From assembly GCA_009746045.1 (NCBI GenBank), contig RPFO01000542.1, forward strand, positions 126,501 through 190,500: a stretch of 64,000 nt of DNA, in the 5' to 3' direction. This DNA is from Mesostigma viride. Lineage: Eukaryota; Streptophyta; Mesostigmatophyceae; Mesostigmatales; Mesostigmataceae. The translations under genes and the position numbers were made by a program. The notes below the pieces were generated by a model. That model had not been told where the DNA came from. It made no database searches and worked only from the letters and a program-made list of their open reading frames with translations. Shown here piece by piece: positions 1 through 64,000 of this stretch (the stretch's first letter is position 1; every line of letters begins with the position of its first letter).

Positions 1-134
1 GGCCAAAAGGCGTGGCAAAGGCTGTTTTATGGCATTGAATCTTCGGGGGCAATCCGAAGTTGCCAAAAACCGTCTGCACAATCGAGCACCGTAAAGTACT
101 TTGCGCCCTCCACCTTATTAAATATATCATCGAT
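1..134 (-). pseudogene. Ty3/gypsy reverse transcriptase, middle fragment
   Basis: The minus strand reads through a typical gypsy RT stretch: IDDIF, then a K-Y-F-T-x-L-D block (RT motif A region) and a W-Q-L-R-I block. A single extra T near position 26 shifts the frame just before the expected K-T-A-F-x-T-P-F-G segment, so the copy is broken. It directly continues the RT fragment at 939-1274 once the inserted element at 135-923 is removed. The fragment runs off the window's left edge. Family assignment is secure from motif order; the exact lineage is not visible. Confidence 0.75.
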
Positions 135-923
135 TTGCCCCGCAGCCTCTTGTTCCGGCCGGGCGGCCTTGTGGTAGCTGTGGGCAGCCGCTGGATCCCA
201 CGGGGACTCACTACCTTGCCTGCATGGGGGGCCAACAGAATCAGAATTGGTATTTGTATTTGCACACTGTCCTCCTGACGGTGGTGCTCGCCATGATTCG
301 GTCGGTTTTCCCCCACGCGAACATCCGGTCCGAGGATGCGGATGGCGCTGCCTTCTATTCCCCCAACCACCGGCCTGACATCGTGGTGCTGGACTTTGAG
401 GGGGGTGGCCGGCATCTGCTTATTGACGTTTCGGTGGCGCGGCCCTTGGCTCTTAGCCACGTGGCTGGGGCCTCCCTCACGGCAGGTTACACGGCGGACC
501 GGGCGGAGCGGGCCAAGCTCCTGGCCTACGGCGACGTCGGGCACCATCGTGTGGTGCCCTTTGTCCTGGAGGAGTTTGGGGCCATGGGGCCCCTGACCTC
601 CGCCTTCTTCAAGGAGTGTTGCCGGCTCCGGGAGGACCGGCTGGACCTGGAGGGCCAGCGGGCCCCATGGTCGGCGCGGACCTGGACGTCATATTGGCGT
701 CAGCGCTTGTCGGTGGCGCTGACTCGGGCCATGGCGGACATCATGCTCCGCCGTACGCGGGCTGATTTTGCGGTGCAGCAGGGCTATTAGGTTCCTCCCG
801 TTAGGCGTTTCCATTGGTCTTATCGTAGTATAGAGCTTTGACATGGCTCTGTATATAGGTTTATAGCTGGGCGTTTGCTTTGGTTTGAGTGATTTCACTC
901 TGCTGTAAGTAATTATATTTTTA
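135..923 (+). mobile_element. 5'-truncated non-LTR retrotransposon (R2/RLE type)
   Basis: This 789-bp insertion splits the gypsy RT exactly at its IDDIF codons. The 15-bp sequence at 120-134 is repeated at 924-938 and is the target-site duplication. The inserted strand carries a single reading frame that ends in a CCHC knuckle plus an endonuclease-like domain, then about 130 bp of 3' untranslated sequence. It lacks a long poly-A and ends in an AT-rich stretch. Truncation at the 5' end, variable-length duplication and C-terminal-only coding are what target-primed reverse transcription leaves. Confidence 0.75.
137..790 (+). CDS. C-terminal CCHC knuckle and PD-(D/E)XK-like endonuclease domain of a non-LTR retroelement
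   Basis: The open frame enters from the 5' truncation point, so there is no native start; the first ATG is at 224. Counting from 137, residues 12-29 form C-x2-C-x9-H-x3-C, the zinc knuckle that precedes the restriction-like endonuclease in R2-type elements. About 50 residues later come RPDIVV and, 13-15 residues on, LLIDVSV, matching the PD...D core, followed by a conserved A-x-x-A-x-x-A-K-L-x-x-Y helix. The remainder is Arg-rich and ends at 790. The domain would nick target DNA for reverse transcription. The RT itself is missing, so the copy cannot move by itself. Confidence 0.6.
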   Translation, partial: APQPLVPAGRPCGSCGQPLDPTGTHYLACMGGQQNQNWYLYLHTVLLTVVLAMIRSVFPHANIRSEDADGAAFYSPNHRPDIVVLDFEGGGRHLLIDVSVARPLALSHVAGASLTAGYTADRAERAKLLAYGDVGHHRVVPFVLEEFGAMGPLTSAFFKECCRLREDRLDLEGQRAPWSARTWTSYWRQRLSVALTRAMADIMLRRTRADFAVQQGY

Positions 924-938
924 AAATATATCATCGAT

Positions 939-1274
939 GCGGGGGAGGGGATACTTGGACTTCACGGTGATCGCATCGAGTTTGCGATAATCCGTAACCA
1001 GACGCCACTTCCCATTGGGTTTGGGCACCAGCAACACGCCCGCGCTGTAAGGGCTATTGCTGGGCTCGATCAAGCCGGCCTCCAACAAGCCGACCAAGAT
1101 CTTCTTGAGCTCACAACGGTACGAGCCGCGCCAAAGTCCGACCTCGTAAGCGGTACCCGAAAAGTGGCGCCAAATGCAAATTTTGGTGTGCGGGTGCACG
1201 ACGGTGACCGAATTCCGGGCGACAGGCATGGCGGTCTGGCAGGCGATGTTGAGCGCGTAAAAAGGCATTATCAA
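939..1274 (-). pseudogene. Ty3/gypsy reverse transcriptase, N-terminal fragment
   Basis: The minus strand encodes the RT fingers: LLEAGLIEPSNSPYSAGVLLVPK, then NGKWRLVTDYRKLDAIT and YPLPRIDDIF. These are hallmark blocks preceding RT motif A in Ty3/gypsy pol. It is open for about 110 codons, but upstream no clean protease joins it and the reading frame just ahead (TAYEVGLWRGSYRC) is degenerate. It continues into 1-134 after the insertion at 135-923. It may or may not belong to the same copy as the protease/RT fragment at 4974-5880, which lies on the same strand but has a slightly different RT leader. Confidence 0.85.
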
Positions 1275-3974
1275 GGCTGAAATTTTACGATCATCCTCCT
1301 AAGGAGTTATTCGGTCCACCATTATTTTTTTTTCGGCAGAAACTCTGCGGAATCGAACAGCATATTGCGTCATTCACAGGTGGGTGCCTGTTTGGTCGCA
1401 GATTTTCTCTCGACCCCGCCACCTGACTGCAGCCAAAAAAATTCCCGATGAAGTGCGCCCTAAGATCGAGTTTATGATCATAAACGACGCATTTTTTAAT
1501 TCTAAAGACTTTGACCGAACGACTTTTTTCAATACCGGTGCAATTTTTTTTTCCCGAGCTACCGCATAATTCCGACCAATTTCAAGGCTGCGTCAGGCTT
1601 GGCAAACCGATAATCCATATATATTCGCGTTTGCCCCAAACGTCATGTTTAATGCAAGCTTTCTTGGCACTAACGACGCCCACGGCGTCGGGGTTGTTAT
1701 TAACCTCCCGACATGCACAACCTGCATGCCAGCAGGTGCATGCCGCAACGAATTTCTGCTGCGGGGTGTGCGAAACAGACCTCAATTGCAAGAGAGTCAT
1801 GGTTATCGACTAGCGGTACGTTCTCATATTCATATCTAGGTGCCAATTCACTCCTTGACGAAGCCCTGGCCTTTCGCGGACGAATGTTGTACCAGTTCCC
1901 CGTCTTCCGAGTCCCTTTGTGTCATCGTACTCCTATTTTACGGGAAGTGCGCCATTCAGCGAGCGACGGTTTGATGGCGAGCTGTTTCCTCACACGAGCG
2001 ATGTGCAGCCTAGTTTAGAGACTAGGAATATCAAGAAGCAATTCTTCACACGGATGTTAGGGAGAGGCCGTGCTGGGTTGCGTGCAAGCTATTGCCGGCT
2101 GGCTGGCCATTGCCGCCGATGACAACATTGATGTCGACGCAGTCAAGGCTATGGATAACAAAGCTGCTGCTTTGTTATATATGGTTGTGCGTGGTACAAA
2201 ATATGGGCAGTTTTCTTGCATGGCATGGCTGACCCTTAATTGGCAAAGAAATGAAAGAATGTTGATGGCAACCCCAGAGTTATGGGTGGCCTCCTTTAAC
2301 GGTTGATGGCAGCGCGTGCTTTGATGAGTCCATCCAACCCATTGCATACATGCACGCCATTCCTCTTACGCATCAACAAAGCATCTACCCTGACGCATGT
2401 ATAGGACATGCCTGTACATGAAAACTATTCATCATGGTTTGTGGAGCGGGTGTGATGCCATGAGAGCAGGGAGAGAGTCAATTGCTGGGCTATGTCTGCT
2501 ACCTGTGCTGCGGCCACATGGCGGCCTAGTGCACATGATGCCTTCCATGCCAGCACCCAAGCTGCCTTCATCACCCACGGTGACACCATGACTGATGAGC
2601 CGAGGGCGTCATCATGGACGCCAACGTTCATGCAGTTCAGGCTGTGCGTGCTGGCGAAGGGCACGGGTAAATGAGCCAATTACTACGCACGCTGCCACCA
2701 GCGCCAATGAAGAAACCCAAAACCTGCCCTTCAGATAGGTATGTGCAACTTCTTTTCTCATTTCTTGTGGCCTACCAGCAACTCCTGATTTTCCTATGAT
2801 GCATGTTGGCAGAATTTTGGCGACATTACGGCAGTGTGCATGGCCATACATCCACAATGCCAGGGGTGCAAGGGTTCAATTGCCAAGAGAACCACACACA
2901 CATGCACATGCGCAACGCCTCTTACTCCAAGGCCACTGCCACTCACCCAGAAAGACAGGCGCACATACGAACCATTGCTGAGATGCAAGCCAGACTTCGG
3001 GTCCTTACGGCGATGAGAGATGGGATGAGGCACGATCTAGTTTGACAGTTTAGCTGAGGAAGTGCAGTAGTTGGGAGACAGTCAAGGATGGCTGGGAGAA
3101 GCATGGCACAAGGTACAAGGATGACTGACAGTTGGCAAGCGCAAGGGCAAGAGCAAGAGCAAGACCACAATGAGAAAGGGCTATGGAGAGTTGGCCTCAT
3201 GCAGCATGCGTTAATGTGGACTGTGGTACGCCCGTGGCCAGGCAGCTGACTGATATTGTGCAGTGGTCACTTCATGCTAGGTATGATAGTGGCCAAGCAA
3301 GTTTATTTAGTTGCTTAGGGCAAACCTTGAGGCAGCAACAGGGGGCGGGGCTTGATTTGTCAGTGGCTACTTAATGCCACCATGCTGGCTGAGAAGTTGG
3401 ACGTCCAACATGGAAGCTTCGTGGCCAGCAAGGCAGGCCCAGGCTGAGAGTCTAGGCAGGAGCATGAGGTATGCAAGTTGAGGAATGGGGGATGAGGTGT
3501 GACAAGGTCAGGCAGGCAGGCCTTGTCAAGGGATATACCACTACTTACACTTAACGACGCCACAACAAAGGTGCGCAAACGCATCGTCGCCATGCCGCCT
3601 GCCGAGCGACTTTCAACCCTCACGGCTGGTACGTGATGATTGCTGCATATCCAGGTTGGGTTTAGGTCTACTTTGCATGCTGCGGGTGTAGAATAGACCT
3701 TCTAGCCCCTGTGACAGCTGCGAGTGGTATTTTCAGCAAGCCCCTCAATAGGAATCGCCTCAGCGTGGCCACTTGGGCATATAGCCAGCTGGGTCCAGCC
3801 AATGTTTAGATGAACAAAATTTTCTTTGTATGTCACAAAAGTCGTATTACATAATGGATGAAAGGATTTTATAGTTAGCAAGCCATATAAATGGGAGTTT
3901 GCCATATTTCACTTAGGAGGTTTGCTCAATCAGTGAGCATCTTAGAACCGAAACTGACATGTATTGCATGTATT
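1275..3974. other. No gene recognised; unclassified non-coding sequence
   Basis: Only short, overlapping frames without recognisable domains occur. A small perfect hairpin (10-bp arms ATAACAAAGC) sits near 2155-2178. Moderate composition with scattered GCA/TGC-rich words suggests decayed repeat sequence, but no element boundary could be drawn. Confidence 0.5.
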
Positions 3975-4700
3975 ACTCAACCAAATGACATCGGATTGAC
4001 CTGGAGTTTTGTGCATTGTCTCAACTAGCGATTTTAAGCCTGCCTGCGAAGTTCCAACCTCAACTGAGCACGCCTTCTATGAAAACTGCAATGAGTTGTG
4101 GTGAAAATGGCGAAAATCGCGCACTTTTGGTAACATTTGCTTACAAACTGCCCTCAAATGACACCTGGTTGACCTGGATTTTTGTGCATTGGCTAAACTA
4201 GCGATTTTAAGTCTACCTGCAAATTTCCAGCCTCAGTTGTTCACACCTTCTATGAAAACTGCAATGAATTGTGGCGAAAAAGGCGAAAATCGCGCACTTT
4301 TGGTAACATTTGCTGACAAACTGCCATCAAATGACATGCACCTGGTTGACCTGGATTTTTGTGCATTGGCTAAACTAGCAATTTCAAGTCTGCCTCCAAA
4401 TTTCCAGCCTCAATTGTTCACACCTTGTATGGAAACTGCAATGAATGGTGGTGAAAAAGGTGAAAAACGTGCGTTTTTGCTAGCATTTGTCAGCAAAATG
4501 TCACCAAACGAAGTGTTAAGGACCTGAATTTTTTCACAATGTCTAAAATAATGATGTTAAGCATGCATGCAGAGATCTAGCCTCAACTGGGCACATCTTG
4601 TATGGAAACTGCAACATTATGTGGTGAAAAACGTGAAAAACGCGCGTTTTTGCTAGCATTTGGTGGCAGTTTGTCACTAAATGGGGTCAGATGACCATGG
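3975..4700. repeat. Tandem repeat, about 172-180 bp unit, 4 copies
   Basis: Four diverged head-to-tail copies begin near 3985, 4157, 4330 and 4505. Each has the order CAAATGACA, GACCTGGATTTTTGTGCATT, CTAAACTAGC, CCAGCCTCA, TATGAAAACTGCAATGA, GCGAAAATCGCGC. Copies 2 and 3 are most alike; copy 4 and a fifth partial copy are degraded. A frame that stays open through two or more units is explained by the repeat and is not a gene. Confidence 0.8.
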
Positions 4701-4973
4701 GACCTGGTGCACAGTTGGTAGTCATGAGCATCAGTCTCCTTGCAAGCAGCCAGGCCAGGAGCTCTTTATTTGCATATTATACGGGATTTGTTTATTGTAA
4801 AACCTGAAATTTTGCTAAATATAGATGTGCCAAAAATAGACCAACGGAGGTCAGAAAAATCTGGAAAGTTCAATTCCTTCGATTGGTGTCCCAAACATGC
4901 TGCCTGCACATATCTAGCATGTTTGGACTTAATCTGTTCCATGTAGGGCTTATAAGGTAGGTTTTTGGCACTT

Positions 4974-5880
4974 TCATACCGTTGTGCTCTGCCAACTCCA
5001 CGGGCCCGGCATGCGAAAAATGGGTGAGGTGGTAGGTGGGTGCCCCTCCTGCAAATGAATGCGGTGGAGCACCGGTCTGGCCGGGGGAAACGTAGGTGTT
5101 TTCTCCTCAAACACGGCTGAATACTGATCGAGCACTGCGTTGAGTCGTTTCACCTCGTCTTCCGACAAGTCCATGCCAAGCGAGTTTAACGAAACTCCAG
5201 CCTGTGCATGCTGGGCGCTGGGCCCGCGCGCGTGGGCAAGGGCGTCCAGACGAATGGAGTAAACGGGAGGAGGCTGCCGGGCTCTCATCATCCGCTTGAA
5301 CTCCCTTTTGGACATGAGAATGTCCGCAAGGCGACGACGGTCACTCTTGAGGGCAGGCGTGTCATCTGTGATGGTCATGGCGTTGGCCGCATACTGCCGC
5401 TCAGGTAACCAGAATGACCCATCTGGGAAGTGGGTAACCATGGTACCAAAAGAGACGGTCACCTTGGATATGTGCAGCCAGTCAATCCCTAGGATGATAT
5501 CAGCCGCTTGTAAGGGAATGACCATGGCGCGAATGGGCACGCTGGTGCCTTGTACGATAGGGGCCAAGTCCACATAGCCCGGGGATGGCTGAGTGTAGCC
5601 ATCCGAGTATCGCACGCGCCGAGCAATGGTATGGGGAGACTGTCGGGGTTACTCCCAGGCGCTGCACTATGGCCTCACTGATGTTCAAAGGTGGTAGCCG
5701 CACCACTGTCAATGAGGACCTTGATGCCCTCCAAACAACGCCCAGAGCCCTGGGGGTCTGGTAGGCTTCCAGTGAAGAGGAGTAGTTGCCGGGGGCCTTC
5801 GCTAGGCTCCGCTTGCCATTCCTCGGTCTCTGTCACCACATTACATGGTAACAAAACTTGGGCGACTTGTGCATGGCCGG
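4974..5880 (-). pseudogene. Ty3/gypsy aspartic protease and start of RT
   Basis: The minus strand contains the protease active site LIDSGAATTF (about 5710-5740), the C-terminal flap region ADIILGIDWLHIS, a linker, and the pre-RT segment EDEVKRLNAVLDQYSAVFEE with an HRIHLQEG block. At least two frameshifts separate DSG from ILGIDWL and break the RT entry near 5000. Its upstream edge at 5880 abuts the left inverted repeat of the 21.7-kb insertion; the expected gag is found on the other side at 27590-29464, same strand. The two halves therefore look like one interrupted element. Confidence 0.85.
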
Positions 5881-5884
5881 GGCC

Positions 5885-5905
5885 GGGCCCACTTCGAATG
5901 TTCCG
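5885..5905 (+). repeat. Left terminal inverted repeat of the giant element
   Basis: Twenty-one bases match, in reverse complement, 27528-27548. The match extends to 29 bp (5877-5905) because the flanking target is itself GC-palindromic. Confidence 0.75.
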
Positions 5906-5909
5906 AAAA

Positions 5910-6031
5910 GTGTGACACTTTTCGTCGTTTTTTTAACTTCGTAACAAACTACTCTTTCCCGCCGGGCCGCGTGTGACACTTTTTGTCATTTTTTTAATTT
6001 CGTAACTAACTACTCTTTCCCGTCGGTCCGC
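5910..6031 (+). repeat. Subterminal tandem duplication, 61-bp unit, 2 copies
   Basis: Two copies start at 5910 and 5971 with GTGTGACACTTTT and end in CTCTTTCCCG(C/T)CGG. The first copy overlaps the near-palindrome AAAAGTGTGACACTTTT. The right end of the giant element has a single GTGTGACACTTTT word at the matching distance, so these may be transposase-binding subterminal repeats. Confidence 0.65.
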
Positions 6032-7381
6032 GTGCGCTTTTGGATTGCCTGCAGGTGGCACGAAATTTTCGACCGGAGTGAACATTTCGGCATAACAAGT
6101 TTCTCGATACCCTGATGGATTGGTACATTCCTAGTCGACTAGAGGACCATGTTGAGAAGAGTTAATCGACGAAGCTAGTAGTACTTTCAACCATCAAATG
6201 GTGGGTATACCCACCCCCATAATTTTATTGAATCGATTAATAATGCAAATTTACACATTTGACCAACGCAAAATGTTGCATGGAATTAATCATCGATTAT
6301 ATTTGCCAAATGGGACCGGCATTCACTTTTCCTGGAGAAATGACCCCCATCCATCGATCTCAATGTCACGAAACTTGTACGCTCCCTTGTACAAGTCCCC
6401 CACGAAATTTGGAGGCTCGTTGGAAAATTGTTTGGGGGCCCATACGGCCCCACCTATTTCCGCCGCATTCAAGAACTCATGCTGGGCCTCAGCCCGGAGG
6501 CGCACAGCCGAGACATTGGGCGAAATTTCCGTGCCCTCCTTCTGGAGGCATTGCACCACCCTGGCCTTACCCGGAACACGGGGGGCAGGCGCCAAATCTG
6601 AATCTGGGGGCATCAGGTCGATCATCCCGTTTCCGAACGCAATGACACCTGAACCCCAACCTCCAAACGGTCCCCGCAGGGAGCGTGGGAAGTCGTGGGG
6701 GGGGAGTCGATTTCAACATACATGTTGGCCGCATGCTCCTTTTTATCGACATGCACATATGTATGCTGCGAACCAAAAACATCGGCGCGCTCCATCGTAA
6801 AAGTGAGTTTGATGGCTAAGTTGCGAGTGAGAAAATTATTTCAGCAAAGCCCGGTCCGGACTGTCGTATGGGTGGCGCTGCGGAGCGTCCCCTCTATTCC
6901 TTGTGGTTGTAGGGGACAACCTTCCAATCACAATTCGTAACTAGTCCGGTTACAAGCAAGGTACTTTGGCACTTCCGGAGCGAATTTGTGTTTTAAGACA
7001 TCTACCAAAGAGGCCTTAGTACAGTAACATTGTTGTGACATTCGAAATTAGTACGAACCAATTTGCAGACGGAAAGTCCTACACAGCAACTACATATTTG
7101 AGTGACGACATGATTTTTAGGTCAAACCAAATTATAAATTTGTAATTCGAAAAATTATTGTACAAGTTAAATAAAATACTCGCCATTTCGACACGGAAAT
7201 ATACTAAAATTTGTCACTACCGAGGCTAACAATGTTCCCAGCCACTTGTCATCTATGTAACATATGAAAAAACAGTTCTCCAAAAATATATAAACACGAA
7301 TAAACACTGTCCCAACCGTAGGCGAATAAAGCCCAGGCTTAAAGATCCGTAGGGGTGGCGCTGCGGAGCGTCCCCGAAAGT
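6032..7381. other. Left non-coding arm of the giant element
   Basis: No convincing gene. Two copies of the CTGC(A/G)G palindromic motif occur at about 6870-6892 and 7352-7375 in the form GGGTGGCGCTGCGGAGCGTC. The second lies directly after the 3' end of the minus-strand gene that stops at 7382. Confidence 0.5.
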
Positions 7382-8125
7382 TTAAGCCGGTGGCAGCCCC
7401 TCCGGGGCTTGCTGGTTGCGTACAAGAGCGGTTAGCCACGCGTCAAGCTCCTTGCTCATATCAACGTAGGCTTGCCTTTGGTTGCCAAGGACCATGCACT
7501 GGAGCGGAAGAGCAGCGGAGATGCACAGATAGCAATCGACCAGGTCGGCTGGGCGGGACTCCGGCCAATCAGCCAAATCCAGAGTAAAATGCAGGGGGTC
7601 ATGCATATCTCGCTTCCACAGCCGAACCGCCAGAACGGCGTGGCCGGGCAAGAAAATCTCCTTCTGCCGTCCGTTTTGTCCCTCAACCCACCTAACCTCC
7701 TCCTTCTCCAGCACTGAGGCCTCCCTCACCACCTGCATCACCCAAAAAGGGTGGGCGGAATTGTGGTTCACGTCCTCTCTGTCTGACGGAACTGCGATGT
7801 AATCATACATGCGCATCTGCCTGCCAATGGCATCCCTTTGATCCTTCAGCAGTTCCGCCCGCGTCAGCTGGCGAACCGGAGGTATGGGCTGCGTTGGCGG
7901 CATCAGGCGGAAAGTTTTCATCGTTTGGCCCTCATCGTTAAATTCCTCGATATGTGTCCACTCGGTCCGGCACTCCTCCCACCTGTTAGCTAGGCAGGCT
8001 GGGCAGTAGCACGAAAAACGCCTCATCATCAGGAGCCCCGGGTCAGACTTGTCCAGGCGCCACCAGTGCGCTTGCTTGATGGCCTCGACACGCGTCGGTA
8101 TCATACGGGCGCCGGAGTCGAGGTC
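7382..8125 (-). CDS. Transposase-like gene of the giant element, last exon
   Basis: The exon starts right after a CATTGCAG acceptor and runs in one frame (from DLDSGARMIPTRVEAI) for about 247 codons to a stop at 7382. It holds a C-Y-C-P-A-C-x(7)-C cysteine cluster and a basic/acidic C-terminal half ending NQQAPEGLPPA. No domain is recognised here; it is read as the C-terminal part of the same protein as the DDE-like exon because the phases join and the 237-bp intron between them (8126-8362) has GT-AG ends. The intron contains two copies of the CTGCAG motif. Confidence 0.6.
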   Translation of the reverse strand, partial: DLDSGARMIPTRVEAIKQAHWWRLDKSDPGLLMMRRFSCYCPACLANRWEECRTEWTHIEEFNDEGQTMKTFRLMPPTQPIPPVRQLTRAELLKDQRDAIGRQMRMYDYIAVPSDREDVNHNSAHPFWVMQVVREASVLEKEEVRWVEGQNGRQKEIFLPGHAVLAVRLWKRDMHDPLHFTLDLADWPESRPADLVDCYLCISAALPLQCMVLGNQRQAYVDMSKELDAWLTALVRNQQAPEGLPPA

Positions 8126-8362
8126 CTGCAATGAGGGAGAATGTCAGAAACGGAAAGTTGGTATGTGTCAATAGATCAAGTACACATGAAGGGTCACTCT
8201 GCAGAGATACCCCTTTGAAAGTGCTTTGCATGCATTTTTCACTATATAAGACGCTAATTCATACCAGTTCTTTTAGCATTATCAAATAATAAAATGCAAA
8301 TGGGCAAAAGGTCACTCTGCAGAGATACCTCAATCAAGTTCAAGAAAAATTGAGTTTCGCAC

Positions 8363-9136
8363 CTCAGGAAAATGAAAGAAATGACGGTGGACGCCCTCTG
8401 CCCGAGCGCGGGCCGACTCCCTGCTCGTGGTTTTGCCTCCTTCCCAGCTGTCCCGCATGTACTTGACGATCTGGCGCCCTGTAACGATGCCCTGGTTCTC
8501 AGGAATGCATTGCATGTTCCTCACAATGCACTTGAACTTCGCTCCCTGACCATCCACCTCCCCCTTCCCGTGCTGCTCACCCAAGTAGTGGTACTCGAAG
8601 GATTCCAAGTCGGGATCCTGCATGAGGAGGCGGAAGACGGCGTTAACCACGTACTTGGACTTGAACTGGGATGAGCAGTTGTCAGAGCACATGAACATCC
8701 TCTTCACCCCCACACCAAGTCCGCGCAGGGTTTCCATGATTGTCCTCAGCGCGTAGACGAGCGCCCGCTCTCCCCGCTTCATCTTGGCTTCCCCGAGAAA
8801 AAAGAACGTTCGCTTTGCCATCGCACCATTGTGCAAATATCGCACGATCATGGGCATGAGGACAAAGCTCGTCTTGTGAAAGTACTGCGACTGCAGTTGG
8901 ACGTAGTTGTTGTTCTCGTAATTCTCGGCCCAATCTCCATGCACGAGCACATCCCCCTCAGTCATGTTCCTCTCCCGGTCCTTGATCGTTGCCGACTGCC
9001 ACCATGACGTAAAGCAGTGGTTGGTAAAGTCCTCCCAACTCTCGATAATCGCCAGCCTCAGCTGCGCGGGCGTTGACCTCATCGTTTCCTGTACGGGCCG
9101 CTTGACCTTCTCCGGGACCCGCCGATCGGTCGCGTC
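8363..9136 (-). CDS. Transposase-like gene of the giant element, DDE/RNase H-like core exon
   Basis: Bounded by AAAACAG|GAC at 9136 and CTGAG|GTGCG at 8363. In order the exon shows VHGDWAENYEN (first Asp), then a stretch with EAKMKRGERALVYAL, then FMCSDNCSSQFKSKYV (second Asp), then HYLGEQHGKGEVDGQGAKFK (third acidic position). The series D-x-(A/S)-E-N-Y / S-D-x-x-x-x-Q-F-K / H-G-K-G-x-x-D-G is one I associate with transposase-like RNase H folds seen in many algal and animal mobile elements; I cannot name its superfamily. It would cut and join the ends of the 21.7-kb element. The exon is open throughout. Confidence 0.65.
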
Positions 9137-9268
9137 CTGTTTTAACCAAGGGATGAAGTAAATTTGCAAGTAACATATTCATAAAGTATCAGAAAAGCCT
9201 TTAAATTAACATCGCGCTGCAGAATGACGCTGCGAAATAATTGCGTCACAAAATCCAAACACGCTTAC

Positions 9269-10790
9269 CTCCCCTGCCGGTCGGGAAACCACTACCTCCT
9301 TCTTCACGTATCTGAACCAATTTAGTAGTTCTGTTGAATTCTTGTCCCGGTCACACAACACCCAGTCTTTGATGCCACACCGGGACTCGGGACACGAGTT
9401 CTCCATACATGCCCTCTTCAGAATGCGAAAGACAGACCCCTCCTCCATGGATGGGTCCCCTACCCTTGGCACCCCTTCCTCATCCTCCACGATCCTCTCA
9501 TTTATTTCAAGATCGTCAAGGTCTTGCCCCTGCCATTCATCTTCCGTCACATTATTGTCCCCCCTCCTCTTCGTTTCTCGCCGAGTTTGCCCCACCCCCA
9601 GCTCACTACCCCCATCCGCCTCCGCCACACGGCAATGGAAGTGCTTCACCCATTCGGTCGTGTGCAGGCTTTCGAACATCCCGCACGTGCCGTCAGGCAA
9701 TCTCGCCCTTAAACATCCCTCACACTCGTCGCCGCACTTGCAGTTCTTGCCGTGCTTCGCCTTGCAGTACCTAGTCCATGCCGCTACCTTCGACTGCATG
9801 ACCGTATGCGTCTCACAGGCGCACACGTTTCTCTCCTTCCACTTCCCCTTGACGGTTTTGGGGGCGTACTTGCAGAAAGTCGTATATCCGACATGGATGC
9901 CGACATCCTTCTCATACTGCGGACTTTTCTTGTCCCAGTACGTGTGCTCCGCTAAAAACTTGAGATATATGTCCTCCTTCGAGGTGAGGTAGAAGTAGGC
10001 CCCTTGGACACCAACCAAAATCGCACGATTGCCAACTCGTTCGTGCGTCTTTATGGTATCCCTCTCTTGGGGCGAAGCGCGCGAGTTCTCCTCATCAGTC
10101 CAAGCCTGCGCGATCGACTCGATTACAAATTGGGGCAACTTCCTCTTCTTTCGCGCCAGCGCACGCGTCAGGAACTCCATCTTCTGTTGCTTTCTGATCG
10201 CCCGAACTTTGAGAATGGTCTTCGCGGGGACACCCGTCATTCTCTCCAACTCTGCCGCCGAAAACTCCTTCTCGATGTCGTCCCCACAAAAAAGAGTTGA
10301 CACCAAAATGATCTTGACGTCTCTGTCATGGTCGGATTTCGACAGGTCGTCAAAAAGGGCGATCAGCCGAGCCACCCAAGACCTCGACAGTTGTGCAAGC
10401 CGCTGCTCATCAAAAGCTTGGCCACCGGAATGTCAAAATGCTCCGCCTTGAGCTCGTCAGCCCTCTTATTGAAGCCATCAACAATCTCCTCAAAAGAGGC
10501 CCGCTTGGTAGATTCATTCCTCATGTGATGAACTACGTTGTACGCCTCATCAGCAAGATGAGTCCCCACAACAGACTTCTTCTCGGCGTACTGGCCAGGC
10601 CTTTTCGCTGGCTTCCTGACGGCGGGCGAGGTGCTGCGGTTCTCATTCCCGAAATTTCGTTTCGAGCTGTTTTTCAGATCCGCTGCAAGGGGCGTCGGTG
10701 TCCCGATGCTCAAGTTGTGGGCATTGAGTCGATTAGCAAAGCCGCCACGCAAGGAGGAGGAGGTTGGCGAAAGAAACACCCGTTCCCGTG
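9269..10790 (-). CDS. Transposase-like gene of the giant element, large upstream exon
   Basis: Acceptor CTGCAG ends at 10791 and donor GAG|GTAAGC follows 9269. Codons from about 10790 give a basic N-terminal part (ENRSTSPAVRKPAKRPGQYAEKK), a helical part, and one frameshift near 10418, where an extra base separates HFDIPVAK from FDEQRLAQL. From there the frame is open for some 380 codons and includes a cysteine/histidine cluster (C-A-C-E-T-H, C-K-C-G-D-E-C-E-G-C, H-F-H-C), probably zinc-binding and DNA-contacting. The first exon and start codon were not found upstream. The single frameshift could be a sequencing error or a real lesion. Confidence 0.55.
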
Positions 10791-12429
10791 CTGCAGAAAC
10801 AAAAAGAAATTCACGGAAAATTAACATATTAGCAGGGTCACTCCGCGAAATGACCCCACCTTCTTCGCAGATACAAAAGAATCTCAATTGCGAAGCAAAT
10901 ATAGAGAAAGTCAAACTTCATGAAATTTTTGGTAGCTCTGCAGCGCGACCCTTGCGAAGTTACACACAAGTTTTAAGGCCTTTTCGTATGGAACTGAGAA
11001 GAGGTCGCGCTGCAGCGCGACCAAGATTTGCATCATTGGAAACACACCTTCCCGGCTCATTTTTCAGGCGTGTCGTGTCGTTGCCGAGGTACCTGGATGA
11101 TCACACCAAGACAGGAAAACGTGAATTAATTCATGGAATTATTTAAGATTCTACTAAATGAAATTGAATATTGAACATAATTTTTTTAATTATTATTGTT
11201 TAATTATGTAGCAGAAATATGGAAAGTATTTATTGGTATTTATATAGTTTTAATTAGTATTTAGTACTATTTCTATTACAATCATTATTGTTTAGATAGA
11301 AGAAATATGAACTGGACAGACTAGCTATCTCTAATACTAAATATTTTCTACTTATTGTATGAAAAAAAGAGTGATGTCCATAAATATATGTAATATTGTC
11401 ATAAAATTTTATCTATATTTTAAATTTGTATTCATGGCATTAATCTATCTAGTACTAGAAATATATATAAAAAACTAGTACAGTAAGTTAGCAGTAAAAA
11501 GGAAAATATATTTAACAAATATTAGAAAGAACATATATCATATTCATAACAATAATCATAATAATAAGCATATGGACAGCAGAAAGTTTAAATATATTGG
11601 CTAGCATGTTAGTATATATCCCATACATTTACTATACCCGATTCATTAATATATTTATTTGTATACCCCAAAAGTTCTGCATTCGAAATTTTTGCCATAC
11701 CACGTGGCAGTAGGCACGTCGCTTTGCAGAGTGACGACTGGTGGTAATATGACAGATGATCTCTCAGACGACGTGCAAAAAAGCACCGGGCTCACGCTAG
11801 AATCGAACCGCGGACGTCGTTATCCACAGCAGCATGGTGACGCCCGAATCCAAACATCCCGATTGCCGCGTCAAATTTTGTGCGTGTTGTTCCTTTTTAT
11901 ACCTGCGGGACCGTGAAGACCGACGCTTGGATTACGTCACATTGTGAGTCGTCCAATCCGCATGCGCGGTTTGTCAATAAGAATAATCTAGCGCCGCGTT
12001 TCGCCTCGTTGGCCGAATGGCGAGCATGCCACGTTTTCCGTCCTGAACGCCGGTTACGCTGGGCCGTTGACAGGGGTCGCTCCACGGACGATCGGTCACA
12101 ACAGCTGTTGGGTTTCGAAAACCGCACCACCACTGCTGCCGCCATAGCTGTTTTCTGTAATAATCATCGCTGCCTGAAGATGGTGAGACAAATGACGCCT
12201 CAACTCGCCGCCCTGATAAAGAAGGTGCATCAACAGCGCAGTCTTTTTCTATGTCGAGCTTGATGTTTGTTGCTATGCCTTCAAATGGTCAGGTTAGTTT
12301 ATAGCTAGCCCAATTCTAATCGTGGTCCTGTTCAATGCCGTTTTTCCCCCTTCCTGATTTATGCGTGCAGGTAAATGTGCAACGAACCCCTACTTACTCG
12401 CGCGAGCAGGGTGGCGTCTATGATGCCCT
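10791..12429. other. Non-coding interval with AT-rich core
   Basis: Positions 11130-11680 are strongly AT-rich with no usable frame. Four CTGCAG-type motifs flank it (about 10835, 10931, 11002 and 11717); that at 11002-11022 is an almost perfect palindrome. A tRNA T-arm-like string (minus strand GGTTCGATTC, about 11799-11808) is present, without a foldable tRNA around it. The first exon or promoter of the minus-strand gene may lie here, but none is visible. Confidence 0.45.
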
Positions 12430-12435
12430 TTTGTA

Positions 12436-13010
12436 GTCCTCAGCCAGCGATATGGCTTGTTTTTTCGTGTTGGTCCTCAGCCAGCGACATGACTTCTTTT
12501 TTCTGGTTGGTTCTCGGCCAGCGATATGCCTTCTTTTTAAGGGTTGGTCCTCAGCCAGCGACATGGCTTCTGTTTTCGTGTTGGTCCTCAGCCAGCGATA
12601 TGCCTTCTTTTTTAGGGTTGGTCCTCAGCCAGCAATATATTTTCTTTTTTCGCGTTGGTCCTCAGCCAGCGACACGGCTTCTTTTTTCTGGTTGGTTCTC
12701 GGCCAGCGATATGCCTTCTTTTTAAGGGTTGGTCCTCAGCCAGCGACATGGCTTCTGTTTTCGTGTTGGTCCTCAGCCAGCGATATGCCTTCTTTTTTAG
12801 GGTTGGTCCTCAGCCAGCAATATATTTTCTTTTTTCGTGTTGGTCCTCAGCCAGCGACACGGCTTCTTTTTTCTGGTTGGTTCTCGGCGAGCGACCAGAG
12901 TATTTTTTCGTATTGGTCCTCAGCCAGCTAAATGTTTTCTTTTTTCGTGTTGGTCCTCAGCCAGCCATATGGCTTCTTTTTTCGTGTTGGTCCTCAGCCA
13001 GCGATATGTC
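12436..13010 (+). repeat. 36-bp minisatellite with ~182-bp higher-order unit
   Basis: Each unit contains GTTGGTCCTCAGCCAGCGA followed by a T-rich stretch (CTTCTTTTTT). Units are about 36 bp and five of them form a higher-order block that recurs at about 12473, 12655 and 12837. Because 36 is a multiple of three, several frames stay open, giving artefactual LVLSQR-type proteins. Confidence 0.85.
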
Positions 13011-13734
13011 CACCATCCATGCATGCCAGCACCCCACCACCATCATCCATGCGTGCCAGCCACCCACCACCACCATCCATGCATGCCAGCACCCCACCAC
13101 CACCATCCATGCGTGCCAGCACCCCACCACCACCATCCATGCATGCCAGCACCCCACCACCATCATCCATGCGTGCCAGCCACCCACCACCACCATCCAT
13201 GCGTGCCAGCACCCCACCACCATCATCCATGCGTGCCAGCCACCCACCACCACCATCCATGCGTGCCAGCACCCCACCACCATCATCCATGCATGCCAGC
13301 ACCCCACCACCACCATCCATGCGTGCCAGCACCCCACCACCACCATCCATGCATGCCAGCACCCCACCACCACCATCCATGCATGCCAGCACCCCACCAC
13401 CATCATCCATGCGTGCCAGCCACCCACCACCACCATCCATGCATGCCAGCACCCCACCACCACCATCCATGCATGCCAGCACCCCACCACCATCATCCAT
13501 GCATGCCAGCACCCCACCACCACCATCCATGCGTGCCAGCACCCCACCACCACCATCCATGCATGCCAGCACCCCACCACCATCATCCATGCGTGCCAGC
13601 CACCCACCACCACCATCCATGCGTGCCAGCCACCCACCACCATCATCCATGCATGCCAGCACCCCACCACCACCATCCATGCATGCCAGCACCCCACCAC
13701 CATCATCCATGCATGCCAGCACCATCATGCATGC
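13011..13734 (+). repeat. 30-bp satellite, first block (~24 units)
   Basis: The unit is CATGCRTGCCAGC(A/C)CCCACC-ACCATCATC-type, strictly 30 bp, with two alternating positions (GCATGC versus GCGTGC; CACCCCACC versus CCACCCACC). It is open in all three plus frames and two minus frames, producing His-, Pro- and Trp-rich pseudo-proteins. It is interrupted at 13735 by a LINE 3' end and continues at 13951. Confidence 0.95.
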
Positions 13735-13950
13735 ATGCTCACATGGGTCTTATTGCACCCACAGTTTGCCGGATCGTTAGCCTGTCCTTTTAGCTAGCCG
13801 CGCCCGATTGCAGCTGTGGCATGCCTTTGGCATGAAGGAGACTGGGGGTCTCTGCCCTTTCTCCTGTAGTGCACACACAGGGATTAAAAGCACTTCGGTG
13901 CTCCGTGACTCCCCAACGGGAGCACGAGTTTAATTAATTAATTAATTAAT
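13735..13950 (+). mobile_element. LINE 3' end inserted into the 30-bp satellite
   Basis: This 216-bp block is nearly identical to 46691-46906, the 3' untranslated end of the half-LINE at 44918-46906, and ends in the same TTAA-tetranucleotide tail instead of poly-A. GCATGC at 13729-13734 is repeated at 13951-13956, consistent with a short target duplication inside the satellite. It is a severely 5'-truncated copy. Confidence 0.8.
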
Positions 13951-16156
13951 GCATGCCAGCACCCCACCACCATCATCCATGCGTGCCAGCCACCCACCAC
14001 CACCATCCATGCGTGCCAGCACCCCACCACCATCATCCATGCGTGCCAGCCACCCACCACCACCATCCATGCATGCCAGCACCCCACCACCACCATCCAT
14101 GCATGCCAGCACCCCACCACCACCATCCATGCATGCCAGCACCCCACCACCACCATCCATGCATGCCAGCACCCCACCACCACCATCCATGCATGCCAGC
14201 ACCCCACCACCATCATCCATGCGTGCCAGCCACCCACCACCACCATCCATGCATGCCAGCACCCCACCACCACCATCCATGCGTGCCAGCACCCCACCAC
14301 CACCATCCATGCGTGCCAGCCACCCACCACCACCATCCATGCATGCCAGCACCCCACCACCACCATCCATGCATGCCAGCACCCCACCACCACCATCCAT
14401 GCGTGCCAGCACCCCACCACCACCATCCATGCGTGCCAGCAGTGACCCCACCACCACCATCCATGCGTGCCAGCCACCCACCACCACCATCCATGCATGC
14501 CAGCCACCCACCACCACCATCCATGCCTGCCAGCACCCCACCACCATCATCCATGCGTGCCAGCCACCCACCACCACCATCCATGCGTGCCAGCCACCCA
14601 CCACCACCATCCATGCGTGCCAGCCACCCACCACCACCATCCATGCGTGCCAGCACCCCACCACCATCATCCATGCATGCCAGCACCCCACCACCACCAT
14701 CCATGCATGCCAGCACCCCACCATGCACCACCATCCATGCATGCCAGCACCCCACCACCATCATCCATGCGTGCCAGCCACCCACCACCACCATCCATGC
14801 GTGCCAGCACCCCACCACCACCATCCATGCGTGCCAGCACCCCACCACCACCATCCATGCGTGCCAGCCACCCACCACCACCATCCATGCATGCCAGCCA
14901 CCCACCACCACCATCCATGCCTGCCAGCACCCCACCACCATCATCCATGCGTGCCAGCCACCCACCACCACCATCCATGCGTGCCAGCCACCCACCACCA
15001 CCATCCATGCGTGCCAGCCACCCACCACCACCATCCATGCGTGCCAGCCACCCACCACCACCATCCATGCGTGCCAGCACCCCACCACCACCATCCATGC
15101 ATGCCAGCACCCCACCACCACCATCCATGCATGCCAGCACCCCACCACCATCATCCATGCGTGCCAGCCACCCACCACCACCATCCATGCATGCCAGCAC
15201 CCCACCACCACCATCCATGCATGCCAGCACCCCACCACCACCATCCATGCGTGCCAGCACCCCACCACCACCATCCATGCGTGCCAGCACCCCACCACCA
15301 CCATCCATGCGTGCCAGCCACCCACCACCACCATCCATGCATGCCAGCACCCCACCATGCACCACCATCCATGCATGCCAGCCACCCACCACCACCATCC
15401 ATGCCTGCCAGCACCCCACCACCATCATCCATGCGTGCCAGCCACCCACCACCACCATCCATGCGTGCCAGCACCCCACCACCACCATCCATGCATGCCA
15501 GCACCCCACCACCACCATCCATGCGTGCCAGCACCCCACCACCATCATCCATGCGTGCCAGCCACCCACCACCACCATCCATGCGTGCCAGCACCCCACC
15601 ACCACCATCCATGCATGCCAGCACCCCACCACCACCATCCATGCATGCCAGCACCCCACCACCACCATCCATGCATGCCAGCCACCCACCACCACCATCC
15701 ATGCATGCCAGCCACCCACCACCACCATCCATGCATGCCAGCCACCCACCACCACCATCCATGCCTGCCAGCACCCCACCACCATCATCCATGCGTGCCA
15801 GCCACCCACCACCACCATCCATGCCTGCCAGCACCCCACCACCATCATCCATGCGTGCCAGCCACCCACCACCACCATCCATGCGTGCCAGCCACCCACC
15901 ACCACCATCCATGCATGCCAGCACCCCACCACCACCATCCATGCGTGCCAGCACCCCACCACCACCATCCATGCATGCCAGCACCCCACCACCACCATCC
16001 ATGCATGCCAGCCACCCACCACCACCATCCATGCCTGCCAGCACCCCACCACCATCATCCATGCGTGCCAGCCACCCACCACCACCATCCATGCGTGCCA
16101 GCACCCCACCACCACCATCCATGCATGCCAGCACCCCACCACCACCATCCATGCGT
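13951..16156 (+). repeat. 30-bp satellite, second block (~73 units)
   Basis: Continuation of the 30-bp array after the LINE fragment, with some unit-length changes (an AGTGACCCC insertion near 14441 and CACCATGCACC variants near 14721 and 15356). It ends abruptly at 16156 and is followed by unrelated sequence. Open frames here are repeat artefacts. Confidence 0.95.
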
Positions 16157-16189
16157 GATTTTTTTGGGGAGTGGTCAGTATTGTTTTTG

Positions 16190-16790
16190 GGTAGGGTCGC
16201 TCTGCAGAGTGACCCCTACCCTTGCGCAATGTCGCAGTCTTTGTTTGAAGGGTCGCGCTGCAGAGTGACCCCCTCACAATGCAAATTTCCATTCAGTGTT
16301 TGTAGGGTCGCGCTGCAGAGTCACCTTTCCAAGATGCGTTATTCAATAACATTTTGTTCGTAAGGGCCGCGCTGCAGAGTCACCTTTCCAAGATACGTTA
16401 TTCAATAACATTTTGTTTGTAGGGTCGCGCTGCAGAGTCACCTTTCCAAGATACGTTATTCAATCACATTTTGGTTGTAGGGTCGCATTGCAGAGTCACC
16501 CTTTCCAGATACGTTATTCAATAACATTTTGTTTGTAGGGTAGCGCTGCAGAGTCACCTTTCCAAGATACGTTATTCAATCACATTTTTGTTGTAAGGTC
16601 GCGCTGCCGAGTCACCCTTTCCAGATACGTTTATCAATCACATTTTGTTTGTAGGGTCGGCTGCCGAGTCACCCTTCCATGAAATATTTTTATGCTATAT
16701 TTTGTTGGTAGGGTCGCGCTGCAGAGTCACCCTTCCTTAACATGGTTCTTATGTCTTATTTTGCGGAAGGGTCTCGCTACAGAATATTCC
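16190..16790 (+). repeat. ~58-bp tandem array built on the CTGCAG motif
   Basis: About ten units of the form GGGTCGCGCTGCAGAGTCAC, then CTTTCCAAGATACGTTATTC, AATAACATTTTG, TTTGTA. The first unit motifs read GTGACCCC, later ones GTCACC. The same motif occurs singly in introns and spacers across the giant element, so the array appears to be a local amplification of it. Confidence 0.85.
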
Positions 16791-16842
16791 CTTCCCTGAC
16801 ATATGTTACATCTTCGATTTTTTTTATCCCCATACCTGAATG

Positions 16843-17724
16843 AGTTACGTTAAATAGTGCCGGAACCTTTTGCCGCCTGAGGCAAATCGGGCCGGAACAC
16901 TATTTTGCCCGGAATAACCACTTCCGAGCACCCAAGTTAATTCGGCCGAATTAACTTGGGTGCTCGGAAGTGGTTATTCCGGGCAAAATAGTGTTCCGGC
17001 CCGATTTGCCTCAGGCGGCAAAAGGTTCCGGCACTATTTAACGTAACTAAAACCTGGCCTCGTGGAGGGGGGACGAAGAGCCCGAGACATCCGCCTAGGC
17101 CGCTGAGCACGCACCACTAAATGCGCCGGAGCTGCCTCAGTGAGGATTCGAACCCCTGACCTCCAAGGTGCACAGGTTTTAGTTACGTTAAATAGTGCCG
17201 GAACCTTTTGCCGCCTGAGGCAAATGGGTCCGTAACACTATTTTGCCCGGAATAACCACTTCCGGGCACCCAAGTTAATTCGGCCGAATTAACTTGGGTG
17301 CCCGGAAGTGGTTATTCCGGGCAAAATAGTGTTACGGACCGATTTGCCTCAGGCGGCAAAAGGTTCCGGCACTATTTAACGTAACTAAAACCTGTGCACC
17401 TTGGAGGTCAGGGGTTCGAATCCTCACTGAGGCAGCTCCGGCGCATTTAGTGGTGCGTGCTCAGCGGCCTAGGCGGATGTCTCGGGCTCTTCGTCCCCCC
17501 TCCACGAGGCCAGGTTTTAGTTACGTTAAATAGTGCCGGAACCTTTTGCCGCCTGAGGCAAATCGGGCCGGAACACTATTTTGCCCGGAATAACCACTTC
17601 CGGGCACCCAAGTTAATTCGGCCGAATTAACTTGGGTGCCCGGAAGTGGTTATTCCGGGCAAAATAGTGTTCCGGCCCGATTTGCCTCAGGCGGCAAAAG
17701 GTTCCGGCACTATTTAACGTAACT
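16843..17724. mobile_element. Compound palindrome element, class 1 (H-X-H-X'-H)
   Basis: Three 206-bp palindromes (16843-17048, 17181-17386, 17519-17724) are separated by a 132-bp spacer (17049-17180) and its exact-length reverse complement (17387-17518). Ends are AGTTACG...CGTAACT and the 5-bp flank GAATG occurs at 16838-16842 and 17725-17729, a target duplication. Each palindrome arm contains a smaller hairpin (AAATAGTGCCGGAACC against GGCCGGAACACTATTT) and another with loop TAACCAC. The spacer carries a tRNA B-box-like GGTTCGAATCC (17413-17423). No coding capacity. It sits upstream of the first visible exon of the plus-strand gene, probably in an intron or leader. Confidence 0.8.
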
Positions 17725-17843
17725 GAATGGGATTTCATCCTTGTTTCTTCTTAGGGTAGCGCTGCAGCGCCACCCATCACGCTGATGCGAATTTACACTT
17801 TCTTCATCCGACATTGGTCTATTTGTTTTTCCTTATTTGCCGC

Positions 17844-19322
17844 AGAGGGAAGAACAACAGAAGGAGAGGGAAGTTCAGCTTCAGAAGGAAAAGGAGGAGC
17901 AGGAGAGGGCCTCCTTGCTTCAAAAGGAAAAGGAGGAGCAGGAGAGGGCCTCCTTGCTTCAGAAGGAAAAGGAGGAGCAGGAGAGGGCCTCTTCGCCAAA
18001 GAAGGGAAAAGAGGTGGAGAGGGCCACCTATGTCGACAAGCTCAAGTCGACGAGCGAGTCTCCTAAGTATAGTACGCCACCCGCCTCTCCGCCCAAGGGC
18101 GTAGAGGAGTTTCCTCCACTGTCAACAATGCTTGCTGCCGGGGCTGGGCCAAGCTCCGTGGAGGCGTCGGCCTCCAAATCTCCCCAGCGGCCCGCACCTG
18201 AGGCACAGGCTGCCGGGGCTGGGTCCAGCTCCGTTGTGTCTCCACAGTCTCCCCAGCGGCCCGCCATCAACAAGGAGTCCCCCGTCCGCGGGCGTCGACC
18301 TCGCCGAGGTCCGCCCCCGTCGAGGTGGTTACCTCGAAGCCCAGCTCGCCGCCCAAGTCTGCTCCAAGGGCCCACCACGAGGCGTCTGAGCAGGGCAGCC
18401 CGCCGCCCAAGTCACCTCTAAGGTCCCACCACGAGGCGTCGACCTCGAAGGTCAGCACGTCGCCCAGGTCTCCTCCAAGGTCCCACCCGAGGCGTCGACC
18501 TCACAGCCCAGCTCGCAGCCCGCGTCTCCCCAAAGCTCCCCTCCAAAGAAGGGAGCGACCTCCAAGTCCCGATCACCGCCCAAGTCGCCTGCAAAATCTC
18601 CAGGTCGGAAGTCTCCGCCCAAGCGCCGGTCGCCACCCAAGCGCCGGTCGTCAAACTCACCTCCGAGGAGCCGCTCCCCACAGGCAAGAAAGAAAGCAAG
18701 AGCGGAATGGGAGGAGAAGGAGGATGACCATGAGCGGTTCCTGCGTGATCTGCAGAAGAACATTGACCTCCTGATCAGCATGGAGGACAGGGACAAGGCA
18801 GACCCAAGGCCACTGGAGGATCTTCCGGAGGAGGAAAGAAAGAGAAGGAATGACCGCATGGCACTTCTGACTTCTTATCTGGATCAGGCAACGCAGCACG
18901 CCGAAGATCTGGTGAATCTGGAGAAAAAGGACAAGGAACGGAAGGCCGCCCAGGAGCTCCTGGAAAGGGAGCAGAGGGAATGGGTGAAGAAGGAAAGGGC
19001 AGAGCGAGAGGCGAAGCAGGCAGAAATGGAAGCTGCGGAGATGGAGGAGGCGGAGCGCAGGAAGAGGAGGGCGTCGTGGGAGCGGGACGAAAAGGAGAGA
19101 AAGGCGAATGAGGAAAGGAAAAAGAAGGACGAGGAGGCAAAGGCGAAGAGGAAGGTGCAGGAGGAGGGGAAGAGGATGATGGAGGCGGGTGTGGCGGCAC
19201 GCCTGAAATACCAAGCCAAACTTGAGGAGGAGCGCAGGAAGGCGCAGGCTGCAGAAAAGTCGACGGAGGTGGATGGGAAGACCGCGGGGGTCTCGGAGAA
19301 GGAGGGTACGGAGCCGTCTCAG
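17844..19322 (+). CDS. Multi-exon gene of the giant element, exon with coiled coil and Ser/Pro-rich region
   Basis: A clear acceptor (T-rich tract then TTTGCCGCAG) precedes 17844 and a donor CTCAG|GTGAGA follows 19322. The first 60 codons repeat QKEKEEQERAS three times, followed by a Ser/Pro/Lys-rich region (SPPK, SPPR repeats, about 18100-18680) and a long charged helix (about 18690-19300: EERKRRNDRMALL, KKDKERKAAQELLEREQ, ERKANEERKKKDEE). The Pro-rich part needs two or three frame changes (near 18280 and 18490), so the copy is either mutated or mis-sequenced there. No function is recognised; upstream exons were not identified. Confidence 0.5.
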
Positions 19323-19480
19323 GTGAGAAACAGTTTTTACCCCCATTAGTGTGCGTGTTTTTTTTAACGGTTTCGTTATTCCTTATCTCTGCTAAGCTCG
19401 TTGACCATGAATGGGTCATTTCGCAGAGTGACCCTAACCTGAACCAACAAGTATGCTTTTCCCTGTTGTTTTAATTTCAG

Positions 19481-19784
19481 AGGAAGCGGGGGGCAGACGA
19501 AAAGAAGTCAGAGGATCCCAAGAAGAGCGGGACAACAACGGAGGTGAGCGATAAGTAATCCTGTGTTTTTCGCCTTTGTTCTTTGTTCATTTGTCCTTCA
19601 TTTCTGAGTTGCCGTTTCCTTCGCATGTGTGATTAATTTATGGAGGGTCATTTCGCAGAGTGACCCTAAACTTTTTCAACGAGTATGCTTTCCTCTGTCT
19701 TGCTGCATCCAGAGGAAGAAAGGGGGAGATGAGACAGAGTCTCAGGGGAACGCCGAGGTTGGGAGTGGGGAGGAGAAATTGCGG
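19481..19784 (+). CDS. Multi-exon gene, two short Lys/Glu-rich exons
   Basis: Exon 19481-19543 (after TTAATTTCAG, before GTGAGC; RKRGADEKKSEDPKK...) and exon 19713-19784 (after TGCATCCAG, before GTGAGC; RKKGGDETESQGN...) are separated by a 169-bp intron. The introns before, between and after each carry one copy of the CTGCAG-type motif in the variant GGTCATTTCGCAGAGTGACC. They continue the charged region of the preceding exon. Confidence 0.45.
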
Positions 19785-19931
19785 GTGAGCTAATAATTTT
19801 TTCGCCGCTTTAGTGCATGTCAGTTAGTCTTCGTTCTGTTTGAGATTTTTTTATGAAGGGTCACTTCGCAGAGTGACCCTAAACTTTTTTTCCGATTATG
19901 CTTTTTTTTCGTTTTGTGGACCTGTGTGCAG

Positions 19932-20999
19932 CCGATCCAGTTGAGGGGCTTGGAAACTTGGAAGTCATGGTTGACGACTTACGAAAAACATCTGAACGAT
20001 GACGCCAAGTCGTTCTTGAGCACCTTTGTGTCGAAGGAGATCGAAGTTGCGATCGATGACGGTGTCTGGCATGAGAGGTTCTCAGTCGGGTCTGATGAGA
20101 AGATGAACCCTTGGAGTGATCCAACACTTCGTGATCTTTTGTTCGAAGTCATGGGGCGGAGCCTTCGAGGCAAAAGGTTAAAGGGGAAAGAAATTGCATC
20201 TCTTTTCGACACCTTTGAGTTGCTTGTTACCGAGTGCGGGTCAACGATACCCGACGCAGCGGATGTTACAGCTTATGTTCCTCGAAGCCTGCTCGTCTGG
20301 ATCAAGCTGTCTTGTGCGACCAAACAGTACTGCAAGGACACGAGACAGCACCCATTGTCACACGAGTATTTTGACATCATCATATCTGTCTGCAGGTGGG
20401 AAATGTACCAGGTCCTAGAGCAGGGGAAGACAGGTGAGGATTGGGACACCTCCCCGCTGACGGAAATCGGATGTCAATCTGCTCTTGAAGAAAGGGTTCA
20501 AGGCTGCACAGTTCGACTGGGATGTCTTCGGCGACTTTCTGGTCGCCATGGACCACTCGGTATCTCCCGAGTTGTTCAGGGCTGGTTCAAAGTGATTGAA
20601 GATTTGGATGGGGTTAGATCGCACTTCCTTTCGTCGTATTCAGTGTGGATGGCGCAGTTTAGGGTGAACCCAGACCCTATTCTTCCGAGTCGAGCTGTTG
20701 AATTGTTTCTTCAGTTGTGCGAGGATGAGATCCTGCGTTTTCGTCAGAGTGGGGAGTTCGACATGGCCGGACAGTATGAGCCCCCACGAAAGGAGGTTGT
20801 CGCATGGCTTGAGTACAAGGGGATCGACGACTGCCTGTCGTTAGTGACGGCGAACATAAACGAGAAATCATGGAGTCAGGACATGCTATCTCACTTGTTT
20901 TTTCTTCGGACGTTTTTCGAAAACGAACTGAGCCACACAACTCCATCTGAGATGTGGCCGATCGGACAAGTGTTGCGGGAGTGGAGATTTGACATTGAG
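19932..20999 (+). CDS. Multi-exon gene, helical domain exon
   Basis: Acceptor CTGTGTGCAG and donor GAG|GTAATT bound a 1,068-bp exon of normal amino-acid composition, unlike its low-complexity neighbours, starting PIQLRGLETWKSWLTTYEKHL. Two compensating frame changes (about 20470 and 20585) interrupt it: between them the better frame reads DVNLLLKKGFKAAQFDWDVF. It ends EMWPIGQVLREWRFDIE. No known domain is recognised; it is predicted to be a helical globular domain and is the most useful part of the protein for a remote-homology search. Confidence 0.5.
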
Positions 21000-21116
21000 G
21001 TAATTATTGACATTTGTGTACATTTTTATTCAGTCCGTTTAGATTAGTGTTGTGTATTTCTTTTGTTGAAAATTGTTACTAACGATGAACGCATTTCTTG
21101 CTCTCCTTCCCGCCAG

Positions 21117-21601
21117 GAGGGTGACATTCCACGTTTTGAGGGACAAAGTCCTTCAGCGTGGAAACCGGAGGTAAGCAAATGCCGCTAAAGGTTCGGGGTC
21201 GATTTGTGAAGATAGGATATTCAAGAAATAGTTCCTGTTTTGACTGACTTTGTATATTTATCTGAACGCACGTTTCGTCTTGCAGGATGACGATCAACCT
21301 TTCGAAGAGGTCGAAGGGATGGGGACGGAGAACGTAGAGGTAGGAAATTTGTTTCATTTTACTGTTCAAGCTTAGGGTTGGGGTCGCTCCGCAGAGCAAC
21401 GTTAAAACAAAATTAATGCTCGTTTTTTTTATGTCATCGTCTGAATTATTTTTTTTTTTCATGCAGGAGGTGGACGAGAAGGAAGAGGAGGAGAAGGAGC
21501 AGGAGGTGGACGAGGAGGAAGAGGAGGAGGAGCACGAGGAGGAGGAGGAGGAGGAAGAAAATGAGCCCGAGCCAACTCCGAAGGGGAAGGGGAAGGCAAA
21601 G
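21117..21601 (+). CDS. Multi-exon gene, three small acidic exons
   Basis: Exons 21117-21170, 21286-21339 and 21467-21601 each have CAG acceptors and GT donors (GTAAGC, GTAGGA, GTTTGT). The first two are 54 bp each and end in GAG, so they keep phase and could be skipped or duplicated freely. The third encodes a poly-Glu tract (EVDEKEEEEKEQEVDEEEEEEE) and PTPKGKGKAK. CTGCAG-type motifs lie in the introns near 21381 and 21636. Confidence 0.45.
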
Positions 21602-21735
21602 GTTTGTACAATGTTTTTTAAGTTTTTAACGCTGAAGGTCGCGCTGCAGAGCTAGGATGCCAGAGTTCAGATTACTCTTCTTAATACATTTCGCTTCATG
21701 TGTATGTTGTGTGTTGTTGGTATACCTTCCAGCAG

Positions 21736-22257
21736 GCTAAAAAAAGGCGACGACGACACTCAAGCAGCTTCAGGATCCAGAAGCTTATTGCAGAAAGAAT
21801 AAGGTGCAGACTATCTGTGATATTGGCGACCTCATCCTAGGCAATCCCCCTAAGGATGTTACGATGGGTGCCGGGGAGTTTCGCAAGTATCTCACCCAAC
21901 TACGCGTTGAGGCGGCGGCCGATTTCGCAATGCAATCTGACACCTTCAACGGTGACCTGGCCTATGATTTTGTCAACCAAGTCAAGTCCAAGGGCACCGA
22001 AAAGTTCAAGTGGAAACCAAAGGCGTACACGGAGGCGAAGGTGGACAAGGTCATCAAGTTCATGAAGTGGATCTCAAGAGAAGGGATCGTGAACGGGCGA
22101 AGCTGCTTGAGGGTCAGGCAAAAGCGTCCAAAAAGAAGAGGGATGCGGATAAAAAGGAGAAGGGGAAGGATAAGGGGGTGGAAATGGAGGATGACGCGGC
22201 CGGGGGGAGAAGGGCGGGAAGGGAAAGAAGGGGAAGAAGGCGGGAGAAAAGGAAGAG
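21736..22257 (+). CDS. Multi-exon gene, exon with ICDIGDLILG domain
   Basis: After acceptor TTCCAGCAG the frame giving VQTICDIGDLILGNPPKD runs through DFAMQSDTFNGDLAYDFVNQVKSK to about 22075; before and after it the better coding frame changes (upstream TTTLKQLQDPEAYCRK, downstream RERAKLLEGQAKASKKK), so at least two indels are present. It ends in a Gly/Lys/Glu-rich segment at donor GAG|GTGCG (22258). No homology recognised. Confidence 0.4.
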
Positions 22258-22661
22258 GTGCGTTTTTTGCGGAATTTAGATTTAGAGGGGTAGCTCTGTG
22301 GAGTGAACCTTTTTACCTTCTCCGTGCTTTGCACCCTATTCGGTATTTTTTGTCTGCACGCCGACTATTTGCAAACGTTAAACTATTTATTGTTTTCCTG
22401 TCTCATCTTCGTCAATGCTTCCTCCAGGGTGGCGAGGGGGAGAAAGGCGGAAAAGGAAAGAAGGGGAAGAAGGCGGGAGAAAAGGAAGCGGTGCGTTTTT
22501 GGTGATTTAGATTCAGAGGGGTAGCTCCGTGGAGTGACCCTTTTTACCTTCTGTGTTCTTAGCACCCTACTCTGAGATTTTCCTACGCTCGCGGACTATA
22601 TGCATACGTTAAACTATTTATTGCTTTCTTGTCTCATGTTCGTCAATGCCTTCGTTCAGGG
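22200..22661 (+). repeat. Tandem duplication of an exon end plus intron (~230 bp unit)
   Basis: The stretch about 22200-22427 (GGGAAAGAAGGGGAAGAAGG exon end, donor GTGCG, a CTGTGGAG motif, TTTTTACCTTCT, TTAAACTATTTATTG, acceptor) is repeated at 22430-22661 with about 15% divergence. The second copy is the small exon 22428-22490 and its intron. It shows how this gene gained an exon. Confidence 0.75.
22428..22490 (+). CDS. Multi-exon gene, duplicated 63-bp Lys/Gly-rich exon
   Basis: Acceptor CCTCCAG and donor GCG|GTGCG; encodes GGEGEKGGKGKKGKKAGEKEA, a near copy of the end of the preceding exon. In-frame (21 codons). Confidence 0.45.
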
Positions 22662-23819
22662 TGCCGAGGGGGAAGGAGACGGTGACGGAAGGTTGGCCGG
22701 CAATGATGCCGTTTTTGCACTCGTCAAGGAGATGCTTAACTACGTCGAAGCCAGGGGCAAGGCGCCGGCGTCGGATATATTAAAGTGGCCTACCTTCTCC
22801 CCTTTTCTTGAGCTTCTGAAAGCACTTTCAAAGCTCTTCAAGGAGGGGATCCTGACGAGTAGTGGAAAGGTGGACAAGGAGCCGATCATCAAAGATTGGA
22901 AGATGGCAACGACCGTGGACTCCGAGAAGGAGATCAGGGACAAAGCCATTCGGGACGCGAATGCTGTGCGGGAATCCCGTTGGATTCGACCGAGTGACTT
23001 CATCGATACCGGTTGCAATAGCATGCGCATTCACACCGTCAACGGGCTGATTTTGCCTGACAACATGAGGCAGCGGTTGCTAAGCGATGAGGTGTTCAGG
23101 GAGAACGGGCGCATCTTGCTGAATGCAAAGACAAACAGTTTGCATTTTAAGGTGTGCATCCCTGTGTGGCAGTTCGCCTTTCAAGCGCTTGCGGAAACCA
23201 AGCCAAGCCTCTTCGCCAAACACATCACGTCCTCTGGCCCTTACCGGGATTGGCTGAAAAAATGCCATGGCGCTAGGACTGACGCGGAGTTCGTGGGCTC
23301 GCGTTACTTTCGCCCCTTGTCCGACAAGGAGATTGAGAAGTATCTTGGAACCAAGTCCACCGCTTCTTTCCTCAAGAGAGGTGTTGAGTTCCGGACCTAT
23401 GCACGAGTCGGGGAACAAGACGACGTTCTGCCCTTTGATTTTCAACCAAGGGAGGTCTTCAGCCTAATAAGCCAGGCCTCCTTAAAGGCATTCGACCCAA
23501 GATTTCACGAGAACATCCTGATGGCGAATATCTCGTTCTTCGATATGCGGTGGTCGACGGAAACCACTATTTCAAGGGTTTAAAGTCTTTCAAGCAATTG
23601 GAGGGGGAATGGACGCCCGGTGTGACACATGTTAAGAAACTAATGTGTGAAGGGGGGGCAGCGTCTGAGAACGCGAAGGACAGTGCCGCGGCGGCTAAAC
23701 TTTTCTCATCCCTCATGGAACAATTCCATACTGGGTACGGGGGAACGAACGTCATTCTGCTTCGGGGGGCCGACCTTCTTCCAAATTGGGACGAGTGTAA
23801 AAAGTTCCCGGAAATATCT
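22660..23819 (+). CDS. Multi-exon gene, large globular exon with VVDGNHYFKGL motif
   Basis: Acceptor CGTTCAG and donor ATCT|GTAAGT. The exon is open from AEGEGDGDGRLAGNDAVF to about 23515 and, after one frame change, from there to 23819 (VVDGNHYFKGLKSFKQLEGEW ... ADLLPNWDECKKFPEIS). It has ordinary globular composition. The segment LPFDFQPREVFSLISQASL followed about 30 residues later by RYAVVDGNHYFKGL recalls the layout of ParB/sulfiredoxin-like domains (helix-loop then DGxHR), but the Arg is missing and I would not assign it. Its role in the element is unknown. Confidence 0.45.
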
Positions 23820-24151
23820 GTAAGTGGTAGTTCTATCTATGGCAATGGTGACGCTGCAGTTCCACCACTTCGTCGTGTTATGTCGAGTAAGGGTCGCACT
23901 GTGGAGTGACCATGTCAAAAGTCTTCCTTTATCATGCATTATAAATGCGGGAAGTCGCACACAGAAACGACATTGGCAGTCAAACTCTCATCCCGACATA
24001 TTTCTGGGGTGGTTTCGCAGAGTGACCCTAACTTACCGATTTCGGCGCTGAAGACCATTTTTCGCGCTCCCGTGCGTTCATAACGTCACGCTGCAAGTCG
24101 ACCCTTGAATTGTTCTTGTGTGTCAATTTTTCGTTCCTCTGTTCGTGACAG

Positions 24152-26617
24152 GAGGTTGGGAAGAAGAAGCTGGATCGCCTATTCGAAATCTCCAAGGGCG
24201 CCAATGCCGAAGATCAGGCGGTAGCGGATCGGACGCTTGGGCAGGCGCTTCTGGATGTTTGGAATTACAACAGGCTGTACTTGCACGGCGTCGTGAAGCA
24301 GGGCAAAGGGCATTTTATTCCCGATGGCCATTACACGAACCTGCTGGCGTACATCCTGCCGGCCACCAAACAATCAGTCGGGAGGGAAGGGAGTTTGGAG
24401 GGGAGTAAGGAGGATAAGGGGGAGTTGAGGGAGGAAGAAGGCGAGCGGAAAAAAAACAAGGCCCAACCTTCCCAAATTTCAAATTACAATCGAGTTCTGG
24501 CGAACACCTTCCTGCGCCTCACAAAGGCCAGGCCGGATGATGAGAATTCAGTCACACCAGCTTCTGAGGAGACTATGACTCTCAGATGCCGGTTCGCTAA
24601 CGCCGAGGGCACCAAGAAGGGGCAAAAGGTGTCCTGGACGTCTGTAAGGAACCTGGCGTCGTTTCCGATGATGGACGCTGTGTGTGAATGCATCATGAGT
24701 GGGGAGGTTGGGCCCGAAAAGCTGTCAAAGTTGGTGGAGTTGGCCAAGGACGTACTTGAGTGCGTTCGCCAATTCATCCTTATTAAGTTTCAGGAAAAGC
24801 CCGACTTGGATGGCGAATGTAAGGGGGGGGCTGATATGGAGTACAAGGCTTCTCGCTTATTTGAAGAGGTGTTCGGCTTACGACTACTTCCGGATGCCAA
24901 GGAACAAGGACGTCGTCGATCGATTCCTTGCATTTTGGGAGAAGGCCGTCATCATCACGCGCAATGTCGCCTACCTCTTAAAGTCCGAAGGTCTTGCCAA
25001 TCACCTAAGGATTCCGAGAAAGGATCTGATGGATAGCAATCGATCTAGTGGATCTCCTCGACAAAACCGCTCCGAACTTCATGAAGGGTTCGCACGGCCT
25101 TCTGGACAAGGACTTGTATCTCCACTATCAAAAAAAGATGGAAGGAGGGGAAGGGAAGAAGGAGGCGGTGGTTGAGGCGAAGGAGAAAGTTGCAGGGAAA
25201 GGGGGGGAGAAGGTGGAAGAGAAAAGTGCTGAGCCGATTGAGTATAACTGGCGCAGCATTTCCTGGGATCAGATGACCGTCTGGTATTCTTCTCATAGTC
25301 TCCCTAAAGGCGGCCCTGACAGGAAGAAGGCATTTGTGAGGAGGGTGGCGGCGGAGGTGGCGGTGGGCGACGGTGAGGGCTTCCCATCCACTTTCGCGAG
25401 GCAAGACGATGGCCTGACGCCATTACCGTGCTGTAGAATCCTGAATTTGGATGGTGAGTTCGGCCGCAAGTGGACGTCCTTCAAGGACTTCTGGTGGGGT
25501 GACCATGACCTCTTTATGGTTCCTCCAAAAAAGACAACTGTCGAACGCAGTTCCGGTTACCACAGGAAGCTTATCGAGCTAGCGACGCAGTTTTTCGAGG
25601 AGTTGCGTCCCATCGTGGTCGTTTTTGGCGGAAAGAAGTCATTGGATGGCTTCGAAGACTTACTGGTTCGGATGGGGAAGATGCCTGACGTCTCGTGGAC
25701 GTCATTGGCGAAGAAGAGGAAGGCTGAGGATGACGCGGAAGGAGATTCGGATGGGGACGAGGGAGGCGAGGGACAGGGTGGAAAGGAAGGAGGGTCGACT
25801 CGCAGAGCGACGTCTACGGGGGGAGAGAAGTCGTCACCGCAGAAGACGTCTAAGGGGGGAGAGAAGTCGTCCCGCAGAAGACGTCTAAGGGGGGAGAGAA
25901 GTCGTCCCCGCAGAAGACGTCTAAGGGGGGAGAGAAGTCGTCCCGCAGAAGACGTCTAAGGGGGAGAGAAGTCGTCACCGCAGAAGACGCGGGACAAAGG
26001 GAAGGGTGGGCAGCGGCCGTCTGTCCAGCCGCAGCCGGAGTCACACCCTTCCAAAAAGCTTCGAAAGGCAGTTGTTCAAATCTCGGACGACGAAGATGAA
26101 GCTGACCTGGCGCTTCTGCCCGGCCTGTCGCTCCTTCCGCGCCTACGCGCGTTTCAAAGTATCCCAAGAAAGAGCTTCGAAGGCAGCCAGTCGAGTCATC
26201 ATCATCCTCCTCCGAGGAGGAGGAGGAGGAGGGGGAGGAGGGGGAGGAGGGGGACGAGGGGGAGGAGGGGGACGAGAGTGATGATGATGATGATGATGAG
26301 GAGGAGGAGGAGGAGGAGGAGGAGGAGGAGGAGGAGGAGGAGGAGGAGGAGGAGGAGGAGGAGGAGGAGGAGGAGGAGGAGGGGAGGAGGAGGAGGAGGG
26401 GGATGACGACGAGGACGACGAGGAGGGGATGACGACGAGGAGGAGGAAGATGGAGGGAGGCGAAGGGGTGATGGAAGGGCAAGGGGTGGAGGGGCAGGAG
26501 GGTCAACTCGCAGAGCGACGTCTGAGGGGAGGAAGAAGCCTGCCGCGCCCTCCAAGGCTTCCGGCTCGTCTCGACCCAAGACAGCTGCTACTCGAGTTCA
26601 GAAAGGAATAACAAAGG
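24152..26617 (+). CDS. Multi-exon gene, longest exon with low-complexity acidic tail
   Basis: Acceptor TTCGTGACAG and donor GG|GTGAGG. From EVGKKKLDRLFEISKGANAEDQ the frame is open to about 24890, shifts (FRMPRNKDVVDRFLAFWEK), shifts again near 25040, and then runs open to 25959 (PNFMKGSHGLLDKDLYLHYQ ... EFGRKWTSFKDFWWGDHDLFMVPP ... RPIVVVFGGKKSLDGFEDLL). It then enters a 36-bp coding repeat (GGEKSSPQKTSK, about 25820-25985) and a poly-Glu/Asp tract at 26213-26400. Two CTGCAG-type motifs (about 25795 and 26503, in the form GGTCRACTCGCAGAGCGACG) lie inside the coding part. No family recognised. Confidence 0.45.
25820..25985 (+). repeat. 36-bp coding minisatellite
   Basis: Four to five units of AAGACGTCTAAGGGGGGAGA plus GAAGTCGTCCCCGCAG; one-base differences between units shift the apparent frame between GGEKSSPQKTSK and RRRLRGERS. 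Part of the longest exon. Confidence 0.8.
26213..26400 (+). repeat. (GAG)n / (GAT)n trinucleotide tract
   Basis: Nearly uninterrupted GAG/GGA repeats with a short ATG-ATG run. In the coding frame it gives a poly-Glu/Asp tail; other frames give poly-Arg or, on the minus strand, poly-Ser/Leu artefacts. Confidence 0.95.
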
Positions 26618-26732
26618 GTGAGGAAATCGCTGTTTTGGTCGTGGCATGTATCCTGAATTTTTTTTTTATTCGTTTGCAATCTATCTACGTTGACTTTAGC
26701 CCGTCGTTGATGTGCCGATTGGTTACGCGCAG

Positions 26733-27262
26733 GTAATGAAGTGGTGCGGGCGAACGCTGCGGTGGGCTTCGGTCCTGCAGCTAAACTTGCTGCTCAGTCT
26801 GAAGGGGTGGAAGCGAATGCGCAGAGCCAAGAGCCTTATGAGAAGCCTACGCTGTGGATGAGACTTATGGACGGGGAACAGAAACACGGAGCACCGGAGT
26901 GCTTCTGGATTGATGGGTGGGCCGAGAACACCATGAGAAGGGCCAATGCGAGTAGGGAAAAGCAAAAGTATACCAAGTTACAGGAGGTGAAGTTGTACGG
27001 GCAGGTAGGTGGATACGATCGGAAATGGAGGGACGTTTGCATGAAGTTTTTTCCAGAAGAGACAGAGGGCGGAAAGTTGCATAGGGGCAAGTTCTGGATG
27101 CCTTTGGACTATGTGAAGAGGGTGGTGACTCTGATGGACGGAAAGAGTTGGAATGATGTGGCAAAGTGGGCACCTGCGATGTCCATCGATCCAAAGAGGA
27201 AGAAGTCCAAAACAGACCAGCAGAAATTGGAAGCAGAAGCAAGGAGCAAGAATAAGAAGTGA
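26733..27262 (+). CDS. Multi-exon gene, terminal exon
   Basis: Acceptor TTACGCGCAG precedes 26733; the frame (GNEVVRANAAVGFGPAAKLAAQ) is open for 176 codons to a stop at 27262, without any indel, and ends in a Lys-rich tail (PKRKKSKTDQQKLEAEARSKNKK). It contains WMRLMDGEQKHGAPECFWIDGWAENT and KFFPEETEGGKLHRGKFWMPLDYVKRV, which look like a conserved globular region; I do not recognise it. It lies 266 bp from the right inverted repeat, so the gene ends just inside the element. Confidence 0.55.
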
Positions 27263-27527
27263 CGTTCGAAGACTTTATTTTATGTTGGACGAGTCTTTAG
27301 TAAATTCAGTCGACTCCGTCTCAAGTGCGACGAATGTATCCATGATATTCTTCAATGAAACAATGCAATTTCACGCTAATGTAAAGTTTTTATGTCACAC
27401 GAGACTTACAATGAGATAAATACCCACAAATTGTAATATTTACGTGAAATTTATACGTTCGCAAGCCAAAATTCAAGATTTTTGCCTCAAAATTGAAGGA
27501 AAAGTGTCACACACTTGGCTTGGACCG

Positions 27528-27548
27528 CGGAACATTCGAAGTGGGCCC
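27528..27548 (-). repeat. Right terminal inverted repeat of the giant element
   Basis: Reverse complement of 5885-5905 over all 21 bases; followed by GGCC at 27549-27552, matching 5881-5884. A GTGTGACACTTTT word (minus strand) lies just inside. Confidence 0.75.
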
Positions 27549-27589
27549 GGCCCCGGGTAAGGTGTCGCCCGGAGTGCCCTCCCGGCCTC

Positions 27590-29464
27590 TCAGTCCAACG
27601 CCTCTCCTGCAGGCCCCTCGTCCACCGGTGTGCCTCGCAGGTGGCCGGATGCGGCCGCGGAGGAGCCATCATCAGGCTCGGCCGCGTCTGCGGCATCCAG
27701 TTGGTTGAGGGCATGCCCAGCTTGCTGGTAGGCGCTTGGGGGCGCCTTGGGTTGTTGGTACAGCCGGGGCTGTTGGCGCGCTTGTTGCAAGCGTCGGGCA
27801 CGCTCACCCGCACTGGGAGCTATGCGCATATTTCGCGCCGGTGGTGGCCTCGAGGCCATTTGCGGGGAGGCCGCTTGGAAGTTGTTGCGTTGCACTGGCG
27901 GGGCCTGGTCCAGCGGAGGGAGATCAGGGCACTCGCGTTTGATGTGCCCCACGCGGTTGCAGTGGTAGCACTGAATCCGGGAAGTGTCCAAGGCATTAAT
28001 GTCCAGGACCTCGCACTGTAGCTCATCCACCCACACGGGGGCGAATCCCAGCTCATTGAGTTCCAGTGCATTCACGCGGGGTTTTGGGGTCCGCTGCACC
28101 AAGGGAGCTATCTCCGCTAGGTAGGTCTTGATGTCCTGCAGGTTCCATTGAGCCCAGGAGAGGTGGGCGAATTTCCGCTTCACCTCATCCCGGAATTCGG
28201 GTTGCAAGCCCTCATAGAACCTTGCCAAGGCTTCTGGGCCCATCAGGTCATCAATCCGCCCAGCTAGAAGCTCGAACTTGGTCATATATTCCCGATCGCT
28301 CAGGTTCCCCTGCTTGAACGCCCCAAAAGCCTCCCGGTCCAGCTTGTCTTGGTCGGGTGGCAGGTACTTGGCCCGTGCTCGCCGAAATAATTCAGCCAAG
28401 CTGCTGGGGAAGCCATTGGCCATGGCGCTTTCGCAATGGAGAGCTTGTCTCACATCGGGAGCCAGTGCCTCGCTGGACACCAGCTTGACCTTGATATCCT
28501 CGTCCAAGAGCTTGCGATTGTATGTCTCCCAGATGTCGATCTTCTGAGACACTGCAATCTCCCAAGCCTCAAACTCTTGGTACGAGCAGTCGGGTTTAAA
28601 CTTGGGAATATCCGACAGCTTGGGCAACGGTGGTAGTCGCCCTGCATTGTGAGTATCATCATCATGATGGCCCATGATACTCGCGGGTCTCCCGGGCCCG
28701 GCCACACCTTGCGAGGTGTGCCCACGCGGGTAACCTGCCGGGGGGCTGCACTCATCCTCACCCGGGTGCTCATACCCATGTGGGTAGTGGGCGCGGCTTG
28801 CATAATGATGGGCGGCGGTGGCCGCTGGGTGCTGCGCTCGTGGGTCACCCGGAGCCAGGCGGTCGTATGCTGAGTTGGGGAGGGGAATCGCCTCCCCTGC
28901 GACCCCGAAGGAAGACCGACCAGTCCGTGCGGTGCCTTGGCCCTGCCCAGCCATATTTGGCGAGGCATGGCCGAAGGGGCTGGCCCCAAGGGGTCCAGGC
29001 GCATGATAGGACGCCCGATTCGCAGCGCGGCGAGACCGCGATCGGCTATCATACAAGGGTGGCGCCGGGGCGCTGCTGGGCCAAGTGGCCAATGTAGGTT
29101 GCGGCAGCACCGTAGGCAGGGCCCCACTCCTACCGTAGTGCAGGGTAACATTATTCCCCTGCGCCCCCGCGCCGGCTCCTACACCAAGGGCCGGACCCGC
29201 CGACAATCCCACGATGGATGTTCCACTTGGTGGTCCATTAAGGGGATTCACTACAGGGCTATCAGGTGGTGCACCGGCAGCCGCCGAGGAATTCCCTCCC
29301 AAACGTGGGGTTTGTGCTGGGGATGACCCCCTAGAGCCACGCTCACTACTCGGGCGTGAGTGATTTTGGGTAGCTCTCTCTGCCGCCTCGAGTGCTGCCA
29401 CGAGGGAAGGGGCAGGAGAGAAGCGATGGGCCTCTCGTCGCCCTCGCTCAATACCGTCAGCCAT
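27590..29464 (-). CDS. gag: Ty3/gypsy gag (capsid and nucleocapsid)
   Basis: An intact 624-codon frame. A Pro/Ser/Gly-rich N-terminal third (residues 1-280) is followed by a retrotransposon gag capsid domain (about 285-470: YQEFEAWEIAVSQKIDIW, LPPDQDKLDREAFGAFKQG, LSDREYMTKFELLAGRI, FYEGLQPEFRDEVKRKF) and a zinc knuckle CYHCNRVGHIKREC (C-x2-C-x4-H-x4-C, about 498-511), then a Gln/Arg-rich tail. Gag would coat and package element RNA. It starts MADGIERG at 29464. The following pol is displaced to 4974-5880 by the giant insertion, starting some 40 bp after the gag stop; pol is in another frame. Confidence 0.9.
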   Translation of the reverse strand: MADGIERGRREAHRFSPAPSLVAALEAAERATQNHSRPSSERGSRGSSPAQTPRLGGNSSAAAGAPPDSPVVNPLNGPPSGTSIVGLSAGPALGVGAGAGAQGNNVTLHYGRSGALPTVLPQPTLATWPSSAPAPPLYDSRSRSRRAANRASYHAPGPLGASPFGHASPNMAGQGQGTARTGRSSFGVAGEAIPLPNSAYDRLAPGDPRAQHPAATAAHHYASRAHYPHGYEHPGEDECSPPAGYPRGHTSQGVAGPGRPASIMGHHDDDTHNAGRLPPLPKLSDIPKFKPDCSYQEFEAWEIAVSQKIDIWETYNRKLLDEDIKVKLVSSEALAPDVRQALHCESAMANGFPSSLAELFRRARAKYLPPDQDKLDREAFGAFKQGNLSDREYMTKFELLAGRIDDLMGPEALARFYEGLQPEFRDEVKRKFAHLSWAQWNLQDIKTYLAEIAPLVQRTPKPRVNALELNELGFAPVWVDELQCEVLDINALDTSRIQCYHCNRVGHIKRECPDLPPLDQAPPVQRNNFQAASPQMASRPPPARNMRIAPSAGERARRLQQARQQPRLYQQPKAPPSAYQQAGHALNQLDAADAAEPDDGSSAAASGHLRGTPVDEGPAGEALD

Positions 29465-30546
29465 CGCGTGGTGGCTGGTAAAGTGTGAACAATGTGCCTC
29501 TAGTCACCTTGGCGGGATCATGACAAATTAAGCACAAAAAATACGTCAATTAAAGGACGTGAGATATTACTGCAGCTTGCCGGAGCTGACAGTATGTATC
29601 CCAGATATAGGGTGTGAGGCAATGGCCAAGACGCCAACTAATGCGTGAAATTGCAACCCACAAAGCGTTTCCGTTTAAAGCACGCAATATAAGGAGATTC
29701 GTTTCCGGACGAATCCCTTAGGTCAACCGGACAAGGCCAGGTTGGGGCATGCAAGAACCGCAATATGGGTAACGGGTATGGACAGATAGAATTGTGGGGA
29801 TCCGACCCCCACAATGAATTACTGCAAGCGGAATTAGTAAGGGTTCCGGCCCTTATATAATTCCGTTGCTGATCCGGATCAGATTACAGAAAAACGGGAC
29901 GGGATAGAGGCCACTAGGAAAGTTTCCTCCGAGTCCAGTTTAACACGTATGGCTATTTAAAATAGCGCCTTAAGGATTGAGAACGAATGCGAAAGACCTT
30001 TGATTTCCTATGCGTCACAGCGCACGATGGTGGCTTAAGAATACTCGTCACACAATACGAATAAGCTCAAACCCGGAAAACCGGTTTCGTATATTACAAT
30101 GTTACCACACAGATTAAAACACTCAATGCGGGAAGACTTACACCCAGTAGGCGAGGGATTCACACTCGAGCCCACAGGAGATTTACACTCCAGGATTAAG
30201 CGATGGTAAATAATCAGCTGTAGAGCAACGTGGTAAATTACGATACAAGGTCCGGATTGCTGACATAGCTCGTGCCTTCCTATTTTGTCCCTTCGTCCCC
30301 GTTGGTGGCTGCGCCTGGCGCTGCCAACCAGGCATGACGTGAGGTCCGCGGGGACGGGCTTCTCGAACCGTCTAGAACACATTAAAGACCAGTACGGCTA
30401 GAGGCCTCTCCTGAAAAATATCCAAATGTCCGTAGGAACCATCATAACGCATGTGCAGTGCCACTTGGCTGTCCCGTAACTCCCGTTCAGGCGCTAGGTC
30501 TGCCTACGGCGCAAAGGCCAAGTTCGTCAGCAAAACTTCTACACTA
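29465..30546. other. Gypsy leader and possible 5' LTR region
   Basis: On the minus strand this is upstream of gag and should hold the primer-binding site and 5' LTR. I could not define LTR ends because no second copy lies in the window. A TTGTCA/TGATCCCGCC junction near 29515-29525 is one candidate LTR/primer-site border, unsupported otherwise. Confidence 0.3.
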
Positions 30547-31232
30547 AGGGCTTACTCACACGGGTCGCGATCCGTAGTTCGTGAGCACTCTTGTCATGCG
30601 TGGCAGGAATCTTCTCACGGCGTCGGCAGATAGTGCCGGAAAACGGGCATGGTTCGCGACCCGACTTTGTGGTTCGCGGGAAATCGTGTCGCGACCCATG
30701 TTCGCCAGCGAAAAGTCCACGTGTCCGTGAATCGAACCTGACAAGTGCGAAAAAGACCTGAAAGTACGGGAATTAATGGTACGAATTCAGTCGGCGTAGA
30801 ACCAGTACGGCAGGGTGATGAAGAAAACTGGACAGCTTCGATCCAGCGAAGCCGGTCTCGCCAGGTAGAATTTAGTATCGTCCAGTAAAGACAAATAATC
30901 ATTGGATACACCCGAATAATCAGAATCGATATCGTAGATATCCCGCTGTATGTGTAAATCCAAGGACAGGTGGCGACAACGAGGAGATTGAGGAGGAGTG
31001 CGGAAAAGAGCGGAAAGTGCGGAAACGCCAGCAAAAATGGTGCTGTGAACCAATCTTTATCTATCTGAACAATCCGAACGCCCGCGACCCGCCGTGTGAG
31101 TGCGACCGGTTCGTCAACCAATTTCTGTTCCACGTGGCAGAAAGTTCGATGCCACTCGGCAAAGCGGTTCGCGAACCATGACCGTACGAACCACGGATCG
31201 CGACCCGTGTGAGTTGGCCCTTACTTCCACAC
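30547..31232. mobile_element. Small TIR DNA element (~686 bp)
   Basis: AAGGGC(TT/CA)ACTCACACGG followed by GTCGCGATCCGTRGTTCGT occurs at the left end and, inverted, at the right end (about 38 bp of near-identical TIR). A 3-bp flank ACT on each side is a possible target duplication. The interior has a degenerate minus-strand frame (about 30787-31133) but no recognised transposase, so this is probably a deletion derivative. The GGGC start resembles PIF/Harbinger-type ends, but the class is not proven. Confidence 0.6.
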
Positions 31233-31261
31233 GGATTGCCTCGGCTGCCAACTATCAGATA

Positions 31262-34200
31262 CAGTCATTCCCGCGTTAAGTTGCGATCGCCCCCAAAAAC
31301 TTGGCGCCGCAACTTAACGCGGGAACGCAACTTAACGGTAGAATTAGGCTAGCAGCCCACCACCTCCTCCTCTGACGGACTTCTATACGGCATTCGACAG
31401 CTCTCGTCAAGCCCGATCCAGGTGCAGCGTCAAAGCCGGCCCAAGTCCAATTTCCAGGCCAGATACTGATCACTGGTTTTGGACAAAGGCGGGCTGCAAA
31501 ACACGCCGTGGGCAGCCATGCAGTTCCTGCGTTTTTGATACCACAAATGTAGTGTGTTTTAACCCTCTGACTTTGGCTCTCCGTCTTTTTGGCAGGTTAC
31601 TTAATTGCCAGCCGGCTTCACATTTGACTGTGACAAAACATGGGAACAGCCGTGAGGGAAGCTTGAGTCATTTACTGTCAAAGGCCTGCATGCCGGCCGT
31701 GTACTGAAACAATAATAACAGCATGGAGGCCGCAGGCAGCGAGACTGCCTGTGGCCTCAACGACCATGTCTTCAGTTTGCCCTTCTGTGGTGCATTCGGC
31801 ATGATCAGTGGTAATTTCCGGCAAGATGTCTCAATTACAGACCCTGCATGGCGGTCGTGGATTCTTATGTACCGCAGCCCGCAGGCTGCAAAACTGAATT
31901 TGTAAGGTTGCATTCGCGCTGTTCACCTAAGCCAGCAGGCGGGGAAATTTGCGCGCCAGTGGGGCTTGCGTATTTTGCCGCCTAAAATCACGTAGCGGGT
32001 CCGGACTTGGCAAAAAATGGCCTCCTGCGCGGCCAAAAATGGCCTGACACCTACAAATTGAGTCATTACCGCGTTAAGTTGCGATGGCCTCCATGCTTAA
32101 GGGGAGGGGACATGCCTAAAGGGCACTTTTCTGGAAACCATACCTATGCATGTGCAAAAAATCCAATGATGATTGGGGACCATAAATATGATTAAAAAAA
32201 TTTTTCCAGCCACTTGGGGGGGCTACTAGCCCCCACCATACACCGGTAACGCGCTAAAAATAGAAAAAGACGCTATTTTAGTCACATTTTCCCTAGGACA
32301 ATGGGCAAACATATTGGGACCAAATCATATATTCCCGCATAGTTCCCCCACTTTTGAGAAATTCTACCTAATTGGGACCAAGAAATAAGAATGTTTACTC
32401 ACGTTGATGGATTTCCCGCAAAACAGGTACTTTTTTAATCCAAAAAAAAAAAATCAAATCATAAACACATCATATCATGCTCCACCATATATTCCCAAAT
32501 ATTACAGGTGGGGGACATGCAGCCCCAAATTTTCAGGTCATTCTGACGAGCGCAGCTCTAGTTGATGGATTTCCTAGGTAGCCACCTGTGACGAAGCTAA
32601 GGGAGTTTTTTTAGTGTATCTTACACCATAAACACCCCTTTATCCATCCAATCCATGCAAAAACTGGCCAAACCACATGCTGCCAACCTGTGCACATACG
32701 GTACCTCCTATGTTCAAGGTTTGACGCCATTCTGACAAGAACTGCCCAAGTTACAACCATTCCAGGACGGCCACCCATTTAGACTCTACAAGGAAATTAG
32801 AGTAACCATTCAGCCACACTAGCACCTCCTTCTTCATCAAGGACACCTGCAAACTGACCAAAGCACACATAATTAACTCTTGCACGCTGACGGCAACGCA
32901 TGCTCAACGTGGGGGGTCATTGTGACAAGAACTACTCAAGTTGATGGGTTTCCTATATGACCACCTGACAAGGCGCTAAGGACCACTCAGTAAGTTAGTA
33001 ACCCCACAGTGCCACTTCATATGCCATCCAACATGCACCAAAACCATGCTGAGTATGTTTACAATGTACAAAGGGGTGGCCACGCACCTCATACGTCTTC
33101 ATCATCCCTCCAGCATGGCCAGCCTTGTAAATATGTTCATAGCCTTGACGATGGTAGCCCTAATATGCCTAAGCAGCATTTCCTATGTTTCTCCTAGGTA
33201 AGAGTGTAAGGTTGATGCCAACCAAGCTAATCAACTCAACAACACCTCCTAAACTGTCCTCCCCGGCATGGATGACAAACTGGGACTATGGAGGGCAAGG
33301 AACCAAGTAGGAACATGGTATATATAGCTTGCATGCAGTCATGCATGTCAACCATGGTTGGCTCAGCACATTGTAGTCTTGTCACATCATCATAACAAAG
33401 GAAAGCTCAAACAACCATTGGTGCCAGCTATCTACATGCAGTCACACAAATGCAATATCTCCAACATCATCATCACTAAAACACTTCCATCCCTGCACGA
33501 TAAAATGCAAAGAAACCATTGGCGGCCCTTCAGCGCATGAGCGCTGTGATGCCGCTGCGAAGAGAGGGTGCGTCACTCTCACACAACAAGAAGCGTCCAT
33601 ACGCACAACATCCTTGCCGGAACACGTTTTATGAAATGCCTTATACATTCCTGAAGAGCTATAGGCTGCGACTGAAGCGGCCCTGATCACGACATCAACG
33701 AAAACAATCTAAAGCTGCCAGGTATTCGACAACACAACGGCAAGCGACGGCGAGATAGCTGGCGGAAACTGCCCAAAAAGAACGCAAAAAACCTCGAACG
33801 ATGAGCTCATAGAAGAAAGCACTGATAGCAGATAACATTCGCGACAAATCTGTACCTCGCCCTCGTAAATCCCTCGCCCAGGCGCGCAACAACCGCCGTT
33901 CTTCCATGAACAGGTCAGACACGCACTGCGCAGGTCTGAACAATTACTTACCGATAATGGCCGAAAATCTGGAAAAAAGCACCAGCGCGGTTTAGAATTC
34001 GATGCAAAGGGTATTAACGCCTGCTTCGCGGTCAAAACAACCCTAAAAACCGCGATTTTACTGCCGCTATCATGAATTCTATTTTATTCCGCGCGACCAA
34101 AAAATTCAGATTACCCCCCATGCCGATGGCATAAAAAAACAACAGCGATATTGTAAACCAGCTTATTTCCGCCACAACCTAACATCATAAACTCATCGTC

Positions 34201-34465
34201 TTTTAGATTCGAGTAAAATTTTTGCATTTCGCCTGCCCTAGTGTGGTAGTTTCGCCTGAACGCAGTCGCCATGGCCACTTCCGCAAGGGGTGCGCGCACC
34301 GTGCACGTGAAATTTATGACCTTCGGTTCCGGCGCGAATTTTTTGGCGCCAAAAAATTCGGGCATGTCCCGTCCCCTTAAGTTGCGGTCGCCCCCCAAAC
34401 TTCGGCGTCGCAACTTAACGCGGGTACGCAACCTTAAGAAACGCAACTTAACGCGGGAATGACTG
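31262..34465. mobile_element. Tc1/mariner-like non-autonomous element (~3.2 kb)
   Basis: Ends are CAGTCATTCCCGCGTTAAGT (31262 on) and its reverse complement (ending 34465), each bordered by TA (31260-31261 and 34466-34467), the target duplicate typical of Tc1/mariner/pogo. Further copies of the CCGCGTTAAGTTGCG word lie inside: inverted at about 31310-31335, direct at 32068, inverted again at 34408-34460, so the ends are multi-repeat. No transposase frame is visible in 3.2 kb of AT-rich sequence. Confidence 0.65.
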
Positions 34466-34639
34466 TACTATGGCCTCGGCACTCGGGCGCCGGATTACGG
34501 TCGGCGCCGATCGACCGGGACGGATAATTTATTACCACAAATGGCATGTTGCATCCGTGCAACACAAACACGCACGTCGGTTACTTGATACAATCAGAGC
34601 ACGGCCAAGGCCAAGTGTTTGCTTCATGGTCAGCGGGTG

Positions 34640-34862
34640 GCTGCTTGGTCAGTATGGTAAACCCATGCTCGGTCAGTGGGTGGAACGTATGCTTGGTCAG
34701 TGGGTGGAACGTGTGCTTGGTCAGTGGGTGGAACGTGTACTTGGTCAGTGGGTGGAACGTGTACTTGGTCAGTGGGCGGCACGTGTGCGTGGTCAGTGCG
34801 TGGAACGTGTGCTTGGTCAGTGGGTGGCACGTGTGCTTGGTTAGTGGGTGGCACGTGTGCTT
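34640..34862 (+). repeat. 24-bp minisatellite, ~9 units
   Basis: Unit GTGGGTGGAACGTGTGCTTG plus GTCA, in phase with three, so it is open in all plus frames (QWVERVLG, VSGWNVCL, GGTCAWSV artefacts). Confidence 0.9.
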
Positions 34863-35686
34863 TTTTCAGTGATATAATTTAATTTTACCGATCAATTTGC
34901 TGAAACCGGTAACCGACCCAACCCTGCAGCTGACTGACTGACTGAGATAGCGCAATCGAAATTTATATATTAATAATCTATCGATATTATATTGCTATTA
35001 ATATCGTAATATATTTATTATGGATATTTATTATGGATTAGTTTTGGCACTGGAATCTGCAATTCTGCATGATTGTCTGAATTCTGATGTTCAGATGCCA
35101 GGGCCCAGGAATTGTCAATGTTTGAACGGCACGAACCAAAATCTGATCCTCGCAATCTGATACTTCATGATCGCACTCTGATACTCGCAAGTCGCAACAC
35201 GCAAAAAATCATTAGTCATTCGCCAAAATGTGCTATTTTTCTACAGGTCCTGTGCCTCCTGTGTCTCCCGCCAGTCGCCACTCGCCAATCACACTGTTTC
35301 ATCTGGACTCTGGAGGAGCACATTTCGAAGAATTTGCACAGCCAATTAATTTGCGTGTGAAGAGGGGACGCAATTTGAGGATTTCCATTGACGTGTACTT
35401 TTTGGACGGTGGATCGTATCGCAAAGCACTGGATTGTGCGGCTAGGATGGTACGACAAAAACAGGGTTGAGAGATTTAGTGGACACCGAACGTCAAACTA
35501 CTAAGGGGCAAGTTAGAACGCACGTTACTTGATGTATCCACAAGTGCAAGACCACAACAGACCCCACAGTTTTCATTCAACTTTCCGGTGAAATGGGTGT
35601 TAGTTTATTTCCATATAACAGTTAAGGTGACCCAGGTATGCCAAAAATAGCCTGAAATGCCTAGTGCCTGAATTGGGGTGCCCGCA
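34863..35686. other. No gene recognised; AT-rich spacer
   Basis: Includes an AT-rich run (34960-35030) and scattered copies of CTGATACT-like words (35140-35190). The end of the L1-like element is expected somewhere before 35687 but no tail or target duplication was found. Confidence 0.4.
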
Positions 35687-37336
35687 TTAATAAGGCGCGC
35701 CCTGCGACCAAGGTAGCCATTGTACTGTAGATATATCGTCATCCGGCATAAGTGTAAAGACCTGGTTCATGCCCATGAGTGCATGGAAGACTTCCAGTGG
35801 GCTGGGGGTGTCATTGTTAGGGCCCGGGTCCCATACTTTGTGTTGTTCCGTCGCCAGGAGCCAGTAACGACGCATAGCCAGGTTCCAAGAGGAGATAAAC
35901 CGGCGGACCACGGCACCTCTCGTGTACGCGGCACGTAACGTGAATACGGTCTCGTTGCGAACTTGCCATATGGTGTGAAGCATCGTCGTGCGTAGCCATA
36001 TCCATGCCATCTGGTTGGCTGTGAGGCTCGCGTCCCGTAATCCCGTGATGCCGAAAATAACCGTAGATAGTGTGACGGTGGTGGGGGGAGCTGTAATAGC
36101 CATCCACTTGGCCCATATACCCAGCAGCCATTGCCAAACCCCTGCGAGTTGGCAGTCCAGAAATCTGTGCTCAATTGTTTCATCTGGAAAGTTGCATAAG
36201 CACGCCGCCGCGTGGGAGTACCGGTGGTGCAATTGGGAATTGACCCCGATGGCCCGATGCATAAGCAGGTGCTGGACGTCGGAGGCCCGTTTGTCAACCA
36301 ATGGGTGATCAACTGCCAAGGTGATGTTCTTGATCCAGGTGTAGCCCGGCCACTCGGGGTGCCAGCGCAGGCGACCCGGGTGCATCCTATGATTTTTATG
36401 GAGAAGTAGCCGGTATCCCCAGTCTGCCGTGTACTCGAAAAGGCACTTCGTCATGGGGGTGCCGCCAGATGTGAGGACCCACCCAAATTCTAGCGGGTCT
36501 AGAGCAAGCGTGTCCAGTCGCCCCTTGCCAACATGTAGCCATGTGGTGTCGCGTATCACTGTGGTGGGGTCCAGGGGTAACATGCACGCCTGTGACAGTG
36601 ACCACGGGACCACTCGAATGCGGTGACATTGAAATGCTGGAATGTAGGCGTACGATGTAATCAATTTGCCGAGAAGTCCTTGACCATCGGGTGTCTCCTG
36701 GAGCAATTGTATGGTAACGCCCGTCGACGCGACCGCAACGATGCAGCCCTTATGTATGGACGTGTCGCGATCCGGGTAATAGCTCACCCATTCCCCGACT
36801 TGTAGGGGTTTGCGTGGGGTTGTCATGAGGGTATGCCATCCTGCGGGAATTGCTTGTAGAAGGTTGTCCCAAGCTGGTCGGCTGGGCATGTTTGCGATCC
36901 ACGCACTGATTTCCGTGTATGTTAGGAGGCGATATCGGTCACCGTCAGCCGCGTATAAATCGATGATTCGCGTAACCGGCGGGTTGGCCGTCAAAAAGCC
37001 CTCATATGGGTTGCGGCCGCTTAAAACACCAAACACATTATGCTCACTATCGCGCAGCAAATCATTGAAATATAATGGTTGGCGTGCCACCTCTTCCCGC
37101 GTGGTAGGGTGAGCAATTCTGTCCGGTTTTAGGTTCTTATAACCTTTCCACATACGTGCCCAGTACCATGATAAGCCTTTATACGAAGTGAGCGCACATG
37201 TAAGTATTGCTGCCCCCAAGTGCCATGATGTACCATTGTTGTGGGTATAGGTTGTGGCGAAAGCTTCTTGTGCCAACATACAACCAGGGTGTGCGTTTAC
37301 GCCTATGAAAGCGGTTAGGATCTGTTTGGTGTACAC
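35687..37336 (-). CDS. L1-like ORF2 C-terminal part with zinc-binding RT tail
   Basis: A 549-codon open frame on the minus strand, with the first ATG internal to the original protein. Residues near 365-395 read HRYSHAAACLCNFPDETIEHRFLDC, the zf-RVT cysteine-histidine signature that follows the RT in plant-type L1 elements. The frame joins, after a frame change near 37330, the RT catalytic region at 37316-38457. It would act in cis as the 3' half of the reverse transcriptase. The long open stretch suggests a fairly young copy. Confidence 0.75.
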   Translation of the reverse strand: MYTKQILTAFIGVNAHPGCMLAQEAFATTYTHNNGTSWHLGAAILTCALTSYKGLSWYWARMWKGYKNLKPDRIAHPTTREEVARQPLYFNDLLRDSEHNVFGVLSGRNPYEGFLTANPPVTRIIDLYAADGDRYRLLTYTEISAWIANMPSRPAWDNLLQAIPAGWHTLMTTPRKPLQVGEWVSYYPDRDTSIHKGCIVAVASTGVTIQLLQETPDGQGLLGKLITSYAYIPAFQCHRIRVVPWSLSQACMLPLDPTTVIRDTTWLHVGKGRLDTLALDPLEFGWVLTSGGTPMTKCLFEYTADWGYRLLLHKNHRMHPGRLRWHPEWPGYTWIKNITLAVDHPLVDKRASDVQHLLMHRAIGVNSQLHHRYSHAAACLCNFPDETIEHRFLDCQLAGVWQWLLGIWAKWMAITAPPTTVTLSTVIFGITGLRDASLTANQMAWIWLRTTMLHTIWQVRNETVFTLRAAYTRGAVVRRFISSWNLAMRRYWLLATEQHKVWDPGPNNDTPSPLEVFHALMGMNQVFTLMPDDDISTVQWLPWSQGAPY

Positions 37337-38457
37337 TGACCATAAGCGCCACAGTCCATATTATGTAAGCCCAAGCCTCCATGAACCCATGGCATATAGG
37401 ACATGTCCCGATCGATCCATCCCGGCACCGTGTGTGTTATGATACCCTGCTGTTCCCAAACAAAATTGCTGCCGATTCGTTGGATGATCTTGGTGGTGTA
37501 CTCGTTAGGTGGGTGACCTTGGCAGTAGTAGAGCACTTTGGAGAATAACATTTGGTTGGTGAGGAGGACCCTGCCCCGTAGGCTGAGACGGCCGGGGAAC
37601 CGCTGCCCATCTTGATGCCGCTTGGAGCATGCCTGTGAGTTTGCCACTGTGTGTTGTGTTGTCATACAAAAAGGTGGGGTGTTCAGCAAGACGTCCATCC
37701 ATAGATAGTGCAGCCGATAGGGCAGTTGTGTAATAGCTAGGTGGTGACCGTCTGGCTGGACCCATGTCACAGGCAGATTAGGGAGTGATAAGCGGGGGGA
37801 GGATCCTCTCCCGATGTGCAGCCCCGTGGACTTTTGCACGTTACACCGCTGTTGAGAGGCCATAGAGTATGTCGTGATATTCTCCATGATAGCATGCACA
37901 TCGGTAGTGGAGGTACAGACATTAGTGGTGTCATCAACATAAGCAGTTTGGAACAAACCTCGCGGTTTACCTTGGATGGGGAAGCCCCTGATCCTGTTGT
38001 CGCGATCGAGCGTGCAAAAAGAACAGCCCGGCATGCGCAAGAAGAAACAGGAGCGGGGACATGCAATCGCCTTGTAGGAGTGACCTAGAGCTAGTGCCTG
38101 TGCGTGAGAAGTGCCCGTTTAGGAGTAGGGTCCATGAGAGCGATTTAATCATACCGATGGTGACATGCGTGAAAGTGCCCCCAAAGCCGAAACCGCGCAA
38201 TGTCTTCTCGAGGTAGTCCCAACACATGCGGTCAAAAGCTTTTTTGAAATCCCAAAATAGTATGATGCCGAGTATGTTGTGGCGCCACGCTTTTTCCACT
38301 ATGTCCATAAGCATGGTAATGCTATCGTTTATGTGTAGGTTAGCGCGGAAGCCGACTTGTTCCGGACCGATTAGGTCGTCGAGTACTGTGTAAATGCGTA
38401 GTTGTAGTATTTTACTGATGATTTTGTACGCAACCGTGAGTAGTCGTATGGGACGGT
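37316..38457 (-). pseudogene. L1-like ORF2 reverse transcriptase catalytic region
   Basis: Two frames cover it: 38457 to about 37990 holds NRPIRLLTVAYKIISKIL, PEQVGFRANLHINDS, WDFKKAFDRMCWDYL (RT motif A, D-F-K-K-A-F-D) and QGDCMSPLLF (motif B); 38040 to 37316 holds TAYVDDTTNV (motif C, Y-x-D-D) and the thumb (GRVLLTNQMLFSKVLYY). One indel near 38000 separates them. The upstream part of the same RT is at 42846-42927 and 43964-44437, beyond two later insertions. Confidence 0.85.
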
Positions 38458-39310
38458 TGTCACGGACGCGAGCTATGTCATCCGGGCGGCGCCCACTATG
38501 CACAAGACCGGTGACGTGCGCAAGGAATTTGTTTTCTACGCATTTTCGACAAAGGCTAGTGACCGGGGGGGGACACTAGCACTTGCAGCATAAGAGCGGA
38601 CGAAAGTGTACGTGCATGCGCGCCGGGCCAGGCACAGCTGGGCGCGCAGCACTGACTTGAGCGGACGGCAGCACAAGTGCGCAGCGTCGAGAGGATCATA
38701 CGCGTGTTAGTGGACAGCTGGAGCTGAAGCTGGACTGCTGGACTTCAACAGCGCCGAGGCTATTGACAGGCCAGGTGTCTTTGTGGTGTAGAATAGCGGG
38801 TCAACGTTATGAGGACTGGACAGAAAATGAAAAAGGACAATTTGCGGTGCGGAGCCAGATCGCTGGAATGAATGCGAAATCGCTGGCAGCCCTACAAAGG
38901 GATTTCTTCTAGAAAGGAACGATTAGACGCAATGTTTGCTGGGCCACTCACACGCAAGGTGTGAGCGTGCAGATTGTCTGAAGGATATTATGCTTCGACC
39001 TTGCTGGACGTGACTCAATGTCGGACATTCCCAGGGACAGAAATGCCGGAGCCTCTAGGAGATGAGATCGGCAACAGGGTAGCAATTTAGATTTGTCGGG
39101 ATGCCTTCCTGCTTTTGTTGGCATGTGTGGTAGAAAGCCAGGACGGCAACTGGAATGCGGTTTCTATTTGCATGGTTCAGGCAGCAAGATAGTTTTGGCA
39201 TTCCTGGCTGGACTGACAAGTGTGGCGTGTGTCATGCGTGTGGCATGCATGACGAATGGTTTGGTTCATAGTCGAAGAGGACTCTCACGCAGCGTGTAGT
39301 CTCTTCGAGT
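38458..39310 (+). repeat. Direct repeat A, left copy (LTR-like)
   Basis: 853 bp, matching 41450-42300 almost base for base (two homopolymer-length differences noticed). Starts with TGTCACGGACGCG. Confidence 0.85.
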
Positions 39311-39676
39311 AATGAAAAGAGGGCTCTCAGCCGAGGACAAGGAACTGTCCCTCGTGCCTGATGACCACCTTCTTGATCCCCTTGTGTACCGTCGCGTGCC
39401 GCGTTTGAATATCCTTGCTGGGGCGTTAGCTAGACGCTCCAACTACTCTAATTGCGACAATATGATGGTGCAAGAGGGTGCTTTTGCCTCCCCTGCTATA
39501 GAACAATGCTTTCACAACACACACTTTGCACAGTCTGATGATGAAGCCGCACATGCGGAATTTATTGAGAAAGTTAATACAATTACAACACGTTGATAGT
39601 CTCAATATCGATGCACTCCATGCTCACGAGCCCGCAGTTAGGCAGCGCTCCATGACATGCTACCGGCCTTGCTCCC
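39311..39676 (+). repeat. 366-bp block i1, direct copy
   Basis: Exact-length inverted counterpart of 42337-42702. Contains a 94-codon frame (MKRGLSAEDKELSLVPDDHL...) that is intact in both copies; identity follows from the duplication and is no evidence of coding. Confidence 0.85.
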
Positions 39677-40748
39677 TCTGCAGCAGCTGATCGCTGTGCA
39701 GGCTCTCTTAGCGCGTAGCTCTCTTGCTGATTGCTACACCGCTGATATCTGGCTAGATGGTCGAGTGTTGGAGCAAGTGCAGGGTGCTGTCTTGACTCCT
39801 ACTCCAGTCGATTGGACTCCTGCTCAGAAGGCAACGGAGTTGAACAGGGTGCAGCACAGGGCTGCAACCTATGGTTGGGAAGATGGGGTTTTGTACAAGC
39901 TGTTGGGCAAGCGTAGGGTGGTCGTCCCACCGCCTGACAAGCGCGTTGCTATAGTGCAGGCGTACCACGAGCGGTATGGTCACTTGGGTGGCAATCGCAC
40001 GCTCAGCCTCGTACGGACCAGTTATTGGTGGAATAACATGCGACACACGGTGGCCCAGGTAGTGGCCAGCTGTGTCCCGTGTGCTCGAACCAAGGCTAAC
40101 TTTAGCGCAGATCATGGTGCCAAGGAGCTGATGTCGCTTCCCATCAAGGGCTTGTTTTATCGCTGGCACGTCGATCTGTGCGGGCCGTTTCAGGAGAGCC
40201 CTGACGGCAACCTCTATGTCATGGTATGCGTGGAGAGCTTTAGCAAATGGGTTGAGTTGATCCCCATTGCTGACAAGCATGCCGCTACCACAGCGAAGCA
40301 TTTTGCGGACATCATAACCAGGTTTGGGGCTCCCGCGGAGGTAGTCACGGACCAGGGTGGTGAGTTCAGGGGTGAGTTCCAGGAGTTGCTGGATGGATGT
40401 CTTATTGATCACCGTCGCACTTCTCGGGAGCATCCTCAGGCCAATGGTTTGGCTGAGAGATTGGTGCAGACCGTCAAGCAGGCGCTGCGCAAGTGGAGCC
40501 TGCAGGTGCCGGAGTCGGCCAGGTGGGATCGCGAGTTGGCATGGATTGCCATGGGTTATCGCATGTCTCCCCAGAGTCTCTCGCTACCTTCTCCCCGTAT
40601 TTCCTTCTGTTCGGGCGTAATCCTCTTTTGCCTACGGAGGCACAGGTTGCGCACCCCGAACCCATGGCCTTCGACAACGCTCAGCAATTTTTGGTTGAGG
40701 TGCTGGCCAGGGCAGAGACTTTTAAGAAGGTCATGCCCATCGCGATGA
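39657..40748 (+). CDS. Ty3/gypsy integrase (zinc-binding and catalytic core)
   Basis: The frame shows H-E-R-Y-G-H-L-G-G...C-V-P-C (HHCC zinc-binding domain, residues about 103-143), then the DDE core: WHVDLCGPF (first Asp), VVTDQGGEF (second Asp) and REHPQANGLAERLVQTVK (catalytic Glu). It would insert cDNA into the genome. True coding in this frame stops near 40575, where an indel moves it to the frame of 40493-41278. The start is arbitrary: the RT/RNase H part is absent upstream and the frame begins inside block i1. Confidence 0.9.
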   Translation: MLPALLPLQQLIAVQALLARSSLADCYTADIWLDGRVLEQVQGAVLTPTPVDWTPAQKATELNRVQHRAATYGWEDGVLYKLLGKRRVVVPPPDKRVAIVQAYHERYGHLGGNRTLSLVRTSYWWNNMRHTVAQVVASCVPCARTKANFSADHGAKELMSLPIKGLFYRWHVDLCGPFQESPDGNLYVMVCVESFSKWVELIPIADKHAATTAKHFADIITRFGAPAEVVTDQGGEFRGEFQELLDGCLIDHRRTSREHPQANGLAERLVQTVKQALRKWSLQVPESARWDRELAWIAMGYRMSPQSLSLPSPRISFCSGVILFCLRRHRLRTPNPWPSTTLSNFWLRCWPGQRLLRRSCPSR

Positions 40749-41278
40749 ACAACTTGTTCATTGCTCAGCACAGGGACTCCCTGCGTTACGCTCAGCGCCG
40801 GGGGGGCGCATACATGGCTCGCCAGCTGCGGTTTAGGCCAGGGCAGTATGTTTTCCTGCGCACTCAGCTGAAGCACACTTTGGATGTGGAGGCGGGGCCC
40901 ACCATTTTGCGCATTGTGGCTATCAAACCATCGGGAGTGGCAATTTTGGAGGGCGCCGACGGGAGCCGTACGACTGACAACCTCAGCAATCTCAGTCCCT
41001 GCTCGCTGCCCAATTTGGTCCACGACCTCCAACCGCACACGTCTCGCCGAGTCAAGGACGCCCAGTGTCAGGTTTGTCACCGGGTCGATCAGGCGGAGTC
41101 CATGTTATTGTGTGATCAGTGTAACTGTGGTTGGCACATGCAGTGCTTGCAGCCAGTGGTCACCAGCATTCCGGAGGGGGATTGGTTTTGTCCAGTGTGC
41201 ACCGCTGCGCAGTTTACCTCCCGCAGCTTGACTGCGGTCACCGCTGCCCTTGTCTTGGTACGATCGCTGTCTTCGTGA
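40493..41278 (+). CDS. Gypsy integrase C-terminal domain ending in a PHD finger
   Basis: From about 40575 the frame continues the integrase (SLATFSPYFLLFGRNPLLPTE, the usual post-core segment; then QLRFRPGQYVFLRTQLKHTL, the SH3-like C-terminal domain). It ends with C-Q-V-C-H-R-V-D-Q-A-E-S-M-L-L-C-D-Q-C, G-W-H-M-Q-C and G-D-W-F-C-P-V-C, a complete C4-H-C3 PHD finger (about residues 188-235). Many gypsy integrases carry a chromodomain here; a PHD finger could likewise direct integration by reading histone H3. The stop is at 41278, 20 bp before the polypurine tract. Confidence 0.8.
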   Translation: MEPAGAGVGQVGSRVGMDCHGLSHVSPESLATFSPYFLLFGRNPLLPTEAQVAHPEPMAFDNAQQFLVEVLARAETFKKVMPIAMNNLFIAQHRDSLRYAQRRGGAYMARQLRFRPGQYVFLRTQLKHTLDVEAGPTILRIVAIKPSGVAILEGADGSRTTDNLSNLSPCSLPNLVHDLQPHTSRRVKDAQCQVCHRVDQAESMLLCDQCNCGWHMQCLQPVVTSIPEGDWFCPVCTAAQFTSRSLTAVTAALVLVRSLSS

Positions 41279-41304
41279 TGGGGCCGGTCGCCAGCGAGGG
41301 GGGG

Positions 41305-41447
41305 AATCATGGGACAGGTCCTCGCCCACCCCACAGGGCATGCAGTTAAGGCAGGCACGTCAGCTCAGCTCATTTGGGTTTTACCAAATTAAGCTGAGTG
41401 GCCAGCCGCCATGGTGGCGCCGGAGATTGTGGCACGCAGACGCGACA
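41305..41447 (+). repeat. 143-bp block Z, first copy
   Basis: Identical in position and length to 42703-42845. Follows the polypurine tract and ends GCGACA, two bases before the TGTCACGG start of the second A repeat. Contains a stem-loop (CTCAGCTCATTTGG against CCAAATTAAGCTGAG). Confidence 0.8.
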
Positions 41448-41449
41448 GC

Positions 41450-42300
41450 TGTCACGGACGCGAGCTATGTCATCCGGGCGGCGCCCACTATGCACAAGAC
41501 CGGTGACGTGCGCAAGGAATTTGTTTTCTACGCATTTTCGACAAAGGCTAGTGACCGGGGGGGACACTAGCACTTGCAGCATAAGAGCGGACGAAAGTGT
41601 ACGTGCATGCGCGCCGGGCCAGGCACAGCTGGGCGCGCAGCACTGACTTGAGCGGACGGCAGCACAAGTGCGCAGCGTCGAGAGGATCATACGCGTGTTA
41701 GTGGACAGCTGGAGCTGAAGCTGGACTGCTGGACTTCAACAGCGCCGAGGCTATTGACAGGCCAGGTGTCTTTGTGGTGTAGAATAGCGGGTCAACGTTA
41801 TGAGGACTGGACAGAAAATGAAAAGGACAATTTGCGGTGCGGAGCCAGATCGCTGGAATGAATGCGAAATCGCTGGCAGCCCTACAAAGGGATTTCTTCT
41901 AGAAAGGAACGATTAGACGCAATGTTTGCTGGGCCACTCACACGCAAGGTGTGAGCGTGCAGATTGTCTGAAGGATATTATGCTTCGACCTTGCTGGACG
42001 TGACTCAATGTCGGACATTCCCAGGGACAGAAATGCCGGAGCCTCTAGGAGATGAGATCGGCAACAGGGTAGCAATTTAGATTTGTCGGGATGCCTTCCT
42101 GCTTTTGTTGGCATGTGTGGTAGAAAGCCAGGACGGCAACTGGAATGCGGTTTCTATTTGCATGGTTCAGGCAGCAAGATAGTTTTGGCATTCCTGGCTG
42201 GACTGACAAGTGTGGCGTGTGTCATGCGTGTGGCATGCATGACGAATGGTTTGGTTCATAGTCGAAGAGGACTCTCACGCAGCGTGTAGTCTCTTCGAGT
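41450..42300 (+). repeat. Direct repeat A, right copy (LTR-like)
   Basis: 851 bp, near-identical to 38458-39310. Followed by 36 bp (CTCTCGTTAGTGGCCTTCGT and on) that are missing after the left copy. Confidence 0.85.
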
Positions 42301-42336
42301 CTCTCGTTAGTGGCCTTCGTGTTTCTCCCTTTCCTT

Positions 42337-42702
42337 GGGAGCAAGGCCGGTAGCATGTCATGGAGCGCTGCCTAACTGCGGGCTCGTGAGCATGGAGTGC
42401 ATCGATATTGAGACTATCAACGTGTTGTAATTGTATTAACTTTCTCAATAAATTCCGCATGTGCGGCTTCATCATCAGACTGTGCAAAGTGTGTGTTGTG
42501 AAAGCATTGTTCTATAGCAGGGGAGGCAAAAGCACCCTCTTGCACCATCATATTGTCGCAATTAGAGTAGTTGGAGCGTCTAGCTAACGCCCCAGCAAGG
42601 ATATTCAAACGCGGCACGCGACGGTACACAAGGGGATCAAGAAGGTGGTCATCAGGCACGAGGGACAGTTCCTTGTCCTCGGCTGAGAGCCCTCTTTTCA
42701 TT
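42337..42702 (-). repeat. 366-bp block i1, inverted copy
   Basis: Reverse complement of 39311-39676, base-for-base in length. Confidence 0.85.
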
Positions 42703-42845
42703 AATCATGGGACAGGTCCTCGCCCACCCCACAGGGCATGCAGTTAAGGCAGGCACGTCAGCTCAGCTCATTTGGGTTTTACCAAATTAAGCTGAGTGGC
42801 CAGCCGCCATGGTGGCGCCGGAGATTGTGGCACGCAGACGCGACA
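42703..42845 (+). repeat. 143-bp block Z, second copy (element terminus)
   Basis: Same as 41305-41447; its last base borders the CGGT target duplicate. Confidence 0.8.
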
Positions 42846-42927
42846 CGGTAGTTTTGCCATTGAGTTTTAGACCCCTTTTTAAATATGAGGATTAGTGCGG
42901 TTTCTGCCCAGTTGCCAGGGACGATAC
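42846..42927 (-). pseudogene. L1-like ORF2, 27-codon piece between two insertions
   Basis: Encodes VPGNWAETALILIFKKGSK and TQWQNYR, the conserved block just before RT motif 1 in L1 elements. The left edge abuts the LTR-type element, the right edge the compound palindrome; both junctions keep the L1 frame when the insertions are removed. Confidence 0.85.
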
Positions 42928-43963
42928 AGTTATTATAAATAGTGACGGAACCTTTTTGCCACTTGGGCAATTAGGTCCGTCACTATTTATCCGGCGAAAA
43001 CCACTCGCCGGCATCTATTCCGCGTTAAGTTCACGTGAACGTGGCGCGGAATTGATGCCGGCGAGTGGTTTTCGCCGGATAAATAGTGACGGACCTAATT
43101 GCCCAAGTGGCAAAAAGGTTCCGTCACTATTTATAATAACTAAAACGTCGTAGTGTGGGGGCCGATATCTATCGTACCGCTAATGCCTACTGCAGTACCG
43201 AATCTCGCCTTAACGATATTCCAACCGGGCATTTTTCCCTTCTGGCACTTTCGTTTGGCCTTCTGGTATCAATTCCTTCCGGTATTCGGAAATACCCGTG
43301 TCACCACAGGGATTCGAACCCCCGACTTACGAGGTCTTAGTTATTATAAATAGTGACGGAACCTTTTTGCCACTTGGGCAATTAGGTCCGTCACTATTTA
43401 TCCGGCGAAAACCACTCGCCGGCATCTATTCCGCGTTAAGTTCACGTGAACGTGGCGCGGAATTGATGCCGGCGAGTGGTTTTCGCCGGATAAATAGTGA
43501 CGGACCTAATTGCCCAAGTGGCAAAAAGGTTCCGTCACTATTTATAATAACTAAGACCTCGTAAGTCGGGGGTTCGAATCCCTGTGGTGACACGGGTATT
43601 TCCGAATACCGGAAGGAATTGATACCAGAAGGCCAAACGAAAGTGCCAGAAGGGAAAAATGCCCGGTTGGAATATCGTTAAGGCGAGATTCGGTACTGCA
43701 GTAGGCATTAGCGGTACGATAGATATCGGCCCCCACACTACGACGTTTTAGTTATTATAAATAGTGACGGAACCTTTTTGCCACTTGGGCAATTAGGTCC
43801 GTCACTATTTATCCGGCGAAAACCACTCGCCGGCATCAATTCCGCGCCACGTTCACGTGAACTTAATGCGGAATAGATGCCGGCGAGTGGTTTTCGCCGG
43901 ATAAATAGTGACGGACCTGATTGCCCAAGTGGCAAAAAGGTTCCGTCACTATTTATAATAACT
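42928..43963. mobile_element. Compound palindrome element, class 2 (H-X-H-X'-H)
   Basis: Three 214-bp palindromes (42928-43141, 43339-43552, 43750-43963) are separated by a 197-bp spacer (43142-43338) and its reverse complement (43553-43749). Ends are AGTTATT...AATAACT; GATAC flanks both sides (42923-42927; 43964-43968), and removing the element plus one GATAC restores the L1 reading frame, so it is a true insertion. Each arm has nested hairpins (AAATAGTGACGGAACC against GGTCCGTCACTATTT; CCGGCGA-AAACCAC-TCGCCGG). The spacer contains GGTTCGAATCC (43571-43581), a tRNA B-box match. No coding capacity. Confidence 0.85.
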
Positions 43964-44437
43964 GATACCTGTGCGCCATACTTCGAGGACGCATTTGTAA
44001 AAGCCGGCAGAAAGGTCGGGCCAAAACTTCCTCCAAAATTCTACAGGGATGCCGTCCACGCCGGGTGCACTGCCGAGTTTGATTTTGAGCATAGCAGCCT
44101 GTGTCTCAGCTTGTGCGGGTGTCTGATCTAGTTCTTGCTGCTGCGTGGTGGTGAGGCGCCGTGGTATCGCCTGAAGGACTTGGTGGATAGCTTGAGGTGC
44201 TTGAGGGTGCGGTTTACTTCGGAATAGCTTCGTAAAATATTGATGACCGCTGTTTAGTATGGAATGGGTGTCGGTGTGGATGCCCTGGTCGTCGTGAATT
44301 TCAGTTATCAGCGTGTGTGTTCGTTGCTTGGGGAGGAGTGCAAAATATTCTTTATTCATTTTTTCCCCCGTTGTGTGCCACCAAAGGTTTTCCGCATCTA
44401 TGGCGTTAGCGTGTCTTTCGTATCGCAGTTTGTCCAA
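43964..44437 (-). pseudogene. L1-like ORF2, region upstream of the RT
   Basis: Frame from MDKLRYERHANAIDAEN includes WWHTTGEKMNKEYFALLPKQ and LKIKLGSAPGVDGIPVEFW, the canonical K-x-x-S-P-G-x-D-G-x-P block ahead of RT. It ends at the compound palindrome after VWRTG; the next codons resume at 42927. The endonuclease domain is missing, so the L1 copy is 5'-truncated near 44440. Confidence 0.85.
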
Positions 44438-44917
44438 GGCTAGCCATGGGCTTGTTGCATTTTCGCCATGTCATTCAACTTGACTTTTTCATTAAACTCG
44501 AGTCAACAAACTTCACACCAGTGTGTGACCACCTTCATTTAGGATTCGCTGATACTCATTTCCCCTCTCACCTCTTTGGTCCATAATTGGCTAATAAAAA
44601 ATATACCCATTTCCCCGAAAACTCGAGTCAACAACAGTTTTCATTTATGGCAGTGTCAGCTGGAACGTGCGACTGGGCTTGACATCCCTCATCCACCTTA
44701 AATAAAATGCGCTCTGCATAAAGCTCGTGAACCTGTAGAACGTATCGCTTACCCCACAGGCACGCAGTACATAAAGCAACTGTACGTAAGCGATACTGGC
44801 ACGCAGTGACTACAATAAGCCTGGGAGTCTGGGGCCGGGCTGATTTGATGGTTGCAGGAAAGTCTTTCCTGCAAAACTGGGATAAACCCGCCGAAAGTTC
44901 TCGTAATCACATTGTTG
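44438..44917. other. No gene recognised
   Basis: Short spacer with two ACTCGAGTCAACAA words (about 44490 and 44620). The left copy of the half-LINE target duplicate, CACATTGTTG, is at 44908-44917. Confidence 0.45.
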
Positions 44918-45102
44918 TGATCCCCGCGTCCACGCAAATGGCTGACGGCGGTATGGCTGACGGCGGAGTTCAGATCTTTTGCGTCTGAGCCCCAAATTCG
45001 GTCAGACCACTTGCATTCGATGCGCCTTTCTAAGACGCACTTGCCAGTATAAACGGTTACGGCTGCCACGCAGTATAGACAAAGTTACGCACGTGACCAG
45101 CT

Positions 45103-46491
45103 ATGACGACTACCAAAGCAAAACGAGGGCTGGAAAAGGAGCTGGCACAGCTTCCCAGCGCCCAGCCCAACCCTCTCGCCCTCGCCATTGTTCCGCCGCC
45201 AGGCTTACCCGCCAACCAGCCGTCTGGGCCTGCCAACCCACCGCCAGCAGCCCCATCTCCCAGCGCCTCGCCTGAGCCCAAGAAACCCTGCCACGCTCGC
45301 AAATGGCGCCAGTTCCTCCCCGGCGACCGAGGATTCTCCCTCACCGGGTGGCAAGAATTGTCGCCGCAGGAATGCATTGAGGTTCTCCAGTTCCTCGAAC
45401 AGGAGCGGAAGCTCTTCGTGAAGGGGGCTATTGACTACGATGGAGACATGTCCTGGCTCTATGCTATGAACGAAGCACAACAACGCCTGGCTATCTTGAC
45501 CAGCCATTTCCAGCTCCGCCTCATCGACATCACCCGCACGCTCCGCACCCCAGCCCCCGCACAGCCGGCAGCCCCCTCGGCTTCCTCCCTCTGCAAGGAT
45601 GACATCCGCGCAGTGCTGGAGGAGCACGTGACCTGGCCGCTGGCCGAGCAGCTGACATCGCTGAACACCACGCTCAACACGGTCGAGGCCCGGGTCTCCA
45701 ACGTGGAAACCAAGGTCGTCCACAAGCTCCAGCCCCAGTTCACGACGCTGCACACCGCGGCACAAGCTTCGGAAACGCATGCGGCACTTGTCTCTCGCCT
45801 TAACCAGGTGGAGGGCAAGTGTGGCGTGCTCCTGAAGAAGCTTGAGGCCATCACCGCCCACACCGAGGCCCTGGCCACACAGGTCCCCAAGATAGCGGAG
45901 CAGACGGCCACCATTGCATCCCAGCCACCCCGGCAGGATGCTGGCGACCTCCCGCCGCTCTCCTACGCGGACCTGCTGCGGTCAGCGACCGCCTCCACCA
46001 CCGACGCCATCGCCACAAAGCTCCAGGAGCTGGAGGACCACCGCCAGGCCCAGCAACGGGAGGTCACCGATCGCGCTCGCCGCGAGTGCCGAGTGGTGCT
46101 ACGTCGCTTCCCCCAGAAGCCAGGTGAGACGTCAACCTCTCTTGCTGACGAGCTCAAGAACCAGCTTCTTACCCTCATGGGCCTGGTAGGTGAGGTAGAA
46201 CTGCGTGGGTGCCACCGCCTTCCCCACTCACGGGACAAGGCGGCTCCCCCACCAGTCCTACTCACCTTCTCCTCCCCTGAGGATAAGCAGCGGTTCCTCT
46301 CTCGTCGCAAGCGGTTGCACGACCTCACCTGGACGCTGGATGACGACCTCACCCCCGCTCAGCAACAGCAGCGACGCGACCTGTGGCCGGAATACCTCCG
46401 CCATAAGCAGGACCCCCAGAAGCCCAAGGTGTACTGGAGGGGCGGGGACCTGATGATCAACCACAAGATGTGGACGCCCCCAGCGGGCTAG
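45103..46491 (+). CDS. LINE ORF1 protein, intact
   Basis: 462 codons, starting MTTTKAKRGLEKELAQL. Residues 20-65 are Pro-rich; about 175-290 form a coiled coil (LNTTLNTVEARVSNVETKV, SRLNQVEGKCGVLLKKLEAI); 330-455 resemble the RRM-plus-C-terminal fold of L1-type ORF1p (RRECRVVLRRFP, VELRGCHRLPHSRD, PPPVLLTFSSPEDKQRFLSRRKRL, WTLDDDLTPAQQQQRRDLWPEY). Such proteins trimerise and coat the element RNA. The frame has no stops or indels, and its neighbour is its own 3' UTR, so it may be expressed. Whether it serves the L1-like ORF2 seen nearby is unknown. Confidence 0.8.
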   Translation: MTTTKAKRGLEKELAQLPSAQPNPLALAIVPPPGLPANQPSGPANPPPAAPSPSASPEPKKPCHARKWRQFLPGDRGFSLTGWQELSPQECIEVLQFLEQERKLFVKGAIDYDGDMSWLYAMNEAQQRLAILTSHFQLRLIDITRTLRTPAPAQPAAPSASSLCKDDIRAVLEEHVTWPLAEQLTSLNTTLNTVEARVSNVETKVVHKLQPQFTTLHTAAQASETHAALVSRLNQVEGKCGVLLKKLEAITAHTEALATQVPKIAEQTATIASQPPRQDAGDLPPLSYADLLRSATASTTDAIATKLQELEDHRQAQQREVTDRARRECRVVLRRFPQKPGETSTSLADELKNQLLTLMGLVGEVELRGCHRLPHSRDKAAPPPVLLTFSSPEDKQRFLSRRKRLHDLTWTLDDDLTPAQQQQRRDLWPEYLRHKQDPQKPKVYWRGGDLMINHKMWTPPAG

Positions 46492-46690
46492 AATAGCAAT
46501 AGCCCTAGCTTGTAACCATTGGCGTCACTGCCGCTAAGGCAGCCATGCCTAGAATGTTGCCTAGCTGTGCCAACACACCTAGTCACGTGCCGCCAACGCA
46601 CGGTACACAACCAGCCATAGCCTAGTCCTAGTACAGCCATGCTACGCCCTGGCTATGTTCAGATTACTTGCCCACGCTCCTTGCTATGAT

Positions 46691-46906
46691 ATGCTCACAT
46701 GGGTCTTATTGCACCCACAGTTTGCCGGATCGTTAGCCTGTCCTTTTAGCTAGCCGCGCCCGATTGCAGCTGTGGCATGCCTTTGGCATGAAGGAGACTG
46801 GGGGTCTCTGCCCTTTCTCCTGTAGTGCACACACAGGGATTAAAAGCACTTCGGTGCTCCGTGACTCCCCAACGGGAGCACGAGTTTAATTAATTAATTA
46901 ATTAAT
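46691..46906 (+). repeat. LINE 3' terminal region with TTAA tail
   Basis: Shared with 13735-13950. Contains short hairpins (GGCATGCC-TTT-GGCATG; AAGCACTTCGGTGCTCCGTG) and ends (TTAA)n, the likely site where RT recognises the RNA. Confidence 0.8.
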
Positions 46907-46916
46907 CACATTGTTG

Positions 46917-48341
46917 AAGTACCCTTTATCGGCAGCTTAGCATGCGCACTGCCTCAATCTCCCCGCTCTCTTTCTTTGGTTGTATCCTATTCTTGGGTTT
47001 ATGCGCCATGGAGGGGCTAATGAGTTTGCTGGCTCTGAGGGGCCGTGATATCGACATCTTCCTTCAAACTTTTCGCACGAGCAGTCGTGTTCCCCCTCGC
47101 CATCCATTGCCGGAAGGCCATGGGACGCCGAAAGCGCAGGGCAGTCCAGCATTCACAGCGGCTTCGGCCCCACTAGGGAAGGATAACAACGAAACCTACC
47201 CGCGCGCTCCGGGGACAAACTCCAGGACCCAGAGTCCACGGACCAGGACAAACCCCAGGAGTCCACGGACCAGGTACGACAATCACCTTACACATAATGC
47301 AGCAGTTTACGTTTACCTGGGTCACTTATGCCATGCCAGAATCGTGAAGTCATCAGCTCCAACTCGACGCTAGTGCTGCATGCGTAAGTAAGTCAGTAAG
47401 TGCGTGAACACACACTGTGGGCATGGCACGGAGTACTTCACCAATTCATCACAGTAATAAAGAGAGAATTACAGCAGTGTTCAGCAATGCATCAGGTTCA
47501 GCTGTATGTGCTGTATAGCTGCCTTGCTGCAACATTATCTTCAGCGCCACATCGGCTCTTGCAGATTACCGCAGCGGTCTGTTCCTGAACATTTCCTCGC
47601 AGATGTCACAAGATGATCCCCGTCGCTTGGCCATACGTCCCTGCCAGGTCAACTGTGCCACCACCCATGGAAGGAAAGAGAAAGGTCCCGCCCGGCAACG
47701 ACAGGCAGGCAGTCGTTTGCATTGGGGCCGGCAACCTCGTGAAGCAGTCGGGTTTTATATCTGTTTGTAAGAAATATTTGGTAAAGTGGTAATGTGCTAA
47801 TGGGTTCATGATTGTTTATGCTTGTCGTTAGAGGATTCCGTGGCTCGCTGGCTATCTTGCTTGTTTGCCCATTCATCGGTCGCCACATTCTTCCCCTTCT
47901 CTGGATAGCCCACACTCGTTGCCGGGCTACATAGACAGCAGCACTGATTCATAATAACAAAAAGTGAGCGCACGGAGGCACCTTTGTTCGTGACGGCAAC
48001 GGACGTTAGCATAACATCACGTGGCTATGATGGCAGCTCGCCCGCAAATGAAATGCCGAGGCTGCATCCACAGGGCTAAATCAGCTTAGAGCACAGCCTT
48101 GATACCGGTTACCAAGGATACTAGCTATAGGTTTGCACGATTGGCCCTGTAGAGGGCAAGGGAAACATTGCAGCGACGCCTACAGCCAATCCCTCGTAAG
48201 CACAACTTGTTGACCATCGATCTGATCAGTATGCTGGTGTTACTGCCAATCCTGTTGCTGACAACCTGAGCGGACGTTTTTGGCCAACGTACAGGGCATG
48301 CCCACCTCAAAGGGTAGTCCGTTCCATGGAACTTTCTCTTG
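46917..48341. other. No gene recognised
   Basis: A 143-codon frame at 46942-47373 has a hydrophobic start and a Pro/Arg/Ser tail but no recognisable domain or conserved context; I treat it as chance. Otherwise unremarkable. Confidence 0.4.
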
Positions 48342-48346
48342 CCTAC

Positions 48347-49125
48347 TGTAACAAGCAAAAATGACTTTGTTGTTACATCCTTTGTTTTGTGAATGTTTGG
48401 CTTTTATTTGAGGACTTTTGGATCAGTATTGAGAAAGTTATGAGGTTTCTAAGACGACGGTACTTGGAGCTGATACTTTGTCAACCAACTGATAGGAACC
48501 CTCATTGGTCGTGGCCTGATCCACGTAGGGTTGTAGTTTGTTGGCTGATACTACTGATAGGAGCCCTCATTGGTCGTGGCCTGATCCACGTGGGGTTGTA
48601 GTTTGTTAGTTGGTACTATTGAGTCTTAAATGCTCCTTTGGGACTTCAGTGCTTACGACAGATTTAGGATCTCATGAAAAGATTCTGCCAGGCTGTGTGT
48701 GGTGTTGTTCTGTTCTATGTGACTAGGATGGATACGAAGATCTTGTATAGAATCCCATGGTTCTGATTGGTTCTCTTCAGGCTAAGGTTGGAGCAAGTTC
48801 GACAAGCACGTCGATATCAAGGACGTGGGGTCGCCATTGTTGCGACGTTGGTTTTGATTCACCATGGTATAATAAAGCTTGGCTTTGTTGTCCAATTCAT
48901 AAGAGCCCCTTGGCTATAGACGTCCTTCAGTTCCACAGAGGTCGTCTACACACGAGCTTGTCTTTGTGTCTACAAGGGGTGTGATTCCCTAAATCACGTG
49001 CTGTGGAATTTCCATCTCAACGTTGCTCGGATACTTGAAGTTCTGCAACTCAAGAAAGCAACCCAGGTAACAGATCTTTCATATTGGACTGTGGATGATG
49101 CTGATGATCATTTTTAGTCGTTACA
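48347..49125 (+). repeat. Left LTR
   Basis: 779 bp, ending AGTCGTTACA. Contains an internal ~65-bp duplication around CCTCATTGGTCGTGGCCTGA (at 48502 and 48564). Confidence 0.9.
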
Positions 49126-49141
49126 TTGGTATCGGAGGTCT
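49126..49141 (+). promoter_or_regulatory. Primer-binding site (initiator tRNA-Met type)
   Basis: TTGGTATCGGAGG lies immediately after the left LTR; it resembles the usual TGGTATCAGAGC complement of plant initiator tRNA-Met. Confidence 0.7.
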
Positions 49142-49352
49142 CTACTTTGGTGTTTCTCTTGAAGTTGTAACCTTCCGGGTAGTACAACGTTGATCAGATG
49201 TCTGTCATCCGAGAAGATTCATAGAGTTGCGGAAAACTTACGGTGTTACAGACTGAGACACATCCTGATGTGACTGTCTTGCTCTGTAACACTAGAAGTC
49301 AGCCGTAACCGTTGTCTCTACTAGGCAGACGATCGCGACTTCATGTGGTAGT

Positions 49353-49610
49353 ATGAGTAGTTCGAAGACACAATCACCTTTACCCCCTATTAATCAAGGT
49401 GCAAGCGACCCGTCATCATCTCTTGAACCCATTGCTAGGGAAGGTGCTGAGACAACTACTCATACTCCACGGCGTCAACTTAATTTCAATCGTACTTCTA
49501 TGACTGAAGTGAGGCGGGTTACACAATCACCTTCATCCCTACGGAACCAGGTGTGGGCAGTGGGCGACCTTCTTCTCCTTCACCTCTCCCTAGAAAAGGG
49601 TGTTGCATAA
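49353..49610 (+). CDS. Unrecognised 85-codon frame at the gag position
   Basis: Starts MSSSKTQSPLPPINQGASD and is Ser/Pro/Thr-rich, like the N-terminus of many gag proteins, and lies 230 bp inside the left LTR. No capsid or zinc knuckle follows; possibly a relic of gag. Confidence 0.3.
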   Translation: MSSSKTQSPLPPINQGASDPSSSLEPIAREGAETTTHTPRRQLNFNRTSMTEVRRVTQSPSSLRNQVWAVGDLLLLHLSLEKGVA

Positions 49611-51594
49611 GCCATTATTAACGCACCACTAAGTCACCGTCCCTTTCTTTAAATTCGTGCAATATTTCATTGACAAGCGTCCTTACTTACGGGCTTTCGG
49701 CTGGCTGGCCGCATCGTGCTGAAGTCCGACCACCGCCCTGTCTGTCGTGGCTGCTGACGCCGCAGTCTCTGCCTAGCTCCAAACATCTTTATATATCGGC
49801 ATTACGCAAGTGTTGCTACGTTTCGAGCAGGGCAATGCGGAGTGTTGGGCCAGTAGCTCAGCAGGTCCGGCTCCAGAATCCTGCTAGGAGCTGTCTTTTT
49901 TCCCTGCAGGCTCTGTTTTCGGCCAGGCTGACATGGCGCTACGGGTTATGGCTGAGCCGACGCACTGTTGCTGCCGACGGCACCTATCACCCGGTTTCCG
50001 GGTTGCGGCTGCACGCACGACCACCACCGCGACCGCCTGACGACGTCGCCGTCTAAGGTTGTTTTTTTTTCCCGGTGCTGCTTTTCTTTGACGACATTTT
50101 TACGGTGTGGCTCAGGTTACACCTCGTGTCTTTTGAGGGTGGCTCCGGATGAGCGGACAGTAGGGATTCATGGCTGCCCTTTTTACGCAAGGTTCCTTTT
50201 GCACTCACTTGACAATCTTTCAGGATCCTTTTCTTCGGTGCATGGGCAGCCTACCCTTGCTGTTTAAGGACTGTGGCACGTCCTTAATTCACGCGTCGCC
50301 AAACATTTGTTTCAGTTGTGGGGGAAACTCTTCCTTTTCTTGTTGAGCATCATGACAGTGGAGGCGTTCTAGGTTGAGCTTTGGTTCCTCCCACGTGTAT
50401 GGTGGTTTGGTTTTGGTGGGGAGGAGAACAACGGCATTTGTGTTGTTCCCACTATCATCATGGTACTATGGGTAGGGCGAGCTCCCTAGGAGTTGTCCAG
50501 ATTGGTGGCAGCTACGTCTGGTTACCCTGAGCAATTTTTTGCGGGGGAGTGGACATCCTGGATGTCTGCAATGTAATTTCCAGACGGCATCACACATGCC
50601 AGGGCAGAACAACAGCATTTACGGGGTTTCCACTATCATACTTGGACAGCTGTGTCTAGTTACCCTGAGGAAATTTCTGCGGGGGAGTGGATATCCCAGG
50701 TCTGCCAAAGGGGTGCCAGATGCTATCATGGAGGCATATGGCATGGTAGATGCCACCACATCATCCTTTAGGGGACATCGGGATACCTGCAGTGGGTTGT
50801 CCCCTAGAGGGTATCACACGTGCACCCATGAGTTACCAGGTGTCTCTTGCATGGGTTGCCCACTTGCTAGACGGTGTCCTTTGACACATGTTCCCAGAGG
50901 GGGTGGACCACTTGCTTGACAACGTCCCTTTACAAGTGGGGTGTGGGTCACTTGCCAGTTGGGGCCCTTACCTGCGCCAGACCATTGTGACCACGCATAC
51001 TTCTCCCAGGACATGATGGTTACCACTGCTTGTTGGCAGATGGTCCCTGTTGGGCCTAGGAGGTGCACTAGGACAGCAAGTATGGACACCAGGGCTGCTG
51101 TCATAGTTCTTATCTGTGAATATATCTGATATAGTTCTCAGATCAGAATTTTTGACACTGGTCAAGGCGTTTTTAGGCCCATTTTTTCGACTTTTGGGCA
51201 ATTCTGCTGGCTGTTGGACCACCTCAGGCCCTTGTGCTCCTCCGGCTTAGGAGTTCTGGCTACCTGGCACTTGGTAGTAGCCCTGTTCTGTGGTGGACTA
51301 GTGCTGTTGGTGGTGACTGCAAGCACTCATGGTGGCGACTGCAAGCATTCAATGGTGGAGACTTCATCAAACACTGCATGGTGGCCGCTGGCGACTCTGG
51401 TGACTTGGGGACGCCCAAGTGACGCGTATCTGTAATGCTGGTGCCTGCTCTGACGCTGTGTTGGGTCCTGCCTGCTGGTGGACATCAAGCCAGCCTTGTG
51501 CAGTTCTGAGATACCCTTGATCTTCCTGAGGCGACCCTGTTGGCGACGTCTTCCTGCTGGATTGCTCCTGCCTCTTGGTGACTGCACTTCCACC

Positions 51595-51750
51595 TGGGGC
51601 GCTGTTGACGTTTCCTCGTTCCAGTTTGCGTGGACTGACGGGTGTCAGCAGGCCTTGGACTTGCTGCAGCAGAAGCTCACGCCAGCCCCTGTGTTAGTAT
51701 TGAGCATTCTTGGAATCCACCCAGCCTGCTATGACCTGTTGGTGATCTGA
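51595..51750 (+). pseudogene. Gypsy pol remnant (RT/RNase H junction)
   Basis: Reads FAWTDGCQQALDLLQQKLTPAPVL, a degraded match to the F-x-W-T-x-x-C-Q-x-A-F-x-x-L-K-x-x-L-x-x-A-P-V-L block at the RT/RNase H junction of Ty3/gypsy pol. No flanking motifs survive in frame. Confidence 0.6.
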
Positions 51751-52482
51751 GGGAGGTCCCCAGTTGGGATGGATTGGGGATTTATTATGGCTCGGTTACC
51801 TGCCACTCTGTTGTGGTGATACAGCATCTGTCCCTGATCGACTACCTCTTCCCTTGAGAAGGGCTGGAATCTTTGGGTGTGCTGTGGTGACTAGCTTTGA
51901 TGAGCCTTGGACCCTGGCAGCCCAGTTAGTTATGGGGGGTTGGCTGTATAGAGGGTTAGCCTTGCTACATGACACTCTGCTTCCTGCCCTGATCAAGCAG
52001 TGAGAGTTGTCAGTATTTGGTGGCATGGATCCCTGTGGATGACCCGTTATCCCTGGGAATGTCAGGCTTGTCTTTCACCCGTGGACTCTAGCTGAGGGAG
52101 GGTGGTGTCCCAGAACATGGAGTGGCCTCGCCTTGTTTGGCTTAGGTGCCTTGATCCTGTTTACTCCTTCTTGGATTCATGTGGACTCATTGAATCCGAC
52201 GGGGATCTGAGTTGAGTGGGATGGACTCTGGTGGGAGTTTGGTTGGACTAAGCTGAGATGACATCCAGATTTTGGTGACCAGTTTCTGAGGATGGTTGAG
52301 GGGATCTGAGCTTGGATGGCACATGGAGAGTGACTTCTGTGTTGTACCCTCGACATATGGAGTGGTTCACCTAGGGCTTGATTCCTGGTATGATTAAGAC
52401 ACGTGGGTCATGTTCTGCATGCACGTCTTCGTGTACCAGACCAATAGTATATACCTGGAGGTTTCTACCTTGGTGCTGCTGA

Positions 52483-53200
52483 GTGGCCTATGTGGATCAT
52501 AGGAACTGCACGGGCCCCTGTGACCACTATGAGACTTTGGCCAAGGCGTTGGCTGCACTCAACAGAGAGGAGGGGGAGGTGAGCTCTGAAGGCTATGTGG
52601 AGGAGGTCCTATCTCAGCTGCACACAAGCCTGTATGAGAGTGGCTTCCCTTTTTGTGGCTCATCTGCTGCATAGGATGTATGCATTGTCACCAGGACCTG
52701 AGATTGACATGAGGCCTGCTGAGGGGCCGGTCATGCTGGCAGCCTTACCTGAGGCCTTGAAGGAGGCATTTACTCAGTTGCAGCCAGTGAGTATGGTAGA
52801 GGCTTCCTACATGGAGCTGTTGGAGTTTTCAGTTCAGAAGGGTGACTTTGATTTGGTTCCTTCTTCCTCCAGCTCTGCCAGAAGGTGTTTTCCTTTGGAG
52901 AATTCTAACCTCTTTTGCAATCCAGGGTTGCCCAAGTACACTGTGGAACTTAAGGTCCGTCAGACGCCACTAAGGGTGCTGGTGCCTCTGATAGGTGCTA
53001 AGTGGTCGGTGGTCAAGACCTTTCTGCAGTTCTGGTGGGCGTACAGGTCATGGGTGAGCAGGCACAAGACGTCCTCTACTTGGGTGATGGACCCTGAGAG
53101 TCAGTCTGTGGTGCTCCTCTCCTATCCAGGGGCATGCCTTCGCTATGCTGCCCAGATGGTGGCAGGAGCTGCTGAGACTTGCGTGGTGTTGCAGGTCTGA
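52483..53200 (+). other. Unrecognised open region in the LTR element interior
   Basis: Two overlapping frames (52483-52674 and 52595-53200) have plausible composition (LEFSVQKGDFDLV, TVELKVRQTPLRVLVPLIG) but match nothing I know. They could derive from captured host or accessory sequence. Confidence 0.25.
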
Positions 53201-53648
53201 CAGCAGGAACTGGCCAGAGTTGGCCCACATGGTGGAGCAGTTTCCCATGTGTGGACTCAAGGGCAAGGATGGCCTGAATGGGGATTGGTATAGCCTGTGA
53301 GGAACAGGGCTGAGAAGGAAAGGGGGCTTTGGATTGTGGTGTGAGGGGGGGATTCCAGGGTGGATGATGGGGGGGCTCCAGTCCAGTTCTGATGTTCCAG
53401 TCCAGAGTTCCAGGTTCCAGGATGCTGAATGGAAGACCTTGTATTATGAGATGTGTTTATCTGGATTTATAGTAGATAAGGTAGTGACTTGTCTGCTGTA
53501 GAAACCTGTGACTAGATGTTTATGAGATAGGAGGCCCTGTTTCCAGGGATGTAAAAACCCATCTGCTTTTCCCAAGAGATGGTGGATTTCTGTTCAATGT
53601 TCCTCTGCCTTCAAGAGTTGGCTATTGGACCTGGGAGGTCCAGTTTTG

Positions 53649-53659
53649 AGGGGGAGATA
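53649..53659 (+). promoter_or_regulatory. Polypurine tract
   Basis: GAGGGGGAGATA directly precedes the right LTR, as required for plus-strand DNA priming. Confidence 0.75.
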
Positions 53660-54438
53660 TGTAACAAGCAAAAATGACTTTGTTGTTACATCCTTTGTTT
53701 TGTGAATGTTTGGCTTTTATTTGAGGACTTTTGGATCAGTATTGAGAAAGTTATGAGGTTTCTAAGACGACGGTACTTGGAGCTGATACTTTGTCAACCA
53801 ACTGATAGGAACCCTCATTGGTCGTGGCCTGATCCACGTAGGGTTGTAGTTTGTTGGCTGATACTACTGATAGGAGCCCTCATTGGTCGTGGCCTGATCC
53901 ACGTGGGGTTGTAGTTTGTTAGTTGGTACTATTGAGTCTTAAATGCTCCTTTGGGACTTCAGTGCTTACGACAGATTTAGGATCTCATGGAAAGATTCTG
54001 CCAGGCTGTGTGTGGTGTTGTTCTGTTCTGTGTGACTAGGATGGATACGAAGATCTTGTATAGAATCCCATGGTTCTGATTGGTTCTCTTCAGGCTAAGG
54101 TTGGAGCAAGTTCGACAAGCACGTCGATATCAAGGACGTGGGGTCGCCATTGTTGCGACGTTGGTTTTGATTCACCATGGTATAATAAAGCTTGGCTTTG
54201 TTGTCCAATTCATAAGAGCCCCTTGGCTATAGACGTCCTTCAGTTCCACAGAGGTCGTCTACACACGAGCTTGTCTTTGTGTCTACAAGGGGTGTGATTC
54301 CCTAAATCACGTGCTGTGGAATTTCCATCTCAACGTTGCTCGGATACTTGAAGTTCTGCAACTCAAGAAAGCAACCCAGGTAACAGATCTTTCATATTGG
54401 ACTGTGGATGATGCTGATGATCATTTTTAGTCGTTACA
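53660..54438 (+). repeat. Right LTR
   Basis: 779 bp; by eye differs from the left LTR only at the ATGAAAAG/ATGGAAAG and TTCTATGTG/TTCTGTGTG positions. Confidence 0.9.
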
Positions 54439-54443
54439 CCTAC

Positions 54444-56193
54444 CAATCCCTAATCCCTTCTGTTAATGCCAAGGATGTTGGCACTAAAGATGCCATCCTT
54501 GTCCCCTGACCTGTACGACACCAGAATGCTTAAGTGTATTCATGCTGGCATTCGGAATGCGCATACTCAAAGTTGATGACACTGTCAATCATATAGCTGA
54601 CATTGCCGAGTATCAGGACTTGACGCTCAGGACCCCTGAACCACCCAAGAAGCCCCTCGCGATGCTCGCTTCTTCCTCCAATCAGTCATACCCTTCTTGA
54701 GGCTGCCATGCACGCTGCTGTGGCATATTCTTCAGGTTTGCAAGCAATAAAATACTACTTAATAGTACAGTTCATGTCAGAGCAAAAGATACACTTGACC
54801 AAATTATATATTTTACATATTTAAAGCAGAAAACCTAATCTATCAGCTTCTATCAATACCGACGACTAAACTTGGGCGTGCTAAACAGTCACCATGTTGC
54901 ATGCACGTACACCTCCGTTTGCACATGACACATTGACAAGGGTGTCTATTGACCAGCGATATCTAGCCGTTGCATCCATCATAACGCTGGCATCTGTACA
55001 ATATTCCCGTGCCGTCGGTGCTGCCAGCCGCCCCTGTGCCACATCATGTTGGGTGTCATTGTGGCATCAACTGTCGACGTCCAGACAAAAAGTCGGCGGC
55101 GGCCGATCGTGGCCCCAGATGAACGCGTGTGTGGTCATCAAGTCAGCACGCACTGGCTCCACCGGCTCCACCGGCCTGGCTCTATGCGAGGCTGGAGCAT
55201 AACTTTCCCGAGGTCCGGTGACATACATATAGCTCTGCTTCTTCCAGGCTTCTGGCGTGCGCTGGTTACCTTATCGGTATATAGCACACCGGGGCCTTGG
55301 TTACCTTATCGATAGATAGCACACCGGGGCCTTGGTTACCTTATCAATAGATAGCACACCGGGGCCTTGGTTACCTTATCGATAGATAGCACACCGGGGC
55401 CTTGGTTACCTTATCGATAGATAGCACACCGGGGCCTTGGTTTCCCTCTAGCTCCCCCTTAACCCTCATCCCCACCATTCTGCCTACAGTTTTACTAGGC
55501 AATCACTTCCTTTTAGTACGCTATGTTTGTATGAACATACTATTACTTGACATCTACTATCAAGTGAGACAACTCAAGCCCTCATATCTACAGCCCCCAT
55601 TTGATTCAAAGTCTGGATCTCATCGGTAGCTAGGTGCCTACCTGGGCTCTTCTCCTTCTCTTGACATATTTCTCCTGCATGTGGGCTATGGGGGGGGCGG
55701 GGCCCGGTGATTGCAGGGTGGAGGAGGTGGGGTTGGGACAGAGCAATGGGACCTGTGGGGTGGGGATACAGGGCTGTGCAGGTGGATCAGGGAGTAGGCT
55801 GGCGAGCTGGTAGATGGGCGGGGAGGGGGGGGGGGGGGGGGGGAGGGAGGAAGAGGTGAAGTAATAAGGGAAGGGGGAGACTGGCCACAACTTCTACCTA
55901 ATGCACGACACAATATAGATATCATTGCACCTGGCAATCTCGTAGTCAATTTTGTCATGCTTTGTGTAAAGTCTTGCCTATTGTGACCATCTCTGTGGGT
56001 ACATGTTAGCCAACCAAACTACCTTTGATCCAACAAATGAGAATGTATGGCCCTATCCATGGCTCATCGGGTAGCCCCTGAACCACCACACGCTCTGACC
56101 AACCTGAAGAATCGATTTTAGTTGCTTTTTTTGTCCGCAAATAATGGTATAGACACGTCATGGTCTCTCTCAATGTAACTCTCTTTTGTTAGC
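54444..56193. other. No gene recognised; contains a minisatellite and a G run
   Basis: Apart from the 35-bp repeat at 55264-55443 and a (G)n tract near 55826-55843, nothing identifiable. Confidence 0.4.
55264..55443 (+). repeat. 35-bp minisatellite, 5 units
   Basis: Unit GGTTACCTTATCGATAGATA plus GCACACCGGGGCCTT at 55264, 55299, 55334, 55369 and 55404, with a partial sixth. Confidence 0.9.
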
Positions 56194-56197
56194 ACAG

Positions 56198-56545
56198 TTG
56201 GGCAGCTCCTAGCCGTCCCAGAGCCATTGAACTACTTCATCGACGATGGCCACTCCTTGGACGACCAGCTGGCGCACCTGGAGGGCATATCCAGAACGGG
56301 ACTGACAAACGCAGCATCTACCGTGGCCGTCCATACAAGGACAGGCAGCTGCCGCGCACCGTTGTGGTCACCGTGGACGTATGGCGGGAGACGCCGGTGT
56401 TTCAGAGGGATAGCGCGGTCGCCTATTTGCGCCAGTTGCTCACGACCGCCGAGGGCAAGGGCAAGCTCACGCACCTAGCTACTTGAAAAGCTTTGCGCCG
56501 GAGTTCTGCTGCGAGCTCCGGCGAGTGAACGCGGTCAAGGACGCG
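56198..56545 (+). other. Exon-like segment, unrecognised, degenerate
   Basis: Follows a T-rich tract and CACAG, and precedes GCG|GTGAGC. The best frame in its middle reads RTVVVTVDVWRETPVFQRDSAVAYL and its end LKSFAPEFCCELRRVNAVKDA, but frames change at least twice. It may be a decayed exon of a host gene or an element. The two segments here and at 56722-56913 could belong together. Confidence 0.3.
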
Positions 56546-56721
56546 GTGAGCCTTTAGTGCGCGCTGGAGCTCGGGGTAGCTTGCAGTGACTGAAACATGC
56601 ATGGGCGGATCCCTGTGATGAAGGGGAACGGCGAGACACCTCCGCGTCCCACCTCAGCTCCCCTTCCCCATCCCCGGATATTCTCCACAATCGTCATAAT
56701 GATACTCTCAGGGTTCTCAAG

Positions 56722-56913
56722 GTGAAGGATTTGGGCAACGGCATCAGCCATGATGCAGTGTGGTACAAGAGGACAACCTGGACCGTGAGACCACTACAGC
56801 TGCAGCGAGACATCCAGCAGCTCATTGCCCGTCAGGACTTTTTGTACAAGTTGGTGGAGGACATGGGGGTGCCGGGCATCCCGGTGCGGCACACTGCATA
56901 CGAGCGTCTGCAG
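56722..56913 (+). other. Exon-like segment, unrecognised
   Basis: Frame KDLGNGISHDAVWYKRTTWT ... LQLQRDIQQLIARQDFLYKLVEDMG, ending CTGCAG|GTAGCA. Helical composition, no family recognised. Confidence 0.3.
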
Positions 56914-56981
56914 GTAGCAGCGAAAACATGAATGAGATCATGGACTTTTTCTTCGGGCAGAGTGCATCAGACCCTGACTGA

Positions 56982-57718
56982 GTGCCGTGGCTGGACCTGT
57001 GTTCAGATTATGTGTTTTATTCAGTAGTTTCAAGGATTGATGTTCCTTGTTAGGACACCCGTGGTAGCTCTTGCCAGCTAATATGTGTTCATGTGCTGGC
57101 ACAACTTGAAAAGTAGTTTGTTTCCTTTTTCTTTGCTTTAAACTGCTGTGTTTTTTTCTATTTGAAATGATTGGCAGTAATCCGGACTACCATCGTAATC
57201 TGGGCCTCGGGAAGCACCCCCAAACTTTATTTGGACTGCTGCAATCGACAGATCTCCGTAAGATGATCCTTGATCTTGCCTTGTAACTCAAAAGTCGGTT
57301 TCCGTTTTAGTGATAGTAGGGCTACAAGAAAGGTGAATTAATTTGGCTGCATGCTGTCCCCTAGCTTAGTAGCAAACTGTAATTAAATTTTTTTTAAAAA
57401 AAATTGCAAATGGGCCAAAGTTAAGACTGGGCAAGTAGGACACGGGGGGGTCCAACACCAACTTTGAGTAGCGCATTCGATAGATGTCGATGAGCACTCT
57501 CTGAATCCGCTGTTTGCATGCCAGAAATGGTCCAAATCCGAAAGGCAGGGATCAAGAACTGATATTTACACCCTGCCAAAAGACGAACGATTTGCACGAT
57601 TTGAAAGCTCGTTTAGATAGCCTCCTTACTCGTCTGTATGCACGTAGGCCTCACGGGCGCAACCACCTTCACGTGCGTGTTTCTCAGACCACGCCCACGG
57701 CAACGTGGCTCTTAGGGA
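56982..57718. other. No gene recognised
   Basis: Non-coding, with a T/A run near 57385-57405. A frame at 57514-57753 has a possible decayed pol segment (FTPCQKTNDLHDLKARLDSLL) leading into the Penelope-like RT but is too broken to assign. Confidence 0.35.
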
Positions 57719-58110
57719 TTGCGGCAGGTGCTGATAGTGCGGGATGCTTATAATTATATTATCACGAAGGCTGACCTTGTTCATTGGATCTCCTATCTTG
57801 TTGATAACACCTTCATTTGTTTTTCGGGCAATGTATACCAACAAGCTATTGGCATCCCCATGGGCACTAACTGTGCCGGGCTCCTTGCAAACCCGTCTAT
57901 CGATACACTTATGAGCTTGCATTCATGGAGAATCTCATTGCCTCAAATGATGATGTTCTCATCATGCGTTTTATCCACACATGTCGATACATCGATGATG
58001 TCATTGCTTTCGACAATCCTGATTTCGCAACCCATTTGTATATCACAGCTGGTCTGCCTGGCATCTACCCGCAAAGGTCCCTCACGTTAAAGCTCACGTC
58101 GGAGGATTAA
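57719..58110 (+). pseudogene. Penelope-like element reverse transcriptase fragment
   Basis: Frame from 57719 gives FSGNVYQQAIGIPMGTNCAGLLAN, the Q-x-x-G-x-P-M-G-x-x-x-x-P-x-x-A-N motif B of Penelope-like RTs; after an indel near 57905 the next frame gives MENLIASNDDVLIMRFIHTC and RYIDDVIAFDNPDF (catalytic Y-I-D-D), then IYPQRSLTLKLTSED. The fragment lacks the GIY-YIG endonuclease end and both flanking repeats. Confidence 0.75.
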
Positions 58111-58448
58111 AAATTAAATTATAACATGCCTCCGTTGGGAGATCATGTAGCACATATTCCTTGATGGATGGGTGGAGTGGAGGAAGCCGCGTAATCGAAC
58201 TAACCTAACTCTAAGCTATCAAGTCTTGAAAATCCTAACTACGCTACTCATCAAAACGCCTCCTCCTCTTGGGGGGAGGTGGCTTGCCCACAGGGGCTGG
58301 CGTGTGAGCCTTGACAATCTTCTGCCACCGCGTCTTGTAATTCTGCATGGCAGTCCAAAAAGGGAGAGGGAGTGAATGCGGTGTTCAAACTGGGCTGGGA
58401 CCACTAGGTCGGCCAGCAACATCTGGGTGTAGTTCGAGGCATGTTTTC

Positions 58449-59360
58449 CTAGGTACCCTTTAAGGAATGTCCTTGGGGCCGGCCAGGCCAGGTCAAAATA
58501 TGCCGCCCTGGTTGGCCAAGCCGATGGGGGCCGGCCAGACCGGCAAGGGCGGTGTCGACCTGGCTGGTGCGAGCAAGATGTCCTACAAATGCTATCTTAC
58601 GCTGCCTAAGCTCGTCCGAAATACGAGGCATGCCCTGATACAAAGACTCTAATGACCTACGCTTGGAAAACCCTACGTTCAGGACCTGTCGGAGCATCCT
58701 GTAAACCGTGCCATCTAGCTTAGCTGCCAGTGTTTCCGTGAGTGTCCACGCCTCGGCGCCATACGTGAGCACCGTGAGGACCAGGACCTTGAAGAGCATG
58801 CGCTTGCGGTGCTCGCCGGCCCAGGCCCTTCGAGCGCCAGTAGGTGTTGAGCGAACGGAGCCTGGCCCAGGCCAGGCCGATGCGGATGTCCACATCGCCG
58901 GCGGTGTCAGGGAGCATGCTCCCCTACAGTTTGAAGCGATCGCGGAACGGGACCTCCGTCCCGTCGAGCAGGCGCGGCAGCGGTGGGCGACTGGAGGCCC
59001 CAATCACCATTGCCTCAGCCGTTTTGACACTAATCTCCAACCCCACCGCCCTCGCCTCCAGGCCCAGGCAGTCCAGCCAGGTCTGAATGTGCTCGGGGCG
59101 CGCGATGAGGGTGGTGCGTGGGCTAGTAAATTCTGCTTGTTAGTCGGCCCCCCTTCTCCAAGCTCGTTCGTGATCGCTAGGCCAGGGGCACGGCCTGCAA
59201 TGCTAGCAAAGCGAGCACGTGCCTGGCGCATAACATAATCCACTACAATAATATACAGGTACGGCGATAGGACACAACCCTGCCAGACGCCGGTCTGCAG
59301 TGGGCATGGCGGGGTAAAGCCGTGTTGAGTCCATCTGCCTCCATATTACAGACAAACCAG
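58449..59360 (-). pseudogene. LINE reverse transcriptase fragment (RTE/CR1-type C-terminus)
   Basis: Minus strand, three frames: about 59330-59210 reads LQTGVWQGCVLSPYLYIIVVDYVM (RT motif B), about 59080-58930 LEISVKTAEAMVIGAS (after motif C), and 58830-58449 KVLVLTVLTYGAEAWTLTETLAAKLDG, YRMLRQVLNVGF, QRKIAFVGHLAR, the typical post-RT tail. The Y-x-D-D box itself is lost in a 59110-59210 stretch. Several frameshifts make it non-functional. Confidence 0.75.
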
Positions 59361-60305
59361 CAGGCTGCTCGGGTGTGAGCCCGTCTCGTCTAGGGTAGCA
59401 CATGTCCATGCCTAGTCTATCACGGTGAGTCCACGGGCTAGAAGCTCGATAGCTAGATCCATCCATCCCATTTGATGTCCATCCCACTGATTGCCCAGGG
59501 CATGTGCTCACGTGACGCAGTCTACTTGCAAATTAATGAATTAATAAACAATCGCGGTTACCCAGAAATCCGAAGCCAGCTGTTGGCAGCCCGTGGGTCC
59601 CTGATCACTGGCCGGCCTGGGAGAGATGACAGACACCAGTACGAAGAAGTTCCCCCACGAACTTCTTAGGCAGCGGCTCTAGGCATCACAAGCCTCACCT
59701 CCCTAGGCCTCATCATGTCTTATTTCTATCACAAAGTCTCATAAGACTTCCATGCTCAAGAAACTGGACCAAATTGCGCCAGCCATCACCTTGGCACTTC
59801 TGCAGCCGCTAGGGTTTCCCTACCATTAATTACGTGTTTCCCTAACAGCCACAAGACCGACAGATTCGCCTTATGTAAACAATTCCAGATGTGCCACTTT
59901 ATATACAATAGGTCTCACATTCCAATATCCCGGGATGGGTTGCATGCCCTCCTGGGGTTTGCAAAGCCATCGTGGTTTACGTGGCGGGTGGTGCACACCG
60001 GCCACCCATGAGGGCCATGGTATCAGCGCGCCTTGTCTCACTGGCAATGAAGTCAAAGAGCTCGCAGACTTGGCCTTGCATCACGGACCTACTCCCCTGG
60101 ACCCTTTTGGAGGTTGTTTCGCCAAGAAATAAGGGGCCGTGGACCTCCCATTGTTGTAGACGCGGTCACTGTGGTAACCTCCCACGTGGTTACTCTAGTC
60201 TATAATCACATTATGTGATCTTACATGACCCCTCCACGCACTGGTCGATCAAGGGTAGGCCACTACACAACCCCTCCACCCACTGGTCAATAAGATAGTC
60301 CACCA
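59361..60305. other. No gene recognised
   Basis: Mixed spacer; 60210-60305 contains partial copies of the exon-like sequence that follows (ACCCACTGGTCRATMAGATA words). Confidence 0.4.
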
Positions 60306-60432
60306 TCACATGTTCTTATACAAACCCTCCTCCACCCACTGGTCGATCAGATAGTCCACCATCTCGGCCAACGGTATGCTGTGCGCGTACGGCCGGTTGA
60401 GGGCCAGCGCCTCCTCATATGGCACGACCACC
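60306..60432 (-). other. Exon-like segment, terminal exon of an unknown gene
   Basis: Minus strand: acceptor TTGGTTGCCGCAG then 42 codons, VVVPYEEALALNRPYAHS ... LAEMVDYLIDQWVEEGLYKNM, and a stop. No indel. The MVDYLIDQWVE part is repeated, degraded, at least twice downstream on that strand (60210-60305), so the exon end was tandemly duplicated. I do not recognise the protein. Confidence 0.35.
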
Positions 60433-60916
60433 CTGCGGCAACCAACAGTGACAGGTAGAAAGTACAGGCATACATTGTCCACCGCAAACGTTACAAGAGG
60501 GCAAACATCCCAACATGTTGATGAGTGATCATTATGCCATTACTTGAGACGACCACGCTGCAGAATTCTTTTGAACTTTTTTCTTTTGTTTTTTTTGCAG
60601 TGACGGTGACAGGTGATGGTAGACAAGAAGAATGCATGGCAGGGCAACCAACACGTGACCAGTACGTTACAAAGTGATAGTTATGGCATTAGATGAGACG
60701 GCCACGCTGCGGCGCACGTGGGTGACAGGAGACAGGACCGGCAGACAACGTACAACAGCAGACATTGATAAAAATGAGAGGGCAATCACCCGATGACCAA
60801 GGCCTTATTTAAGTGGTATGCAATTGGATGAGAAGACCACGCCGCCCCCATGCGGGTGGTGCCAGACAAAAGACAGTAGCCAGCGTGACAGCAGGCAGCA
60901 TCGCAGCAAGCAGCAG

Positions 60917-61116
60917 ACAGGCGGCAGGCGGCAGGCGGCAGGCGGCAGGCGGCAGGCGGCAGGCGGCAGGCGGCAGGCGGCAGGCGGCAGGCGGCAGGCG
61001 GCAGGCGGCAGGCGGCAGGCGGCAGGCGGCAGGCGGCAGGCGGCAGGCGGCAGGCGGCAGGCGGCAGGCGGCAGGCGGCAGGCGGCAGGCGGCAGGCGGC
61101 AGGCGGCAGGCGGCAG
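60917..61116 (+). repeat. (GGCGGCA)n heptanucleotide array, ~28 units
   Basis: Uninterrupted 7-bp repeat; long open frames on both strands (AAGGRRQ, PPAACRL) are artefacts. Confidence 0.95.
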
Positions 61117-61157
61117 GTGGCGCAAAGGGCACTCAGCGGATGGCCAATATTGAACAT

Positions 61158-61362
61158 AAAGAGTAAATAACATGCCATGTAGTGAGAGTAAATAACATGC
61201 CATGTAGTGAGAGTAAATAACATGCCATGTAGTGAGAGTAAATAACATGCCATGTAGTGAGAGTAAATAACATGCCATGTAGTGAGAGTAAATAACATGC
61301 CATGTAGTGAGAGTAAATAACATGCCATGTAGTGAGAGTAAATAACATGCCATGTAGTGAGA
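61158..61362 (+). repeat. 25-bp minisatellite, ~8 units
   Basis: Unit GAGTAAATAACATGCCATGT plus AGTGA, perfect over most units; partial copies continue to about 61405. Confidence 0.95.
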
Positions 61363-61562
61363 TGACCAGTGCAAGCATGAGAGATGACCATGTAGTGAGA
61401 TGACCAGTGCAAGCAAGCTAGCAAGCGAGCGGCTGGTGAGCTCTGCCAGCGAAAAACAACGCATATGAATCCACACACCTATGTTCGTAGATCCCACATA
61501 TAGGAACACACACAAGCACTTGCATGTACGCACGCACGCGCGCGCACACACACACACACAAA

Positions 61563-62335
61563 AGAAGAGAAGAGAAGAGAAAAGAAAAGAACAGAACAGA
61601 ACAGAACAGAACAGAACAGAACAGAACAGAACAGAACAGAACAGAACAGAACAGAACAGAACAGAACAGAACAGAACAGAACAGAACAGAACAGAACAGA
61701 ACAGAACAGGGCAGGGCAGGGCAGGGCAGGGCAGGGCAGGGCAGGGCAGGGCAGGGCAGGGCAGGGCAGGGCAGGGCAGGGCAGGGCAGGGCAGGGCAGG
61801 GCAGGGCAGGGCAGGGCAGGGCAGGGCAGGGCAGGGCAGGGCAGGGCAGGGCAGGGCAGGGCAGGGCAGGGCAGGGCAGGGCAGGGCAGGGCAGGGCAGG
61901 GCAGGGCAGGGCAGGGCAGGGCAGGGCAGGGCAGGGCAGGGCAGGGCAGGGCAGGGCAGGGCAGGGCAGGGCAGGGCAGGGCAGGGCAGGGCAGGGCAGG
62001 GCAGGGCAGGGCAGGGCAGGGCAGGGCAGGGCAGGGCAGGGCAGGGCAGGGCAGGGCAGGGCAGGGCAGGGCAGGGCAGGGCAGGGCAGGGCAGGGCAGG
62101 GCAGGGCAGGGCAGGGCAGGGCAGGGCAGGGCAGGGCAGGGCAGGGCAGGGCAGGGCAGGGCAGGGCAGGGCAGGGCAGGGCAGGGCAGGGCAGGGCAGG
62201 GCAGGGCAGGGCAGGGCAGGGCAGGGCAGGGCAGGGCAGGGCAGGACAGAACAGAAGAGAACAGAACAGAACAGAACAGAAAAGAAAAGAAAAGAAAAGA
62301 AAAGAAAAGAAAAGAAAAGAAAAGAAAAGAAAAAA
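61563..62335 (+). repeat. Pentanucleotide mega-array: (ACAGA)n-(GGGCA)n-(AGAAA)n
   Basis: AGAGA/AAAGA lead-in, about 24 ACAGA units (61588-61708), about 108 GGGCA units (61708-62246), a short ACAGA stretch, then AAAGA units to 62335. All units are 5 bp and change by single substitutions, so one expanding array has diversified at its edges. Open frames here (GQGRA, LPCPA) are artefacts. Confidence 0.95.
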
Positions 62336-64000
62336 GGAAAGGAAAGGGAAAAAAAGAGAAAAAAGAAATGCCAACCCAAGAACGATGCTACTGGGTGTGA
62401 AATTGAGGACACAAGCACACATGACAACAAAAAAACAACACGTACCCGAGAACAACCAAGCAAGCAAGAAAACAGTTGGTGACCTGTGCCAGCCAAAAAT
62501 GACACCTACCCAAGGACAGGGCTAGCAAGAAAACCATTGGTGACCTATGCCCGCCAAAAACAACACGTACCCGAGGACGGGGCTAGCGGGCGATGGCAGC
62601 CCCCGCCCCGACGCCAGCGCTGCGGCCGCCGCGTCGCGTGCGGGTTGGCACCATGCGGCGCGCTGCTGATGCCAGCGCAGTAAACCTGTGGGTGGCACGA
62701 CAGCCAAATCACAGCAACAACCACAACAACAGCAAGAACCAGAATCACAGCAACAACCACAACGGCAATAACAACCACAACAAACGGCATAAATGATGGC
62801 ATTAGTGTTGGTGCCAGCACAGCAGGACCATGCCCATGGGTGGGTGAACCATCACGACAACCACCGCAACAACAATGGTGACTTCAATCATTGGTGCCAG
62901 CGTAGCTGGCCCGCTTGGGCACACTGCCCGCTTGTGTGGGCGGATACAGGAACGCAGTATACACCTCATTGACTTAAATGTAACGATGCCGACGCAGAGA
63001 ATGAAGGTACCCAGTGGGGGGGGGGGCAAGGCAGTCCACTTGTCAAGAAATGAAACACTTCTCAATGTCAGGATGAGCTGAAACGCCGAGGCAGGTATCT
63101 GTAGTATTGTGATAAATATAGGAATCAGTACTACGACAATCTGAGTCTGTATCAATCCCGCTGCTGGCTTGATCTCACTGTTGACTGCTATCGGGGATAA
63201 AAACATTAAGTGCTCAAGGATGCAAATGTTAAAGATGCGCACGTGAGAACTGAAGCCATGAGAATGAGGACGACAACGATGACAGTCGTAACAGCAGCAC
63301 TAATGATATTGATCATAGCCGCTGTATCATGAATCATTCCTAATCAAAACATAATACTGTGTCAAAGCCAGGATGGACAACCCCTTGGGTCAGGGTCTCC
63401 ATCAACGCTTGGGATGACACGAAGCAACAATGCAAAAGGTTTACGACACGGCTGAGCTTACAACAAGCGGCACCCACACGATCCAGAAACAAAGGCAAAA
63501 AAAAAAAGGGCAAGGGTTTTGGTGCAAGGGCTCATGGTTGTCAATGCAACAAGTCTTAAACAATGCAGAAGTTCTTACAAGAAAAATGACAATGGAACAA
63601 TATTGATTGAAAAAAGCTACGACGGGATATAGTGGGTTTCGCCACAAAATCTTGAAGTGGGTGCGCCAGAAAACCTTCAGCGCAATAAAACAAAAAATCG
63701 ATATGCATATACGCAGCAAGGCACAAACGAAAAAGGGTCTTCAGGTTGCTCCTAGGTCCGCTGGGGCTTCCACTACCATGGGAAGCAATACTACTGATTG
63801 TAATGTTATGTTCCATGTTGACCTTGATTTCTATACGACATGTTAGGGCATACCCTATCCTTAGACCTGCAGCGAACTACCGAACCATGTTACGCCACTG
63901 GCATTCCAACAAACGCTCACGTAACGCTGTTACGTGTTAATTAATTCATTAATTCCAACAAACGACTGTCGCTGTGACTGACTGCCACCAGGCCGGGAAA
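62336..64000. other. No gene recognised; short direct repeats
   Basis: 62380-62585 has two to three diverged copies of a ~70-bp unit (AAGCAAGAAAACAGTTGGTG / CAAGAAAACCATTGGTGACC with CGCCAAAAACAACACGTACC). 62700-62790 is a CAACAACCACAA-rich stretch. 63027-63038 is a G run. No coding signal found. Confidence 0.4.

Follow-up and report, generated by a model that had tools for sequence, protein, structure and literature searches.

Mirror-image elements of three palindromes in Mesostigma viride and a possible fold-back route for their copying

How did a mirror-image unit of three palindromes come to lie inside an L1 reading frame, and by what route are such units copied? This question is raised by positions 42928-43963 of the window, by which we mean the whole 64-kb stretch of Mesostigma viride DNA that was analysed. 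Long near-perfect palindromes are usually considered unstable; the assembly of this alga nonetheless holds hundreds of mirror-image elements with 200-bp palindromes. The first-pass annotation had described the unit as three 214-bp palindromes (P) and two opposed 197-bp spacers (S), together 1036 bp, and this plan, P(214)-S(197)-P-S'-P, hereafter class 2, was borne out to the base. The element and the interrupted L1 fragment consist of the following features.

42846..42927, minus strand: L1 fragment, continuation IVPGNWAE...QNYR
42923..42927, no strand: left target-site duplication GATAC
42928..43141, no strand: outer palindrome P1, 214 bp, with 8 self-mismatched positions, all within the central 38 bp
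43142..43338, minus strand: spacer S, 197 bp; its P1 side begins AAAA, which is TTTT in sense, and its B-box end adjoins P2
43310..43320, minus strand: GGTTCGAATCC, B-box match in a tRNA 3'-half-like stretch of spacer S
43339..43552, no strand: central palindrome P2, identical in sequence to P1
inside P2, starting 61 bp upstream of the B-box-like site at 43571..43581: putative A-box-like TTGCCCAAGTGG, 1 mismatch
43553..43749, plus strand: spacer S', 197 bp, exact reverse complement of S (0 differences)
43571..43581, plus strand: GGTTCGAATCC, B-box-like site in S'
43746..43749, plus strand: TTTT, the sole TTTT of S' past the B box, at the P3 boundary
43750..43963, no strand: outer palindrome P3, reverse complement of P1 with 2 differences
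43964..43968, no strand: right target-site duplication GATAC
43964..44470, minus strand: L1 reverse-transcriptase fragment, upstream part, with EVWRTG at the junction

We take GGTTCGAATCC to be the Pol III B-box consensus, and GGTTCGANTCC occurs 4 times in the 64 kb, every time inside one of the window's two elements. Taken whole, the 1036 bp form an inverted repeat whose arms are about 519 bp long and have 6 mismatched pairs. The palindrome scores of the window's six centres were 89-501, and the best ungapped score reached by chance, in 20 simulated 64-kb windows, was 10. A long reading frame is absent from the element; a 116-aa open stretch across S-P gave 3 protein candidates, none of which matched. 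The second element of the window has the same plan with divergent sequence, and the palindromes of the two align best over their outer parts.

16838..16842, no strand: left duplication GAATG of the second element
16843..17724, no strand: second element, class 1, P(206)-S(132)-P-S'-P
16843-17048, 17181-17386 and 17519-17724, no strand: its three palindromes
17725..17729, no strand: right duplication GAATG

The GATAC pair at 42923-42927 and 43964-43968 had been noticed earlier, together with the claim that the L1 frame closes over the element. Both observations were reproduced: when the element is removed with one GATAC, ...EVWRTG runs into IVPGNWAETALILIFKKGSKTQWQNYR in a single frame. For this copy, the predicted empty site is read solely from the reading frame and the duplication. 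Only a short piece of the host L1 is present, and a further repeat interrupts it after NYR; a protein search for relatives of the rejoined frame returned 35 candidates with 0 at E<=0.001. The L1 ORF1 in the window matched Mesostigma viride proteins at 95-96%; its protein matches were 6 in total, one of them in Prorocentrum lima at 56%. The surroundings contain further repeats: identical 143-bp direct repeats lie at 41305-41447 and 42703-42845, the second abutting the L1 fragment right after NYR, and 42337-42706 is an inverted copy of 39307-39676 (99.7%). A retroelement integrase with Integrase_H2C2 and rve domains is found at 39642-40745 on the plus strand.

The size of the family was estimated in the Mesostigma viride assembly (440 Mb, 2243 contigs). 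The P-end motif AGTTANNNTAAATAGTGNCGGAACC was found exactly at 1825 + 1847 = 3672 places, and the reversed control at 0. If each P has two motifs and each element three P, the count stands for several hundred elements, about 600, and the number of insertions is larger than that once single- and two-P forms are counted. Full-length class-2 P sequences, 100% identical over 214 bp, were present at at least 40 places (the best 40 of 567 candidates), with one further partial place among the matches listed.

For detailed parsing, 44 stretches (L039-L082) were fetched from the assembly. The first 25 loci of the P-end motif listing (L039-L063) comprised 11 three-P, 1 four-P, 3 two-P and 5 single-P forms, and 5 that were incomplete or rearranged; L064-L081 were drawn from the 100%-identical P matches and are therefore biased towards young copies. 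L049, a three-P element with an irregular spacer, was kept out of the 22 regular three-P elements; its second and third spacers follow each other with no P in between, and only 70 bp remain of each outer palindrome. Two observations concern single palindromes. At L040 (4001-4236) there is a divergent solo palindrome of 236 bp that has 36 self-mismatches and is flanked by a 5-bp duplication; it may represent an older family lineage. L075 and L079 each have a lone class-1 palindrome (at 764-969 and 2174-2379, respectively), separated by 32 bp from a multi-palindrome element of class 2; the order is mirrored between them, and the two loci are perhaps duplicates.

Target-site duplications could be scored in 42 of 46 elements, the window's two included; the four left out are L046 and L052, which lack a complete pair of P, L079, where two neighbouring insertions were not separated, and L082, which is flank only. 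The duplication was exactly 5 bp in 36 of the 42, among them L051, L075, L080 and L081. Longer flank matches, in simple repeats, were found in three (L048, L072, L073), and three more (L047, L054, L069) had no duplication. The duplications of the other 32 were all distinct in sequence, and a fixed length of this kind points to an enzyme with a fixed stagger. When the joined flanks were compared with the fetched sequences, an element-free paralogous site with one copy of the duplication was found for 9 of these 32 elements. In 9 of 9 at least one match was ungapped at the junction, in a search that favoured the best ungapped match per query, so that "ungapped" means at least one such match; four had 0 mismatches in 25 bp, and two (L055, L060) were only 75-77% identical. 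Since elements such as L041, L042, L065, L075 and L079 sit within related satellite arrays of about 40-bp units, several of these empty sites are sister repeat units. The first-pass annotation had read the L1 junction as transposition-like insertion of the whole compound unit, and because the duplications differ among copies and 9 of 32 have an element-free paralogous site, this reading is supported.

The order of the spacers was strict. In 22 of 22 regular three-P elements the arrangement is head-to-head, that is, the B-box ends of both spacers face the central P. Exact patterns of the same format counted 89 head-to-head and 0 tail-to-tail class-2 centres genome-wide, with controls at 0. The four-P elements L039 and L075 carry one extra unit in tandem beside a head-to-head centre, and these are the only same-orientation tandem junctions among the fetched elements.

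On average, the two S arms of one element resemble each other more closely than they do the arms of other elements. The mean number of differences between S arms was 0.67 within versus 3.26 between elements for class 2 (15 elements) and 0.71 versus 1.74 for class 1 (7 elements), and 0 of 5000 random pairings were as low as the within-element mean. At the level of single elements, 8 of 22 had the own partner as the strictly nearest arm, 10 showed a tie with another element, and for 4 an arm of another element was nearer (L059, L066, L070, L077; the arms of L077 differ by 4). Of the element-private variants in class 2, 11 were shared by both arms and 7 confined to one; class 1 had 2 and 6, and four of those six lie in one L062 arm.

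Because the class-2 P centre is asymmetric, its orientation can be read. Relative to S, 28 of 30 outer P sequences point the same way; the left one of L065 is opposite and the right one of L077 a tie. Of the 15 central P sequences, 12 are asymmetric and 3 fully or almost symmetric. Since an asymmetric centre in such a mirror-image unit must face opposite ways for the two arms, its "free" orientation carries no weight as evidence on its own. Three elements have disrupted centres, with full outer palindromes and 5-bp duplications. The centres of L061 and L074 are broken at or near the tip of P, and in L068 a class-2 arm runs as far as the tip of P and there gives way to a class-1 arm starting about 16 bases before S. 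For L068, post-insertion deletion was rejected, as two classes are joined within one 5-bp duplication. Element E1 shows substitutions mirrored across the palindrome in P1 (85/122) and P2 (49, 53/154, 158).

At the level of fine structure, each P half is predicted to form two hairpins on its own when folded as RNA, with z values versus shuffles of -2.9 and -3.3 for class 1 and -8.0 and -6.3 for class 2. An alignment of half-arms (9 rows, L040 included) showed changes on both sides with pairing kept in 6 of 26 predicted pairs and broken pairing, in one or two of the 9 rows, in 7; the loop AACCAC is nearly constant (AACGAC in L040). Conservation of the P-half hairpins is no more than suggested by these rows, which are few and related. 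The tRNA 3'-half-like stretch stands at the start of the spacer. Of the 63 S arms examined, 59 have the B box without a mismatch, and all 63 close with TTTT where they meet P. Upstream of the B box, at 61 bp in class 2 and 68 bp in class 1, P contains a putative A-box-like site with a single mismatch. With the B box in S, this site in P and TTTT at the border, the S unit resembles a Pol III unit. The transcript of such a unit would stop before the outer P and would therefore not be the full template. S also carries short terminal inverted repeats in both classes, with scores reached by 1 and 4 of 2000 shuffles.

ARAGORN predicted 0 tRNA genes, and Rfam gave 0 matches at the gathering score. 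At a relaxed threshold, 24 and 19 Rfam matches appeared, all under cut-off and mostly of microRNA type, with tRNA at 17.4 bits versus a cut-off of 29; no hammerhead was among the listed relaxed-threshold matches. The microRNA-type matches arise from the palindrome, and microRNA identity was rejected on the scores below cut-off. A tRNA-derived SINE, expected to have variable duplications of LINE type, also fits poorly: in spite of the B box and TTTT, the duplication length is 5 bp and P forms the end of the unit. There were 0 matches to viral contigs, 0 to prokaryote contigs, and none to phages and plasmids.

What copying route would produce such units? We regard the chances as evenly balanced that this is a non-autonomous element whose single-stranded copy folds back, primes its own synthesis and inserts as an inverted dimer at a 5-bp staggered cut. 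The building blocks would be the palindrome P as the element end and the spacer S with fixed polarity, one end tRNA-like with the B box and the other TTTT. The starting molecule would be single-stranded and always of the same polarity, 5'-P-(TTTT end)S(B-box end)-P-3'; the simplest candidate is the first-strand cDNA of a P-S-P transcript. Its 3' palindrome would fold onto itself, and the hairpin would prime copying of S and the outer P. The product would be a double-stranded dimer of two mirror-image halves that have one P in common and turn their B-box ends towards it; a helper enzyme acting in trans would insert this dimer at a 5-bp staggered cut. We infer the fold-back step, together with its timing, the strand polarity, the RNA intermediate and the helper.

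The bias of 89 versus 0 fits fold-back because a strand of single polarity predicts it, and a duplex with palindromes at both ends is disfavoured because its fold-back would also give tail-to-tail centres. Mirror copying of the whole P-S arm predicts one orientation of the outer P, as seen in 28 of 30. We also count in favour the 3 of 15 near-symmetric class-2 centres, present despite asymmetric outer P; the central breaks of L068, L061 and L074 at or near the tip of P with intact ends; the mirrored substitutions in P1 and P2 of E1; and the within-element likeness of S arms with the class-2 private variants (11 versus 7). Two-P elements with 5-bp duplications (L041, L050, L081) would be the proposed precursor and count likewise. 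Self-priming from within the tip of P was dropped, as it predicts symmetric centres, which were seen in only 3 of 15 class-2 elements; the hairpin would therefore have to use the whole P. Several observations count against fold-back. One ancestral head-to-head form copied whole also yields 89 to 0, and gene conversion between arms could keep them alike. Own arms are strictly nearest in just 8 of 22, the class-1 private variants run 2 versus 6, and the L068 chimera requires two templates. Tandem junctions in L039 and L075, the lack of a long reading frame and the putative Pol III stop before the outer P also speak against it.

The first of these objections leads to a serious rival, which we consider possible though on the unlikely side: a foldback or TIR DNA transposon, whose transposase would cut with a 5-bp stagger and move the unit whole. 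An early head-to-head three-P form would be copied as it is, and conversion would keep the arms alike. The inverted termini and the fixed 5-bp duplication are those of a TIR or foldback element, and S has its own short terminal inverted repeats. Descent would explain the 89 head-to-head and 0 tail-to-tail centres, conversion within a single P the mirrored substitutions, and the ties among nearest S arms fit as well. However, elements of one, two and four P also have duplications of their own, and these forms, like L068 with its mixed class-1 and class-2 arms, would need re-making or recombination. Long inverted repeats are shared with foldback transposons such as Tm1 (PMC3169594), whereas the Mesostigma element has three nested palindromes and a 5-bp duplication.

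Fold-back self-priming has a working parallel in parvovirus terminal hairpins, where a palindromic end with inner hairpins and two tip orientations primes its own copying and inverted dimers share one palindrome. The likeness is one of working only, and no sequence or protein relation is claimed. That the family is a parvovirus-style cellular element, always of one strand, self-priming from palindromic ends to a duplex inverted dimer and inserting at a 5-bp stagger, is a doubtful, if conceivable, extension.

Less probable again is a model with two copies made from both sides of one staggered cut, each on its own template from the TTTT/outer-P end, which anneal at the tip of P. It would cover the head-to-head order, the 5-bp duplication and the central breakpoints with intact outer ends, and would account for the chimera L068; the within-element likeness of arms would demand that both templates usually come from one locus.

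We give little credit to a TRIM-like LTR retrotransposon with a palindromic LTR and inverted order by recombination. P of 206-214 bp and S of 132-197 bp fall within TRIM sizes in the excerpted text of PMC6934838, which likewise has solo terminal repeats, multi-copy forms and tRNA similarity of the inner domain in common with the present family. Terminal repeats, a short duplication (here 5 bp) and solo, two- and multi-P forms are indeed those of an LTR element. In contrast, the Mesostigma repeat is palindromic and its order inverted head-to-head, and its ends are AGTTA...TAACT, that is, AG...CT instead of TG...CA. By eye, no primer binding site or polypurine tract was seen at the P/S borders, and the tRNA-like stretch beside P is in sense and has no CCA. 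Recombination predicts same-orientation tandems, which among fetched elements occur only in L039 and L075, with head-to-head at 89 and tail-to-tail at 0. A plain LTR element was rejected on its ends and the lack of a visible primer site.

Palindromic reads from missed adapters are a familiar long-read artefact, but an assembly artefact has next to no probability here, as the arms end exactly at P, the flanks differ between sides, a 5-bp duplication is found at 36 of 42 parsed sites and the class-2 centre is common to 89 loci.

The nearest known architecture is that of Penelope-like elements. According to the excerpts of PMC3846280, Pen2/Pen3 of Adineta vaga have pseudo-LTRs of about 190-220 bp in direct and inverted copies; the inverted junctions are palindromic and mostly head-to-head, for which self-priming on an antisense template was inferred there. 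Pseudo-LTRs with palindromic head-to-head junctions are thus common to both (excerpts of PMC3846280). Unlike the duplications of 8-10 bp or none given in the same excerpts (PMC3846280), those in Mesostigma are 5 bp; moreover, P is palindromic throughout, the commonest form is a symmetric dimer, and the element itself is without reverse transcriptase or endonuclease, with no hammerhead among the listed Rfam matches.

Parts of the architecture are therefore paralleled in Penelope pseudo-LTRs, TRIMs and foldback transposons, and the features tested speak against plain membership. In open-licence PMC full text, neither a triple-palindrome family nor such a self-priming dimer cycle for a non-viral eukaryotic element was found described. 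Within the available main text of the Mesostigma genome paper (PMC6947507), "palindrom" occurs 0 times, and LTR, LINE, PLE and TIR appear in a legend. There is a fair chance that the copying cycle is new to science. Marks of the copying step may survive in the sequence as the strict head-to-head order, the tip of the palindrome and the breaks at the centre. If fold-back self-priming is true, the idea proposed for rotifer Penelope elements (excerpts of PMC3846280) could be tested on several hundred natural products.

The window also contains tandem repeats. Very long, mostly near-perfect micro- and minisatellites occupy 60918-62368 (CAGGCGG x29, a 25-mer x8, AGAAC x29, CAGGG x109). Two tandem-repeat rows of equal unit, length and score lie 5313 bp apart at 48488-48622 and 53801-53935, which suggests a local duplication.
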